Source: Clostridia bacterium (GTDB taxonomy: Bacteria > Bacillota > Clostridia > Oscillospirales > Acutalibacteraceae). Taken from it: 49,030 nt of DNA. Made by a program: the position numbers and the translations under genes. This document shows, piece by piece, positions 1-49,030 of the stretch; position 1 is the first letter of the stretch; each line of letters starts with the position of its first letter. The notes below the pieces were generated by a model. It saw only the letters and a program-made list of their open reading frames with translations, searched no databases and had not been told where the DNA came from. Location of the stretch: NCBI GenBank assembly GCA_017416285.1, contig JAFQCU010000009.1:1-49030 (forward strand). The letters are read 5' to 3'.

Positions 1-1
1 A

Positions 2-27
2 CCCATTCTTAATTTGAGAATGGGGTT
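2..27 (+). terminator. Hairpin at window edge, possible terminator
   Basis: CCCATTCT pairs with AGAATGGG around a short A/T loop, followed by a weak T-rich stretch. It may end a gene lying to the left of the window. The tail is poor and the context is missing, so this is only a candidate. Confidence 0.3.
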
Positions 28-42
28 TATAATTTAAAAATA

Positions 43-77
43 TAAAATAAAAAAGACCATCAAAAGTGATGGTCTTT

Positions 78-78
<1 letters not shown>
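43..78 (-). terminator. Intrinsic terminator of tRNA-Thr
   Basis: Read on the minus strand, a 12-bp stem (AAAAGACCATCA with its complement) closes a four-base loop and is followed by a T-rich tail. It begins directly at the CCA end of tRNA-Thr, so the tRNA is a single-gene transcript. Confidence 0.8.
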
Positions 79-153
<75 letters not shown>

Positions 154-171
154 ATTTTATGCGACTTTGTT

Positions 172-200
172 ATTATACATAATATTCATTATAAAGTCAA
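172..200 (-). promoter_or_regulatory. Sigma-A promoter of tRNA-Thr
   Basis: On the minus strand, TTGACT (plus 195-200) and TATAAT (plus 172-177) are separated by 17 bp. The -10 lies about 19 bases before the tRNA 5' end. Confidence 0.8.
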
Positions 201-242
201 GTAAAAATTTTGAAAAATTTTTTAAAAAATTAAAAATAATAC

Positions 243-271
243 TTGATTTTTTTGTTTTAATATGATATTAT
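243..271 (+). promoter_or_regulatory. Sigma-A promoter of tRNA-Arg
   Basis: TTGATT (243-248), a 17-bp spacer and TATTAT (266-271) precede the tRNA-Arg 5' end by about 28 bases. Confidence 0.7.
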
Positions 272-299
272 ACTATGGCGGTCTGAAAAAGACTGATTT

Positions 300-376
300 G
301 CGCTGATAGCTCAGCTGGATAGAGCGTCTGGCTACGGACCAGAAGGTCGGGAGTTCGAATCTTCTTCAGCGCGCCA
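300..376 (+). tRNA. tRNA-Arg (anticodon ACG)
   Basis: A complete 77-nt cloverleaf with encoded CCA. The acceptor stem is GCGCTGA/TCAGCGC, the D-arm AGCTCAGCTGGATAGAGC, and the anticodon stem TCTGG/CCAGA with loop CTACGGA gives anticodon ACG. The T-loop is TTCGAAT. ACG is normally deaminated to ICG to read CGN codons (family knowledge). Fragments of its 3' end recur downstream in both orientations. Confidence 0.95.
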
Positions 377-379
377 AGT

Positions 380-415
380 AAGGACTTAACTGAAAAGTTA
401 AGTCTTTATTTTTTT
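380..415 (+). terminator. Intrinsic terminator of tRNA-Arg
   Basis: A 12-bp stem (AAGGACTTAACT with its complement, one G-T pair) closes a GAAA loop and is followed by ATTTTTTT. It starts four bases after the CCA end. Confidence 0.85.
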
Positions 416-435
416 GCAATTTTCATTGACATATC

Positions 436-454
436 AAGAAGATTCGAACTCTGA
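436..454 (-). repeat. Inverted fragment of tRNA-Arg T-arm
   Basis: Positions 436-451 are the exact reverse complement of the tRNA-Arg T-arm and acceptor junction (351-366). A copy sharing 18 bases (437-454) recurs at 648-665 in the same orientation. Confidence 0.75.
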
Positions 455-568
455 GAGGGTGAGGTGCGTTAAGAAAACAATTAATAATTGTTTTTAGCAC
501 CGAAGTGTGAGGCGGGTACTGTTTGCAAAGCAAACGGTCGCCGAGTACGGTAAACGCAAAGCGGTTAC

Positions 569-594
569 ATCTTCTTCAGCGCGCCAAGTAAGGA
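569..594 (+). repeat. Direct repeat of tRNA-Arg 3' end
   Basis: These 26 bases are identical to 359-384: the last part of the T-arm, the acceptor 3' strand, CCA and eight bases of flank. No D-arm, anticodon arm or 5' acceptor strand precedes it, so no functional tRNA is encoded here. Confidence 0.85.
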
Positions 595-625
595 ATCTAC
601 TGAAAAGTAGGTTCCTTATTTTTTT
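590..625 (+). terminator. Terminator following the tRNA-Arg 3' fragment
   Basis: A 12-bp stem (AAGGAATCTACT with its complement, one T-G pair), a GAAA loop and a T7 tail. The architecture and loop match the tRNA-Arg terminator at 380-415, while the stem sequence differs on both arms in a way that keeps pairing. Confidence 0.8.
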
Positions 626-647
626 CACATAATTATATTTTTGCACT

Positions 648-665
648 AGAAGATTCGAACTCTGA
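648..665 (-). repeat. Second inverted fragment of tRNA-Arg T-arm
   Basis: Eighteen bases identical to 437-454. Fifteen of them are complementary to the tRNA-Arg T-arm. The two inverted copies share three extra bases (TGA) that are not complementary to the tRNA, so they derive from each other or from a common source. Confidence 0.7.
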
Positions 666-714
666 AAGTTGAAATAGTATGTATCCATCAAAGCGTAATT
701 TTGGCTCATGATTC

Positions 715-743
715 TTGTAATGTTTATTTAGTTGTGCTATAAT
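715..743 (+). promoter_or_regulatory. Sigma-A promoter of histidine phosphatase gene
   Basis: TTGTAA (715-720), a 17-bp spacer and a consensus TATAAT (738-743), 21 bases before the start codon. Confidence 0.65.
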
Positions 744-763
744 TTTTTTAGAGGTGGTAATTT

Positions 764-1477
764 ATGCTATTTTTCTATATAAGACACGGTGACCCGATAT
801 ATGATCCTGATTCTTTAACAGATTTGGGCATAGAACAGGCGGAGGCGCTTTCTAAACGTCTTTCATTATATGGTCTGGATAAAATATATTCTTCCACTTC
901 AAACCGTGCAGTAATGACTGCAAAGCCCACTTGCGAAAAGTTAGGACTTGAACCCGAGCTTCTTGATTTTGCAAACGAGCATTATGCTTTTTCAGAATTA
1001 TGCTTTACAGATAACGGGGATAAAAGATGGCTGTTTCAGCATCCGAGAATTGTTAATTTATTTAATGATAAAGAAATTATTGATATGGGTAACAAATGGT
1101 TTGAGCATCCCGAATTTAGCGAATATAGCTATAAACAAAGCATGGAGCGCATAGCCGTTGAAAGTGATAAGTTTTTTAAAAACTTGGGTTATGAGCGTGT
1201 GCAAGGCACGTCTAAATACAAGGTAATCAAGTCTAATAACCAAAGGGTTGGATTGTTTGCACATCAAGGCTTTGGTATAGCCTTTTTAAGCTATGTTTTA
1301 AATATTCCTTATCCCGCTTTTGCAACACGTTTTGATATTTCTCATACAGGTATGACGGTTATTGAATTTGAAGAGCTTGATGGTTATGCCGTACCAAGAG
1401 TCCTAACCTTGTCATCGGATTCACATTTGTATCGTGAAGGTTTATCAACTCTTTATAATTATAGGGTGAAGTTTTAA
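764..1477 (+). CDS. Histidine phosphatase (phosphoglycerate mutase-like) family protein
   Basis: 237 aa, cytoplasmic, no signal peptide. The N-terminus carries the RHG signature (residues 7-9, RHGDP), whose His is the phospho-acceptor of this superfamily. A downstream Arg in the SSTSNRA stretch (near residue 48) and a second His near residue 167 (FAHQGF) complete the expected phosphate pocket. The superfamily includes phosphoglycerate mutases, cobalamin/alpha-ribazole phosphatases and other small-molecule phosphatases. The substrate cannot be read from sequence. The start follows GAGGTGG with good spacing. It is a single-gene unit with its own promoter, and a shared terminator separates it from the convergent gene downstream. 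Confidence 0.85.
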   Translation: MLFFYIRHGDPIYDPDSLTDLGIEQAEALSKRLSLYGLDKIYSSTSNRAVMTAKPTCEKLGLEPELLDFANEHYAFSELCFTDNGDKRWLFQHPRIVNLFNDKEIIDMGNKWFEHPEFSEYSYKQSMERIAVESDKFFKNLGYERVQGTSKYKVIKSNNQRVGLFAHQGFGIAFLSYVLNIPYPAFATRFDISHTGMTVIEFEELDGYAVPRVLTLSSDSHLYREGLSTLYNYRVKF

Positions 1478-1526
1478 GTTGAGTCGATATTATTAAAACA
1501 CATATTATTTAGCAATAAAGATAAAA

Positions 1527-1560
1527 AACAGTAGAACAAAAAGTTCTACTGTTTTCTTTT
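1527..1560. terminator. Bidirectional terminator between convergent genes
   Basis: A 12-bp stem (AAACAGTAGAAC with its complement) has A-rich and T-rich flanks on either side, so it can terminate the histidine phosphatase gene on plus and the membrane-protein gene on minus. The latter's stop codon overlaps its edge. Confidence 0.85.
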
Positions 1561-2056
1561 ACGGTTCTTTAAATATGCCTAAGTCAAGCGGATTATAGGT
1601 AAAGAAAATAAACATAAGCGCCATTGCAAAAATCCAAAAAAGCGAAAGATAATTTGCTGTTCTGCTTTCGAAGTCTAGCGATAGCACAAGTGCTTTTACG
1701 GTGAGCATAATAAGAAGTGAGATATAAAAAATTGCAATATTAAACCATTCAATTTTAAAGCCGAGCACTCCCGAATAGGTGTAAAAAATTGTTACAATAG
1801 ATATCATTCCGGCTATAAGCGAAATTGAAATTGCCGGCAGGTAATTATTGGGTTTTTCTTTCATTAAAAAGTATTCAAAAACCGAAAAAATCAGTGTTGG
1901 AAAAAACAGTAGCTTTAGGTGTTCCCAAATGCTTTCGTTGACGGGGAAAAAATACCCCAAAATTGTGTTTTCGCCACTCCAACTATAAACGAAATGCCCA
2001 AGTGAGCCCGCAAGACCAATTATAAAAAAACCGAGTATAAAATTTTTAAATCTCAT
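1559..2056 (-). CDS. Polytopic membrane protein, DUF6512-like
   Basis: 165 aa, very hydrophobic, with four to five predicted membrane segments. The first (about residues 5-25) is not followed by a signal-peptidase site. The motif around residues 36-50 (YFFPVNESIWEHLKL) recalls the uncharacterised DUF6512 family of Clostridia. I make that assignment from memory of the motif, with moderate confidence. No catalytic residues stand out and the function is unknown. It is transcribed after the lipoprotein gene, but a terminator lies between them whose 3' arm supplies this gene's Shine-Dalgarno (GGGGGA, eight bases before ATG). Its 3' end runs into a bidirectional terminator. Confidence 0.75.
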   Translation of the reverse strand: MRFKNFILGFFIIGLAGSLGHFVYSWSGENTILGYFFPVNESIWEHLKLLFFPTLIFSVFEYFLMKEKPNNYLPAISISLIAGMISIVTIFYTYSGVLGFKIEWFNIAIFYISLLIMLTVKALVLSLDFESRTANYLSLFWIFAMALMFIFFTYNPLDLGIFKEP

Positions 2057-2057
2057 A

Positions 2058-2095
2058 TAAAAAATCCCCCATACTAAAGTATATGGAGGATTTTA
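2058..2095 (-). terminator. Terminator after lipoprotein gene, overlapping the next gene's SD
   Basis: On the minus strand AAATCCTCC(ATA) pairs with (TAT)GGGGGATTT around a short loop, followed by a T6 run and then TATATG, the start of the membrane-protein gene. The GGGGGA in the 3' arm is the only plausible Shine-Dalgarno of that gene, so terminator and ribosome binding site share bases. Confidence 0.75.
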
Positions 2096-2102
2096 AGTTT
2101 TA

Positions 2103-2447
2103 TTATGGATTACAGTTTTTACAAGGTACATAGCCTTGTTTTATAAATTCGTTATATCCCGAAAGGTAAACCTTGTTTTCATCCTTCATTTTTTGTGCCC
2201 AAGCGCAGTCCTTTAAATGAAATTTTTTGGTTTTATTGCTACCCACGTAATAATCAACTATTTTGTCGGGCTCGGCAATGCTGACATTATCGCCATCAAT
2301 ACTGTCCGGCAAAGAGGTTTGACCGTCAATTACTGTGCCATCTGGCAGTTTGACTTCAATATCGGGGTGGGAATTTGTGTCGGTGCTACTGCAAGCAGAA
2401 AGAAAAACAAATACTATGCAAAGCAGTAAAACCAAAAATTTTTTCAC
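2103..2447 (-). CDS. Lipoprotein with C-terminal Ada-like zinc-binding domain
   Basis: 114 aa. A lysine start, a hydrophobic core and LSAC|S form a type II signal peptide, with lipidated Cys near residue 19. An acidic low-complexity stretch follows. The C-terminal 48 residues read YVGSNKTKKFHLKDC...GYVPCKNCNP, the small Ada-type metal-binding fold with Cys/Cys-x2-Cys ligands plus a conserved His. In other Firmicutes this module sits at the end of secreted nucleases and ComEC-like proteins. Here it stands alone behind an acidic linker. Function is unknown; binding of metal, DNA or a surface ligand are all possible. It has its own promoter (2476-2504) and terminator. Confidence 0.8.
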   Translation of the reverse strand: MKKFLVLLLCIVFVFLSACSSTDTNSHPDIEVKLPDGTVIDGQTSLPDSIDGDNVSIAEPDKIVDYYVGSNKTKKFHLKDCAWAQKMKDENKVYLSGYNEFIKQGYVPCKNCNP

Positions 2448-2475
2448 AAAATCACCCCTTTGGTTATTTTAGTTT

Positions 2476-2504
2476 ATTATATTAAATATTTTTGTTGAAG
2501 TAAA
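2476..2504 (-). promoter_or_regulatory. Promoter of lipoprotein gene
   Basis: On the minus strand, TTTACT, a 17-bp spacer and consensus TATAAT. The SD AGGGGTGA follows just before the TTTTGTGAAA start region. Confidence 0.55.
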
Positions 2505-2545
2505 GCACAAAATATTATAAAATAAGCTTAAAGGTGGTGATTTTT

Positions 2546-4357
2546 TTGACATTAACTGAACTTAAGGCGAAAGCTAATAATTTACCGCTTAAACCCGGTG
2601 TTTACATTATGAAGGACAAAAGCGGTACAGTAATCTATGTTGGCAAGGCAAAAGCGCTTAAAAACCGTGTCACACAGTATTTTGGTGCCGGCAACCAGCA
2701 TACTGTAAAGGTTCATAAAATGGTTAGCAACGTGTATGATTTTGAATATATCATATGCGACAGCGAATTTGAAGCACTTATACTTGAAAATTCGCTTATT
2801 AAACAGCACCAACCAAAATATAACATTTTGCTTAAGGATGATAAGGGCAGTTTCTACATTAAAATCACCAATGAAAAATGGCGGAAAATTCAATCTGTAA
2901 AGCAGCTCACACAGGATGGGGAATTTATAGGTCCGTATAATTCGGGCTTTATTGTTTCACAAACGGTTGATGAGGTAAAAAAAATCTTCCGTTTACCATC
3001 TTGCAACCGCAGCTTTGATAAACCCACAAAGCCCTGCCTTAATTATCATATCGGGCTTTGTGATGCGCCTTGCAGAGCAAATATTTCAGTAAATGATTAT
3101 AACAAAACGGTTGACCACGCAGTTGAATATATTAAAAACGGCGACATTGCTGAAAATTCAATTAATACGCTAACAAAACAGATGGAGGATGCTGCCGAAA
3201 GCCTTAATTTTGAGCTTGCTGCCAGACTTCGTGACCGTATTAATGCAATTAACAAAATAAAGCAAAAGCAAAAGGTTGTTGAAATAAGCTATAAAGAGCA
3301 GGATGTTTTCGCATCGGTAATTTTCGATGGAACAGCCTGTGTTGCAGTGCTTAAATTCCGCAATTATAAGCTGTGGGATAAGCAACACTTCTTTATAGAG
3401 GACGTTAGTGAAAAAAGTGACTTTTATGCCGAATTTTTGCAACAGTTTTATGCGGGCAAAACCGATATTCCAAGCCGTATTTTGACCGATATTGAATTTG
3501 ATGAGTGCGAACTTTTGGAAGTCTGGCTTAGCGAAATTGGTGGCAAAAAAATCAATATCATTTCACCAAAACAGGGTGAACAAAAACGAATTATTGAAAT
3601 GTGCCAAAGTAATGCGGTGCAAAATCTTTCGGAAAAAACCGAAAAAACCACCCGTGAAATGTCAGTTTTAAACGAGCTTAAGGAACTGCTGAATTTACAA
3701 AATGCACCCCGTGTTATCGAAGCGTACGATATTTCGAATATGTCGGGCGACAATAACGTTGCGGGTATGATTGTTTTTAAGGACGCAAAGCCTTATAAGG
3801 CAGGGTATAAGCGGTTTAAAATTAAAGGTTTTTTGGGTCAGGATGATTACCGTTCAATGGCAGAGGTGCTTGACCGCCGTTTTGGTGAATATGAAAAGGG
3901 TGAAAATCCCGATTTTGCGGTATTACCCGACCTTATTTTACTTGACGGCGCAAAAGGGCAAATCGGCGCAGTTTTACCTGTGATGGAAAAACACGGGCTT
4001 AATATTCCGCTTTTTGGTATGGTTAAGGACAGTAAGCACCGTACACGTGCAATAGCAACTGCGGGTGGTGATATTGTTATAAAATCAAACCGTCGAGTGT
4101 TTACCCTTATAACCAATATTCAGGATGAGGTTCACCGCTTTGCAATAAGCTATCAAAAACAGCTGCAAAGCAAAAAAATGCTGGGAAGAGAGCTTACCAA
4201 CATTAAGGGAATAGGGGACAAAAAGGCTAATGCTCTTTTACGGCATTTCGGCAGTATGACAAAAATCAGAAATGCCGATATGCAATCGCTTACAGCGGTT
4301 AAGGGTATAAGTGAGCAAAATGCAAACGATATTGTTGAATATTTTAACAATTTGTAA
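2546..4357 (+). CDS. uvrC: Excinuclease ABC subunit C
   Basis: 603 aa, the usual length. UvrC makes the 3' and 5' incisions around lesions marked by UvrA2B in nucleotide excision repair. The N-terminal GIY-YIG nuclease (residues about 12-90, KPGVYIMKDKSG...IYVGKAK) is followed by a Cys-rich segment (CLNYHIGLCDAPC). A UVR/UvrB-interacting motif lies near 200-235, then the RNase H-like 5' nuclease (IEAYDISNMSG, LDGAKGQ) and a C-terminal helix-hairpin-helix pair. I choose the TTG at 2546, six bases after AAGGTGGTG. The GTG codons at 2534 and 2537 lie inside that SD and cannot be the start. It is monocistronic: the lysine riboswitch promoter begins just after its stop. Confidence 0.96.
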   Translation: MTLTELKAKANNLPLKPGVYIMKDKSGTVIYVGKAKALKNRVTQYFGAGNQHTVKVHKMVSNVYDFEYIICDSEFEALILENSLIKQHQPKYNILLKDDKGSFYIKITNEKWRKIQSVKQLTQDGEFIGPYNSGFIVSQTVDEVKKIFRLPSCNRSFDKPTKPCLNYHIGLCDAPCRANISVNDYNKTVDHAVEYIKNGDIAENSINTLTKQMEDAAESLNFELAARLRDRINAINKIKQKQKVVEISYKEQDVFASVIFDGTACVAVLKFRNYKLWDKQHFFIEDVSEKSDFYAEFLQQFYAGKTDIPSRILTDIEFDECELLEVWLSEIGGKKINIISPKQGEQKRIIEMCQSNAVQNLSEKTEKTTREMSVLNELKELLNLQNAPRVIEAYDISNMSGDNNVAGMIVFKDAKPYKAGYKRFKIKGFLGQDDYRSMAEVLDRRFGEYEKGENPDFAVLPDLILLDGAKGQIGAVLPVMEKHGLNIPLFGMVKDSKHRTRAIATAGGDIVIKSNRRVFTLITNIQDEVHRFAISYQKQLQSKKMLGRELTNIKGIGDKKANALLRHFGSMTKIRNADMQSLTAVKGISEQNANDIVEYFNNL

Positions 4358-4365
4358 ATTTTTTG

Positions 4366-4394
4366 TTGACTAAAAAATATATATGTGTTATTAT
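4366..4394 (+). promoter_or_regulatory. Promoter of lysine riboswitch/NhaC transcript
   Basis: TTGACT (4366-4371), a 17-bp spacer and TATTAT (4389-4394). Transcription would start right at the 5' edge of the riboswitch. Confidence 0.75.
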
Positions 4395-4401
4395 TGCCAT
4401 T

Positions 4402-4558
4402 GATAGAGGTGCGGTTTGTCATCAGTAGCGTGTATTTTTATGTGCAGGTTATCACGTGAAAGGGTCAGTCGCCGAAATGAAAATTTTTCTGCATTAAAAA
4501 TTTTCGTTGGTTTGCAGTAAAATATGCTGCAGACTGTCACTTTTTGTGGAGAGCTATC
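4402..4558 (+). promoter_or_regulatory. Lysine riboswitch (L-box)
   Basis: The hallmark L-box elements are present in order: P1 5' strand GATAG with AGAGGTGCGG, the CATCAGTA segment, GTGAAAGGG..GTCGCCGAA, a variable long hairpin (4480-4507 region), a second hairpin around GCAGTAAAATATGCTGC, the TGTCACTTTTTGTGGAGAGC segment, and the closing P1 strand CTATC. The spacing and conserved blocks fit the lysine class rather than any other. An intrinsic terminator follows at 4580-4610, so high lysine should switch transcription off. The regulated gene is an NhaC-family carrier, which suggests lysine (or lysine-linked) transport. Confidence 0.9.
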
Positions 4559-4579
4559 GGTAATTTATTTTTTAAATTT

Positions 4580-4610
4580 CCGTAATTGCTTTTTGCAGTT
4601 ACGGTTTTTT
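4580..4610 (+). terminator. Lysine riboswitch expression-platform terminator
   Basis: CCGTAATTGC and GCAGTTACGG close a T5 loop and are followed by TTTTTT. The CGGTAATTT just upstream (4558-4566) is complementary to part of the terminator stem and could form the antiterminator when lysine is absent. Confidence 0.85.
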
Positions 4611-4635
4611 ATTTTAAATTTTAAGGAGAATTAAA

Positions 4636-6264
4636 ATGAAAGCAAAGAAAATTATCCCCAAAGTGCTTATAATAGCATTTGTTTTGGGCTTTGGTGTTCT
4701 TTGTGCCATCACAACTAAGGGTAACATTATGCACCCCGTTGGCACACTTTGGTCACTTTTCCCGCCCGTAATTGCTATCGGCTTGGCACTTCTCACTAAG
4801 GAAGTTTATTCCTCACTTTTTGTTGGTATCTTAGCAGGCGGCTTGCTTGCAACAGGTTTCAACCCAATACATACCATTGACTCGGTTACTACCGACGGTT
4901 TAATTTCAGCCGTTTCCGGTACTGCAGGTATCTTTATTTTCTTGGTATGCCTTGGTGTAATCGTTGCCCTCTTAAACAAGGCTGGCGGTGCTCAGGCATT
5001 TGGCCGTTGGGCTGCAAAGAATGTTAAGGGTAAAATCGGTGCATCACTTGCAACATTTATTTTCGGCGTTCTTATCTTTATTGACGACTATTTCAACTGC
5101 TTAACGGTTGGTGCAGTTATGCGCCCTGTTACCGACAAGGCAAAGATTTCACGTTCAAAGCTTGCTTACCTTATCGATGCTACTGCAGCACCGATTTGTA
5201 TGATTGCCCCAATTTCTTCTTGGGCCGCCGCTGTTTCCGAATATGCGCCTGAGGGTGTAAGCGGTATCGCAATGTTTGTTAGAGCTATTCCTTACAACTT
5301 TTATTCCTTAATGACTTTTGTGTTCATTATTGCACTTGTTCTTATGAAGTTTGATTATGGTCCTATGAAGCTTCATGAATTGAATGCTGAAAACGGTGAC
5401 CTTTTCACTTCCGGCACAGTTACTGCTGATGAAGAAGAGGCTGATGCTAATCCCAAAGCTAAGGTAATCGACCTTATTTTACCCATAGTTGTTCTTATCG
5501 GCATTTGCGTATACGCATTATTCTATGTTGGCAGATGCATGGGCGAAGAATGGGTATTCGCTTCTGCAAATTATGATAAGTCACTTGGCTTTATTGATGC
5601 ATTTTCTAATACCGATGCTACCGTTGGTCTTCCTTGGGGCGGTCTTATTGCGCTTATATTTGTAATAATTTACTTTATTGCACGTCGCCTTATCAGCTTT
5701 AAGGATGCAATGGCTTGCATTCCTAAGGGCTTCAATGCAATGGTGCCCGCTATTCTTATTCTTACCTTAGCAACATCACTTAAGAATATGACAGGCCTTT
5801 TAGAATCTGATGCATTTGTTGAAAGTGCGTTGGCAAACGCAAGTGCGCTTAACAATTTCTTGCCCGCAATTATCTTTATTGTTGCTTGTGGCATTGCTTT
5901 TGCAACCGGTACTTCTTGGGGTACATTTGGTATCCTTATTCCTATCGTTACAAGCATATTTGACATTACTACACCTCTCGGAATTATGGGTATGTCAGCT
6001 TGCCTTGCAGGTGCGGTTTGCGGTGACCATTGCTCACCCATTTCTGACACAACTATTATGTCGTCAGCAGGTGCACAGTGCGACCATATTAACCACGTTT
6101 CAACACAGCTTCCTTACGCTTTAACAGTTGCAGGCATTTCGTTTGTGACATATATCTTTGCAGGCTTTGTTCAGAACGCTTGGATTTCACTTGCATTTGC
6201 AGCAGTTCTTACTGTTGGTGTTCTCTTTGTTATTAAGGCTATAACAAATAAGAAAGTAGCATAA
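4636..6264 (+). CDS. NhaC-family carrier, probable lysine transporter
   Basis: 542 aa integral membrane protein with about 11-13 hydrophobic segments. It carries the conserved polar motifs of the NhaC family (IFIDDYFNCLTVG near residues 147-160, ATAAPICMIAPISSWAA, and GDHCSPISDTTIMSS near 457-472). Characterised NhaC members exchange Na+ for H+, but a lysine-riboswitch-controlled branch exists in Firmicutes and is thought to import lysine. The leader here places this protein in that branch. A hydrophilic acidic loop near residues 265-275 separates two halves. SD AAGGAG precedes the ATG. Single-gene unit with a terminator at 6281-6324. Substrate is inferred from regulation, not seen. Confidence 0.9.
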   Translation: MKAKKIIPKVLIIAFVLGFGVLCAITTKGNIMHPVGTLWSLFPPVIAIGLALLTKEVYSSLFVGILAGGLLATGFNPIHTIDSVTTDGLISAVSGTAGIFIFLVCLGVIVALLNKAGGAQAFGRWAAKNVKGKIGASLATFIFGVLIFIDDYFNCLTVGAVMRPVTDKAKISRSKLAYLIDATAAPICMIAPISSWAAAVSEYAPEGVSGIAMFVRAIPYNFYSLMTFVFIIALVLMKFDYGPMKLHELNAENGDLFTSGTVTADEEEADANPKAKVIDLILPIVVLIGICVYALFYVGRCMGEEWVFASANYDKSLGFIDAFSNTDATVGLPWGGLIALIFVIIYFIARRLISFKDAMACIPKGFNAMVPAILILTLATSLKNMTGLLESDAFVESALANASALNNFLPAIIFIVACGIAFATGTSWGTFGILIPIVTSIFDITTPLGIMGMSACLAGAVCGDHCSPISDTTIMSSAGAQCDHINHVSTQLPYALTVAGISFVTYIFAGFVQNAWISLAFAAVLTVGVLFVIKAITNKKVA

Positions 6265-6280
6265 TTCATATTGAAATTTT

Positions 6281-6324
6281 AATCCGTTGTAGGTATAATA
6301 TATCTACAACGGATTTTTATTTTT
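6281..6324 (+). terminator. Terminator after NhaC-family gene
   Basis: AATCCGTTGTAG pairs with CTACAACGGATT, followed by TTTTATTTTT. Confidence 0.85.
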
Positions 6325-6335
6325 AGGAGATTATT

Positions 6336-7187
6336 TTGGCTGAAAGAAAGTTTGAAAAGCATATTGAAATCGAGCGCAGCATAATTAAAAAATACCGCAA
6401 AACCATTTGGGTTAATTTTATTGCCGCTGTGCAGGAATATGAGCTTATACAGGAAAACGATAAAATTGCTGTTTGTATTTCGGGCGGTAAGGATTCGATG
6501 ATACTTGCTAAATGTATGCAGCAGCTACAAAAGCATAGTTCTTATCCTTTCGAGCTTGTTTTCTTGGTTATGGACCCCGGCTACACCCCCGAAAACCGTG
6601 CGCTTATTGAAGAAAATGCAAAGACACTCAATATACCTGTTCATATTTTTGAAAGCGATATATTTGACGTTACTACCCGTGTTGGCGGCTCACCATGTTA
6701 TCTGTGCGCACGTATGCGCCGTGGCTGTCTTTACAGTAAGGCACAGGAGCTTGGTTGCAACAAAATTGCTTTAGGCCACCATTTTGATGACGTTATTGAA
6801 ACAGTTTTAATGAGTATGTGCTATTCAAGTGAAATTAAAACAATGCTTCCAAAGCTTCACAGCACTAATTTTGAGGGTATGCAGCTCATACGCCCGCTTT
6901 ATAGGGTAAAGGAAGCTGATATTATTTCCTGGGCAAATTATAACGGACTTCACTTTTTACAATGCGCTTGCAAATTGACTGCCCAGAGTAAGGACAGGGA
7001 AGACCTTTCAAAGCGTAAGGAAACCAAGTCGCTTATAAAGTATATGAATTCTATTAATCCAAATGCTGCAGACAATATTTTCAGAAGCCTTCACAACGTA
7101 AATCTTGCAACAATGCCCGCTTACCGAGATTGTGATTCTGGTGAAATTCATTCATTTTTAGAAAAATTTAAGGAGCAGGAAAAATGA
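6336..7187 (+). CDS. TtcA-family tRNA 2-thiolation PP-loop ATPase
   Basis: 283 aa. The SGGKDSM P-loop of PP-loop ATPases (near residues 50-56) activates a tRNA base by adenylation. The CYLCARMRRG block (near 127-136) and the later C-A-C (CACKL near 211) supply the cysteines that TtcA-type enzymes use to hold an Fe-S cluster for sulfur transfer. GHHFDDVIET is also typical. TtcA thiolates C32 of tRNA; close homologues thiolate other positions, so the exact target is not certain. The start is TTG at 6336, five bases after AGGAGA. It overlaps the next gene by four bases (ATGA), so the two are translationally coupled. Confidence 0.85.
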   Translation: MAERKFEKHIEIERSIIKKYRKTIWVNFIAAVQEYELIQENDKIAVCISGGKDSMILAKCMQQLQKHSSYPFELVFLVMDPGYTPENRALIEENAKTLNIPVHIFESDIFDVTTRVGGSPCYLCARMRRGCLYSKAQELGCNKIALGHHFDDVIETVLMSMCYSSEIKTMLPKLHSTNFEGMQLIRPLYRVKEADIISWANYNGLHFLQCACKLTAQSKDREDLSKRKETKSLIKYMNSINPNAADNIFRSLHNVNLATMPAYRDCDSGEIHSFLEKFKEQEK

Positions 7188-7585
7188 AAAAATGTCCCAT
7201 ATGTAAAATGACTGTCAAGGCAGATTTAGCTTGCCCGATTTGTCAGGCTACTCTTACTTATGAGCCCGAGATAGAGGGCATATTTGAAAAGAAAAAATTA
7301 AATAAATATCTTTTTATCTATCTGTTAAAACGTTTTGCTTTTGTTATATTAGCAACCGTGTTTTGTGTTATTGCAGGGCTTTTCATTCAAATGAAAGGTT
7401 ATTGGTTTGCGACCGCTGTTACCGCCGGCGCCGCTTTTATAATTTCAATTTTTCAGCGCACCTTAACTATGTATATTAAAATCCCATTTTTTGAATCATT
7501 AATGTGGTTTGTTATATTTATAATAAAATACATTTCATTACTTTTACCGGTTGTATGGGGAATTTTATATTTAATTTTCAATTAA
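7184..7585 (+). CDS. Zinc-ribbon membrane protein of unknown function
   Basis: 133 aa. The N-terminus holds a small zinc ribbon (CPIC at residues 4-7 and CPIC at about 17-20). A basic linker follows, then three hydrophobic segments (about 45-65, 70-90 and 105-130). I do not recognise the family. The ATGA overlap with the TtcA-like gene suggests coupled expression. The ribbon would face the cytoplasm if the N-terminus stays inside, so a role in membrane-linked RNA or metal handling is conceivable but unproven. A bidirectional terminator follows immediately. Confidence 0.75.
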   Translation: MKKCPICKMTVKADLACPICQATLTYEPEIEGIFEKKKLNKYLFIYLLKRFAFVILATVFCVIAGLFIQMKGYWFATAVTAGAAFIISIFQRTLTMYIKIPFFESLMWFVIFIIKYISLLLPVVWGILYLIFN

Positions 7586-7613
7586 AAAAAGAGCCATTAA
7601 GGCTCTTTTTTTA
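7584..7613. terminator. Bidirectional terminator between zinc-ribbon gene and tcdA
   Basis: AAAAAAAGAGCC and GGCTCTTTTTTT close a five-base loop. The stop codon and last codons of tcdA (minus strand) lie inside the hairpin. Confidence 0.85.
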
Positions 7614-8286
7614 TTATGTCTTTTATTACTTCGCCTGCAATTATAAGCCCTGCGGCAGAGGGAACAAAGCTTATGCTCATTGGCGTGCGTAGGTCGAGCT
7701 GATTTTTAATTGGCTCTTCTTTAGAATATAACACCTTAAGCTTATTAACACCACGCTTTTTGAGCTCATAACGCATAACCTTGGCTAACGGACAAACGCT
7801 TGTTTTATAAATATCTGTAATTTGAAATTGTGTCGGGTCAAGCTTATTGCCGGTTCCCATTGAGGATATAATTGGTGTTTTAGTTTGCTGACATTTTACC
7901 GCAAGCTCAATTTTGGCGGTAACGTTGTCGATTGCATCAATTACGTAATCGTACTTTGAAAAGTCAAACTTTGATGAGTTTTCGGGTAAAAACAAAATAG
8001 GGAAGATATTAACCTTGGCTGTGGGGTTTATATCTAAAATCCTGTCACGCATTACTTCAACCTTTAATTTGCCAACGGTCGAATGAAGTGCAATAATTTG
8101 TCGGTTGAGGTTTGTTATATCAACACGGTCGCTGTCGATTAAATCAATTTCGCCGACACCTGCACGTGCAAGGGCTTCGACAACGTAGCCACCAACACCG
8201 CCGACACCGAAAACCGCAATGTGACAGTTTTTGAGTTTTTGCAATGCTTCAGCGCCTATTAAATTTTCTGTTCTTGAAAATTGCAT
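7597..8286 (-). CDS. tcdA: tRNA threonylcarbamoyladenosine dehydratase, ThiF/E1-like
   Basis: 229 aa. TcdA cyclises t6A37 of ANN-decoding tRNAs to ct6A using ATP. The N-terminal FSRTENLIG start, the nucleotide-binding GVGGVGGYVVEALARAG (residues about 26-42), DSDRVDITNLNRQ (near 51-63) and YDYVIDAIDNVTAK are the signature of the TcdA branch of the E1-like superfamily. The C-terminal part (SVCPLAKVMRYELKKRG, SFVPSAAGL) also matches. Length is slightly short but complete. Divergent from spo0A; its promoter is at 8318-8346. Confidence 0.9.
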   Translation of the reverse strand: MQFSRTENLIGAEALQKLKNCHIAVFGVGGVGGYVVEALARAGVGEIDLIDSDRVDITNLNRQIIALHSTVGKLKVEVMRDRILDINPTAKVNIFPILFLPENSSKFDFSKYDYVIDAIDNVTAKIELAVKCQQTKTPIISSMGTGNKLDPTQFQITDIYKTSVCPLAKVMRYELKKRGVNKLKVLYSKEEPIKNQLDLRTPMSISFVPSAAGLIIAGEVIKDIIKKEP

Positions 8287-8317
8287 AGCTTATTATTTCC
8301 TTCAAAATGATAACTTA

Positions 8318-8346
8318 ATTGTAAATGCAAGGCATTTTTTTGTCAA
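8318..8346 (-). promoter_or_regulatory. Promoter of tcdA
   Basis: On the minus strand TTGACA (plus 8341-8346), a 17-bp spacer and TACAAT (plus 8318-8323), placed 32 bases from the tcdA start. Confidence 0.8.
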
Positions 8347-8353
8347 GTATGTA

Positions 8354-8360
8354 TGTCGAA
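8354..8360 (+). promoter_or_regulatory. Candidate 0A box
   Basis: TGTCGAA matches the consensus Spo0A-binding heptamer. It lies in the tcdA-spo0A intergenic region, eight bases beyond the tcdA -35 and 66 bases before the spo0A -35. Spo0A autoregulation is known in Bacillus. The heptamer also occurs by chance in coding regions of this window, so the support is positional only. Confidence 0.45.
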
Positions 8361-8419
8361 AAGCCAAAAAATATGCGTGTTTTTACGTGTTTTTGTATAA
8401 TACGAACTAATTTTACCGA

Positions 8420-8448
8420 TTGACTTGATTTAAATGACATAATATGGT
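8420..8448 (+). promoter_or_regulatory. Candidate promoter of spo0A
   Basis: TTGACT (8420-8425), a 17-bp spacer and TATGGT (8443-8448), 37 bases before the start codon. A consensus TATAAT at 8396-8401 lacks a good -35 and could belong to a second promoter. Confidence 0.5.
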
Positions 8449-8485
8449 AAAATGTGTAAAAACGATTTACCGGGAGGCAAAATTA

Positions 8486-9262
8486 ATGGAAAAAAAGTTA
8501 AAAATTGTTATTGCAGATGATACGAGCGATTTTTGCAAAAATTGCTCCAATGTGTTGGAAAGCTACGGTATGAAGGTAATCCTTGTTCCCAAAGATGGGT
8601 TAAAGGTTTTATCAGCCGTAAAATCCGAAAAGCCCGACATTTTACTTACCGAAATTTTTATGCCAAACCTTGATGCATTGGGGCTTCTTGATGCATTAAA
8701 TAAGTTGGATAAAAAAGATGTACCTTTGGTTATGGTAATGTCAGCTTATGCTAATCCACGCATTGAAAAAGAAATCTTAAATGCCGGCGCATGTTACTAT
8801 TTCTTAAAGCCGTTTGACGTTAATATTATGGCCGAAAGAATAATAAAACTTTCGGGCTGGAAAAACGATAAATCACCTCTCGTACTTAATAACACCGCCG
8901 TTGGTGATAACGAGCTTGAAATTATGGTTACCGAAATTTTGCACCAGATTGGAGTTCCTGCTCATATTAAGGGGTATCATTATTTGCGTGAATCAATAGT
9001 TCTGTCGATTAAAAACAGTGAAATTATTAATTCAATCACTAAGCTATTATATCCGACTATTGCAAAAAATCACGCCACAACCGCCTCTCGAGTTGAAAGA
9101 GCAATACGGCACGCTATTGAGGTTGCGTGGGATAGGGGCGATATTGACGTCTTAAATTCTTACTTTGGTTACACAATCCAAAATCAAAGGGGAAAGCCCA
9201 CTAATTCGGAATTTATTGCAATGATAAGCGATAAGCTGCGTTTAAAATTAAAAATCGGTTAA
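8486..9262 (+). CDS. spo0A: Sporulation master regulator Spo0A with Glu at the phospho-acceptor site
   Basis: 258 aa. Receiver domain (about 4-122) and the Spo0A-specific DNA-binding domain (about 150-255), whose recognition segment [17 protein letters not shown] and [12 protein letters not shown] are essentially those of Bacillus Spo0A. The acidic pocket D11-D12, the Ser in place of the conserved Thr (VMSAYA) and the Lys of FLKPFD are present. The phosphorylated Asp is replaced: LLTEIFMP has Glu56 (codon GAA at 8651-8653) where Bacillus has LVLDIIMP. Glu at this position cannot be phosphorylated normally and in some regulators mimics phosphorylation. The ATG at 8486 follows GGGAGG with ideal spacing. 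Monocistronic, with a candidate 0A box upstream. Confidence 0.95.
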
Positions 9263-9331
9263 TGTGTTAAATTTATTCATAAAGTCCTTGCGAAAATATG
9301 TGTTTTGATGTAAAATTTAATTATTAACTCA

Positions 9332-9348
9332 AAGAGGCGGTGCCTCTT
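9332..9348 (+). repeat. Small hairpin before the Ldh-family SD
   Basis: AAGAGGC and GCCTCTT are separated by three bases, directly followed by GGGAGGAGG (9349-9357). It could protect or expose the ribosome binding site. No T-run follows, so it is not a terminator. Confidence 0.4.
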
Positions 9349-9398
9349 GGGAGGAGGATTTTATATATATCAGATATTCTTTCGAACAATTAAACAGA

Positions 9399-9453
9399 TT
9401 TTTCAGCTTCATCCTTTGTTAAGTTTGGCTTTACAAAGGATGAAGCTGAAAAA
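9399..9453. repeat. 21-bp perfect inverted repeat inside a coding sequence
   Basis: Positions 9399-9419 and 9433-9453 are exact reverse complements (21 of 21) separated by 13 bases. The right arm encodes the conserved TKDEAEK segment of the Ldh family. The left arm includes the T5 run where the reading frame breaks. No T-run lies outside the stem, so it is not an ordinary terminator. Confidence 0.9.
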
Positions 9454-9465
9454 ATCACAGACGTT

Positions 9466-10482
9466 TTGCTTTTGTCCGACGTTTACGGTATTGAATCACA
9501 CGGTATGCAAAGACTTGTGCGTTATCACAAGGGCATTGAAAAGGGATTAATCCACGTCGATGCCAAGCCGGAGGTTGTTTTTGAAACTCCCGTTTCGGCT
9601 GTTATTGACGGTCACGACGGTATGGGTCAGTTAATTTCTATTGATGCAATGAACCTTGCAATCGAAAAGGCTAAAAAAAGCGGTATGGCGGTTGTCAGCG
9701 TTAAAAATTCTAACCATTTTGGTATTGCAGGTTATTATGCTAAAATGGCGTGTGACCAAGGTCTTATCGGCTTTGCAATGACTAATTCCGAAGCTATAAT
9801 GGTTCCGACATATGCACGCAAGGCAATGCTTGGTTCAAACCCAATTGCTATTTCAATGCCGGCAGAACCGTATCCGTTTTTCTTTGATTCCTCAACTACC
9901 GTTGTAACAAGAGGCAAGCTTGAAATTTATAATAAATTATCAAAGCCTTTGCCTGAGGGTTGGGCTTTGGATGAAAACGGTAAGCCCTGCAGTGATGCTG
10001 ACCGTGTACTTAAGAATATCGTTGGCAAAAACGGCGGCGGTATTGTGCCTCTTGGCGGTGATACCGAGCCTCTCGTCGGTCATAAGGGCTACGGTTATGG
10101 TATGCTATGCGAAATTTTCTGTTCGATTTTCTCGGGCGGTTTAACCTCCAACCATACCCATATAGATGGCAAGGGCGGTACCTGTCACGGCTTTATGGTT
10201 ATTGACCCCAAGGTTTTTGGCGATACCGATGCACTCAAAGAACGTTTTTCAGTATTTTTGCAGGAGCTTCGTGATGCCCCCAAGGCTGAGGGTCAGGAAC
10301 GCATTTATACCCACGGCGAAAAGGAAATTATTGCTTCGGCCGACCGTATGCAAAACGGTATAGATGTTAATATCAACACCGTTGCTGAAATGAAAGACCT
10401 ATGTGATTACTTAGGTCTTGACAGCGTTGAATATTTGGGCGATGTTGATTTTTCACTTGCTAAACAAAGCTCTTACAAATAA
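9466..10482 (+). CDS. Ldh/malate dehydrogenase-family oxidoreductase, 5' end damaged
   Basis: Homology to the NAD(P)-dependent malate/L-lactate/ureidoglycolate dehydrogenase family (not the classical Rossmann LDH) is clear: IESHGMQRLVRYHKG, the catalytic-site SNHFGIAGYYA, LGSNPIAI and the Gly-rich GHKGYGYGM. From the TTG at 9466 it is 338 aa. About 34 residues of family sequence lie upstream but in two frames: IYIRYSFEQLNRF (from 9363) and then SSFVKFGFTKDEAEKITDV. Deleting one T from the T5 run at 9399-9403 joins them. The codon after the strong SD (GGGAGGAGG) is ATA, not ATG. The gene may be a recent pseudogene, carry sequencing errors, or use a downstream start without an SD. Substrate unknown. 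Confidence 0.75.
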   Translation: MLLSDVYGIESHGMQRLVRYHKGIEKGLIHVDAKPEVVFETPVSAVIDGHDGMGQLISIDAMNLAIEKAKKSGMAVVSVKNSNHFGIAGYYAKMACDQGLIGFAMTNSEAIMVPTYARKAMLGSNPIAISMPAEPYPFFFDSSTTVVTRGKLEIYNKLSKPLPEGWALDENGKPCSDADRVLKNIVGKNGGGIVPLGGDTEPLVGHKGYGYGMLCEIFCSIFSGGLTSNHTHIDGKGGTCHGFMVIDPKVFGDTDALKERFSVFLQELRDAPKAEGQERIYTHGEKEIIASADRMQNGIDVNINTVAEMKDLCDYLGLDSVEYLGDVDFSLAKQSSYK

Positions 10483-10501
10483 AATTTTAATCTAATTTAC
10501 A

Positions 10502-10550
10502 CTAAACGCAGTAGTGCCGTTTGTTTTGGCTCTGCTGCGTTTGATTTTTT
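10502..10550 (+). terminator. Terminator after Ldh-family gene
   Basis: AAACGCAG.AG.GCC pairs with GGC.CT.CTGCGTTT around a T-rich loop, followed by GATTTTTTA. Confidence 0.75.
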
Positions 10551-10573
10551 ATCCTATAATGATAATATAAATA

Positions 10574-10602
10574 TTGAAAAAAGCTTTGAAAAGTGTTATT
10601 AT
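10574..10602 (+). promoter_or_regulatory. Promoter of the recJ-relA operon
   Basis: TTGAAA (10574-10579), a 17-bp spacer and TATTAT (10597-10602) in an A/T-rich region, 45 bases before the recJ start. Confidence 0.6.
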
Positions 10603-10646
10603 ATATTATTATATTGGATAATTATATCTAAAAGGTGGTGAAAAAT

Positions 10647-12668
10647 ATGGCTTACAAAAAATGGGAAGTGAAATCGGTCGACAGAATTAAGGCAAAGGAG
10701 CTTGCGCTTGAGTGTGATATTGAGCCGATTGTTGCGCTAATTTCGGCTTCTCGTGGATATACCGACCCTACGGATTTGGAACAATTTTTATCTGATGAGC
10801 CGTATTTTTCAGATGCATATGAGCTTAAGGATATTATGCATGCCGCCGACATCGTTAATTTAAAAATTAATGAAAATAAAAAGATTGCCGTTTATGGCGA
10901 TTACGATTGCGACGGTGTTACCGCAACTGCCTTGTTATATAAATATCTCAAGGGCAGAGGTGCTGATTGCATTTACTATATTCCTGACCGCTTTAGCGAA
11001 GGCTATGGTATGAACAGCGAGGCTGTGCACCACCTTAAAGAGTTGGGTGTAGATTTGATTATAACGGTTGACAACGGTATTTCTTGTTATGATGAAATCG
11101 CCCTTGCAAACAGCTTGGGTATGACGGTGGTGGTTACTGACCACCATATCCCGCCCGAGCGTTTGCCGAACGCCGCTGCAGTGGTTGACCCGCACAGAAC
11201 TGATTGTCCTTCTAGCTTCAAATCAATATGCGGCGCCGAGGTTGCCTTTAAGCTTATTTGCGTAATGGAGGGTGCCGAGCCGGAGGAATTATTACCTCAA
11301 TATGCCGATATTTTGTCGGTGGCAGTTATTGCAGATATTATGCCATTAACACTTGAAAACCGTATTATTGTTAAATACGGTCTTAAGGCTTTTAAAAGGT
11401 CTGACTGTCTTGTGGGACTTCGTGCGCTTTTAAACGTTGCAGGGGTTAATTTAAAGGATATTACGGCATCTCGTGTGGCGTTTGGTATATGTCCACGCAT
11501 TAATGCGGCAGGACGTATGGGGAATGCTGCCCGTGCGGTTGAATTGCTTGTAACAGATGATATGATGCATGCACTTCAAATCGCTAATGAAATTGATGAT
11601 GATAATGCACTTCGTCAGCAAACCGAAAAGAAGATTTGTGACGAGGCAATTTTGAATATAGAACAAAACGGCTATTGCTTTGACCGTGTTATTGTGGTTG
11701 ACGGTGAGGGTTGGCACCATGGTGTTGTCGGCATTGTGGCATCACGTATTTGCGAAAAATACGGCAAGCCCGCTATTGTAATTTCACGTGATGGCGAAAA
11801 CGCACACGGCTCCGGCAGAAGCTATGAGGGCTTTTCGCTTTATGATGCTATTAATAGCGCAAGTGAGCATTTGACAAAGTTCGGCGGTCACTCACAGGCG
11901 GCAGGTATAAGCCTTATGAGTGATAATATCGATGCTTTTCGCAAAGCGATTAACAGTTATGCGAATACTGTTGATTACGTATCACCGGTGCTTAGACTTG
12001 ACTGTAAAGTTAATCCTGCGGCACTTACGGTTGATTTGTCTGAAAGTATTAAAACGCTTGAACCATTTGGCTTTGAAAATCCCGAGCCGCTTTTTGGCGT
12101 ATTTGACGTTACGCTGCAGCGAATTACTCCAATCGGTAACAACAAGCACTTAAAGCTGTTGTTTACAAAAGGTGATAATACCTTTCAAGCCTTGCTTTTT
12201 GGCACAAATTTAGAAAATTTCAGTTACAGTGTCGGTGACGTGCTCGATTTGGCGGTAACGGTTTCTACCAACTATTTTAACGGTAATTATTCTGTGAATG
12301 TGATTATCAAAGAAATGCGCCTTTCCGGTGTTGATGATGTTGCTCTATTTTCGGATATAATAAATTTTGACGCCTTTAAATCGGGCGGTAAATATACCGC
12401 CAAAGCGATTACCCCAACTCGTAATGAGGTTGGTGATGTTTATCGTGTAATCAGTAAGGGCGGAATATCTAATGAGCGTATTTTAAATATGTTTTTAAAC
12501 ACCTTGGGTTATGCAAAGGTAAATATTGCACTTGAGGTTTTGCAAGAACTTAAGCTAATTAAAAATGAAAGCGGTAAATTTTACGTTTGCCCAAATACCG
12601 CAAAAACAAACCTATTAAATTCGACAATTTTCAGTAAATTAACAAAGGAGTGTGAGAGTTTTGACTGA
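10647..12668 (+). CDS. recJ: Single-stranded-DNA-specific exonuclease RecJ
   Basis: 673 aa. RecJ degrades single-stranded DNA 5' to 3' in recombination and mismatch repair. It belongs to the DHH phosphoesterases. Motif I VYGDYDCDGVTATALL (near residues 81-96), the DHH motif VVTDHHIPP (near 160-168), and the DHHA1 GGHSQAAG segment (near 415-422) supply the Mn2+-binding residues. An OB-like region and an extra C-terminal segment of about 110 residues follow, as in many Firmicutes RecJ. ATG at 10647 is chosen because AAAGGTGGTG lies six bases before it; the GTGs at 10635 and 10638 are within that SD. It overlaps the relA start by eight bases. Confidence 0.95.
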   Translation: MAYKKWEVKSVDRIKAKELALECDIEPIVALISASRGYTDPTDLEQFLSDEPYFSDAYELKDIMHAADIVNLKINENKKIAVYGDYDCDGVTATALLYKYLKGRGADCIYYIPDRFSEGYGMNSEAVHHLKELGVDLIITVDNGISCYDEIALANSLGMTVVVTDHHIPPERLPNAAAVVDPHRTDCPSSFKSICGAEVAFKLICVMEGAEPEELLPQYADILSVAVIADIMPLTLENRIIVKYGLKAFKRSDCLVGLRALLNVAGVNLKDITASRVAFGICPRINAAGRMGNAARAVELLVTDDMMHALQIANEIDDDNALRQQTEKKICDEAILNIEQNGYCFDRVIVVDGEGWHHGVVGIVASRICEKYGKPAIVISRDGENAHGSGRSYEGFSLYDAINSASEHLTKFGGHSQAAGISLMSDNIDAFRKAINSYANTVDYVSPVLRLDCKVNPAALTVDLSESIKTLEPFGFENPEPLFGVFDVTLQRITPIGNNKHLKLLFTKGDNTFQALLFGTNLENFSYSVGDVLDLAVTVSTNYFNGNYSVNVIIKEMRLSGVDDVALFSDIINFDAFKSGGKYTAKAITPTRNEVGDVYRVISKGGISNERILNMFLNTLGYAKVNIALEVLQELKLIKNESGKFYVCPNTAKTNLLNSTIFSKLTKECESFD

Positions 12669-14853
12669 TATCGAAAGAAAAAATCTTGAAGAGTTAAAGC
12701 AGGTAATGAAAAATTACGGCGGTAATTATGATTATGATATTGTTGAAAAAGCCTACACCCTTTGTGTTACCGCTCACACGGGACAAAAGCGTGTTTCGGG
12801 TGAGGACTATTATTATCACCCCTTTAACGTTGCAAAGATTGTTATATCACTTGGTATGGACAGTCAGTCAATTGCTGCATCATTACTTCACGACGTTGTT
12901 GAAGATACTGATTATACCATTGAGGATATAACCGAAATGTTTGGGGCAGAGGTAGCACTTTTGGTTGACGGTGTTACTAAAATTGGCCGACTCAACTTTT
13001 CAACTAAAGAGCAGCAGCAGGCCGAAAGTCTTCGCAAAATGCTTATTGCAATGGGTCAGGATATACGTGTAATTATTATTAAGCTTGCTGACCGTTTACA
13101 CAATATGCGTACTATTGATGCTATGCGTGAGCAAAAGCAGCGTGACGTTTCGGTTGAAACCTTGGAAATTTATGCTCCGATTGCGCACCGACTCGGTATT
13201 CGTCCCGTTAAAGAAGAATTAGAGGATTTGGCAATCAAGCACCTTGACCCTGTGGCTTATCACGATATTGAAGAATTACTGACACACCGAAAGCAACACA
13301 GGGAACAGATTTTGGAGGAAATTAAACAACGCATTGAAGAACGCTTGCATAAAGAAATGCCAAACGTTAATATGTCGTTCCAAAGTCGTGTAAAATCAAT
13401 TCACGGTATTTACCGTAAAATGTATATCCAAAACCGTGATTTTGATGAAATTTATGATATTTATGCTATCCGCATTATTACCGACACTTTAGCTGACTGT
13501 TATAATATTCTTGGTATAATGCACGATATGTTCCGACCAATTCCAAATCGTTTTAAGGATTATATTTCAACCCCGAAGCCAAATATGTATCAGTCGCTAC
13601 ACACAACGGTTATCGGCAGAAGCGGAATTCCGTTTGAAATTCAAATCCGCACCTTTGAAATGCACCATACCGCTGAATATGGTATTGCGGCACATTGGAA
13701 GTATAAAGAGGGCATTAAGGATAATAATAAAAAGCTTGAGGATCGCCTTGCTTGGGTTAGACAGCTTATTGAAAACCAAGAAACCAGCGATGATGAAAGC
13801 GAGCTTATTCGCAATATTAAGGTTGACCTTTCACAGGAAGATGTTTTTGCCGTTACACCAAAGGGTGACGTTATAAATCTTCCGCTTGGCGCAACCATTG
13901 TTGACTTCGCTTTTCAAATACATTCGGCTGTCGGTACACGTATGGTCGGTGCTAAGGTGGACGGTAAAATCGTGCCCATCAACCACGAGGTTAAAACCGG
14001 TGAGGTTATCGAAATTTTAACCACAAACCAAGCGGGACACGGTCCAAGCCGTGACTGGCTTAATATTGCGGTTACTTCATCGGCAAAAGCAAAAATACGT
14101 TCATGGTTTAAAAAGGAAAAACGCAGTGAAAATATTGTTACGGGTAAAGCCGATTTTGAAAAAGAGCTTCGCCGCAATAATATTGATATTACTGATGATG
14201 AACAGGCAGAATTGGTTGAGGATTTGGCACGCCGTCATCGCCTTGTAAGCGGTGAGGAATTTTATGCTGCTATCGGCTACGGCGGTATTCTGCTTTCTAA
14301 AATAATCCCCCGTATTAAGGATGATTTCAATAAAAAAGCGGCAGAGAAAAAGCCGCCTGAAATTGTGCCCATTAATCAAATGCGAAGCGGCAAATCCTCT
14401 GACGGTGTTATTGTTGAGGGTATAGATAATTGTCTTATTAAGTTTTCACATTGCTGTAATCCGCTTCCGGGTGATGATATTATCGGCTATATCACACGTG
14501 GTCATGGTGTTTCTATTCACAAGCGTGATTGCAATAACGTACCCAAAAACATTGCCGAAAGTGCCGAGCCTGCACGTTGGCTAACCGCATATTGGGACGG
14601 TACCAAGTCCGAAAGCTTTACTTCAACCCTGCGTGCTACTGCAATTGACCGTCAGGGCATTTTGATTGAGGTTATGAGCGCTGTAAACAATATGCGTGTG
14701 CCTATTCACAGCATTAATGCACGTGAGCTTAAAAACGGAAATTGTACTATAATTATGACTATAAGCGCTGAAAGTGTTGAGCACCTTAACAGCATTATTA
14801 TGCGTATTGAAAAGGTTAGCGGAATTTTCAGTGTTGAAAGGATTAATCAATAA
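12661..14853 (+). CDS. relA: Bifunctional (p)ppGpp synthetase/hydrolase
   Basis: 730 aa, the normal length of Rel enzymes. The N-terminal HD hydrolase domain (H near 37, SLLHDVVEDTDYT near 75-87) is intact. The synthetase domain (about 210-340, including SRVKSIHGIYRKM and YQSLHTTVIG), a TGS domain (about 385-450), a Cys-containing zinc-finger-like stretch (HCCNPLPGDDI) and a C-terminal ACT domain follow. Both activities are therefore expected, making it the main stringent-response enzyme. TTG at 12661 lies ten bases after AAAGGAG; the upstream GTG at 12652 is only one base from that SD. Operon order recJ-relA-dtd-MBL-hemZ is typical of Clostridia. Confidence 0.95.
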   Translation: MTDIERKNLEELKQVMKNYGGNYDYDIVEKAYTLCVTAHTGQKRVSGEDYYYHPFNVAKIVISLGMDSQSIAASLLHDVVEDTDYTIEDITEMFGAEVALLVDGVTKIGRLNFSTKEQQQAESLRKMLIAMGQDIRVIIIKLADRLHNMRTIDAMREQKQRDVSVETLEIYAPIAHRLGIRPVKEELEDLAIKHLDPVAYHDIEELLTHRKQHREQILEEIKQRIEERLHKEMPNVNMSFQSRVKSIHGIYRKMYIQNRDFDEIYDIYAIRIITDTLADCYNILGIMHDMFRPIPNRFKDYISTPKPNMYQSLHTTVIGRSGIPFEIQIRTFEMHHTAEYGIAAHWKYKEGIKDNNKKLEDRLAWVRQLIENQETSDDESELIRNIKVDLSQEDVFAVTPKGDVINLPLGATIVDFAFQIHSAVGTRMVGAKVDGKIVPINHEVKTGEVIEILTTNQAGHGPSRDWLNIAVTSSAKAKIRSWFKKEKRSENIVTGKADFEKELRRNNIDITDDEQAELVEDLARRHRLVSGEEFYAAIGYGGILLSKIIPRIKDDFNKKAAEKKPPEIVPINQMRSGKSSDGVIVEGIDNCLIKFSHCCNPLPGDDIIGYITRGHGVSIHKRDCNNVPKNIAESAEPARWLTAYWDGTKSESFTSTLRATAIDRQGILIEVMSAVNNMRVPIHSINARELKNGNCTIIMTISAESVEHLNSIIMRIEKVSGIFSVERINQ

Positions 14854-15317
14854 TGAAAGCAGTTATTCAAAGGGTATCCTCGGCATCGGTTACGATTGAT
14901 GGCAGGGTTGTCGGCAGCTGTAATGAAGGCTATATGATTTTATTTGGTGCGGCCGAGGGCGACACCTTAGAGGATATCGAAATTCTTGCAAGAAAAACAG
15001 CAAATTTGCGTGTTTTTTGCGATGAAAACGATAAAATGAATAAATCTATACTTGACATAAACGGTGAAGTGCTTTGTATTTCGCAGTTTACACTTTGCGC
15101 TGATGTCAGAAAGGGTAACCGACCGTCCTTTACTTTAGCGATGGCGCCCGATTTGGCAAGCGAATATTACGATATATTTTGTCAAAAGCTTGTTGAAAAC
15201 GGTATAAAACGTGTCGAAAAGGGCATTTTTGGCGCCGATATGAAGGTTTCGCTTGTGAACGACGGACCTGTTACTATTTTATTTGATACCGAAATTTGGA
15301 GAAAAAATGGAAATTAA
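14853..15317 (+). CDS. dtd: D-aminoacyl-tRNA deacylase
   Basis: 154 aa. It hydrolyses D-amino acids from mischarged tRNA. The two active-site motifs are present: SQFTLCADVRKGNRPSF (near residues 78-94) and NDGPVTI (near 137-143, the Gly-Pro motif that gives chiral selection). The start codon shares a base with the relA stop (TAATG), so translation is coupled. The 3' end overlaps the MBL gene. Confidence 0.96.
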   Translation: MKAVIQRVSSASVTIDGRVVGSCNEGYMILFGAAEGDTLEDIEILARKTANLRVFCDENDKMNKSILDINGEVLCISQFTLCADVRKGNRPSFTLAMAPDLASEYYDIFCQKLVENGIKRVEKGIFGADMKVSLVNDGPVTILFDTEIWRKNGN

Positions 15318-15921
15318 AGCGTTAGTTTTGGGGAATATAGAGGTCAACTGTTATCTTGTTTCAACCGAAAAATCAGCAGTGGTGATTGACCCCGGTTTTT
15401 ATAGTGCACAGGCGCTTGAGTTTTTACAGAACTCAGCCGAAAAAGAACGACTGATTTTGTTGACACATGCACATTTTGACCATGTTGGTTATGCCAAGGA
15501 ATTATCGGTGCTTACAGATAGCCAAATCGCCATTGGTGAAAAAGATGCGGTGGCGTTAACTGATAATTACCTTAATTTATCGGCTCCGTTTGGTGCACCG
15601 ATTAGTCCGTTTAATGCGGATATACTACTAACCAATGGGCAAGAAATTAAGGTGGGGGATTTAACCTTTAAGGTTATTCACACACCGGGTCATACGGTTG
15701 GCGGTGTTTGCTATTTGTGCGGTGATATACTATTTTCGGGTGATACGCTTTTTGCCGGCAGTATTGGCAGGACCGATTTTCCGGGTGGTAATTTCGAGGT
15801 TCTTGAAAATTCGGTGAAAAGTATATATAAATTACCTGATACTACTGTGGTATTATCGGGTCACGGCGGTAAAACCACCATTTTAAATGAAAAAAGATAT
15901 AATCCCTTTATCAGAGGTTAA
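15307..15921 (+). CDS. MBL-fold hydrolase (glyoxalase II-like, YqgX type)
   Basis: 204 aa metallo-beta-lactamase fold. Metal ligands are visible in order: THAHFDHVG (HxHxDH, near residues 54-62), HTPGHT (near 124-129), SGDTLF (near 143-148, bridging Asp) and the C-terminal GHGG. The spacing and small size match Firmicutes YqgX-type proteins annotated as hydroxyacylglutathione hydrolase-like. Bacteria of this group usually lack glutathione, so the thioester substrate is open. The ATG at 15307 follows TTGGAG inside the end of dtd and overlaps it by 11 bases. Confidence 0.9.
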   Translation: MEIKALVLGNIEVNCYLVSTEKSAVVIDPGFYSAQALEFLQNSAEKERLILLTHAHFDHVGYAKELSVLTDSQIAIGEKDAVALTDNYLNLSAPFGAPISPFNADILLTNGQEIKVGDLTFKVIHTPGHTVGGVCYLCGDILFSGDTLFAGSIGRTDFPGGNFEVLENSVKSIYKLPDTTVVLSGHGGKTTILNEKRYNPFIRG

Positions 15922-15923
15922 AA

Positions 15924-17384
15924 ATGCAGCTTTGTTTAATAAATAACGATTTTAAATATGAGCTTGAAAAGTTAATAAGAATTTTTTTGCCATTTGAAAA
16001 GATTGAGTTTTTAGACTACAGGGCAGAGGGTGACTGCCTAGTCATTGCAGAGTTAACCGACAAAGCAGTTGCAACACTTAAATTCGGCGAAAAAAGTTAT
16101 TCTTATTGCCGTGAAATCGAAAGCATTAATGGTGATTTTGAAAAGGATAGCGAATTGTTTTTGGCTATTGCACTGTTTGAGTGTCTTAAAGAATGCTTTA
16201 ATTATACACCGCAGTGGGGAATACTTACGGGTGTTCGACCGGCAAAGCTTTTTTCACGAATTACTAAAAGTAAGGGCATAGAATTTGCCGAAAATTATTT
16301 TAAGAATTATTTGATGGTTAGCGATAAAAAAATTAGTCTTTGCAAAGAAACAATTAAGGGTGAAAATGAAATTACTTCACTTTCAAGACCTGATTCTTTT
16401 AGCCTTTACGTGTCTGTACCATTTTGTCCTTCAAGGTGTAATTATTGCTCTTTTGTGTCACATTCGGTTGAGCAGGCAAAAGCATACATACCGCAGTACG
16501 TTGAGCTTTTGTGTAAGGAGCTTGAAATAACAGCCGAAAAGGCAAAGGCTAATAATTTAAAGCTAATGACAATTTATATCGGCGGCGGAACGCCGACCAC
16601 GCTTTCTGCAGAGCAGCTGGGGCGTGTTATGAATACAATTAAGTCAAGCTTTGATTTAAGCAATATTTTGGAATATACAGTTGAAGCAGGAAGACCCGAT
16701 ACAATAACAAAGGAGAAGCTTATTGCAATTAAAAAGGGTGGTGCTACACGTATAAGCATTAATCCGCAGACAATGAACGACAGTGTGCTTGAAAATATTG
16801 GTCGCCGCCACACCGCACAACAGGCAATAGAATCATTTAAGCTTGCACGTGAATGTGGTTTTGATAATATTAATATGGATTTAATTGCCGGACTTTTAGG
16901 TGACAGTTATCAAAGCTTTGTTAATACCGTTGAGGTAGTAACTTCGCTAAAGCCTGAAAGTGTAACGGTTCATTCACTTTCTATGAAGCGTGCATCTAAC
17001 CTTACGGTCAGTGGCGAACGTCCTGAAATAAAAATGGGCAAAACTGCATCCGATATGGTTGATTTTGCGTATAATTATTTAAGCGAAAACAAAATTTCAC
17101 CATATTATATGTACCGCCAAAGTAAAACGGTGGGAAATCTTGAAAACGTAGGTTATTCCAAAAACGGATTTGAATGTCTTTATAACGTTTACATTATGGA
17201 TGAAACCCATACGATTTTAGCTTGCGGAGCTTCGGCTGTTACAAAGCTACGTGAACCAAATGGTGATAAAATTGAAAGAATATTCAATTTTAAATATCCT
17301 TACGAATATATTAACCGCTTTGATGAATTAATGCTTCGCAAAGTTGGTATTGATAATTTTTATAAAGCGTATCCAATAAATTGA
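15924..17384 (+). CDS. hemZ: Radical SAM coproporphyrinogen dehydrogenase-like HemZ
   Basis: 486 aa. The N-terminal ~150 residues are the HemZ-specific domain (GILTGVRPAKLF). The radical SAM core follows with the cluster motif CPSRCNYCSF (CxxxCxxC, near residues 167-176), GGGTPTTL for SAM binding and the HemN-like segment SINPQTMNDSVLENIGRRH. HemZ is related to oxygen-independent coproporphyrinogen III oxidases. Activity of HemZ-type proteins in anaerobes without other haem genes is uncertain. It lies two bases after the MBL gene and ends next to the zinc-ribbon gene's SD. Confidence 0.85.
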   Translation: MQLCLINNDFKYELEKLIRIFLPFEKIEFLDYRAEGDCLVIAELTDKAVATLKFGEKSYSYCREIESINGDFEKDSELFLAIALFECLKECFNYTPQWGILTGVRPAKLFSRITKSKGIEFAENYFKNYLMVSDKKISLCKETIKGENEITSLSRPDSFSLYVSVPFCPSRCNYCSFVSHSVEQAKAYIPQYVELLCKELEITAEKAKANNLKLMTIYIGGGTPTTLSAEQLGRVMNTIKSSFDLSNILEYTVEAGRPDTITKEKLIAIKKGGATRISINPQTMNDSVLENIGRRHTAQQAIESFKLARECGFDNINMDLIAGLLGDSYQSFVNTVEVVTSLKPESVTVHSLSMKRASNLTVSGERPEIKMGKTASDMVDFAYNYLSENKISPYYMYRQSKTVGNLENVGYSKNGFECLYNVYIMDETHTILACGASAVTKLREPNGDKIERIFNFKYPYEYINRFDELMLRKVGIDNFYKAYPIN

Positions 17385-17398
17385 TGGAGGATTATATT

Positions 17399-17773
17399 AT
17401 GGATTTTTTTGATGAAATTTTAGATAAGGCCAAAGTTGCTTTTGACGTAGCGGTTAAAACGACCGAGGATGTTGCTCAAACAGGTAAGAAAAAGTTTAAT
17501 ATTGCTTCACTTGAAAGTAAGCTTTCAAAGGATTATAAAGCTTTAGGCGAAGTTTTTTATAACTTTAAAAAGAAGGGCGAGCTTGATAACGAAGCCGTTG
17601 ATGCGCTTATTTTGGCTATCGATGATAAAATAGCTGAAATTGAGACAATTAAGGAAGAAATTCGCAAAGCTAAATCTAACCGTGTTTGTGCTAACTGCGG
17701 TGCCGCTATTGATGATGATATAATCTTTTGTCCTATATGCGGTCAAAAATTAGAATTCACAACTGAAGAATAA
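17399..17773 (+). CDS. Small zinc-ribbon protein of unknown function
   Basis: 124 aa. An amphipathic, Lys/Glu-rich helical N-terminal half (about residues 1-90, coiled-coil-like) is joined to a C-terminal zinc ribbon with two Cys-x2-Cys pairs (CANCGAAIDDDIIFCPICG, residues about 97-115). Proteins with this layout are common in Clostridia as hypothetical zinc-ribbon proteins. No function is assigned. The ATG at 17399 is eight bases after GGAGG; the ATG at 17381 overlaps the hemZ stop and has no SD. It lies between hemZ and the nucleosidase gene with short gaps, so probably in the same operon. Confidence 0.8.
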   Translation: MDFFDEILDKAKVAFDVAVKTTEDVAQTGKKKFNIASLESKLSKDYKALGEVFYNFKKKGELDNEAVDALILAIDDKIAEIETIKEEIRKAKSNRVCANCGAAIDDDIIFCPICGQKLEFTTEE

Positions 17774-17786
17774 TGAGGATATAATA

Positions 17787-18488
17787 ATGAATTTTGAAAA
17801 AATAGGAATTGTCGTTGCCGATGGCGATGAATATAAATCTTTGCGTAGCGCTGTCGAGCAGGGTGGTTATGAAAGACTTGAAATTTTAAAAAGGGAAGCA
17901 CACAAGTTTGAAATAGAGACCGAAAAGGGTGCGGTTGAGGTTATTTCGATTTTGTGCGGTATCGGTAAGGTAAACGCTGCCGCCGCTACTGTTTGCCTTA
18001 TAAGTATGGGCTGTGATGTAATTTTAAATTATGGTCTTTCGGGCGGTGTCAGCGGTATTGGTCGTGGTGAAATTACTATACCTGACCGCTTTTTAGAACA
18101 CGATTTTGATTTACAGGTTTTGGGCTACAAGCCGTGTGAAAAGCCTGCACAGCCTACATATATTTATAACGCCGATGATAAGCTTTTGGCCATTGCAAAG
18201 GCAGTTATCCCAAACGTTAAGTGTGGCACTGCCGTTACGGGCGACCGCTTCATTTGTGATGAAAATGTAAGAATTGCGCTTGCTGATACCTTTGGTGCAA
18301 TGTCTTGCGATATGGAAACTGCCGCTATTGCTTATGTTTGCGAATATGCGGATATTCCTTTTTTAGCTGTAAGAAGAGTATCAGATGATGCGGGTGATGA
18401 TGCTAAAAATGCTTATCGTGAAATGAACATAGCCGATGAAACCATGCTTTACAGTTATGTAGAAACAATAATTAAATCCCTTATTTAG
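17787..18488 (+). CDS. 5'-methylthioadenosine/S-adenosylhomocysteine nucleosidase family protein
   Basis: 233 aa, PNP/UDP phosphorylase superfamily. CGIGKVNAAAAT (near residues 52-63), YGLSGGVSG (near 80-88), the specificity and catalytic segment CDMETAAIAYVC (near 174-185) and VRRVSDDAG (Asp near 198) are the MTAN hallmarks. The enzyme cleaves adenine from MTA or SAH, recycling products of SAM use; metK lies about 5 kb downstream. It is last in the recJ-to-nucleosidase run. A promoter for HU follows. Confidence 0.88.
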   Translation: MNFEKIGIVVADGDEYKSLRSAVEQGGYERLEILKREAHKFEIETEKGAVEVISILCGIGKVNAAAATVCLISMGCDVILNYGLSGGVSGIGRGEITIPDRFLEHDFDLQVLGYKPCEKPAQPTYIYNADDKLLAIAKAVIPNVKCGTAVTGDRFICDENVRIALADTFGAMSCDMETAAIAYVCEYADIPFLAVRRVSDDAGDDAKNAYREMNIADETMLYSYVETIIKSLI

Positions 18489-18556
18489 TTATTTTTGTGA
18501 GAAAAATGTAAAAAAATATACAAAATTTTGTAATTTTTTTAACTTTTATTAGAAAA

Positions 18557-18586
18557 TTGACTGAAAACTATTGATTTTTTTATTAT
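18557..18586 (+). promoter_or_regulatory. Promoter of HU gene
   Basis: TTGACT (18557-18562), an 18-bp spacer and TATTAT (18581-18586). A leader of about 80 bases precedes the HU start. Confidence 0.55.
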
Positions 18587-18676
18587 TGTATGGTAAAAAT
18601 AAATAGTACTCTGTTACATTCGGACAGGCATTTTTGTCCATCCGTTTTAAATTTTTATTATTTGGAGGGTTCTATA

Positions 18677-18949
18677 ATGAACAAAACTGAATTAGTTGCA
18701 TCTATTGCTGAAAAAGCAGGCATTTCTAAGAAAGACGCTGATAAGGCTCTCGCAGCTTTCATCGACACCGTTACCGCTGAATTAAAGGCTGGCGATTCTG
18801 TACAGCTTATCGGCTTCGGTACCTTCAAGGTTGCTGAACGTGCTGCTCGCACCGGTGTTAACCCCAAGACCAAGGCTAAGATCGAAATCGCTGCTTCAAA
18901 GGCTCCCGCTTTCAAGGCTGGCGCTGCTTTAAAAGCTGCTGTTAAGTAA
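18677..18949 (+). CDS. HU family DNA-binding protein
   Basis: 90 aa, the standard HU length. [24 protein letters not shown] and the [18 protein letters not shown] arm are typical: the beta-ribbon arm with conserved RxGxNP bends DNA. HU is the main nucleoid protein. The ATG at 18677 follows GGAGGG. Codon use is richer in GCT/GCC/ATC than in neighbouring genes, as expected for a highly expressed gene. It has its own promoter, and a terminator lies 10 bases downstream, which rqcP readthrough would have to cross. Confidence 0.96.
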
Positions 18950-18958
18950 TTAACCTTT

Positions 18959-18990
18959 AAGCCGTCTGAAATCAGACGGCTTAATTTTTA
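18959..18990 (+). terminator. Terminator after HU gene
   Basis: AAGCCGTCTG and CAGACGGCTT close an AAAT loop and are followed by AATTTTTAATTT. The tail is interrupted, so partial readthrough into rqcP is likely. Confidence 0.75.
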
Positions 18991-19006
18991 ATTTGAGGTT
19001 TGTGTT

Positions 19007-19249
19007 TTGAGATTAGATAAATATTTAAAGGTTTCACGAATTATTAAACGCCGCACAGTTGCCAATGAAGCCTGTGATGCGGGGCGTGTTACCGCAAACG
19101 GTAAGGTTGCACGTGCTTCTTATGACGTTAAGGTTGGTGATGTGCTTGAAATCGGTTTCGGTACACGCAATGTTAGGGTAGAGGTTTTAAGCCTTAATGA
19201 AACTATCCATAAAGAAGATGCGGCGCTTATGTACAAAATAATTGAATAA
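19007..19249 (+). CDS. rqcP: S4-domain RNA-binding protein RqcP (YabO)
   Basis: 80 aa consisting of one S4 domain (RLDKYLKVSRIIKRRTVANEACDAGRV...NG). RqcP binds the obstructed 50S subunit and works with RqcH in adding poly-Ala tails in ribosome quality control. The order rqcP-yabP-yabQ-divIC-S1 is the same as in Bacillus subtilis, which supports the assignment over the similar Hsp15. The start is TTG at 19007, eight bases after GAGG. A terminator follows after eight bases. Confidence 0.9.
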   Translation: MRLDKYLKVSRIIKRRTVANEACDAGRVTANGKVARASYDVKVGDVLEIGFGTRNVRVEVLSLNETIHKEDAALMYKIIE

Positions 19250-19257
19250 TTAAAATG

Positions 19258-19290
19258 CCCCTTAAATATATTTTTAAGGGGTGTTTTTTT
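19258..19290 (+). terminator. Terminator overlapping the yabP ribosome binding site
   Basis: CCCCTTAAA and TTTAAGGGG close a six-base loop and are followed by TGTTTTTTT and then directly by the yabP ATG at 19291. AAGGGG in the 3' arm is also the yabP Shine-Dalgarno. Confidence 0.8.
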
Positions 19291-19560
19291 ATGGATGAAG
19301 CTATACGACAAAATAGTAATATAATAATTGAAAATCGCAAAAGGGTTAATATTTCGGGCGTTAAGGAATGTATAAGCTTTGATGATGAAACCGTAATGCT
19401 TGAAACGGCGCTTGGCAATCTTACCTTAAAGGGCGAAAAGCTTCATATAATCAACTTTGATACCAAGTCGGGCGATTTTTCGCTTGAGGGCAAAATTTTT
19501 GCTGTGGCTTATACAGGCAATCAAAACGGCGGGTCGTTTTTTGGTCGGCTTTTTAAATAA
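19291..19560 (+). CDS. yabP: Sporulation protein YabP
   Basis: 89 aa of the YabP/YqfC family (IIIENRKRVNISGVKECISFDDETVMLETALG...LKGEKLHI). In Bacillus yabP belongs to the mother-cell sigma-E regulon. The start is ATG 19291; an earlier ATG at 19255 falls in the terminator hairpin and would add unrelated residues. It is two bases from yabQ. The terminator in front separates it from rqcP, as expected if yabPQ are expressed only in sporulation. Confidence 0.9.
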   Translation: MDEAIRQNSNIIIENRKRVNISGVKECISFDDETVMLETALGNLTLKGEKLHIINFDTKSGDFSLEGKIFAVAYTGNQNGGSFFGRLFK

Positions 19561-19562
19561 CT

Positions 19563-20024
19563 ATGTGGGAAATTGATAACAGCTTTCAGTTAATTTCCTT
19601 TTTGGTGTCATGCGGCTTTGGTGTGATTTACTGCCTCCTATATGATTTATTGCGTGCTGTAAGAAAAGTTAATGAAGTAAGTGATGCCACAGTTTTTTTA
19701 CAGGATATAATTTATTTTTTTGTGATTTCAATCGCTACCTTTATGCTTTTAACCGCTCTTTCCAACGGTGAGGTAAGGGGCTATATTATTATTGGTCTAT
19801 TGCTGGGATTTTTACTGTGTTTTTGTACTTTTTCAAAAATCAATTTAAAGATTTTAACCTTAATTTTTGAAAAGATTTCCTTTTTAGGAAGTAAAATTGT
19901 TACACTAATAAACACACTGATTGATGCAATTTGGCGGTTTTTCAATAAAACTGTCGAAAAAATTGGTAAATTACTTACTAATGTGAAAAAAATATTTAAA
20001 AACCTCTTGAAAAAGTCAGGGTAA
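19563..20024 (+). CDS. yabQ: Spore cortex biosynthesis membrane protein YabQ
   Basis: 153 aa. Three or four hydrophobic segments in the first ~100 residues are followed by a basic amphipathic tail. The N-terminal motif (FLVSCGFGVIYCLLYDLLRAVRK) and position between yabP and divIC identify YabQ, a sigma-E-dependent membrane protein of the outer forespore membrane needed for cortex formation in Bacillus. The start ATG lies two bases after yabP and lacks a strong SD, so translation is probably coupled. Its last codons overlap a candidate divIC promoter. Confidence 0.85.
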   Translation: MWEIDNSFQLISFLVSCGFGVIYCLLYDLLRAVRKVNEVSDATVFLQDIIYFFVISIATFMLLTALSNGEVRGYIIIGLLLGFLLCFCTFSKINLKILTLIFEKISFLGSKIVTLINTLIDAIWRFFNKTVEKIGKLLTNVKKIFKNLLKKSG

Positions 20025-20036
20025 TTGTTGTATATT
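20007..20036 (+). promoter_or_regulatory. Candidate promoter of divIC
   Basis: TTGAAA (20007-20012), an 18-bp spacer and TATATT (20031-20036). It would allow divIC to be transcribed in growth independently of yabPQ. Confidence 0.5.
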
Positions 20037-20068
20037 ATATGTGACTAAATGTTTAGGAGGTGGCGAAA

Positions 20069-20359
20069 ATGAAGCGTAAACCCAAAAGGGAAAGCAGTAT
20101 AATTTTGAAGGTGCTTTGTCTTGGTGTGTGCGTGTATGTTTTTGCTAATCTTGTAAACCTTTGGTCAACGCTTAATGATAGTCAGGCAGAGCTTAAGGCT
20201 TTAAAGGAAGAATATGCCGCAACCGAAAACGACATTGCCGAGCTTAAAGCAATGCTTGCTGATGAATCAAATGCGCAAATTATTGAAAAAGCTGCCCGTG
20301 AACGCTTGGGTTATATCTTTTCGGATGAACAGGTGTTTATTGACGTTTCGGGCAATTAG
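20069..20359 (+). CDS. divIC: Septum formation initiator DivIC/FtsB
   Basis: 96 aa bitopic membrane protein: basic cytoplasmic tail, one membrane segment (about residues 12-32), an extracytoplasmic coiled coil (about 35-70) and the conserved C-terminal block AARERLGYIFSDEQVFI. DivIC forms the FtsLB-type complex with FtsL that activates septal wall synthesis. The ATG at 20069 lies eight bases after AGGAGG; the GTG at 20060 overlaps that SD. Confidence 0.9.
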   Translation: MKRKPKRESSIILKVLCLGVCVYVFANLVNLWSTLNDSQAELKALKEEYAATENDIAELKAMLADESNAQIIEKAARERLGYIFSDEQVFIDVSGN

Positions 20360-20388
20360 GTAAAAATTTAGGGGGATTATCAGCTAAA

Positions 20389-20847
20389 ATGCAGCAGCTC
20401 ACTGTGGGAGAAATTGTGGAAGGTAAAATCACCGGTATAACAAACTTTGGTGTTTTTGCGGATTTAGGCAAGGGAAAATCGGGTATGGTACATATTTCTG
20501 AGGTTTCTCGTACTTACGTTAACGACATTAATGAGCTTTTCAAGGTTGGCGATGTTGTTAAAATGAAGGTTATGAACGTTACAGAGGACGGCAAAATCAG
20601 CTTGTCAATTAAGCGTGCGCTCGAGCCTGAAAAGAAGGAGGAGGCACCCAAGCGTCCCCGTGAGGCACGCCCGCAAAGGGAAGTCGCAAAGCCTGCATAT
20701 AATTCCTATACTTGGACACCCAAAAAGCAAGAGCCTGCAAGCTTTGAAGAAATGATGAATCGTTTTAAGCTTGCAAGTGATGAAAAATTTTCTGACCTGA
20801 AGCGTAAAAATCCTGAAACAGGCAGAACAAAAAGAAGAACAAGATAA
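20389..20847 (+). CDS. S1 RNA-binding domain protein (YabR-like)
   Basis: 152 aa. A single S1 domain (about residues 4-75: VGEIVEGKITGITNFGVFADLGKGKSGMVHISEVS) is followed by a basic, Pro/Arg/Lys-rich tail that ends in RRTR. YabR in Bacillus occupies the same place after divIC. The S1 fold binds RNA. The tail may increase affinity. Preceded by AGGGGGA. Terminated by a strong hairpin. Confidence 0.88.
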   Translation: MQQLTVGEIVEGKITGITNFGVFADLGKGKSGMVHISEVSRTYVNDINELFKVGDVVKMKVMNVTEDGKISLSIKRALEPEKKEEAPKRPREARPQREVAKPAYNSYTWTPKKQEPASFEEMMNRFKLASDEKFSDLKRKNPETGRTKRRTR

Positions 20848-20854
20848 ATTAATT

Positions 20855-20882
20855 GGCGAAACTTAAGGTTTCGCCTTTTTTG
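20855..20882 (+). terminator. Terminator after S1-domain gene
   Basis: GGCGAAAC and GTTTCGCC close a five-base loop and are followed by seven Ts. Confidence 0.85.
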
Positions 20883-20892
20883 AGGTTTAAGA

Positions 20893-22011
20893 ATGAGTAA
20901 AATTAATTTAGTTGCCCCGTGTTTATTCGGTGTGGAAAGTATTGCCGCCGATGAATTTCGCCGTATGGGCTTTAATGAAGTTAATGCCGAAAATGGCCGT
21001 GTGCTTTTGTCGGGTGATGAAAATATGCTTGCCAGAGCTAATATATGCTCACGCTTTGCAGAAAGAATTTTGATAAACGTTGGCGAATTTGAGGCCACAA
21101 CCTTTACCGAACTTTTTGATGGTGTAAAAGCACTCCCGTGGGAGAATTTTATCGGTCGTGACGATGCTTTTCCCGTAAACGGTTGGAGCATTAATTCACA
21201 GCTTTTCAGCATACCCGACTGTCAGTCAATTATTAAAAAGGCAATAGTTGAACGCTTAAAGCTAAAGTATAAGATTAATATTTTTCCCGAAACGGGAAGT
21301 GAATATAAAATTCGTTTTTCTATTCATAAAAATGTTGTTACAATGATGATTGATACAAGCGGTGAGGGGCTTCATAAGCGTGGTTATCGTCGCAATTCTA
21401 ACGACGCACCGTTAAAAGAAACCTTGGCGGCATCTATGTGTGATTTGGCAAGAATTTATCCCGATACACAGCTGTTTGACCCCTTTTGCGGAAGTGGTAC
21501 AATCCTAATAGAAGCGGCTTTAATGGCTACTAAAACCGCTCCCGGTCTTCGCCGTTTCTTTGCGGCTGAACGTTTTAGCTTTTTAGATGATAAAATTTGG
21601 CGTGAGGAACGCACCCGTGCACAGGATTTAATTCTTAAAAACGTTGAATTCAAAGCGCAAGGCTTTGATATTGACCCCGCTTGTGTGGAACTCACACTTG
21701 CAAACGCTAAAAAAGCGGGTGTTGAAAAATATGTAAAAGCCGCTATTGGCGACGTTAAGGATTTTAAGGCACCCGAAAAGCGTTGCTTAACAATTACCAA
21801 CCCACCTTACGGCGAACGCCTTTTAGACATTAAAGCTGCTGAAGAGCTTTACAAGGTTATGGGCAGACAGTTTGAGCAGGGTGAGGGAAGAAAGTATTAC
21901 GTTATCAGTCCTCACGATGAATTTGAAAAGTATTATGGAAAAGAAGCCGATAAACGCCGTAAGCTTTATAACGGTATGATTAAGTGCCAGTTATTTATGT
22001 ATTTTAAATAG
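20893..22011 (+). CDS. THUMP-domain RNA methyltransferase, RlmL/YpsC-like
   Basis: 372 aa. The N-terminal ferredoxin-like and THUMP region (about 1-160) precedes a class I SAM-dependent methyltransferase. LFDPFCGSGTILIEAA (near residues 197-212) is the SAM-binding motif I, FDIDPACVELT is motif II and TNPPYGERL (near 299-307) is the N6/N2-methylase NPPY motif. It corresponds to the N-terminal half of E. coli RlmL and Firmicutes YpsC, which methylate G2445 of 23S rRNA; the target here is inferred. Its stop overlaps the promoter of the FMN riboswitch. Confidence 0.9.
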   Translation: MSKINLVAPCLFGVESIAADEFRRMGFNEVNAENGRVLLSGDENMLARANICSRFAERILINVGEFEATTFTELFDGVKALPWENFIGRDDAFPVNGWSINSQLFSIPDCQSIIKKAIVERLKLKYKINIFPETGSEYKIRFSIHKNVVTMMIDTSGEGLHKRGYRRNSNDAPLKETLAASMCDLARIYPDTQLFDPFCGSGTILIEAALMATKTAPGLRRFFAAERFSFLDDKIWREERTRAQDLILKNVEFKAQGFDIDPACVELTLANAKKAGVEKYVKAAIGDVKDFKAPEKRCLTITNPPYGERLLDIKAAEELYKVMGRQFEQGEGRKYYVISPHDEFEKYYGKEADKRRKLYNGMIKCQLFMYFK

Positions 22012-22040
22012 TTGACTTTAGTCGAATATTGTCATATAAT
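22012..22040 (+). promoter_or_regulatory. Promoter of FMN riboswitch/ribU transcript
   Basis: TTGACT (22012-22017), exactly 17 bp, and consensus TATAAT (22035-22040), immediately before the riboswitch. Confidence 0.85.
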
Positions 22041-22049
22041 AATTTCGTA

Positions 22050-22159
22050 ATCTTCGGGGCGAGGTGAAATTCCTCACCGGCGGTAAAGCCCGCTAATCGC
22101 TTTTGCGACCGATTTGGTGAAATTCCAAAGCCGACAGTATAGTCTGGATGTGAGAAGAT
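22050..22159 (+). promoter_or_regulatory. FMN riboswitch (RFN element)
   Basis: All RFN blocks are present: P1 ATCTTC/GAAGAT, CGGGGCGAGGTGAAATTCCTCACCGGCGGT split across arms, AAAGCCCGC, GCGACC, GATTTGGTGAAATTCC, AAAGCCGACAGT and ATAGTCTGGATG. It binds FMN and, with the following terminator (22180-22213), should stop transcription of the riboflavin transporter gene when flavin is plentiful. Confidence 0.97.
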
Positions 22160-22179
22160 AAAAGTTATTTTAAACTTTT

Positions 22180-22213
22180 AACGCCCTTATTTTATATAAG
22201 GGCGTTATTTTTT
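22180..22213 (+). terminator. FMN riboswitch terminator
   Basis: AACGCCCTTAT and ATAAGGGCGTT close a five-base loop and are followed by ATTTTTT. The SD GAGGTGA of ribU lies just beyond. Confidence 0.85.
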
Positions 22214-22225
22214 AGAGGTGATAAA

Positions 22226-22810
22226 ATGCGTAAGGAAGAAATTAAAAAGCTTGCTTTTGGTGCGCTGTTTGGTGCGCTTGGCTTTGTTTTAATGTTGCTT
22301 GAATTTCCTTTACCGATTATTCCGTCGTTTGTTAAGCTCGATTTTTCGGAATTGCCTGCATTAATCGTAAGCTTTGTGTACGGTCCGCTTTACGGTATTT
22401 CGGTTTGTCTTTTAAAAAATGTGTTACACTTGTTCGTTACCACAAGCGCAGGTGTGGGTGAGGTTTCCAATTTTATCCTTGGCGCCATTTTTGTCGGTGT
22501 AGCAGGGCTAATTTATAAGTACAACAAAAACCGCAAATATGCGCTTATAGGTTCGCTTGTGGGCGCTGTTGTTATGGCGGTTATCAGCATTGTTTCGAAT
22601 TATTATATTGTATATCCCGCATTTTCGGTATTATATGGCTTGCCAATGCCGGCAATTATTGGTATGTATCAGGCGATTTTGCCGTCTGTTGACGGTCTAT
22701 TCGAAGCTCTTGTAATTTTTAATTTACCTTTTAACTTCGCAAAGGGAATTATTGATGCGGCAATCTGCTTTTTGATTTATAAAAAGTTATCACCGATACT
22801 GAAAAAGTAG
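22226..22810 (+). CDS. ribU: ECF transporter S component for riboflavin, RibU
   Basis: 194 aa with about six membrane helices. LFGALGFVLMLLEFP near residues 12-27, KLDFSELPALIVSFVYGP near 38-55 and the long loop of SNYYIVYP fit RibU. It binds riboflavin and works with the shared energising module EcfA-A'-T, which is encoded elsewhere. The FMN riboswitch upstream independently supports the substrate. Confidence 0.93.
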   Translation: MRKEEIKKLAFGALFGALGFVLMLLEFPLPIIPSFVKLDFSELPALIVSFVYGPLYGISVCLLKNVLHLFVTTSAGVGEVSNFILGAIFVGVAGLIYKYNKNRKYALIGSLVGAVVMAVISIVSNYYIVYPAFSVLYGLPMPAIIGMYQAILPSVDGLFEALVIFNLPFNFAKGIIDAAICFLIYKKLSPILKK

Positions 22811-22822
22811 GGAGGAATTTCA

Positions 22823-23167
22823 ATGGATGTATTTGTAATTTATTTAATGGGAGTAATGAGTTATTTGGTAATCGTTTGGGCGTTATTTGCGGATTTTATT
22901 GCATTACTTTTAAAAATTTTCCCAATGAAACCGCCTAAGGATTATAATGAATATTGTAAAAATAGAAATAGTCAAGAATTTAAGTGCCATAAAAAGAAAT
23001 GGATTAAAAGCTATATTTCTTTATTAATAATATACACTTTAGTTTTTTATGGCTTTTGGTTTTTTACCAAAAACCTTGGCAATAGTTTTTTGTTTTCCTT
23101 TTTTATTTTAGTAATTGGAATGGGTATATTAAATAATTTTGAAAGAAAAGAAAGACCGAACAAATAA
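22823..23167 (+). CDS. Small membrane protein of unknown function
   Basis: 114 aa with a hydrophobic N-terminal segment (about 3-35), a hydrophilic Lys/Asn/Cys-containing middle and two further hydrophobic segments (about 65-85 and 88-105). I do not recognise the family. Its codons are more A/T-rich than those of its neighbours, with many AAA, AAT, TTT and ATT, which suggests a later arrival. The SD GGAGG lies close behind ribU, so it would be cotranscribed under the FMN riboswitch. It is followed by the SAM riboswitch promoter. Confidence 0.65.
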   Translation: MDVFVIYLMGVMSYLVIVWALFADFIALLLKIFPMKPPKDYNEYCKNRNSQEFKCHKKKWIKSYISLLIIYTLVFYGFWFFTKNLGNSFLFSFFILVIGMGILNNFERKERPNK

Positions 23168-23198
23168 TATTGGTTATTTTTGACTATAAAAAAATAAC

Positions 23199-23226
23199 TT
23201 GACAAATTTCGATTATATGTTACAAT
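23199..23226 (+). promoter_or_regulatory. Promoter of SAM riboswitch/metK transcript
   Basis: Consensus TTGACA (23199-23204), a 16-bp spacer and TACAAT (23221-23226), about 25 bases before the riboswitch. Confidence 0.75.
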
Positions 23227-23249
23227 AGTTAACGCAAATTAAATATCGT

Positions 23250-23344
23250 CCTTATCAAGAGTGGTGGAGGGGCACGGCCCGATGAAACCCGGCAACCTGT
23301 TTTTACAAGGTGCTAAATCCGTCGGTATTATCCGAAAGATGAGG
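23250..23344 (+). promoter_or_regulatory. SAM-I riboswitch (S-box)
   Basis: P1 is CCTTATC/GATGAGG. Between lie the invariant blocks AAGAGTGGTGGAGGG, GGCCCGATGAAACCCGGCAACC, GGTGCTAAATCC and the short P4 hairpin ending CCGAAAGATGAG. A terminator follows at 23357-23386. GAGG at 23341-23344 can pair with CCTC near 23361-23364 as an antiterminator, so SAM should switch metK off. Confidence 0.97.
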
Positions 23345-23356
23345 TTGTTTTTATAA

Positions 23357-23386
23357 AACCGCCTCGTGAGATGGCGGTTATTTTTT
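23357..23386 (+). terminator. SAM riboswitch terminator
   Basis: AACCGCC and GGCGGTT close a nine-base loop and are followed by ATTTTTT. Confidence 0.85.
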
Positions 23387-23417
23387 GTATATTTTTTAAA
23401 CAGAGAGGAATTTTAAA

Positions 23418-24605
23418 ATGGCAAAAATGCTTTTTACTTCTGAATCGGTTACTGAAGGTCATCCCGATAAGGTGTCTGACCAAGTGTCAGACGCAGTTTT
23501 AGATGCGATTTTCAGTCAAGACCCTTATGCTCGTGTTGCTTGTGAAACCTTCTGTACAACGGGTGTTGTTACCGTTATGGGTGAAATTACCACCACTGCA
23601 CAGGTTGATATCCCTGCAGTTGTTCGTGAGGTTGTTTGTGATATTGGCTACAACAGCGAAAAGGCAGGCTTTAACGGCAATAACTGTGCTGTTATGGTTG
23701 CTCTTGATAAGCAGTCACCCGACATTGCAATGGGCGTTGACAAGTCTTTTGAGCTTAAGGATGGCGAGGAAGATGCTTATAACTTAAACGGTGCGGGCGA
23801 CCAGGGTATGATGTTTGGCTATGCTTGTAACGAAACTGAAGAATTAATGCCTTTGGCAATTTCTTTGGCTCACAAAATGGCAAAGCGCCTTACCGACGTT
23901 CGTAAGAGCGGCGAATTAGATTACTTAAATCCCGACGGAAAAACACAGGTTACTGTTGAATATAATGACGGTGTGCCCACCCGTGTTGATACCGTTGTTG
24001 TTTCAAGTCAGCACACTGCTGATGTTTCACTTGAAACCTTGCGTGCTGATATTTTGGAAAAGGTTATTAAACCTATCGTTCCTGCAAATCTTTTGGATGA
24101 AAACACCAAGTTCTTCATTAACCCCACAGGTCGTTTTGTTGTAGGCGGTCCTCAGGGCGATACAGGTCTTACCGGTCGTAAAATTATCGTTGACACCTAT
24201 GGCGGTTATGCTCGCCACGGCGGTGGTGCATTCTCGGGTAAGGACCCCACAAAGGTTGACCGCAGCGCCGCTTATGCATCACGTTGGGTTGCTAAAAATA
24301 TCGTTGCTGCAGGTCTTGCTGATAAGTGCGAAATTCAGTTGGCTTATGCTATCGGTGTTGCACGTCCCGTATCTGTAATGGTTGATACCTTCGGTACTGG
24401 TAAAATTTCTGACGATAAGATTGTAGAAGCAGTAAATAATGTGTTTGACTTGCGTCCGTCTGCAATTATTGATGCTTTACAGCTTCGTCGCCCAATCTAC
24501 CGCCAGACCGCTGCTTATGGTCATATGGGAAGAACAGATATTGATTTACCTTGGGAAAAAACCAATAAGGTAGAAGAATTAAAAAAGTACTTGACAAATT
24601 CATAA
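23418..24605 (+). CDS. metK: S-adenosylmethionine synthetase
   Basis: 395 aa, full length. It makes SAM from methionine and [22 protein letters not shown] near residues 7-25 (substrate loop), the [12 protein letters not shown] hexapeptide-region motif near 128-139 and [18 protein letters not shown] near 268-285 (P-loop-like signature) are all intact. Regulation by the SAM-I riboswitch gives product feedback. The last codons overlap the promoter of the infC operon (TTGACA at 24591). Confidence 0.98.
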
Positions 24606-24618
24606 ATTAGTGTATAAT
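24591..24618 (+). promoter_or_regulatory. Promoter of infC-rpmI-rplT
   Basis: Consensus TTGACA (24591-24596), a 16-bp spacer and TATAAT (24613-24618). The -35 and part of the spacer lie inside the end of metK. Confidence 0.85.
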
Positions 24619-24631
24619 AATTGTAACAACA

Positions 24632-24745
24632 AAGTAGTACGTATTGCGTCCTCACCCTCAGATTTTGTTTAAAAGGGTCAATAAGTTCCAAAACACTTTG
24701 GTATTCTTATGCGTGGGCGTTATTGCGTCCACGCTTTTGTTTTAT
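24632..24745 (+). promoter_or_regulatory. Leader of infC-rpmI-rplT, candidate L20 autoregulatory element
   Basis: A structured leader of about 130 bases ends in a terminator (stem GCGTGG..CCACGC with GCG/CGT inner pairs, 24711-24734, then TTTTGTTTT). In Bacillus and many Firmicutes L20 represses this operon by premature termination in such a leader. The position and terminator fit that mechanism. I cannot confirm the rRNA-mimicking fold by eye. Confidence 0.65.
24711..24743 (+). terminator. Attenuator terminator in the infC leader
   Basis: GCGTGG and CCACGC enclose a shorter inner helix and are followed by TTTTGTTTT, 17 bases before the SD region of infC. Confidence 0.75.
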
Positions 24746-24765
24746 AAATTTGGAGGTGCATTAGC

Positions 24766-25284
24766 ATTAGCAGTAAAGAAGTTGCTATAAACGAAGGTAT
24801 TAAATTTAAGGAAGTTCGTGTTATCATGAACGACGGCAGTCAGCTTGGCGTTGTTTCTATTGATAAAGCTCTTGAAGCAGCAAGCAAGGCTGAACTCGAT
24901 TTGGTTTGTATTTCTCCCAATGCTCAACCGCCCGTTTGCAAGGTTATGGACTATGGTAAGTACCGCTTCGAACAGGCAAAGCGTGAAAAGGAAAACAAGA
25001 AAAACCAAAAGGTTATTGAAACTAAGGAAATCCGCTTAGGTTTAAGTATCGACGTGCATGACTTTGAAACCAAAGGCAAACAGGCAATCAAGTTTATTCA
25101 AAGTGGCAATAAGGTTAAGGTTTCAATTCGTTTTAGGGGCCGTGAAATGGGCCATCCTGAAATCGGTTTAGAAACTATGACACGCTTTGCAGAATTCTGC
25201 AGTGAAGTTGCCAATGTTGAAAAACCTGCTAAGCTTGAAGGACGTAATATGCTTATGTTCTTGGCTCCCAAATCAAGTAAGTAA
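24766..25284 (+). CDS. infC: Translation initiation factor IF-3, ATT start
   Basis: 172 aa. The protein reads in frame from ATT at 24766 (SSKEVAINEGIKFKEVRVI, then NDGSQLGV), matching the IF-3 N-terminus (INE.I...EVR.I). No ATG, GTG or TTG is available at that end. GGAGG at 24752-24756 is nine bases upstream. A second in-frame ATT at 24760 is too close to the SD. Rare AUU starts in infC are the known basis of IF-3 autoregulation in several bacteria. Starting at the ATG 24826 would remove 20 conserved residues. IF-3 prevents subunit joining and checks start codons. First gene of infC-rpmI-rplT. Confidence 0.94.
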   Translation: MSSKEVAINEGIKFKEVRVIMNDGSQLGVVSIDKALEAASKAELDLVCISPNAQPPVCKVMDYGKYRFEQAKREKENKKNQKVIETKEIRLGLSIDVHDFETKGKQAIKFIQSGNKVKVSIRFRGREMGHPEIGLETMTRFAEFCSEVANVEKPAKLEGRNMLMFLAPKSSK

Positions 25285-25318
25285 CAATTGTTAAAAAATA
25301 GAAAACGGAGGAATTAAA

Positions 25319-25516
25319 ATGCCTAAAATTAAAACTCACAGTGGCGCAAAGAAACGCTTTAAGCTTACCAAAACCGGTCAAGTAAAACGTGCACATGCTT
25401 TCAAGTCACACATTCTCAACAAGAAAACCACAAAACGTAAGAGAAACCTTCGTAAGGTTGTTGTTGCTGACGTTACCAACACCGCAACCGTTAAGAAGTT
25501 AATTCCTTACAAGTAA
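25319..25516 (+). CDS. rpmI: Ribosomal protein bL35
   Basis: 65 aa, highly basic, with the bL35 signature [17 protein letters not shown] near the N-terminus and [17 protein letters not shown]. The SD CGGAGG precedes the ATG. Part of the infC operon. Confidence 0.98.
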
Positions 25517-25545
25517 GAACTAGTTATAAATTGGAGGTATAAGAA

Positions 25546-25905
25546 ATGGCACGTGTTAAAGGTGCGTTAGCTACACGCAAAAGAAGAAATAAAGTGTTAA
25601 AGCTTGCTAAGGGCTACTTCGGCGCTAAGTCAAAGCTTTTTAAAACTGCTAAAGAAGCAGTTATGAAATCAGGTCAATACGCATACATCGGTCGTCGCCT
25701 TAAGAAGCGTGATTTCCGTCGTCTTTGGATTACCCGTATTTCTGCTGCTTGCAAAATGAACGGTATGAACTATTCATCATTTATGAATGGTCTTAACAAG
25801 GCTGGTATTGAAATCAACCGTAAGATGTTGGCTGACCTCGCAGTTAACGATGCTAAGGGCTTCGAAACCTTAGTAAAGGCTGCTAAGAAGGCTCTCGAAA
25901 AATAA
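25546..25905 (+). CDS. rplT: Ribosomal protein bL20
   Basis: 119 aa. [24 protein letters not shown]-type N-terminal extension and [27 protein letters not shown] in the globular part identify bL20, which nucleates 50S assembly and usually represses its own operon through the leader. A terminator follows. Confidence 0.98.
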
Positions 25906-25911
25906 TAATTT

Positions 25912-25946
25912 TCGCCCGAGTGTTTAATATCTCGGGCGACTTTTTC
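25912..25946 (+). terminator. Terminator after rplT
   Basis: CGCCCGAG and CTCGGGCG close a ten-base loop and are followed by ACTTTTTC. Confidence 0.85.
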
Positions 25947-25966
25947 ATTTTTAAAGGGGTGTAAAA

Positions 25967-26746
25967 ATGCCTGAAATTAAGGTAATTACAAGTAAAGATA
26001 ATCCGCTTATCAAGCTCGTTTGCGGTTTGCAAAGTAAGGCATCTGTTCGTAAAAGGGAGGGGCTTTTCGTTTTAGAAGGGCTTCGTATTTGTGATGATGC
26101 CGCTGACAATTCAATATGGTTTGATAAACTGATTATCTCTAAAACCGCCAAAGAAAAGTATGGTTTAGAACTTGAAAAATTCTATAAAAATGCTGACGAA
26201 ATTTTTGAAATTCCTGACAGCCTTTTTGCGAAAATCAGCGACACTGCTTCACCTCAAGGCGTTATTGCAGTGGTTAAAATCCCTACGCTTTCGCCCGAAA
26301 TTTCAAAAAGTGGAAGATACATTGCGCTTGAAAACCTTAACGACCCGTCAAATTTGGGTGCAATTTCACGCACGGCAGAAGCATTGGGGGTTAGCGGTAT
26401 AATTCTATCAAGCGACAGTGTTGACCCTTATGCACCAAAGTCATTAAGGGCGTCTATGGGTACACTTTTGCGTATGCCTGTGATTATTTTAAATGATTTT
26501 GTAAATGAAATTAAGGCGTCGGGTCTTACAACTTATGCTTGTGTGGTTGACAGTAATGCAACCGCTATTACCGATATTACTTTTAATGATGGCAGTGTTT
26601 TGTTAATTGGTAACGAGGCAAACGGATTAACAGGGGCTGCTAAAAATATGGCACATAAGCAAATTACTATTCCGATGCGTGGTAATGCCGAGTCATTTAA
26701 TGCGGCAACTGCGGCGGCAATTTCAATGTGGGAAATGATGAAATAA
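25967..26746 (+). CDS. TrmH/SpoU-family RNA 2'-O-methyltransferase
   Basis: 259 aa. The N-terminal substrate-binding domain (KDNPLIKLVCGLQSKASVRKREGLFVLEG) is followed by the SPOUT knot: LNDPSNLGAISRTAEALG (motif 1, near 127-144), LLIGNEANGL (motif 2, near 210-219) and IPMRGNAESFNAATAAAI (motif 3). Such Firmicutes proteins are 23S rRNA 2'-O-ribose methyltransferases (RlmB-like); the target nucleotide cannot be read. SD AAAGGGG. Its stop overlaps the dprA start (TAATG). Confidence 0.9.
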   Translation: MPEIKVITSKDNPLIKLVCGLQSKASVRKREGLFVLEGLRICDDAADNSIWFDKLIISKTAKEKYGLELEKFYKNADEIFEIPDSLFAKISDTASPQGVIAVVKIPTLSPEISKSGRYIALENLNDPSNLGAISRTAEALGVSGIILSSDSVDPYAPKSLRASMGTLLRMPVIILNDFVNEIKASGLTTYACVVDSNATAITDITFNDGSVLLIGNEANGLTGAAKNMAHKQITIPMRGNAESFNAATAAAISMWEMMK

Positions 26747-27861
26747 TGGAATATTATATCTGGTTACAGCTTTGTTTAGGTCAAGGTAATCGTTATATTA
26801 CACGCATTTTTGAATGCTTCCCATCGGCTAAAGCAGTTTATGAGGCAGATAATGAAACACGTCAAAGGCTTTTGCCGAAAAGTGTTATCGTAAAACTTAA
26901 TAATGCTCGCTTAAATGAAGCAAGGACCATTTTGGAAAAGTGCAATTCAAATAATATTACGATAATTAATTATCATAATCGTAATTATCCTAGTGTCTTG
27001 CGTGAAATCAGTTCGCCACCTGTGGTACTTTATGTAAAAGGCAATTTACCCGATTTTGAAAATCTGCCTGCGTTTTGTATTGTTGGCCCTAGAAGTGTAA
27101 GTGAATTTGGTAAAAAATCTGCATATTCGCTAGGCTATCGTCTTGCAAAAGCGGGCTTTATTGTGGTAAGCGGTGGTGCAATCGGCAGTGATACTTATGC
27201 ACATATCGGTGCATTAAAGGCAGAGGGTATAACCGTTTTAGTAATGCCTTGTGGTTTTTCGGTATCTTATCTGGAAGAAAACCGTGCACTAAGAGAGCAT
27301 ATTGCAAAAAGCGGTTGTCTTATAAGCGAATATCCACCCGAAACACCTGTTGCAAGAGGAACGTTTCAGGTCAGAAACCGACTTATGTCGGGCTTATCAC
27401 TTGGCACCGCTGTTGTGGAAGCGGCTAGAAGAAGTGGTGCGCTTATTACAGCTAATCACGCCTTGGAGCAAAACAAGGATGTTTTTGTTATTCCCGGTAT
27501 GCCTAATATGAAGCAATATGAGGGCTCGAATGCGCTTTTGCGTGACGGCGCAAAGCCGCTATTAGACACTTCAGATATTTTTAACGAATATATTTCGCTT
27601 TATCACGATAAAATTGATATCGAAAAAGCGTATAAACAGGTACCAAAACCGGAAAAAGTTAAAAATAATAAAAAAATATTGAATGTAACTCTTTCAAATC
27701 AGGCAAAAATAGTGTATAATTGTTTGGATAAGCAGAAATTCTATCCTGATGATTTGAATACCGGCTTATCACCGTCTGATTTACTTTCAGCATTAACAGA
27801 ATTGGAAATGGAATTTATAGTTCGTGCTCTCCCAGGTGGGCAGTACGAAATTTGCAAATAA
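26746..27861 (+). CDS. dprA: DNA processing protein DprA
   Basis: 371 aa. DprA binds incoming single-stranded DNA and loads RecA in transformation. The Rossmann-type core holds VGPRSVSEFG (near residues 108-117), SGGAIGSDTYAHIGAL (near 142-157), ISEYPPETP and FQVRNRLMSGLS (near 204-215). A winged-helix-like C-terminus follows (SNQAKIVYNCL...). VGPRS departs from the common VG(T/S)R form. The ATG at 26746 is coupled to the upstream stop; the ATG at 26728 lies within the upstream gene and adds unrelated residues. Order dprA-topA-trmFO is conserved in Firmicutes. Confidence 0.94.
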   Translation: MEYYIWLQLCLGQGNRYITRIFECFPSAKAVYEADNETRQRLLPKSVIVKLNNARLNEARTILEKCNSNNITIINYHNRNYPSVLREISSPPVVLYVKGNLPDFENLPAFCIVGPRSVSEFGKKSAYSLGYRLAKAGFIVVSGGAIGSDTYAHIGALKAEGITVLVMPCGFSVSYLEENRALREHIAKSGCLISEYPPETPVARGTFQVRNRLMSGLSLGTAVVEAARRSGALITANHALEQNKDVFVIPGMPNMKQYEGSNALLRDGAKPLLDTSDIFNEYISLYHDKIDIEKAYKQVPKPEKVKNNKKILNVTLSNQAKIVYNCLDKQKFYPDDLNTGLSPSDLLSALTELEMEFIVRALPGGQYEICK

Positions 27862-27877
27862 GTAACGGAGGAATATT

Positions 27878-29959
27878 ATGTCAAAACTTTTGATAGTTGA
27901 GTCACCTAGTAAAATTAAAGGTATCAAAAAGTATTTAGGCTCGGATTATACCGTAATGGCATCTCAAGGTCACGTACGTGATTTGCCAAAGTCTAAATTC
28001 GGCATTGACGTTAATAAGGGCTTTAAGCCTGAATATATAAATATGGCAGATAAAAAGGAATTAATTAAGTCCCTTAAAGCTGCCGCCGCTGAAAGTGACC
28101 AAGTTTTTCTCGCAACCGACCCTGACCGTGAGGGCGAGGCGATTTCTTGGCATCTTTCACAAATTTTAGCGCTCGATTTAAATGACGCTAACCGTGTAAC
28201 CTTTAACGAAATTACAAAAAGCTGTGTACAGGCAGGTATTAAAGCACCTAGAAAGATTGATATGGACCTTGTTGATGCTCAGCAAGCCCGTCGTGTGCTT
28301 GACCGTATTGTTGGTTATAAGCTTAGTCCATTTTTGTGGAAAAAGGTTAAAAGCGGCTTGTCTGCAGGTCGTGTTCAAACCGTTGCACTTCGCTTAATTG
28401 TTGAGCGTGAAAAGGAAATTGAAAAATTTAAAGAGCAAGAATATTGGTCAGTAGATGCTAAATTAGCGGCAGGCAGAAAAACCTTTATTGCAAAGCTTTA
28501 CAGCGACAAGAACGGCAAGATTGATATAATTCCTGACAAAGCAGCCGCTGATGAAATTTTACAGAACCTTGAAAACGCAGTTTATACTGTTTCAAACATT
28601 AAAAAGGGTAAGCGTACCCGCCAACCGGCACCTCCCTTTAATACTTCAACCCTTCAACAGGAAGCTTCTCGTAAGCTTGGCTTTACCGCACAACGCACTA
28701 TGCGTATTGCACAGCAGCTTTATGAAGGTGTTGACGTAGCAAGTCACGGTACAATGGGTCTTATCACATATATGCGTACCGACTCGCTTCGTATTTCTGA
28801 AGAGGCAAGAGCTGCAGGTAATAAGTTTATTGCTGAGACTTATGGCAATAAGTATTTACCCTCAAGCCCACGCTATTATAAAACAAAGAGTGGCGCACAG
28901 GATGCTCACGAAGCTATCCGTCCCACCGTTGCAGATTTAAAGCCCGATGCTATTAAAGGCTCTTTGACAACTGAACAATATAAGCTTTATAAGCTTATTT
29001 GGGAACGTTTTATTGCTTCCTTAATGGCTGCTTGTGTGCAGAACACTGTTAACGTTGATATTACCGCTAACGATTATTTGTTTAAGGCAAGCGGTTATTC
29101 GGTTTCGTTTGACGGTTATACCGCACTTTACGTAGAGGGCCGTGATGATGAGGAGGAGCAGGAAAGCTCGTTACCCGATATGAACGAGGGCGATATTTTG
29201 AAGCTTCGTGACCTCGCAGGTAATCAGCACTTTACACAGCCTCCCGCAAGATATACCGAACCTACTTTGATTAAAGCTTTGGATGAAAACGGTATTGGCC
29301 GTCCTTCAACATATGCACCGATTCTTTCAAACATTCTTAGCCGTGATTATATCGAACGTGTTAAGAAGTCCCTAAAACCGACCGAGCTTGGTAAAGTTGT
29401 TTCTGATTTGATGGTGCAGTATTTCAATAAGATTTTTGAAATTAAGTTTACTGCAGGTCTAGAAGAACAGCTCGATAAAATTGGTGCCGGTGAGCTTGAG
29501 TGGACTAATACGATTGAAGAGTTTTATAAGGACTTTAACACACTTTACACTAAGGCTGAAAGCTCACTTAACGGCAAAAAGGTTAAAGTACCCGATGTTG
29601 AAAGTGACATAATTTGCGATAAATGCGGCAGAAAAATGGTTGTAAAATCAAGCCGTTTTGGCAAATTCCTTGCGTGCCCGGGTTATCCCGAGTGTAAAAA
29701 CACAAAGCCTGTACCTGAGGACGAAATTACACAGCCTTGTCCCAAGTGTGGCGGCAAGCTTGTAAAGCGCCTCTCAAAAAAGGGTAATAAATTTTACGGT
29801 TGCACTAATTATCCAAAGTGCGATTTTGCTTCTCCCGGCATTCCTACCGGTGACATTTGTCCGGAATGTGGAAGCTATATTATAAGCGGTATGAAAGGTA
29901 AGAAGTATTGTATGAATTCTGAATGCCCAAGCCGCACAAAAACCAAAAAGGAAAAATAA
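27878..29959 (+). CDS. topA: DNA topoisomerase I
   Basis: 693 aa. Type IA topoisomerase that relaxes negative supercoils. The N-terminal Toprim domain ([32 protein letters not shown] with DxDxE near residues 80-84) and the active-site Tyr near 298 in [10 protein letters not shown] are intact. Three C-terminal zinc-ribbon units (from about residue 580: [36 protein letters not shown]) bind DNA. SD CGGAGG precedes the ATG. Confidence 0.98.
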
Positions 29960-29961
29960 TA

Positions 29962-31263
29962 ATGAAACAAATTAATGTTATCGGTGCAGGCCTTGCAGGC
30001 TGTGAAGCGGCTTATGCCATTGCCAATAAGGGTATAAGCGTGAAGCTTTATGAAATGAAGCCAAACAAAAAGACACCTGCGCACAAAAACGATAACTTTG
30101 CAGAGCTTGTTTGCTCGAATTCGCTTAAAGCAAACCGTGTTGATTCTGCCGCAGGTCTTTTAAAGGAAGAAATGCGACGACTAAATTCGCTTTGCCTTGA
30201 AGCTGCAGACAGCTGTTCAGTTGCGGCGGGTGGTGCTTTAGCAGTCGACCGTGAGCTTTTTGCAGAATATATAACAGAAAAAATTAAAAGCCACCCCAAC
30301 ATTACAGTTATAAACGAAGTAGTAAGTGAAATTCCAAACGATGGTGTAACTGTTATAGCAACAGGTCCGTTGACGGATGGTGTGCTTGCTGAAAACATTT
30401 CAAAGCTGTGCGATGGCGGGAATTTAAGTTTTTATGATGCCGCAGCACCGATTGTGACTAAAGACAGCCTTGATTTTACAAAGGTATTTTACGGTGCTCG
30501 TTACGGTAAGGGCGGCGATGATTATATCAACTGCCCAATGAATAAGGAAGAATACACAATTTTTTATAACGAGCTTATAAATGCCGAATCTGCCCCTATT
30601 CACGAATTCGACAAGCAGCCCAACGTTTATGAGGGCTGTATGCCGGTTGAAATTCTTGCCAAAAGGGGAGAAGATTCAATTCGTTTTGGCCCGCTAAAGC
30701 CTGTGGGACTTCGTGACCCAAGAACCGACCACAGACCTTGGGCGGTGGTTCAGCTTCGTGCGGAGAATCGTGACGGTACGCTTTATAATCTTGTCGGTTT
30801 TCAGACTAATTTGAAATTTCCGGAGCAAAAGCGAGTATTTTCACTTATACCGGGGCTCGAAAATGCCGAGTTTATGCGTTACGGTGTTATGCACCGAAAT
30901 TCGTTTATAAATTCACCCCGTATTCTAAACAAGGATTTATCTTTAAAAGAAAACTGCAACGTATTCTTTGCGGGTCAGCTTTCGGGAGTGGAAGGGTATA
31001 TGGAATCTGCCGCAAGCGGTATAATTGCCGGTTTAAATGCAGTGGCAAGAATTAATGAAACAGAACCCGTAATACTTCCAAAATTCACAATGATTGGTGC
31101 TTTGCTTGGTTATATAACTGATGAAAGCGTTGTGAATTTTCAGCCTATGGGTGCAAATTTTGGTATCATACCCGAGCTTACACCTCATATCAGAGATAAA
31201 CGTGAAAGGTATATGGCGTTATCCCTTCGTTCACTTTCATGGTTTACAGAAAAGGAGTTTTAA
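29962..31263 (+). CDS. trmFO: Folate- and FAD-dependent tRNA (m5U54) methyltransferase
   Basis: 433 aa. It forms m5U54 (T54) in tRNA using methylenetetrahydrofolate. The FAD-binding [14 protein letters not shown] (residues about 4-17), [13 protein letters not shown] (catalytic Cys region near 51) and [12 protein letters not shown] near 353-364 are the TrmFO signatures that separate it from GidA. The ATG at 29962 starts two bases after the topA stop. Confidence 0.97.
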
Positions 31264-31265
31264 AT

Positions 31266-32264
31266 ATGCGTATTGTTGTAGATGCTTTTGGCGGCGATAA
31301 TGCTCCACTTGAGATTGTTAAGGGCGCTTCGATTGCTTCACTTGAAAATCAGGTAGAAATTACCCTTACAGGTAACAAGCTTGAAATAGAAAAAGTTATT
31401 GATGAAAACAAATTAAAATTCTTTGGTCAGCTTATTGTTATTCACACCGAAGACGTTATAGATATGCACGACGAACCCACAAGCCTTTTGAAAGCTCATA
31501 AGGAATCTTCAATGGCTTTGGCTTTTACCGAGCTTGCAGAGGACAGGGCAGATGCTTTTGTATCAGCAGGCTCAACCGGTGCGGTTGTTGTTGGCGGTAC
31601 TTTCATTGTTAAGCGCATTAAGGGTATTAAGCGCCCTGCGCTTGCGGGTATGATTCCATCACCCGACGGTCATTATATGCTTTTGGATATGGGCGCTAAT
31701 GCTGAATGTCGCCCCGAAATGCTTTGCCAGTTTGGTATTATGGCATCGGCTTATTTAAAGGGTGTTGAGGGAAAAGAAAATCCCACAATCGGTCTTTTGA
31801 ATATTGGTACCGAGGACAGCAAGGGCGGCGAGCTTCAAAAGGAAGCCTATAAGCTTTTAAGTGATGCTCCAATCAATTTTGTCGGCAACGTTGAATCACG
31901 TGAAATGCCTAAAGGTGTTTGCGATGCTATTGTTACCGACGGCTTTACAGGTAATATTGCCTTGAAGCTTATCGAAGGCACCGCAATGACCTTTTTTAAG
32001 CTTGTTAAAAATGCACTTTATAAGAGCCTTAAAAACAAGCTTGCAGCCTTGGTTATTAAAAAGGATTTATATGCTCTTAAGAGTATGATGGATTCATCTG
32101 AAGTGGGCGGAGCACCGCTTTTGGGTGTTCGCAAGCCGGTTATTAAAGCGCACGGTAATTCTGATGCGAAGGCAATTAAAAATGCAATTAAACAGGCTGT
32201 GTTATTTGCACAGAACAACGTTATTGAGAATATTACAAAATCTTTAGAAGAAGTAAACGGTTAA
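31266..32264 (+). CDS. plsX: Phosphate acyltransferase PlsX
   Basis: 332 aa. PlsX turns acyl-ACP into acyl-phosphate for phospholipid synthesis with PlsY. VVDAFGGDNAP at the N-terminus, STGAVVVGGTF near 107-117 and GANAECRPEMLCQFGIM near 142-158 match. ATG 31266 follows AAAGGAG. In many Firmicutes plsX is followed by fab genes or acpP before rnc; here rnc follows after 12 bases. Confidence 0.96.
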   Translation: MRIVVDAFGGDNAPLEIVKGASIASLENQVEITLTGNKLEIEKVIDENKLKFFGQLIVIHTEDVIDMHDEPTSLLKAHKESSMALAFTELAEDRADAFVSAGSTGAVVVGGTFIVKRIKGIKRPALAGMIPSPDGHYMLLDMGANAECRPEMLCQFGIMASAYLKGVEGKENPTIGLLNIGTEDSKGGELQKEAYKLLSDAPINFVGNVESREMPKGVCDAIVTDGFTGNIALKLIEGTAMTFFKLVKNALYKSLKNKLAALVIKKDLYALKSMMDSSEVGGAPLLGVRKPVIKAHGNSDAKAIKNAIKQAVLFAQNNVIENITKSLEEVNG

Positions 32265-32276
32265 AGGAAAGTTTCA

Positions 32277-32957
32277 ATGGAAGTTTTACAAAATAAACTT
32301 GATTACAAATTTAATAATGTAAAGCTTTTGGAAAATGCGCTTAATCATTCGTCCTATGCTAACGAGGTGCGTGGTGGTGTTACCTCTAACGAAAGACTAG
32401 AGTTTTTGGGCGATTCGGTGCTTTCGGTAATTGTGGCATCGTATTTGTTTGAAAATTTCAAATCAATCCCCGAAGGTGAGCTTACAAAGCTTCGTGCATC
32501 GCTTGTGTGTGAAAAGTCACTTTGTGCCTTTTCACGTGAAATAGGCATTGGTGAGTTTTTGCGCCTTGGTAAGGGTGAGGAAAAAGGCGGCGGCAGAGAG
32601 AGAGATTCTATTTTAGCTGACGCTTTTGAAGCTGTGCTTGCCGCTATTTATCTTGACGGCGGTATGGAAGAGGCAAGGCGTTTCGTTTTACGCTATGTAT
32701 TGCCCGAGCTTCAGCACCGTGATGATGAGGTTTTTAAGGATTATAAAACCGCATTACAGGAAATTATTCAGCGTAATCCGGAAGAAAGTGTAACCTATCA
32801 CCTGATTGGTGAAAGCGGCCCTGACCACAATAAGATTTTTGAGGTTGCTGTTCATCTTAATTCTAATATTATCGGCAAAGGTACAGGCAGAAGCAAAAAG
32901 CAAGCCGAACAAATGGCCGCAAAAGAAGCGCTTAAGCTAATGGGTGCCGAAATATGA
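32277..32957 (+). CDS. rnc: Ribonuclease III
   Basis: 226 aa. It cleaves double-stranded RNA in rRNA and mRNA processing. The catalytic signature NERLEFLGDSVL (near residues 38-49), DAFEAVLAAIYLDGG (second acidic motif near 116-130) and the C-terminal dsRBD (DYKTALQEIIQ ... GRSKKQAEQMAAKEALK) are complete. It overlaps the radical SAM gene by four bases. Confidence 0.97.
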   Translation: MEVLQNKLDYKFNNVKLLENALNHSSYANEVRGGVTSNERLEFLGDSVLSVIVASYLFENFKSIPEGELTKLRASLVCEKSLCAFSREIGIGEFLRLGKGEEKGGGRERDSILADAFEAVLAAIYLDGGMEEARRFVLRYVLPELQHRDDEVFKDYKTALQEIIQRNPEESVTYHLIGESGPDHNKIFEVAVHLNSNIIGKGTGRSKKQAEQMAAKEALKLMGAEI

Positions 32958-33952
32958 GTAAAATACATTCAAACATTTCGGTTTTTGTACCGCATATAGG
33001 TTGTCCGAATAAGTGTAGCTTCTGCAATCAAAGACATATTACCGGCACTTATAAAGCCCCTCATCCCGAGGATGTTGAAAAAGCGGTTAAGGATGCTATT
33101 TCTTCCCAAAATTACGATCCCAAAACTACCGAAATTGCATTTTTTGGCGGTAGCTTTACGGCGATTAATCGTGGTTATATGGAATCACTTTTGGAAACCG
33201 CTTCGGGTTACGTTAATATCGGCATTGTTTCGGGGATAAGAATTTCGACCCGCCCCGACGCTATTGATGACGAAATTTTAATGCTTTTAAAGTCTTATGG
33301 TGTTACCGCTATTGAGCTTGGCGCACAATCGCTTAATGATCGTGTGCTTAAAAAGAACAACCGTGGTCATACCGCAAGAGACGTTGAAAAAGCGGCAATG
33401 CTTATTAAAAAGCACGGCTTTGAATTAGGCCTTCAAATAATGACAGGTCTTTATACCGATGATAATGATTCAACCTTACGTACTGTGCAAAAAATAATTG
33501 ATATTGCGCCTGATACGGTAAGAATTTATCCTACAATAGTTTTAAAGGATACAGATTTAGAGGCGCTGTACCTTGATAAGATTTATGAGCCTCAAACCCT
33601 TGGCGATGCTGTAAAGCTTGCGAGTAAGCTTTATTTACAGCTTACCCGTGCGGGTATTCGTGTTATAAGACTCGGGCTTCATTCTATTGAAGATGGGTCT
33701 TACGTTGCCGGACCGTGGCATCCCGCTTTTGCAGAGCTTTGTTATTCACAGATTATGCTTTCAAAGGTGCTTGGTTGTCTTTTTACTGAGGGTAAATATG
33801 TTATTTTTGTTAATCCAAAATGCATTTCAAAAATGACAGGACAAAGAAAAAGTAATTTATTATATCTTAAAAAACGTGGTTTTGACTGTGTTGTCAAAGC
33901 TGATGACAGTTTAGATAATTTGGAATTCAGAATAGAAAGGGAAGTGTTATAA
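32954..33952 (+). CDS. Elp3-like radical SAM protein
   Basis: 332 aa. The cluster motif is CPNKCSFCNQ (CxxxCxxC, near residues 17-26). GGSFTAI (SAM binding), RISTRPDAIDDEIL, IELGAQSLNDRVLKKNNRGH and GLQIMTGLYTD follow the Elp3/HemN-like radical SAM pattern. It lacks the acetyltransferase domain of true Elp3. Many Clostridia have it between rnc and smc. A tRNA or other RNA modification role is plausible but not shown. It starts inside the rnc stop (ATGA) and ends immediately before smc. Confidence 0.85.
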   Translation: MSKIHSNISVFVPHIGCPNKCSFCNQRHITGTYKAPHPEDVEKAVKDAISSQNYDPKTTEIAFFGGSFTAINRGYMESLLETASGYVNIGIVSGIRISTRPDAIDDEILMLLKSYGVTAIELGAQSLNDRVLKKNNRGHTARDVEKAAMLIKKHGFELGLQIMTGLYTDDNDSTLRTVQKIIDIAPDTVRIYPTIVLKDTDLEALYLDKIYEPQTLGDAVKLASKLYLQLTRAGIRVIRLGLHSIEDGSYVAGPWHPAFAELCYSQIMLSKVLGCLFTEGKYVIFVNPKCISKMTGQRKSNLLYLKKRGFDCVVKADDSLDNLEFRIEREVL

Positions 33953-36900
33953 ATGCTGTTAAGCTCGATTGAAATTCAAGGCTTTAAATCTTTTGCAGAT
34001 AAAACGGTTTTGAAATTCGGCAAGGGTATAACTGCAGTTGTCGGCCCTAACGGAAGTGGTAAAAGTAACATTTCTGACGCTGTGCGTTGGGTTTTGGGTG
34101 AACAATCAACCAAAAGTCTTCGTGGTCAGTCGATGGAGGACGTTATTTTCGGCGGTACAGAAACACGCCGCCCACACGGCTTTTGTGAGGTTACCCTTAA
34201 CATCAATAATACCGACCGTTCTTTAAATTTTGATAATGATTTTGTGTCTATTACTCGCAGATACTATCGCTCACACGAAAGTGAATACGCTATTAACAAC
34301 GTGTCTGTCCGACTTAAGGATATTCATGAGTTATTTATGGATACCGGTCTTGGCCGTGACGGTTATTCGATGATTGGTCAAGGTAAGATTGATAATATTA
34401 TCAGTTCAAAATCAAACGAACGCCGTGACATTTTTGAAGAGGCAGCCGGTATTTCAAAATACCGTTACCGTAAGCTTGAAGCCGAACGCAAGCTCACAGC
34501 CGCACAGGATAATCTTTTAAGACTTCACGATATTGTTGATGAATTGGAAGCACGTGTCGGTCCTTTGGAGGAGCAAAGCAAAAAGGCTGAAAAGTTCTTA
34601 AAGCTCAGCGAAGAGAAAAAAGAACTTGAAATAGGTCTTTGGCTTTATACCCTCAATAATTCTAAAGAAGCGCTTAGAAATCAAGAAAGCAAGATTATGG
34701 TTGCCCAGACGCAGTACAAGGAAATTGAGCAAATGCTTGAGGACTTTGACCGCAAAACCGAGCAAAACACTTCGCTTTTTGCAAAGCTTACCTCAGATAT
34801 CGAGGGTGAGCGACTTAATATTTCGTCAATTAATGAAGAAATTGTTAAATCAAATGGTGTTATCACTGTTTTAAATAATGATATTCAGCACAACGAGGAA
34901 AGCATTTTAAGACTTAATGAGGAAAAAAGCTCGCTTTCAAGCTCTGATAATGATGCTTTGGCTGAAATTGAAAGCAAAAACAATGAAGTTAAGGTAATTA
35001 AGGCAAAGAAAGCCGAGCTTGAAGAAAAGCTTCATACTTTAGAGGCTGAGCTTACCGAGCTTTTAAGCGAAACCGACACAAACAGCCGTAAAATTGAAAA
35101 CGAAATCCGTATGCTTAATACTCTTACGGCTCAGTCATCGGATATGCGTGTAAAGCTTGTTACTGCTGAAACCGCAATTAATGAGATTGAATCACGCAAA
35201 GGTGTTTCGGCTGACCTTATCTTAGGTCGTGAAAAGGAAATTGAAAATCTTAACGGCGAATTTGGTGAAATTGAAAAATTATTAACCGAAATTGAAGAAA
35301 AGGTTGCGGGTTATAATAACTCTCTTAAAGGCTATGAATTACGTCTTGCTTCCCGTGTACAAACGGTTGACAGCTTAAAGCAAGAGCTTGATACAGTTAA
35401 TCTTGATATTGAAGCTAAAAGCCGCCGTGTGCAAATTCTTCGTGATTTGCAGAACAATATGGAAGGCTTTGCAAATTCGGTAAAATTTGTTGTATCAAAG
35501 GCAGAAACCGGTATACTTCGTGGTATTTGCGGTCCTGTTTCATCGCTTATTTCGGTTGAAAGCAAGTATTCTCTTGCTATCGAAACTGCACTTAATAACG
35601 CTATTCAAAACATTATTACCGAAACCGAAGCCGATGCAAAGGCGACAATTAACTTCCTTAAAAATAACAAGGCAGGTCGTGCAACCTTCTTGCCGGTGCA
35701 AACCATAAAAGCACGTGAATTTAAAGAGCACGGCTTTGAGGATATGCTCGGTTACGTGGGTATCGCAAGTGACCTTGTAAAAAACGATAAAAAATACGAT
35801 GAAATCGTGAAATACCTATTGGGCGCTTGTGTCGTTGCAGAGGATATTGACTGTGCAGTAACCATTGCCAAAAAATTCGGTTACCGAATTAAGGTGGTTT
35901 CTCTTGACGGTCAGGTTGTAAGCCCCGGTGGTTCGCTTACCGGTGGTTCTGTAATCAAAAATTCAGGTATTTTAAGCCGTGGTAACGATATTATCAATAT
36001 CGAAAACGAGGTTTCATTACTTAAAGCCAAGAGTGATGAGCTTTCTCAAAAGCTTATTGATGCGCAGAATTCTCTGGCCGAGGTTGACGCAGATATTACC
36101 GCTATAAAGGCTGATATCCTTACCGCAAACGAGGATAAAATACGAGCAGTTGCAGAGCTTAAGCGTATAGGTGACTTAAGAGAAAGCGTTAAGCTTTCGC
36201 TTAAACAGCTTACTGATGAGCAGGCCGCTGGCAATCAAAAGCTTGAAGAGCTTAAGAACATTTCTGTTGATGCTGCAAAGCAAATTACCGAGGTTGAGGC
36301 TCAAAAGGCTGAAATACAGGCTAAAATTGACCAAATGACCGGTGCAAGAGATAATCTTAGTACCGTTCGTGAGGACTTGGCTAATAACATTACTAACGTT
36401 AAGCTTTCTGTTATAGAAGCACAGAAGGATATTGAGTCTATTTCACTTTCGGCTAAGAGCCTTGAGGAAATGATTAACGACCGTGCAAAGCGTAGCGTTA
36501 CCATAGACAGTGAGATTGCCGCTTTACAATTTAAAAACGAAAACCTAAAGTCAGAAATTCAGTCCGTTCAGGACAATATTGGTGATGCTGCGGCAAAAAT
36601 TGCTCAAAGTGAACAGAATATAGCTGACTTTATTGAAAAGCGTAATCAAACCGAAAAATTCGGCGTTGAGCTTCGTAACAGTGAACGTGAAAACACCCTG
36701 CAGCGTGAAAAAATCGGTGGTGAGCTTGCTCGCCTTACCGAACGCAAAGAGGTTATGATGCGTGAATATGATGAGGTTATAAGACGACTATACGATGAGT
36801 ACGAATTAACACGTAGCGAAGCGGAAAAGATCGGTATTGAAATTGAAAATCCCGCACAGGCTAAAAAGACACTTATTGAAGTTAAGAATAAGATTCGTGC

Positions 36901-37534
36901 TCTCGGCAACGTTAACGTTTCTGCTATTGAGGAATATAAGGAAGTCAGCGAAAGATATAACTTCTTGTCTGAACAGATTAACGATGTTGAGGCTTCCCGT
37001 GCACAGCTTCAGAAGCTTATTAATCAGTTAACCTCACAAATGCAGGAAATCTTTACCGTTGGCTTTGAAAAAATCAGTCAAAACTTCTCAAAAACCTTTA
37101 CAGAATTGTTTGGCGGCGGAAGTGCGAGCCTCTCGCTTTCTGACCCTGAAAACATTTTGGAAAGCGGTATTGATATTAACGTTAAATTGCCCGGTAAAAA
37201 CGTACCTAGTCTTGACGGTCTTTCGGGTGGTGAAAAGGCGCTTATCGCCCTTTCAATTTACTTTGCAATTATGCGTGTAAGCGCACCGCCTTTCTGCTTC
37301 TTGGATGAGGTTGATACCGCTCTTGACGATATTAACGTTGAACGCTTTGCAGATTATATGCGTTCATCTGATTTTAACACTCAGTTTATTTGCGTTACAC
37401 ACCGCCGTGGCACAATGGAAGCCGCAGATATGCTTTACGGTGTAACAATGCAGGAAAAGGGTATTACAAAGCTCTTGGAGCTTAATGTTTCCGAGCTTGA
37501 AAAGAAATTGCTTTTAGACAGTCAGGGTGCTTAA
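33953..37534 (+). CDS. smc: Chromosome partition protein Smc
   Basis: 1193 aa, the full length. Walker [10 protein letters not shown] (near residues 31-39) and the Q-loop ([10 protein letters not shown]) form the N-terminal half of the ATPase head. Two long Glu/Lys-rich coiled coils (about 170-500 and 680-1020) flank the hinge (about 515-665, including GPVSSLISV and the Gly-rich [10 protein letters not shown]). The C-terminal head half carries [12 protein letters not shown] (near 1090) and Walker [14 protein letters not shown] (near 1115). With ScpAB (encoded elsewhere) it compacts and segregates the chromosome. The ATG follows the upstream stop directly. Confidence 0.98.
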
Positions 37535-37535
37535 A

Positions 37536-38537
37536 ATGGAAAAAATCCTTTTTGGTAATAAGAAAAACTATTATAAGGGAAATATGCATTGTCACAGCAC
37601 CTTGTCTGATGGCAGACTTACACCCGAACAATTAAAGGCTTATTATATGGAGCACGGTTATAGCTTTTTGGCTATAACCGACCATGAGCATCTTAATAAT
37701 AATTCTCACCTTGATGACAGCGATTTTTTGACAATAACTAGCTGTGAGGTTGCGATTAAAGAGTTTCCAAAAGAGTCAACCCTTAAAAACTTCAATATGA
37801 AGGTTTGTCATTTAAATTTTTATGCCAAAGAACAGGAAAACGTTTATAACTTTTTCTATAATTCGGTTTATGACCATTTTTCTGCACTTGAAAGACGTCC
37901 TTTTTTCAATAATCCTGATTATGATGTTGAAAGAGCTTATGGTTGTAAAGGCATAAACGAGCTAATTAGAGCTGCAAATGATAACGGCTTTTTTGTGGCG
38001 TACAATCATCCACGCTGGTCGCTTGAAAATTATCGTGAATATTCAAAGTACGAAGGCCTTTGGGGTGTTGAAATTTATAATACAAACTGTAACCGTGGCG
38101 GTATTTATGAATATGATTTAAATGTTCATGATGACTTTTTGCGTGACGGTAAGCGGATTTTTGCCACTTCTGGCGATGATAATCACAACCGTACAGACGA
38201 TTCTATCGGTACGTTTGTTATGGTTAATGCCGATGAGCTTGAGTATTCACAAATTATTAGTGCATTGCTAAAGGGTGAATTTTATACATCGACCGGCCCG
38301 ATAATTGAAAAAATTTCGTTTGAGGATAATCTTGTAACGGTTAATTGTTCGGCTGCAAAAAGCGTATTTTATTCTACGTGTGGTCGGCGTGCCGCAAGCG
38401 TTATGGCGAGGGAAAAGGAGTATATTAATACCGCAACCTTTGAAATTAAGGGAACCGATGTTTATTTTAGAATTTCGGTTGTGGATGAGTTTGGCCATCG
38501 TGCCGATTCACAGGCATATTTTTTAGACGATATTTGA
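37536..38537 (+). CDS. PHP-domain metal-dependent phosphoesterase-like protein
   Basis: 333 aa. The N-terminal PHP fold is recognised from NMHCHSTLSDGRLTPEQL (HxH near residues 19-21), ITDHEHL (near 49-55), the acidic CEVAI, YNHPRWS (near 159) and SGDDNHN (near 213-219), which together give the metal ligands of the CehA/McbA-like group. A beta-rich C-terminal domain of about 85 residues follows (SFEDNLVTVNCSAAKS). Substrate unknown. It begins one base after the smc stop and is 15 bases before ftsY. No strong SD is visible, so translation is probably coupled to smc. Confidence 0.85.
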   Translation: MEKILFGNKKNYYKGNMHCHSTLSDGRLTPEQLKAYYMEHGYSFLAITDHEHLNNNSHLDDSDFLTITSCEVAIKEFPKESTLKNFNMKVCHLNFYAKEQENVYNFFYNSVYDHFSALERRPFFNNPDYDVERAYGCKGINELIRAANDNGFFVAYNHPRWSLENYREYSKYEGLWGVEIYNTNCNRGGIYEYDLNVHDDFLRDGKRIFATSGDDNHNRTDDSIGTFVMVNADELEYSQIISALLKGEFYTSTGPIIEKISFEDNLVTVNCSAAKSVFYSTCGRRAASVMAREKEYINTATFEIKGTDVYFRISVVDEFGHRADSQAYFLDDI

Positions 38538-38552
38538 TTTATAGGTGATCTG

Positions 38553-39467
38553 ATGGGTTTATTCAGCAAAATAAAACAAGGTTTGCAAAAGACAAGAAAT
38601 TCTATTGCAAGCGGTGTAACAAGCATTATTAACAGCTTTACAAAAATTGATGAGGAACTTTTTGAAGAGCTTGAGGAAATGCTCGTTATGTCGGATATCG
38701 GTGTTAATACCGCAACCGAAATTTGCGATATTTTACGCAAAAAAATTAAGGAGCAGGGCATTACCGATCCGGCGATTATTAAAAAATTAATGAGGGAAGT
38801 TATCGCTGAAATGCTTGGCGAGGATGAGGGCTTAAAGCTTAATACCAAGCCTTCGGTTATTCTCGTTATTGGTGTAAACGGCGTTGGCAAAACAACTACC
38901 ATTGGCAAGCTTTCTGCTATATTAAAGGCGCAGGGCAAGAACGTTGTTTTGGGCGCTGCCGATACTTTCCGTGCCGCTGCTATCGATCAGCTTCAGGTTT
39001 GGGCAGAGCGTTCGGGTGTTCAAATGGTTAAAAGTGTTGAGGGCACCGACCCCGCTTCGGTTGTTTTTGATACCATTGCTTCTGCTAAATCAAGAGGTGC
39101 CGATGTTATTATTTGTGATACTGCAGGCCGACTTCACAATAAGAAAAACCTTATGGATGAGCTCGCAAAAATTAATCGTGTTATTAATAGGGAATTGCCC
39201 GAGTCTTCGGTTGAAACCTTGTTGGTTTTAGATGCTGCAACAGGTCAAAACGCTGTAAATCAGGCACGTGAATTTAAAAACGTTACCAATATTACCGGTA
39301 TTGTTTTAACCAAGCTTGACGGTACTGCAAAGGGCGGTATTATTATTCCTATTAAAAACGAGCTTGAAATTCCCGTTAAGTTTGTTGGTGTGGGTGAGGG
39401 TATTGATGACTTGCAGCCCTTTAGCGCAACTGAATTTGTAAACGGTATTTTTGATGAGGAAATATAA
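38553..39467 (+). CDS. ftsY: Signal recognition particle receptor FtsY
   Basis: 304 aa NG-domain form without a long acidic A domain. GTPase motifs are G1 GVNGVGKTTT (near residue 108), DTFRAAAIDQLQVWAER, DTAGRLHNK (near 190) and TKLDGTAKGG (near 250). It docks SRP-ribosome complexes at the membrane. The stop shares bases with the rdgB start (ATAATG). Confidence 0.97.
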   Translation: MGLFSKIKQGLQKTRNSIASGVTSIINSFTKIDEELFEELEEMLVMSDIGVNTATEICDILRKKIKEQGITDPAIIKKLMREVIAEMLGEDEGLKLNTKPSVILVIGVNGVGKTTTIGKLSAILKAQGKNVVLGAADTFRAAAIDQLQVWAERSGVQMVKSVEGTDPASVVFDTIASAKSRGADVIICDTAGRLHNKKNLMDELAKINRVINRELPESSVETLLVLDAATGQNAVNQAREFKNVTNITGIVLTKLDGTAKGGIIIPIKNELEIPVKFVGVGEGIDDLQPFSATEFVNGIFDEEI

Positions 39468-40063
39468 TGAAAATTTTTATTGCCACTAAAAATCAAAAAA
39501 AGCTTCAAGAACTTAAAAGAATTTTAGCGCCTATGGGCTTTGACGTGCTTTGTGAAAACGATTTGGATTTTGCTTTAATTGACGCCGTTGAGGATGGACA
39601 AACCTTTGAAGAAAATGCACTTATTAAGGCAAAATCGGGTCTTGCGCAAACGGGTTATATAACAGTTGCCGATGACAGTGGCTTATGTGTTGATTATCTT
39701 GGCGGAAAGCCGGGCATATATTCCGCAAGATTTGCGGGAGAGCATGGAAACAGCGACCTTAATAACGATAAGCTTCTTAATGAGCTACGTGGTGTGGAAA
39801 TGGAAAAACGCACCGCTCATTTTGCTTGTGTGGTTGCTTGTGTTTTCCCCGACGGCAGACAGTTTACCGTTAGCGGTGAATGTCACGGTCATATAGCCTT
39901 TGAAAGACAGCAGGGAAGCGGTGGCTTCGGTTATGACCCGTTATTTATTAGCGAAAAAGGTCCTTTTAGTCAGCTTTCAAGTGATGAAAAAGATAAAATC
40001 AGTCACAGGGGCAAGGCTTTAAGGTTATTTAAAGAAAAAATTAAAGAATATATAGAGGTTTAA
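39467..40063 (+). CDS. rdgB: XTP/dITP diphosphatase
   Basis: 198 aa of the Ham1/RdgB family. ATKNQKKLQELKRIL at the N-terminus, DDSGLCVDYLGGKPGIYSARFAGEHG (near 65-90) and GSGGFGYDPLF (near 146-156) are diagnostic. It removes ITP/XTP and deoxy forms from the nucleotide pool. One-base overlap with ftsY. Confidence 0.96.
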   Translation: MKIFIATKNQKKLQELKRILAPMGFDVLCENDLDFALIDAVEDGQTFEENALIKAKSGLAQTGYITVADDSGLCVDYLGGKPGIYSARFAGEHGNSDLNNDKLLNELRGVEMEKRTAHFACVVACVFPDGRQFTVSGECHGHIAFERQQGSGGFGYDPLFISEKGPFSQLSSDEKDKISHRGKALRLFKEKIKEYIEV

Positions 40064-40066
40064 TAA

Positions 40067-40360
40067 ATGTTAAATAGCAGACAACGTGCCCAGCTTCGTG
40101 GCATGGCTAACGATTACGAAACAATTTTACAAATTGGTAAATCAGGCATTAGTGAAAATACAATCAAACAGGTAAATGACGCTTTGGAAGCACGTGAGCT
40201 TATAAAGCTTCGTGTTTTGGAAACCTGTCCGCTTTCTTCACGTGATGCGGCAGATGAGCTTTCTATGGCGGTTAAGTGTGATGTTGTTCAGGTGATTGGC
40301 TCACGCTTTATTCTTTACCGTGAAAGCAAAGACAATAAAACTATTAAATTGGTGAAATAA
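40067..40360 (+). CDS. yhbY: CRM-domain RNA-binding protein YhbY
   Basis: 97 aa single CRM domain (QRAQLRGMANDYETILQIGKSGIS, GSRFILYRES). YhbY/YqeI binds pre-50S particles and is thought to act in ribosome assembly. The order yhbY-nadD-yqeK-rsfS is conserved in Firmicutes. Confidence 0.94.
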   Translation: MLNSRQRAQLRGMANDYETILQIGKSGISENTIKQVNDALEARELIKLRVLETCPLSSRDAADELSMAVKCDVVQVIGSRFILYRESKDNKTIKLVK

Positions 40361-40361
40361 T

Positions 40362-40949
40362 ATGTCTTTTACAGCTATTTTCGGCGGCACCTTTAATCCG
40401 TTCCATATGGGACATTATAAGATGCTAAGCGCCCTTGAAAATTGCGATAAAATTTCTAAAATTTTAATTATGCCCGATAAAATTCCACCGCATAAGTCGG
40501 TTGATTTTTTGGCAAGCGATGAAGACCGTTTTAATATGTGCGGTCTTGTGGCAGAGGATTTTTCCAAGGCCGAGGTTTGCGATATCGAGCTTAAACGCCA
40601 AGGCAAAAGCTATACGTATGATACTGTAAAGCTTTTGCAGCAGGAATTTCCAAATGAAAATTTTGCATTTGTTTGCGGCGGCGATATGCTTGTATATTTT
40701 GAAAAATGGTATAAGGCGGACGAGCTTATGAAAATGCTGCCTTTTATCGTTTTTGGTCGTGGCTCTACCGATAAATCCGAGTTTTCTGACTGTATTAAAA
40801 ATTTCAGCGAAAAGGGTATGCAAATAATTTTAATGGATGAAGAAATTCCAAACATCTCTTCAACCGCTTTCAGAAATTCGCAAATGAGTGATTTATTACC
40901 GGAAAAGATTTATAAATACATTAAGGAAAGAGGAATTTATGATGTATAA
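40362..40949 (+). CDS. nadD: Nicotinate-nucleotide adenylyltransferase
   Basis: 195 aa. It joins nicotinate mononucleotide and ATP to deamido-NAD. FGGTFNPFHMGHYKM (nucleotidyltransferase HxGH, near residues 7-21), the CGGDMLVYFEKWYKAD block and the C-terminal ISSTAFR (near 166-172) are intact. It overlaps yqeK. Confidence 0.96.
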   Translation: MSFTAIFGGTFNPFHMGHYKMLSALENCDKISKILIMPDKIPPHKSVDFLASDEDRFNMCGLVAEDFSKAEVCDIELKRQGKSYTYDTVKLLQQEFPNENFAFVCGGDMLVYFEKWYKADELMKMLPFIVFGRGSTDKSEFSDCIKNFSEKGMQIILMDEEIPNISSTAFRNSQMSDLLPEKIYKYIKERGIYDV

Positions 40950-41502
40950 TGAATATATCGAAATTTTAAAAAGCCGACTTAATGTAAACCGTTTTTATCA
41001 CTCTATGTGTGTGGCGGATGAAGCCAAGCGTTTGGCTGAAAAATATGGTGCTGATACCGATAAAGCATATCTTGCAGGTCTTTTGCATGATATTACCAAA
41101 AATTGCGAGAAACAAGAACACTTGCAAATTTTTAGTCAGTTTGGTATAATGCTAAACGATATCGAAAAAAATGCTGAAAAATTATGGCATGCAATGTCGG
41201 GTGCGGCTTATGTTGAGCATATTTTAAATATTAACGATGCTGAAATAATTTCGGCAATTCGTTATCATACAACCGCCAAGGCAGATATGTCGCTTTTAGA
41301 AAAAATTATTTATCTTGCTGATTTCACGTCGGCTGACAGGGATTATGATGATGTATCTGTTATAAGACAGTATGTTGATGAATCGCTTGATAAAGCGTTT
41401 ATATACGCATTACAATATTCTATTTGTGATTTGGTAAATAATAAAAAACGTGTCCATCTGGATACACTTAATGCCTATAATCAGGCAGTGGGAGGAAAAT
41501 AA
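40942..41502 (+). CDS. yqeK: HD-domain protein YqeK (probable Ap4A hydrolase)
   Basis: 186 aa. HD-superfamily ligands are visible: YHSMCVADEA (H near 20), GLLHDITKN (HD near 48-49), H near 78 and RYHTTA near 108 and DFTSAD. YqeK in Bacillus and other Gram-positives hydrolyses diadenosine tetraphosphate symmetrically. Of two adjacent ATGs I prefer 40942, seven bases after AGAGGA; 40939 is also possible. It overlaps nadD by eight bases. Confidence 0.92.
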   Translation: MYNEYIEILKSRLNVNRFYHSMCVADEAKRLAEKYGADTDKAYLAGLLHDITKNCEKQEHLQIFSQFGIMLNDIEKNAEKLWHAMSGAAYVEHILNINDAEIISAIRYHTTAKADMSLLEKIIYLADFTSADRDYDDVSVIRQYVDESLDKAFIYALQYSICDLVNNKKRVHLDTLNAYNQAVGGK

Positions 41503-41504
41503 AC

Positions 41505-41870
41505 TTGGATTCTTTTGAAATTGTAAAAATTGCGGCAAATGCGCTCAACAGTAAAAAAGCACGTGAGCTTAACGCTGTTAAGGTAAGTGATTTGACCGTT
41601 TTAACCGAATATTTTGTAATAGCAACCGCAACGTCATCAACCCACGTTCGTGCACTCGCTGACGAGGTTGAAGCAAAGCTTGAGGAAGCGGGTCTTCGCC
41701 CTCATCATATTGAAGGCAAAAGCACCGGTTGGATTGCGCTTGATTACGAATCGGTTATTGTTCACGTATTTTCTCGTCAGGACCGTGAGTTTTATGGTCT
41801 TGATAAAATGTGGGCTGATGCACCGTCGGTTAATTTAGATGAAATTTTAGTTGAAGCAATGGGGGACTAA
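41505..41870 (+). CDS. rsfS: Ribosomal silencing factor RsfS
   Basis: 121 aa. It binds L14 of the 50S subunit and blocks subunit joining in starvation. ELNAVKVSDLTVLTEYFVIATATSSTHVRALADEVE and STGWIALDYESVIVHVFSRQDREFYGLDKMW are the family signatures. The start is TTG at 41505 after GGGAGGA. Confidence 0.96.
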   Translation: MDSFEIVKIAANALNSKKARELNAVKVSDLTVLTEYFVIATATSSTHVRALADEVEAKLEEAGLRPHHIEGKSTGWIALDYESVIVHVFSRQDREFYGLDKMWADAPSVNLDEILVEAMGD

Positions 41871-41873
41871 AAA

Positions 41874-44288
41874 GTGGCTAATATTTACGATTATTCTAAA
41901 ATTGAAAAGAAATGGCAGCAGGTTTGGGATGATAACCACACCTTTGAAGCTAAAAACGATTATACTTTACCGAAGTTTTTCGGTCTTGTAGAATTCCCAT
42001 ATCCGTCTGCACAGGGTCTTCACGTTGGTCACCCTCGTTCATATACGGCTATTGATATTGTCGCTCGTAAAAAGCGTTTACAGGGCTTTAATGTGCTTTA
42101 TCCTATGGGTTGGGACGCTTTCGGTCTTCCTACCGAAAACTTTGCAATTAAGAATCATATTCATCCTGCAATCGTTACCGAAAGCAACGTTGCTAACTTT
42201 AAAAAGCAGTTAAAATCTCTCGGCTTTTCTTTTGACTGGAGCCGTGAAATTAACACCACTGACCCTTCATACTATAAATGGACACAGTGGATTTTCTTAC
42301 AGCTTTTCAAAGAAGGTCTTGCATATAAAAAGGAAATGTCGGTTAACTGGTGTACCTCTTGTAAGTGCGTTTTAGCTAATGAAGAGGTTGTAAACGGTGT
42401 TTGTGAACGTTGCGGCAGCGAGGTTGTTCAGAAAGAAAAAAGTCAATGGATGCTTAAGATTACTGAATATGCTGAAAAGCTTTTAGAGGGTCTTAACGAT
42501 GTTGATTTTATTGACCGTGTTAAAACACAGCAACGCAACTGGATTGGCCGTTCATACGGTACTCAGGTAACCTTTAACACAACTATTGGCGACACATTTG
42601 AAATTTTCACCACTCGTGCAGACACACTTTTTGGTGCTACTTATATGGTAATGTCACCCGAGCATCCGCTTCTTAAAAAGTGGGCTGACAAAATTAAAAA
42701 TTATGACGAGGTTCAGGCTTATCAGGAACAGTCTGCCAAAAAGTCTGACTTTGAACGTACCGAGCTTGCAAAGGAAAAGACCGGTGTTAAGCTTTTGGGT
42801 GTTAAGGCTATTAACCCCGTTAATAACACCGAAATTCCGATTTTTATTTCTGACTATGTACTTATTTCATACGGCACAGGCGCAATTATGGCTGTACCTG
42901 CACACGACACACGTGACTGGGAATTCGCTAAGAAGTTTGATTTGCCGATTATCGAAGTTGTTGCAGGCGGTGAGGACGTTCAAAAAGAAGCATTTACCGA
43001 CTGTGCAACCGGCGTTTTGGTTAATTCTGATTTCCTCAATGGTTTATCAGTTGAGGACGCTAAAAAGAAGATCCAGGAATGGCTTACCGAAAAGGGTATA
43101 GGTAGTGTTAAAACCAACTACAAGCTTCGTGACTGGGTATTTTCACGTCAGCGCTATTGGGGCGAGCCTATTCCTATGGTTTACTGTGAAAAATGCGGTT
43201 ATGTTCCGCTTCCCGAAAGCGAATTGCCCCTCTTACTTCCTAACGTTGAATCATATGAGCCTACCGACAATGGCGAATCACCCTTGGCAAAGATGACCGA
43301 TTGGGTAAATACTACCTGTCCGCATTGCGGCGCACCTGCTAAGCGTGAAACCGATACTATGCCCCAGTGGGCTGGCTCTTCGTGGTATTTCCTTCGTTAT
43401 TGTGACCCCCATAATGATAAGGAATTTGCTTCTAAAGAGGCTCTTGAATATTGGTGCCCTGTTGACTGGTATAACGGTGGTATGGAGCATACAACGCTTC
43501 ACCTTTTATATAGCCGCTTCTGGCACAAGTTCCTTTATGATATTGACGCAGTTCCCAATCCCGAGCCTTATGCTAAGCGTACAAGCCACGGTATGATTTT
43601 GGGCGAAAATGGCGAAAAAATGTCAAAGTCACGTGGTAACGTTGTAAACCCCGATGAAATCATCAAGGATTACGGCGCTGATACAATGCGTGTATATGAA
43701 ATGTTTATCGGTGACTTTGAAAAGGCTGCACCGTGGAGTCAGTCATCTATCAAGGGCAGTAAGCGCTTCCTTGATAAGGTATGGGCAATGCAGGATATTA
43801 TTACCGATGAAAAGGGATATCGTCCCGCTATTGAGGCTGAGATGCACCGTACAATTAAGAAGGTTACCGAGGATATTGAGAGTCTTAAGATGAACACTGC
43901 CATCGCAGCGCTAATGACACTTATGAATACTATTAATTCAACAGGTGCGGTAACAAAGGATGAATTTAAAACATTTATTATCCTTCTTAATCCGTTTGCA
44001 CCGCATATTACTGAAGAGCTTTGGGAAGCCTGTGGTTATGAGGGTATGTTAAACCAGACCGAATGGCCCAAGTTTGAAGAAGCCAAGTGTGTAGATGCAA
44101 CTGTTGAGATTGTTGTTCAGATAAACGGTAAAATCCGTGCCCGCTTAAATGTTGCGGCTGATATTTCTGCTCCTGATGCAATAGCTCTTGCAAAGGCAGA
44201 AAAGGCTGTCGAAAATGAAATTTCCGGCAAAAATATTGTTAAAGAACTTTACGTTCCGAAAAAACTCGTAAATATTGTTGTAAAATAA
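41874..44288 (+). CDS. leuS: Leucyl-tRNA synthetase
   Basis: 804 aa, class Ia. The HIGH-type motif [10 protein letters not shown] (near residues 49-58), a zinc site ([13 protein letters not shown] near 160-182), the CP1 editing domain ([22 protein letters not shown]) and [10 protein letters not shown] (KMSKS near 580) are complete. The start is GTG at 41874 after GGGGGA. It ends the long run that starts at 25967. A promoter for secG follows. Confidence 0.98.
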
Positions 44289-44309
44289 CTCATTTATTAA
44301 AAATTTTTG

Positions 44310-44338
44310 TTGCATTTTTTGGTAATGTGTGTTATTAT
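44310..44338 (+). promoter_or_regulatory. Promoter of secG
   Basis: TTGCAT (44310-44315), a 17-bp spacer and TATTAT (44333-44338), 33 bases before the secG start. Confidence 0.65.
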
Positions 44339-44371
44339 ATAAAATGCTTATTTATCATTGGAGGTGAAATT

Positions 44372-44620
44372 ATGAGCGCACTTGAATATATCGTTGGCGC
44401 AGTGGTTATTCTGGTATCTTTGGCAATTATTTTTATTGTCCTTTTCCAACAAGGCCGTCGTGCCGGTATTAACGGCGTTATCTCCGGTGGTGCTGATACT
44501 TTCTTGTCAAAAACCAAGGCAAGAACATGGGATGCAAAATTATCTCGTATGACCAAATATTTTGCTATCGCATTTTTCGTATTAGCAATAGTTGCAAATA
44601 TTGTTGCACTTTATCAGTAA
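44372..44620 (+). CDS. secG: Preprotein translocase subunit SecG
   Basis: 82 aa with two membrane segments (about 3-25 and 60-80) and the loop FQQGRRAGINGVISGGADTFLSKTKA typical of SecG. It assists SecA-driven export through SecYE. ATG 44372 lies after GGAGGTG; upstream in-frame codons have no SD. Confidence 0.95.
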   Translation: MSALEYIVGAVVILVSLAIIFIVLFQQGRRAGINGVISGGADTFLSKTKARTWDAKLSRMTKYFAIAFFVLAIVANIVALYQ

Positions 44621-44683
44621 AAAGGTTAACCTTTTTATACAATAAAAATTACCCCTGCTATTTTGGTGGAGGGAGGGAATATA

Positions 44684-44860
44684 ATGAGTCAAGTTAGAAT
44701 TAAAGAAAATGAATCACTCGATAACGCTTTACGTCGCTTTAAAAGACAAACCGCTAAAGACGGTGTAATTCAGGAAGTACGTAAGAGAGAACACTATGAA
44801 AAACCCTCTGTAAAGCGTAAGAAGAAGTCGGAAGCTGCTCGTAAAAGAAAGTTCCGCTAA
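44684..44860 (+). CDS. rpsU: Ribosomal protein bS21
   Basis: 58 aa, very basic: [21 protein letters not shown] and [24 protein letters not shown]. The SD is an unusually long GGAGGGAGGG. It ends at a strong terminator. Confidence 0.97.
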
Positions 44861-44874
44861 TATTAAGTGAAAAA

Positions 44875-44902
44875 GGCGGTTGTTTTTCAACCGTCTTTTT
44901 TT
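44875..44902 (+). terminator. Terminator after rpsU
   Basis: GGCGGTTG and CAACCGTC (one G-T pair) close a T-rich loop and are followed by seven Ts. Confidence 0.85.
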
Positions 44903-44919
44903 AAATCATGAGGTAAAAA

Positions 44920-45420
44920 ATGTTTTTAAAACCTAAAATTAAGCTTGAAAAAGTTACTGATATAACGATTGAAATTTTAAATAAATACGGCATCAATGCC
45001 CTAATTTTAGACGTTGATAATACGCTTTCAACCCATCACGGTCAGGTTTTAACCGACGGACTTTCAGAATGGCTGGATTTAATGCGCCAAAACGGCATTA
45101 AAATGACGGTTTTATCAAATTCCAATTCCAAGCGTTTAACCCCCTTTGCAAAGAAAATCGGTCTTGATTTCATCAGCCTTGGTCTTAAGCCGTTACCATT
45201 TGGTTATTTGCGTGCTTTAAAGCGTTTGGGTACTACCAAAGCGGAAACTGCTATTGTCGGTGACCAGCTTTTTACCGATGTTATGGGCGGTAATTTTGTT
45301 GGTGTTAAAACTATTTTATTGACACCGATAAAGCTTGAAACCTCGCTTCGGTTCCGTTCAAAGCGCAAGGTAGAACGTTTTGTTATTAAAAAGCTTAACA
45401 TTGTCAATACGGAGGAATAA
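44920..45420 (+). CDS. yqeG: HAD-IIIA family phosphatase YqeG
   Basis: 166 aa. The HAD nucleophile motif LILDVDNTL (near residues 28-36), the Ser motif VLSNSNSKR (near 64-72), the Lys (GLKPLPFGY) and the acidic motif VGDQLFTDVMGGN (near 109-121) are present. YqeG is a conserved Firmicutes phosphatase of unknown substrate, close to phosphatidylglycerophosphatase Gep4. It is two bases before the TIM-barrel gene. Confidence 0.9.
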   Translation: MFLKPKIKLEKVTDITIEILNKYGINALILDVDNTLSTHHGQVLTDGLSEWLDLMRQNGIKMTVLSNSNSKRLTPFAKKIGLDFISLGLKPLPFGYLRALKRLGTTKAETAIVGDQLFTDVMGGNFVGVKTILLTPIKLETSLRFRSKRKVERFVIKKLNIVNTEE

Positions 45421-45421
45421 T

Positions 45422-46273
45422 ATGGTTGCAAAATTTGGTCCTGCAGGTACGGGCGACGATTTTAAGCTTAAAGGCTTTAAATCTAGTCTTCAGGTGCCTG
45501 ATTATCTTGTGAATATGGGCCTTGACCATTTTGAATACCAATGTGGCAGAGGCGTTAATATCGGCCTTGATAAGGCGACAGAGCTTGGAAAAATTGCAGG
45601 TGAAAAGGGTATTACTATTTCACTTCATGCACCGTATTATATTTCTATGTCTTCGGTTGAAGAGGAAAAACGTTTGAATTCGGTTAACTATATTTTATCA
45701 TCGGCACGTGCTGTCAAGGCAATGGGTGGTGACAGGATTATTGTTCACACCGGTTCTTGCGGTAAGATTTCTCGTGAAGAGGCATTGTCACTTGCGATTG
45801 ATACTATGAAGCTTTCGCAGAAAGCGCTTGATGATGAGGGACTTTCTGATATTCATATTTGCCCCGAAACAATGGGTAAGGTAAATCAGCTTGGCACACT
45901 TTATGAGGTTTTAGAGCTTTGCAAAATAGATGAACGAATTATTCCGTGTATTGATTTTGGACATTTAAACGCACGTGATTTGGGAATTTTAAGGGATAAA
46001 AACGATTTTGAAAAGATTTTTGTTGAAATTCGCAATCAATTAGGAACTGAACGCTTTAAAAACTTCCATTCTCATTTTTCAAAAATTGAGTATACAACCG
46101 GCGGCGAAAAAAGGCACTTAACCTTTGATGATGTGGTTTATGGACCAAATTATGAGCCGGTTATGGAGCTTGTTGCTAAGTATGATTTGAGTCCCACATT
46201 TGTTTGTGAATCGGCAGGTACACAAGCAGAGGATGCTAAGAAAATGAAGGATTACTATTTATCCCTTATTTAA
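45422..46273 (+). CDS. Endonuclease IV-like TIM-barrel protein
   Basis: 283 aa. The AP endonuclease family 2 pattern of metal ligands is visible: SLHAPYY (His, near residue 62), IVHTGSCG (His, near 105), CPETMGK (Glu, near 145), IDFGHLNAR (Asp/His, near 180-183), FHSHFS (His pair, near 215) and CESAG (Glu near 265). These bind the three Zn2+ of endonuclease IV. It could be a true Nfo-type repair nuclease or a related sugar-isomerase-like TIM barrel; the ligand set favours the former. SD GGAGGA before ATG 45422. Confidence 0.88.
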   Translation: MVAKFGPAGTGDDFKLKGFKSSLQVPDYLVNMGLDHFEYQCGRGVNIGLDKATELGKIAGEKGITISLHAPYYISMSSVEEEKRLNSVNYILSSARAVKAMGGDRIIVHTGSCGKISREEALSLAIDTMKLSQKALDDEGLSDIHICPETMGKVNQLGTLYEVLELCKIDERIIPCIDFGHLNARDLGILRDKNDFEKIFVEIRNQLGTERFKNFHSHFSKIEYTTGGEKRHLTFDDVVYGPNYEPVMELVAKYDLSPTFVCESAGTQAEDAKKMKDYYLSLI

Positions 46274-46284
46274 GGAGAGATTTT

Positions 46285-48867
46285 ATGATTTGGCATAGCG
46301 CATCTAAAGAAGATGTTTTAAATCACTATAGTGTTGATGCGGCATATGGTCTTGCAAATGGTGTAGCAGCCGAAAAGCAAGAGATTTATGGCAAAAATAC
46401 AGTTGGTAATACCGAAAAAACATCACTTATTAAAAGGTTTTTCGGGGAGTTTACAAAGACAGGCATTTTATTGATGGTCTTGTCCCTGATATACTTTTTT
46501 ATTGCCAACAGTTATGACAGTAAGACCGCATATTTTGGCTTTTTGGTTATAGCCTTGGTTATTGCCAACGCTTTGGTTTCGGCATTTCATTTGTTTGATT
46601 GTGAAAACATTTTGGCAGATATTAAAAACACCACTAATCCATCTGTAAAGGTTTTGCGTGACGGTATAGTTAAAAACGTAAGCTCGGTTGAGCTTGTGCC
46701 GGGCGACATTATGATTTTACAAGAGGGCGACTATATTTGTGCCGATGCCCGTGTAATTGAAGCAGTGGATTTTCGTTGTAACGAGGTATCACTAAATGGT
46801 GAAGATCTGCCCGTTGATAAAATTGCCGATATAATTTTAGATGACATCACACCTATTGAAAAACGTTCTAACATGGTGTTCGCATCTACTACTGCGGTTC
46901 ATGGTACAGCAAAGGCGATTGTTGTTGCAACTGCTTTGAATACAGAAGCAGGGAAGACAATGGCAATTAATGAACAAATTGGCGCTACAACTATGCCGAT
47001 GCATAACGAAATTAATATAATTTCAAAACTGTTTAATATTGTAATTCTTTGTGTAACAATTTTGGTTTTTATACTTTCAATATTAAATAATTTTAAATCG
47101 TCAGAACCATTTGCGCTTATTACTGTAACGACACTATTAAATGCTGCTGCGCTTGCTTTTGCGGCAATGCCCGAGGGACTAAAGGCAATTTCCAAGATTG
47201 TTATTGCCGCCGGTACAAAACGTATTTTAGATGAAAATATCATTTTCAAGGACAGCAAATCACTTGAAACACTTGGCAAAACAGATGTAATTTGCGCTGA
47301 TAAGACCGGCGTTTTTACTCAAAATAAAATGGTTTTGGAGTGTATTTACAACGGCAAAAAGCGTGTTGATTTGGTTGGTGGGGGTATTGATGATACCTCA
47401 TCAGCAATTTTGAATCTTGCGGCAGCATGCCACACACTTGAAAACGACACAACCGAAAAAGCGATTGCTACGGCGTGTCTTTCTTATAATTTTAAGGGCG
47501 AAGCCGAAATTGATACTTTATTCCCAAAGCTGTCGGTGATACCTTTTGATTCACTCCGCAAAACTATGACGGTTATCACAATCATTAATGAGCAACCGGT
47601 TGCTATCGTTAAGGGTGCCCCCGAAATCGTTGTGCCAAATTGTAATGATTGTGATTGTGATGCAATTTTAAAGTCAAATGATGAAATGGCTGCCGAAGGG
47701 CTTCGCAACGTTGCTGTTGCCATTAAACGTCTTGATGAAATACCTGCAAATCCTCAAGCTGACGAAGTAGAGCGTGACTTGACCTTTGTTGGCATTTTGG
47801 GACTTAGCGAACCAATCCGTGAAGAAATTTATCAAGATATTAACACCTGTAACGATGCTAAGATTAGGGTTGTAATGGTGACGGGCGATGGTCTGCCAAC
47901 TGCGGTTAGCATTGCACAAAAAATTGGTCTTATCACTGATGCTGAGCAGGCTATAACGGGTGCTCAATTAGATGAAATGACCGATGAAGAGCTGTGTGAA
48001 AGTATTAGTAAATATTCTGTGTTTGCACGTATTTCTCCGGCACATAAGGTGCGTATTGTAAAAGCGTGGCAGGCTAATAAGGCTATTGTTACGATTACGG
48101 GTGACAGCCTTCAGGATGCAGATGCACTTGCAATCGCTGATATCGGCTGTGCTATTGGTAAATACGGCACAGACGTTGCAAAGGGTAATGCTAACGTTAT
48201 TATTTTGCGTAATAATTTTGGACTAATTGTTCGTGCCATTAAAGAAAGTCGTGGCATTTTTGGCAATATCCGAAAAACTGTTCGCTATTTGTGCAGCTGT
48301 AACTTTGCAGAGCTATTACTTTTGCTAATTGGTTCAATTTTCTATAAATCACCGATTTTAGTTGCTGTACAGCTTTTGTTAATTAACGTTCTTACTGACT
48401 GTGCACCGGCAATTTCTTTCAGTATGGAGGAAGCCGAAAAATCGGTTATGAAGCCTGAGACGGCTGATTTTGAGGACAAGCTTCTGACTGTGAATTCATT
48501 TGTAAAAATTGGCTTGCAAAGCGTGTTTATTGCCTTTGTTTCTATAATATCCTATCTTTTGGGTAGTATATTTGCAACACCTGTTGTTGCGACAACCATG
48601 GCGTTTGTAACCTTGGGTATTGCACAGCTTTTGCATTGCTTTAATTCAAAGCTAGAGGCAAGTATTTTTAATAAACGTGTCTTTAGTAACCGCTTTATGA
48701 ATTTATCGGTATTTACCACGGCATTTATAATTATTTTCTTGGCATTCACGCCGGTGGGCTTTGTGTTTGGGCTGACAATATTAAAGCTGTGGCAGTTTAT
48801 TATAGCATTGTCATTGGCAATTTTAGTGGTTCCGCTTTGCGAATTGTTAAAGCATTTTTATAAATAG
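46285..48867 (+). CDS. Divergent P-type cation-transporting ATPase (P2-like)
   Basis: 860 aa. N-terminal cation-ATPase domain, two membrane helices (about 60-105), actuator domain, helices M3-M4 with PEGL (296-299), phosphorylation and nucleotide domains, and a six-helix C-terminal part. The phosphorylated Asp is D339. Membrane ion-site residues typical of Ca2+-type P2 pumps are kept: Glu of PEGL, CNFAEL in M5 and NVLTDCAPA in M6. KGAPE and MVTGDGLPTA are also kept. The cytoplasmic signatures have drifted: TGES is NGED (171-174), DKTGT is DKTGV, and TGDGVND is TGDSLQD (605-611). Key acids remain, so activity is possible but kinetics may differ. Ion unknown. No clear terminator of its own is visible before the IS element. 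Confidence 0.88.
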   Translation: MIWHSASKEDVLNHYSVDAAYGLANGVAAEKQEIYGKNTVGNTEKTSLIKRFFGEFTKTGILLMVLSLIYFFIANSYDSKTAYFGFLVIALVIANALVSAFHLFDCENILADIKNTTNPSVKVLRDGIVKNVSSVELVPGDIMILQEGDYICADARVIEAVDFRCNEVSLNGEDLPVDKIADIILDDITPIEKRSNMVFASTTAVHGTAKAIVVATALNTEAGKTMAINEQIGATTMPMHNEINIISKLFNIVILCVTILVFILSILNNFKSSEPFALITVTTLLNAAALAFAAMPEGLKAISKIVIAAGTKRILDENIIFKDSKSLETLGKTDVICADKTGVFTQNKMVLECIYNGKKRVDLVGGGIDDTSSAILNLAAACHTLENDTTEKAIATACLSYNFKGEAEIDTLFPKLSVIPFDSLRKTMTVITIINEQPVAIVKGAPEIVVPNCNDCDCDAILKSNDEMAAEGLRNVAVAIKRLDEIPANPQADEVERDLTFVGILGLSEPIREEIYQDINTCNDAKIRVVMVTGDGLPTAVSIAQKIGLITDAEQAITGAQLDEMTDEELCESISKYSVFARISPAHKVRIVKAWQANKAIVTITGDSLQDADALAIADIGCAIGKYGTDVAKGNANVIILRNNFGLIVRAIKESRGIFGNIRKTVRYLCSCNFAELLLLLIGSIFYKSPILVAVQLLLINVLTDCAPAISFSMEEAEKSVMKPETADFEDKLLTVNSFVKIGLQSVFIAFVSIISYLLGSIFATPVVATTMAFVTLGIAQLLHCFNSKLEASIFNKRVFSNRFMNLSVFTTAFIIIFLAFTPVGFVFGLTILKLWQFIIALSLAILVVPLCELLKHFYK

Positions 48868-48892
48868 GAAATAAAAAATCCCTGTCATTTGA

Positions 48893-48936
48893 TATGCACC
48901 CCAAAAGTTAGACACTTTTGGAGGTGCATATTTTTT
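48893..48936 (+). terminator. Hairpin terminator formed by the IS left end
   Basis: TATGCACCCCAAAAGT pairs with ACTTTTGG(A)GGTGCATA (16 bp with one bulged A) around TAGAC and is followed by TTTTTT and then the transposase ATG. The 3' arm contains GGAGGT, the transposase SD. It would block readthrough from the ATPase gene into the transposase and hide the SD in any readthrough transcript. Confidence 0.75.
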
Positions 48937-49030
48937 ATGGCAAAGAAAGGACAAATTTTCAGAAAACACTCGGCAGAATTCAAAATATCTGTTATACTAG
49001 ATATGCGAGAACACCATTTAGGATTGATGG
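48895..49030 (+). mobile_element. Left end of an IS3-family insertion sequence
   Basis: The terminal TGCACCCCAAAAGTTAGACA resembles IS3-family ends and is directly followed by the start of an IS3-type OrfA. The element runs past the end of the window; the right end and target duplication cannot be seen. Confidence 0.8.
48937..49030 (+). CDS. IS3-family transposase OrfA, partial at window end
   Basis: The first 31 residues are visible (MAKKGQIFRKHSAEFKISVI, then LDMREHHLG). The basic start and SAEFK...VI.DMREHHLG pattern match the N-terminal helix-turn-helix of IS3-family OrfA proteins common in Clostridia. The rest, and the OrfB integrase expected by frameshift, lie outside. SD GGAGGT sits in the IS-end hairpin, 11 bases before ATG. 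Confidence 0.8.
   Translation, partial: MAKKGQIFRKHSAEFKISVILDMREHHLGLM

Follow-up and report, generated by a model that had tools for sequence, protein, structure and literature searches.

The Spo0A protein of an uncultured clostridial organism, encoded in a 49,030-nucleotide stretch of its genome (hereafter the window), carries glutamate at the phospho-acceptor position of its receiver domain. By orthology it is an Asp-less Spo0A variant, without the phosphorylatable Asp of the textbook mechanism. Endospore formation is taught to be triggered universally by phosphorylation of Spo0A: the receiver is phosphorylated on an Asp, helped by an acidic pair and a metal ion, and a Ser/Thr and a Lys of the receiver read the phosphate. 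We consider it narrowly probable that the window Spo0A works without aspartyl phosphorylation, with the glutamate (Glu56) serving as an intrinsic mimic and the amount of Spo0A as the main determinant of its activity. Judged from the sequences, the protein is most likely still the activator of sporulation. Glu56 is also part of a wider erosion of the Spo0A receiver, found throughout the family of the organism, and this family-wide pattern exceeds the finding in the window itself.

The source genome is a metagenome-assembled genome (MAG) of 1.45 Mb in 37 contigs, 85% complete. Its spo0A gene (8486..9262, forward strand, as are all features given here) is an intact open reading frame of 258 amino acids plus stop. 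The product matches the NCBIfam Spo0A equivalog TIGR02875 over residues 3-257 (302.1 bits, cut-off 200) and the Pfam families Spo0A_C (PF08769; 151.2 bits, cut-off 25) and Response_reg (PF00072; 62.1 bits, cut-off 30.2). It is the genome's Spo0A orthologue, with both the receiver and Spo0A_C present. The receiver, defined by the PF00072 match, comprises residues 7-119 (8504..8842). Within it codon 56 reads GAA (8651..8653), which replaces the acceptor Asp by Glu in both sequence and translation, while the acidic pair Asp11-Asp12 (8516..8521), Ser86 (8741..8743) and Lys108 (8807..8809) of the conserved pocket are retained, as seen in the sequence and in alignment. The DNA-binding domain (8927..9238; 153.6 bits for Spo0A_C in a profile search of the genome) is very similar to that of canonical Spo0A, and residues 143-256 align with the solved Spo0A domains 1lq1 and 1fc3. 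On all three points, the Glu acceptor, the otherwise intact pocket and the near-canonical DNA-binding domain, the preliminary description of the window was correct. Spo0A_C occurs once in a profile search of this MAG, and no second canonical Spo0A was found in it or in the other Glu56 genomes searched.

A probable housekeeping promoter (TTGATT, a 17-base spacer and TAAAAT; 8425..8453), recognized by eye, precedes the gene, and similar elements lie upstream of spo0A in relatives. Position 8486 is taken as the start because it follows a putative ribosome-binding site, GGGAGG (8472..8477), and because the protein then aligns with its relatives from residue 1. A start at 8444 was rejected, as that ATG overlaps the probable promoter. 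Further upstream, two sequences resembling 0A boxes, TTTGTCAAG (8339-8347, two mismatches) and TATGTCGAA (8352-8360, one mismatch), form a pair (8339..8360) that is a candidate for autoregulation. The preliminary description had argued from an intact gene with a candidate 0A box that this Spo0A is still used. The gene is indeed intact; the weight put on the box was overstated, since TATGTCGAA is seen once upstream of spo0A against 0.12 expected per shuffle (P about 0.11) and is not significant alone.

The glutamate recurs among relatives, which come mostly from animal guts, judging by their titles. Position 56, obtained for 51 of the 70 genomes of the genus, is Asp in 44 and Glu in seven, the same number of Spo0A-Glu56 genomes that a DNA pattern for Glu yielded when all 70 were searched; Lys108 is kept in 50 of the 51. 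The preliminary description would have been refuted had this assembly alone carried Glu and its relatives Asp, which is not the case. Seven genomes of the genus share Glu56, as do other genera, and this rules out a sequencing or assembly error. Among 92 distinct Spo0A proteins (from 111 loci), 82 have Asp56, ten have Glu56 and none has another residue. Six of the ten form one clade of six genomes in the window's genus, with branch support of 100/99, and all six use GAA, so that Glu56 is fixed in a clade, a check that the preliminary description had proposed. The clade's loci derive from at least three sequencing projects, again by titles. Its nearest relatives are four Asp56 proteins (codon GAT), and outside these lies L036, from the seventh Glu56 genome of the genus (G069), again with Glu. 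This arrangement implies that Glu was either gained twice, or gained once and then reverted to Asp.

Glu56 is also present at L084, L103, L107, L265 and L271, in three genomes of genus g76, in two of genus g77, where Lys108 is lost as well, and in G365, where Lys108 is changed to Arg. Outside the family it occurs in G481 and G512 (one genus), in G472 and in a divergent copy in G531. The contig with L084 is filed under an alphaproteobacterial MAG and is probably mis-binned, because its Spo0A groups with the window's family. On the tree of the 92 proteins Glu56 requires four changes, at least three of them forced by starred branches. A FastTree of 200 proteins, with five trait columns masked, requires 12 changes (at least 10 forced), or 11 (at least nine forced) when L458, the very long-branched divergent copy of G531, is left out. 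Because some of its rows came from a pattern that finds Glu exclusively, this larger tree shows recurrence and not frequency. The pattern itself is unspecific: 5 of the 12 genus genomes that it matched proved not to be Spo0A matches, and in a wider search 8 of the 48 distinct places checked were Spo0A. It gives no frequency, since it also matched many unrelated genes. The trees show that Glu56 arose convergently.

The wider family was sampled at nearly one genome per genus (139 genomes, 135 genera). A Spo0A_C match was present in 123, and Spo0A was read from 114 of these (114 genera), 113 of them with a receiver. At position 56 these 113 receivers, the window's included, have Asp in 102, Glu in six, Asn in four and Trp in one, so that Asp56 is absent from 11. 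In other Clostridia, Spo0A was read from 65 of the 76 genomes that have a match, which gave 64 receivers, with Asp in 58, Glu in four, Asn in one and one masked. Lys108 is lost from 32 of 113 receivers in the family versus 3 of the 64 from other Clostridia (Fisher P 6e-5, in a test that excludes the window and takes no account of relatedness), and all five pocket residues are kept in 50 of 113 versus 49 of 64. Relatedness does play a part: a single clade of the tree contains 19 of the 32 Lys108 losses, and also Glu56 in four cases, Asn56 in two and the one Trp56. On the 200-protein tree the loss of Lys108 requires 14 changes, at least seven forced. Where Lys108 is kept, every readable non-Asp residue is Glu (10 of 10 in the 92-protein set, and 6 of 6 in the combined one-per-genus and other-Clostridia set, in which the masked row L434 is unreadable). 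Where it is lost, the non-Asp residues of the combined set are mixed (four Glu, five Asn, one Trp). Simple decay does not predict such a difference.

Loss of Asp56 or Lys108 is not tied to loss of the sporulation protein SpoIVA. A SpoIVA match is present in all 11 family genomes without Asp56 and in all 23 with Asp56 but without Lys108 (one being a fragment at a contig end), together 34 of 34, versus 69 of the 79 remaining genomes. Two of these cases come from genomes that are 99% complete, so that missing data hardly explain them: G130, a single contig, has Trp56, Gln108 and a full-length SpoIVA (L317, G130:C1), and G178, in two contigs, has Asn56 and Ala108. One genome, G206, encodes a Spo0A without any receiver (L381, L459; G206:C79:19500-24500). 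Its 124 residues make up the DNA-binding domain alone and are encoded by an open reading frame (2897-3271 of L459) in which a ribosome-binding site and ATG lead straight into that domain. It is the sole Spo0A_C match of the genome, which has a full-length SpoIVA, and the approximately 490 bases between the short spo0A and the next gene contain no receiver. A weaker match outside the family (G469) also reads without a receiver.

These patterns suggest that the family has repeatedly freed Spo0A from phosphorylation, a proposal that we make tentatively and with slightly less than even confidence. There would be three routes: a Glu mimic with the pocket kept, as in the window's clade and others; a full pseudo-receiver, with Lys108 lost and Asp56 changed to Glu, Asn or Trp; and loss of the whole receiver by deletion. 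Spore formation would then be initiated by the amount of Spo0A or some other input, and the master switch would receive no two-component signal.

The kinases of these genomes bear on the question of input. The source genome has 11 HATPase_c matches. Five are recognized as sensor kinases, each adjoining a response regulator; the others are SpoIIAB and two small ATPases, identified by eye, and three proteins of 628-664 amino acids that were not assigned to a class. No orphan kinase was recognized among the HATPase_c matches examined in this 85% complete MAG. Loss of orphan kinases was considered as a cause specific to Glu56 and is not supported within the genus, because the Asp56 sister G013 likewise shows paired kinases exclusively (three recognized sensor kinases). 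In four near-complete genomes of the family, all ten HisKA matches of G130 (Trp56) have an adjoining regulator, mostly by eye, and G178 (Asn56) has two, the partner of one lying off the locus and being placed by synteny. With the pocket kept, G083 has two matches without a regulator in view (L477 and L488, of 13), as does G173 (L478 and L472, of 5, L472 being cut at its start). This trend fits a loss of orphan kinases with the pocket, at n=4 and with regulators mostly assigned by eye. Spo0A might still be switched covalently, through modification of Glu56 itself or of a nearby Ser/Thr. Thr55, Ser86 and the acidic pair remain available, and phosphorylation and methylation of Glu are listed as conceivable in PMC4395418. 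The same source, in its available text, knows of no Glu phosphorylation in bacterial signalling, and with all five recognized sensor kinases of the source genome adjoining a response regulator such a modification seems very improbable.

In the six-genome Glu56 clade the receiver has a dN/dS of about 0.10 and the DNA-binding domain one of 0.038, and the receivers of two Asp56 sets give 0.066 and 0.088, all by a counting method and with dS near saturation. A receiver value of about 0.10 indicates purifying selection and not decay. The clade carries further substitutions, including Val57 to Ile and Ala84 to Val, and none of the listed tests for a partner substitution covarying with Glu56 was significant. 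The acceptor could in principle drift without functional meaning, if kinase input had already been lost in the genus. The wide pocket erosion in the family speaks for this, as does the Asp56 sister G013, in which an orphan kinase was likewise not recognized. Against it, the receiver is constrained to near 0.1, changes at position 56 go to Glu in every readable case with Lys108 kept, and the genus at large holds on to Asp56 and Lys108, in the proportions given above. We therefore regard drift under relaxed selection as distinctly unlikely.

The sporulation genes covered here are SpoIVA, SpoIIE and the spoIIA region. SpoIVA is full length and above its curated cut-off in all seven Glu56 genomes of the genus, and the SpoIIE match is full length in six of the seven, being in two pieces in G069. 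No genome among the 70 of the genus reaches the curated SpoIIE cut-off, which indicates that this family has diverged in the genus. Because SpoIVA and SpoIIE are kept, a loss of sporulation is judged unlikely. Upstream of spoIIE, all six genomes of the Glu56 clade carry TGACAAA, the 0A-box core in backward reading, twice, at a spacing of exactly 33 bp. Of the four Asp56 sisters, two have one core, one has two cores 38 bp apart and the fourth has cores only far apart, one of them altered. The 33-bp spacing of the clade (L215-L220) is missing from the sisters (L221-L224), and could possibly be a target-site change that accompanied Glu56. Measured against shuffles, boxes with at most one mismatch upstream of spoIIE are clearly in excess in three of the six clade genomes (P 0.003, 0.007 and 0 of 300). 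The excess is weak in G000 (P 0.07) and does not stand out in G061 (P 0.14), and G027 lacks any spoIIE box at this stringency. The regions upstream of spoIIA give mixed evidence. The core TGACAAA is present in three of the five Glu56 genomes read, G027 not being among them (G000, G052 and G061), and is altered to CGACATT in G016 and G063; the four Asp56 genomes compared all carry it, as CGACAAA or TGACAAA. None of the five Glu56 genomes has a spoIIA box within one mismatch. The spoIIE sites are better evidence than the single box upstream of spo0A.

These data also bear on the opposite reading, that Glu56 leaves Spo0A locked off, a weak or non-activating binder in a clade that no longer sporulates or uses it solely as a repressor. 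An Asp-to-Glu change alone is often insufficient for constitutive activity, with Spo0A named among the examples on the authority of Green 1991 (PMC4395418), and 15 of 68 Spo0A-bearing genomes were apparent non-spore-formers in another survey (PMC6136694). The altered spoIIA core in two of the five Glu56 genomes points the same way. Such a relic would not be expected to keep SpoIVA full length in 7 of 7 genomes and SpoIIE in 6 of 7, the spoIIE cores at a fixed 33 bp in 6 of 6, and both the receiver and the DNA-binding domain under constraint, and we consider it quite unlikely. The best reading is one of use independent of Asp phosphorylation, since Glu56 is real, fixed in a clade and convergent, the receiver is under purifying selection, and SpoIVA, SpoIIE and the spoIIE 0A cores are kept. 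The stronger suggestion of the preliminary description, a Spo0A that may be locked on, receives no such support, given that an Asp-to-Glu exchange often falls short of constitutive activity.

For this phosphorylation-independent use we envisage the following mechanism. Glu56 cannot be phosphorylated by the usual chemistry. Acidic, and longer than that of Asp, its side chain most likely contacts the retained Ser86 and Lys108, and this contact would hold the receiver in a partly active, dimer-competent state, perhaps aided by the other changes of the clade, among them those at positions 57 and 84. The restriction of readable non-Asp residues to Glu wherever Lys108 is kept supports such a mimic. 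The amount of Spo0A, governed by its own promoter and possibly by autoregulation, would then set the filling of 0A boxes at early sporulation promoters. We infer from the comparisons that the protein is not phosphorylated in vivo, that Glu56 acts by mimicry, that control is by level and that spores are actually formed. Glu is indeed described as a possible partial mimic of phospho-Asp, perhaps acting via the conserved T and K; in some pseudo-receivers, mimicry by the residue at the acceptor position has been disproved (PMC12632262). In Clostridioides difficile, sporulation is faster when Spo0A builds up faster from an inducible promoter (PMC5613124), which makes control by level plausible in the class. 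It is less probable, indeed unlikely, that the Glu56 receiver is not locked on at all and is toggled by a ligand, a partner or concentration-driven dimerization. Its maintenance under purifying selection, in a family where at least one genus has deleted the receiver, is what such toggling would lead one to expect. No candidate for a ligand or partner was seen among the 20 open reading frames scanned in the window, and the neighbours of spo0A are housekeeping-like: UvrC, a Na+/H+ antiporter-like protein, a TtcA-like protein, a malate/lactate dehydrogenase-like protein, RecJ and RelA/SpoT, with a ThiF/TcdA-like adenylyltransferase nearby on the opposite strand and topoisomerase I, SMC and others further along.

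Some genomes contain additional Spo0A sequences. G058 has three nearly identical spo0A copies (L132, L139 and L144) in three places; they share 97-98% DNA identity across about 1 kb and look like the cargo of a small mobile unit. G043, a genome of the window's genus, has a second, diverged full-length Spo0A (L140, G043:C39) with Asp56, 51% identical to the window protein. The additional Spo0A_C matches of G052 and G063 were rejected as second canonical copies, being short reading frames with a Spo0A_C-like domain alone: L141 (G052:C8; open frame of 127 amino acids) adjoins a recombinase-like gene and L142 (G063:C31; 108 amino acids) a single-strand-binding-protein-like gene, both identified by eye. 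Both may be carried by mobile elements.

All endospore formers are described as starting via Spo0A phosphorylated at a conserved aspartate (PMC11210211). A natural Asp-less or receiver-less Spo0A in genomes that keep their spore genes would break this rule, and would provide a natural experiment on whether mimicry of phosphate is by itself sufficient to drive a developmental switch. It would also bear on the decision to sporulate in uncultured Clostridia, many of which come from guts. No report of a natural Asp-less Spo0A was found in the open-licence papers searched.

Compared with canonical Spo0A, as in Bacillus subtilis and C. difficile, the window protein has the same domain order, a similar DNA-binding domain, the acidic pair, Ser86 and Lys108, and its clade likewise has 0A-box-like sites upstream of spoIIE. 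It differs in its acceptor, Glu in place of Asp, and its genome differs in that no orphan kinase was recognized among the HATPase_c matches examined. With the aspartate-less receivers or pseudo-receivers reviewed elsewhere (PMC4395418; PMC12632262) it shares the replacement of the acceptor, and Glu is the commonest such replacement (26%; PMC4395418). Those receivers often lose further pocket residues, whereas the window protein keeps all the others and is the otherwise conserved master regulator of sporulation. Neither review describes a natural Asp-less Spo0A, since Spo0A appears in one sentence and one reference of PMC4395418 and is absent from PMC12632262. On its own, the DNA-binding domain of Spo0A acts without needing phosphorylation (PMC3485338). 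This isolated domain binds 0A boxes unphosphorylated and has a natural parallel in the receiver-less protein of G206; it lacks the receiver that the window protein keeps. The same chemical change as in the window has been made artificially in NtrC. There, in work of 1993 attributed to Klose, changing Asp54 to Glu is said to have given activation without phosphate; the change in the window is natural, fixed and recurrent, and lies in another family of regulators.
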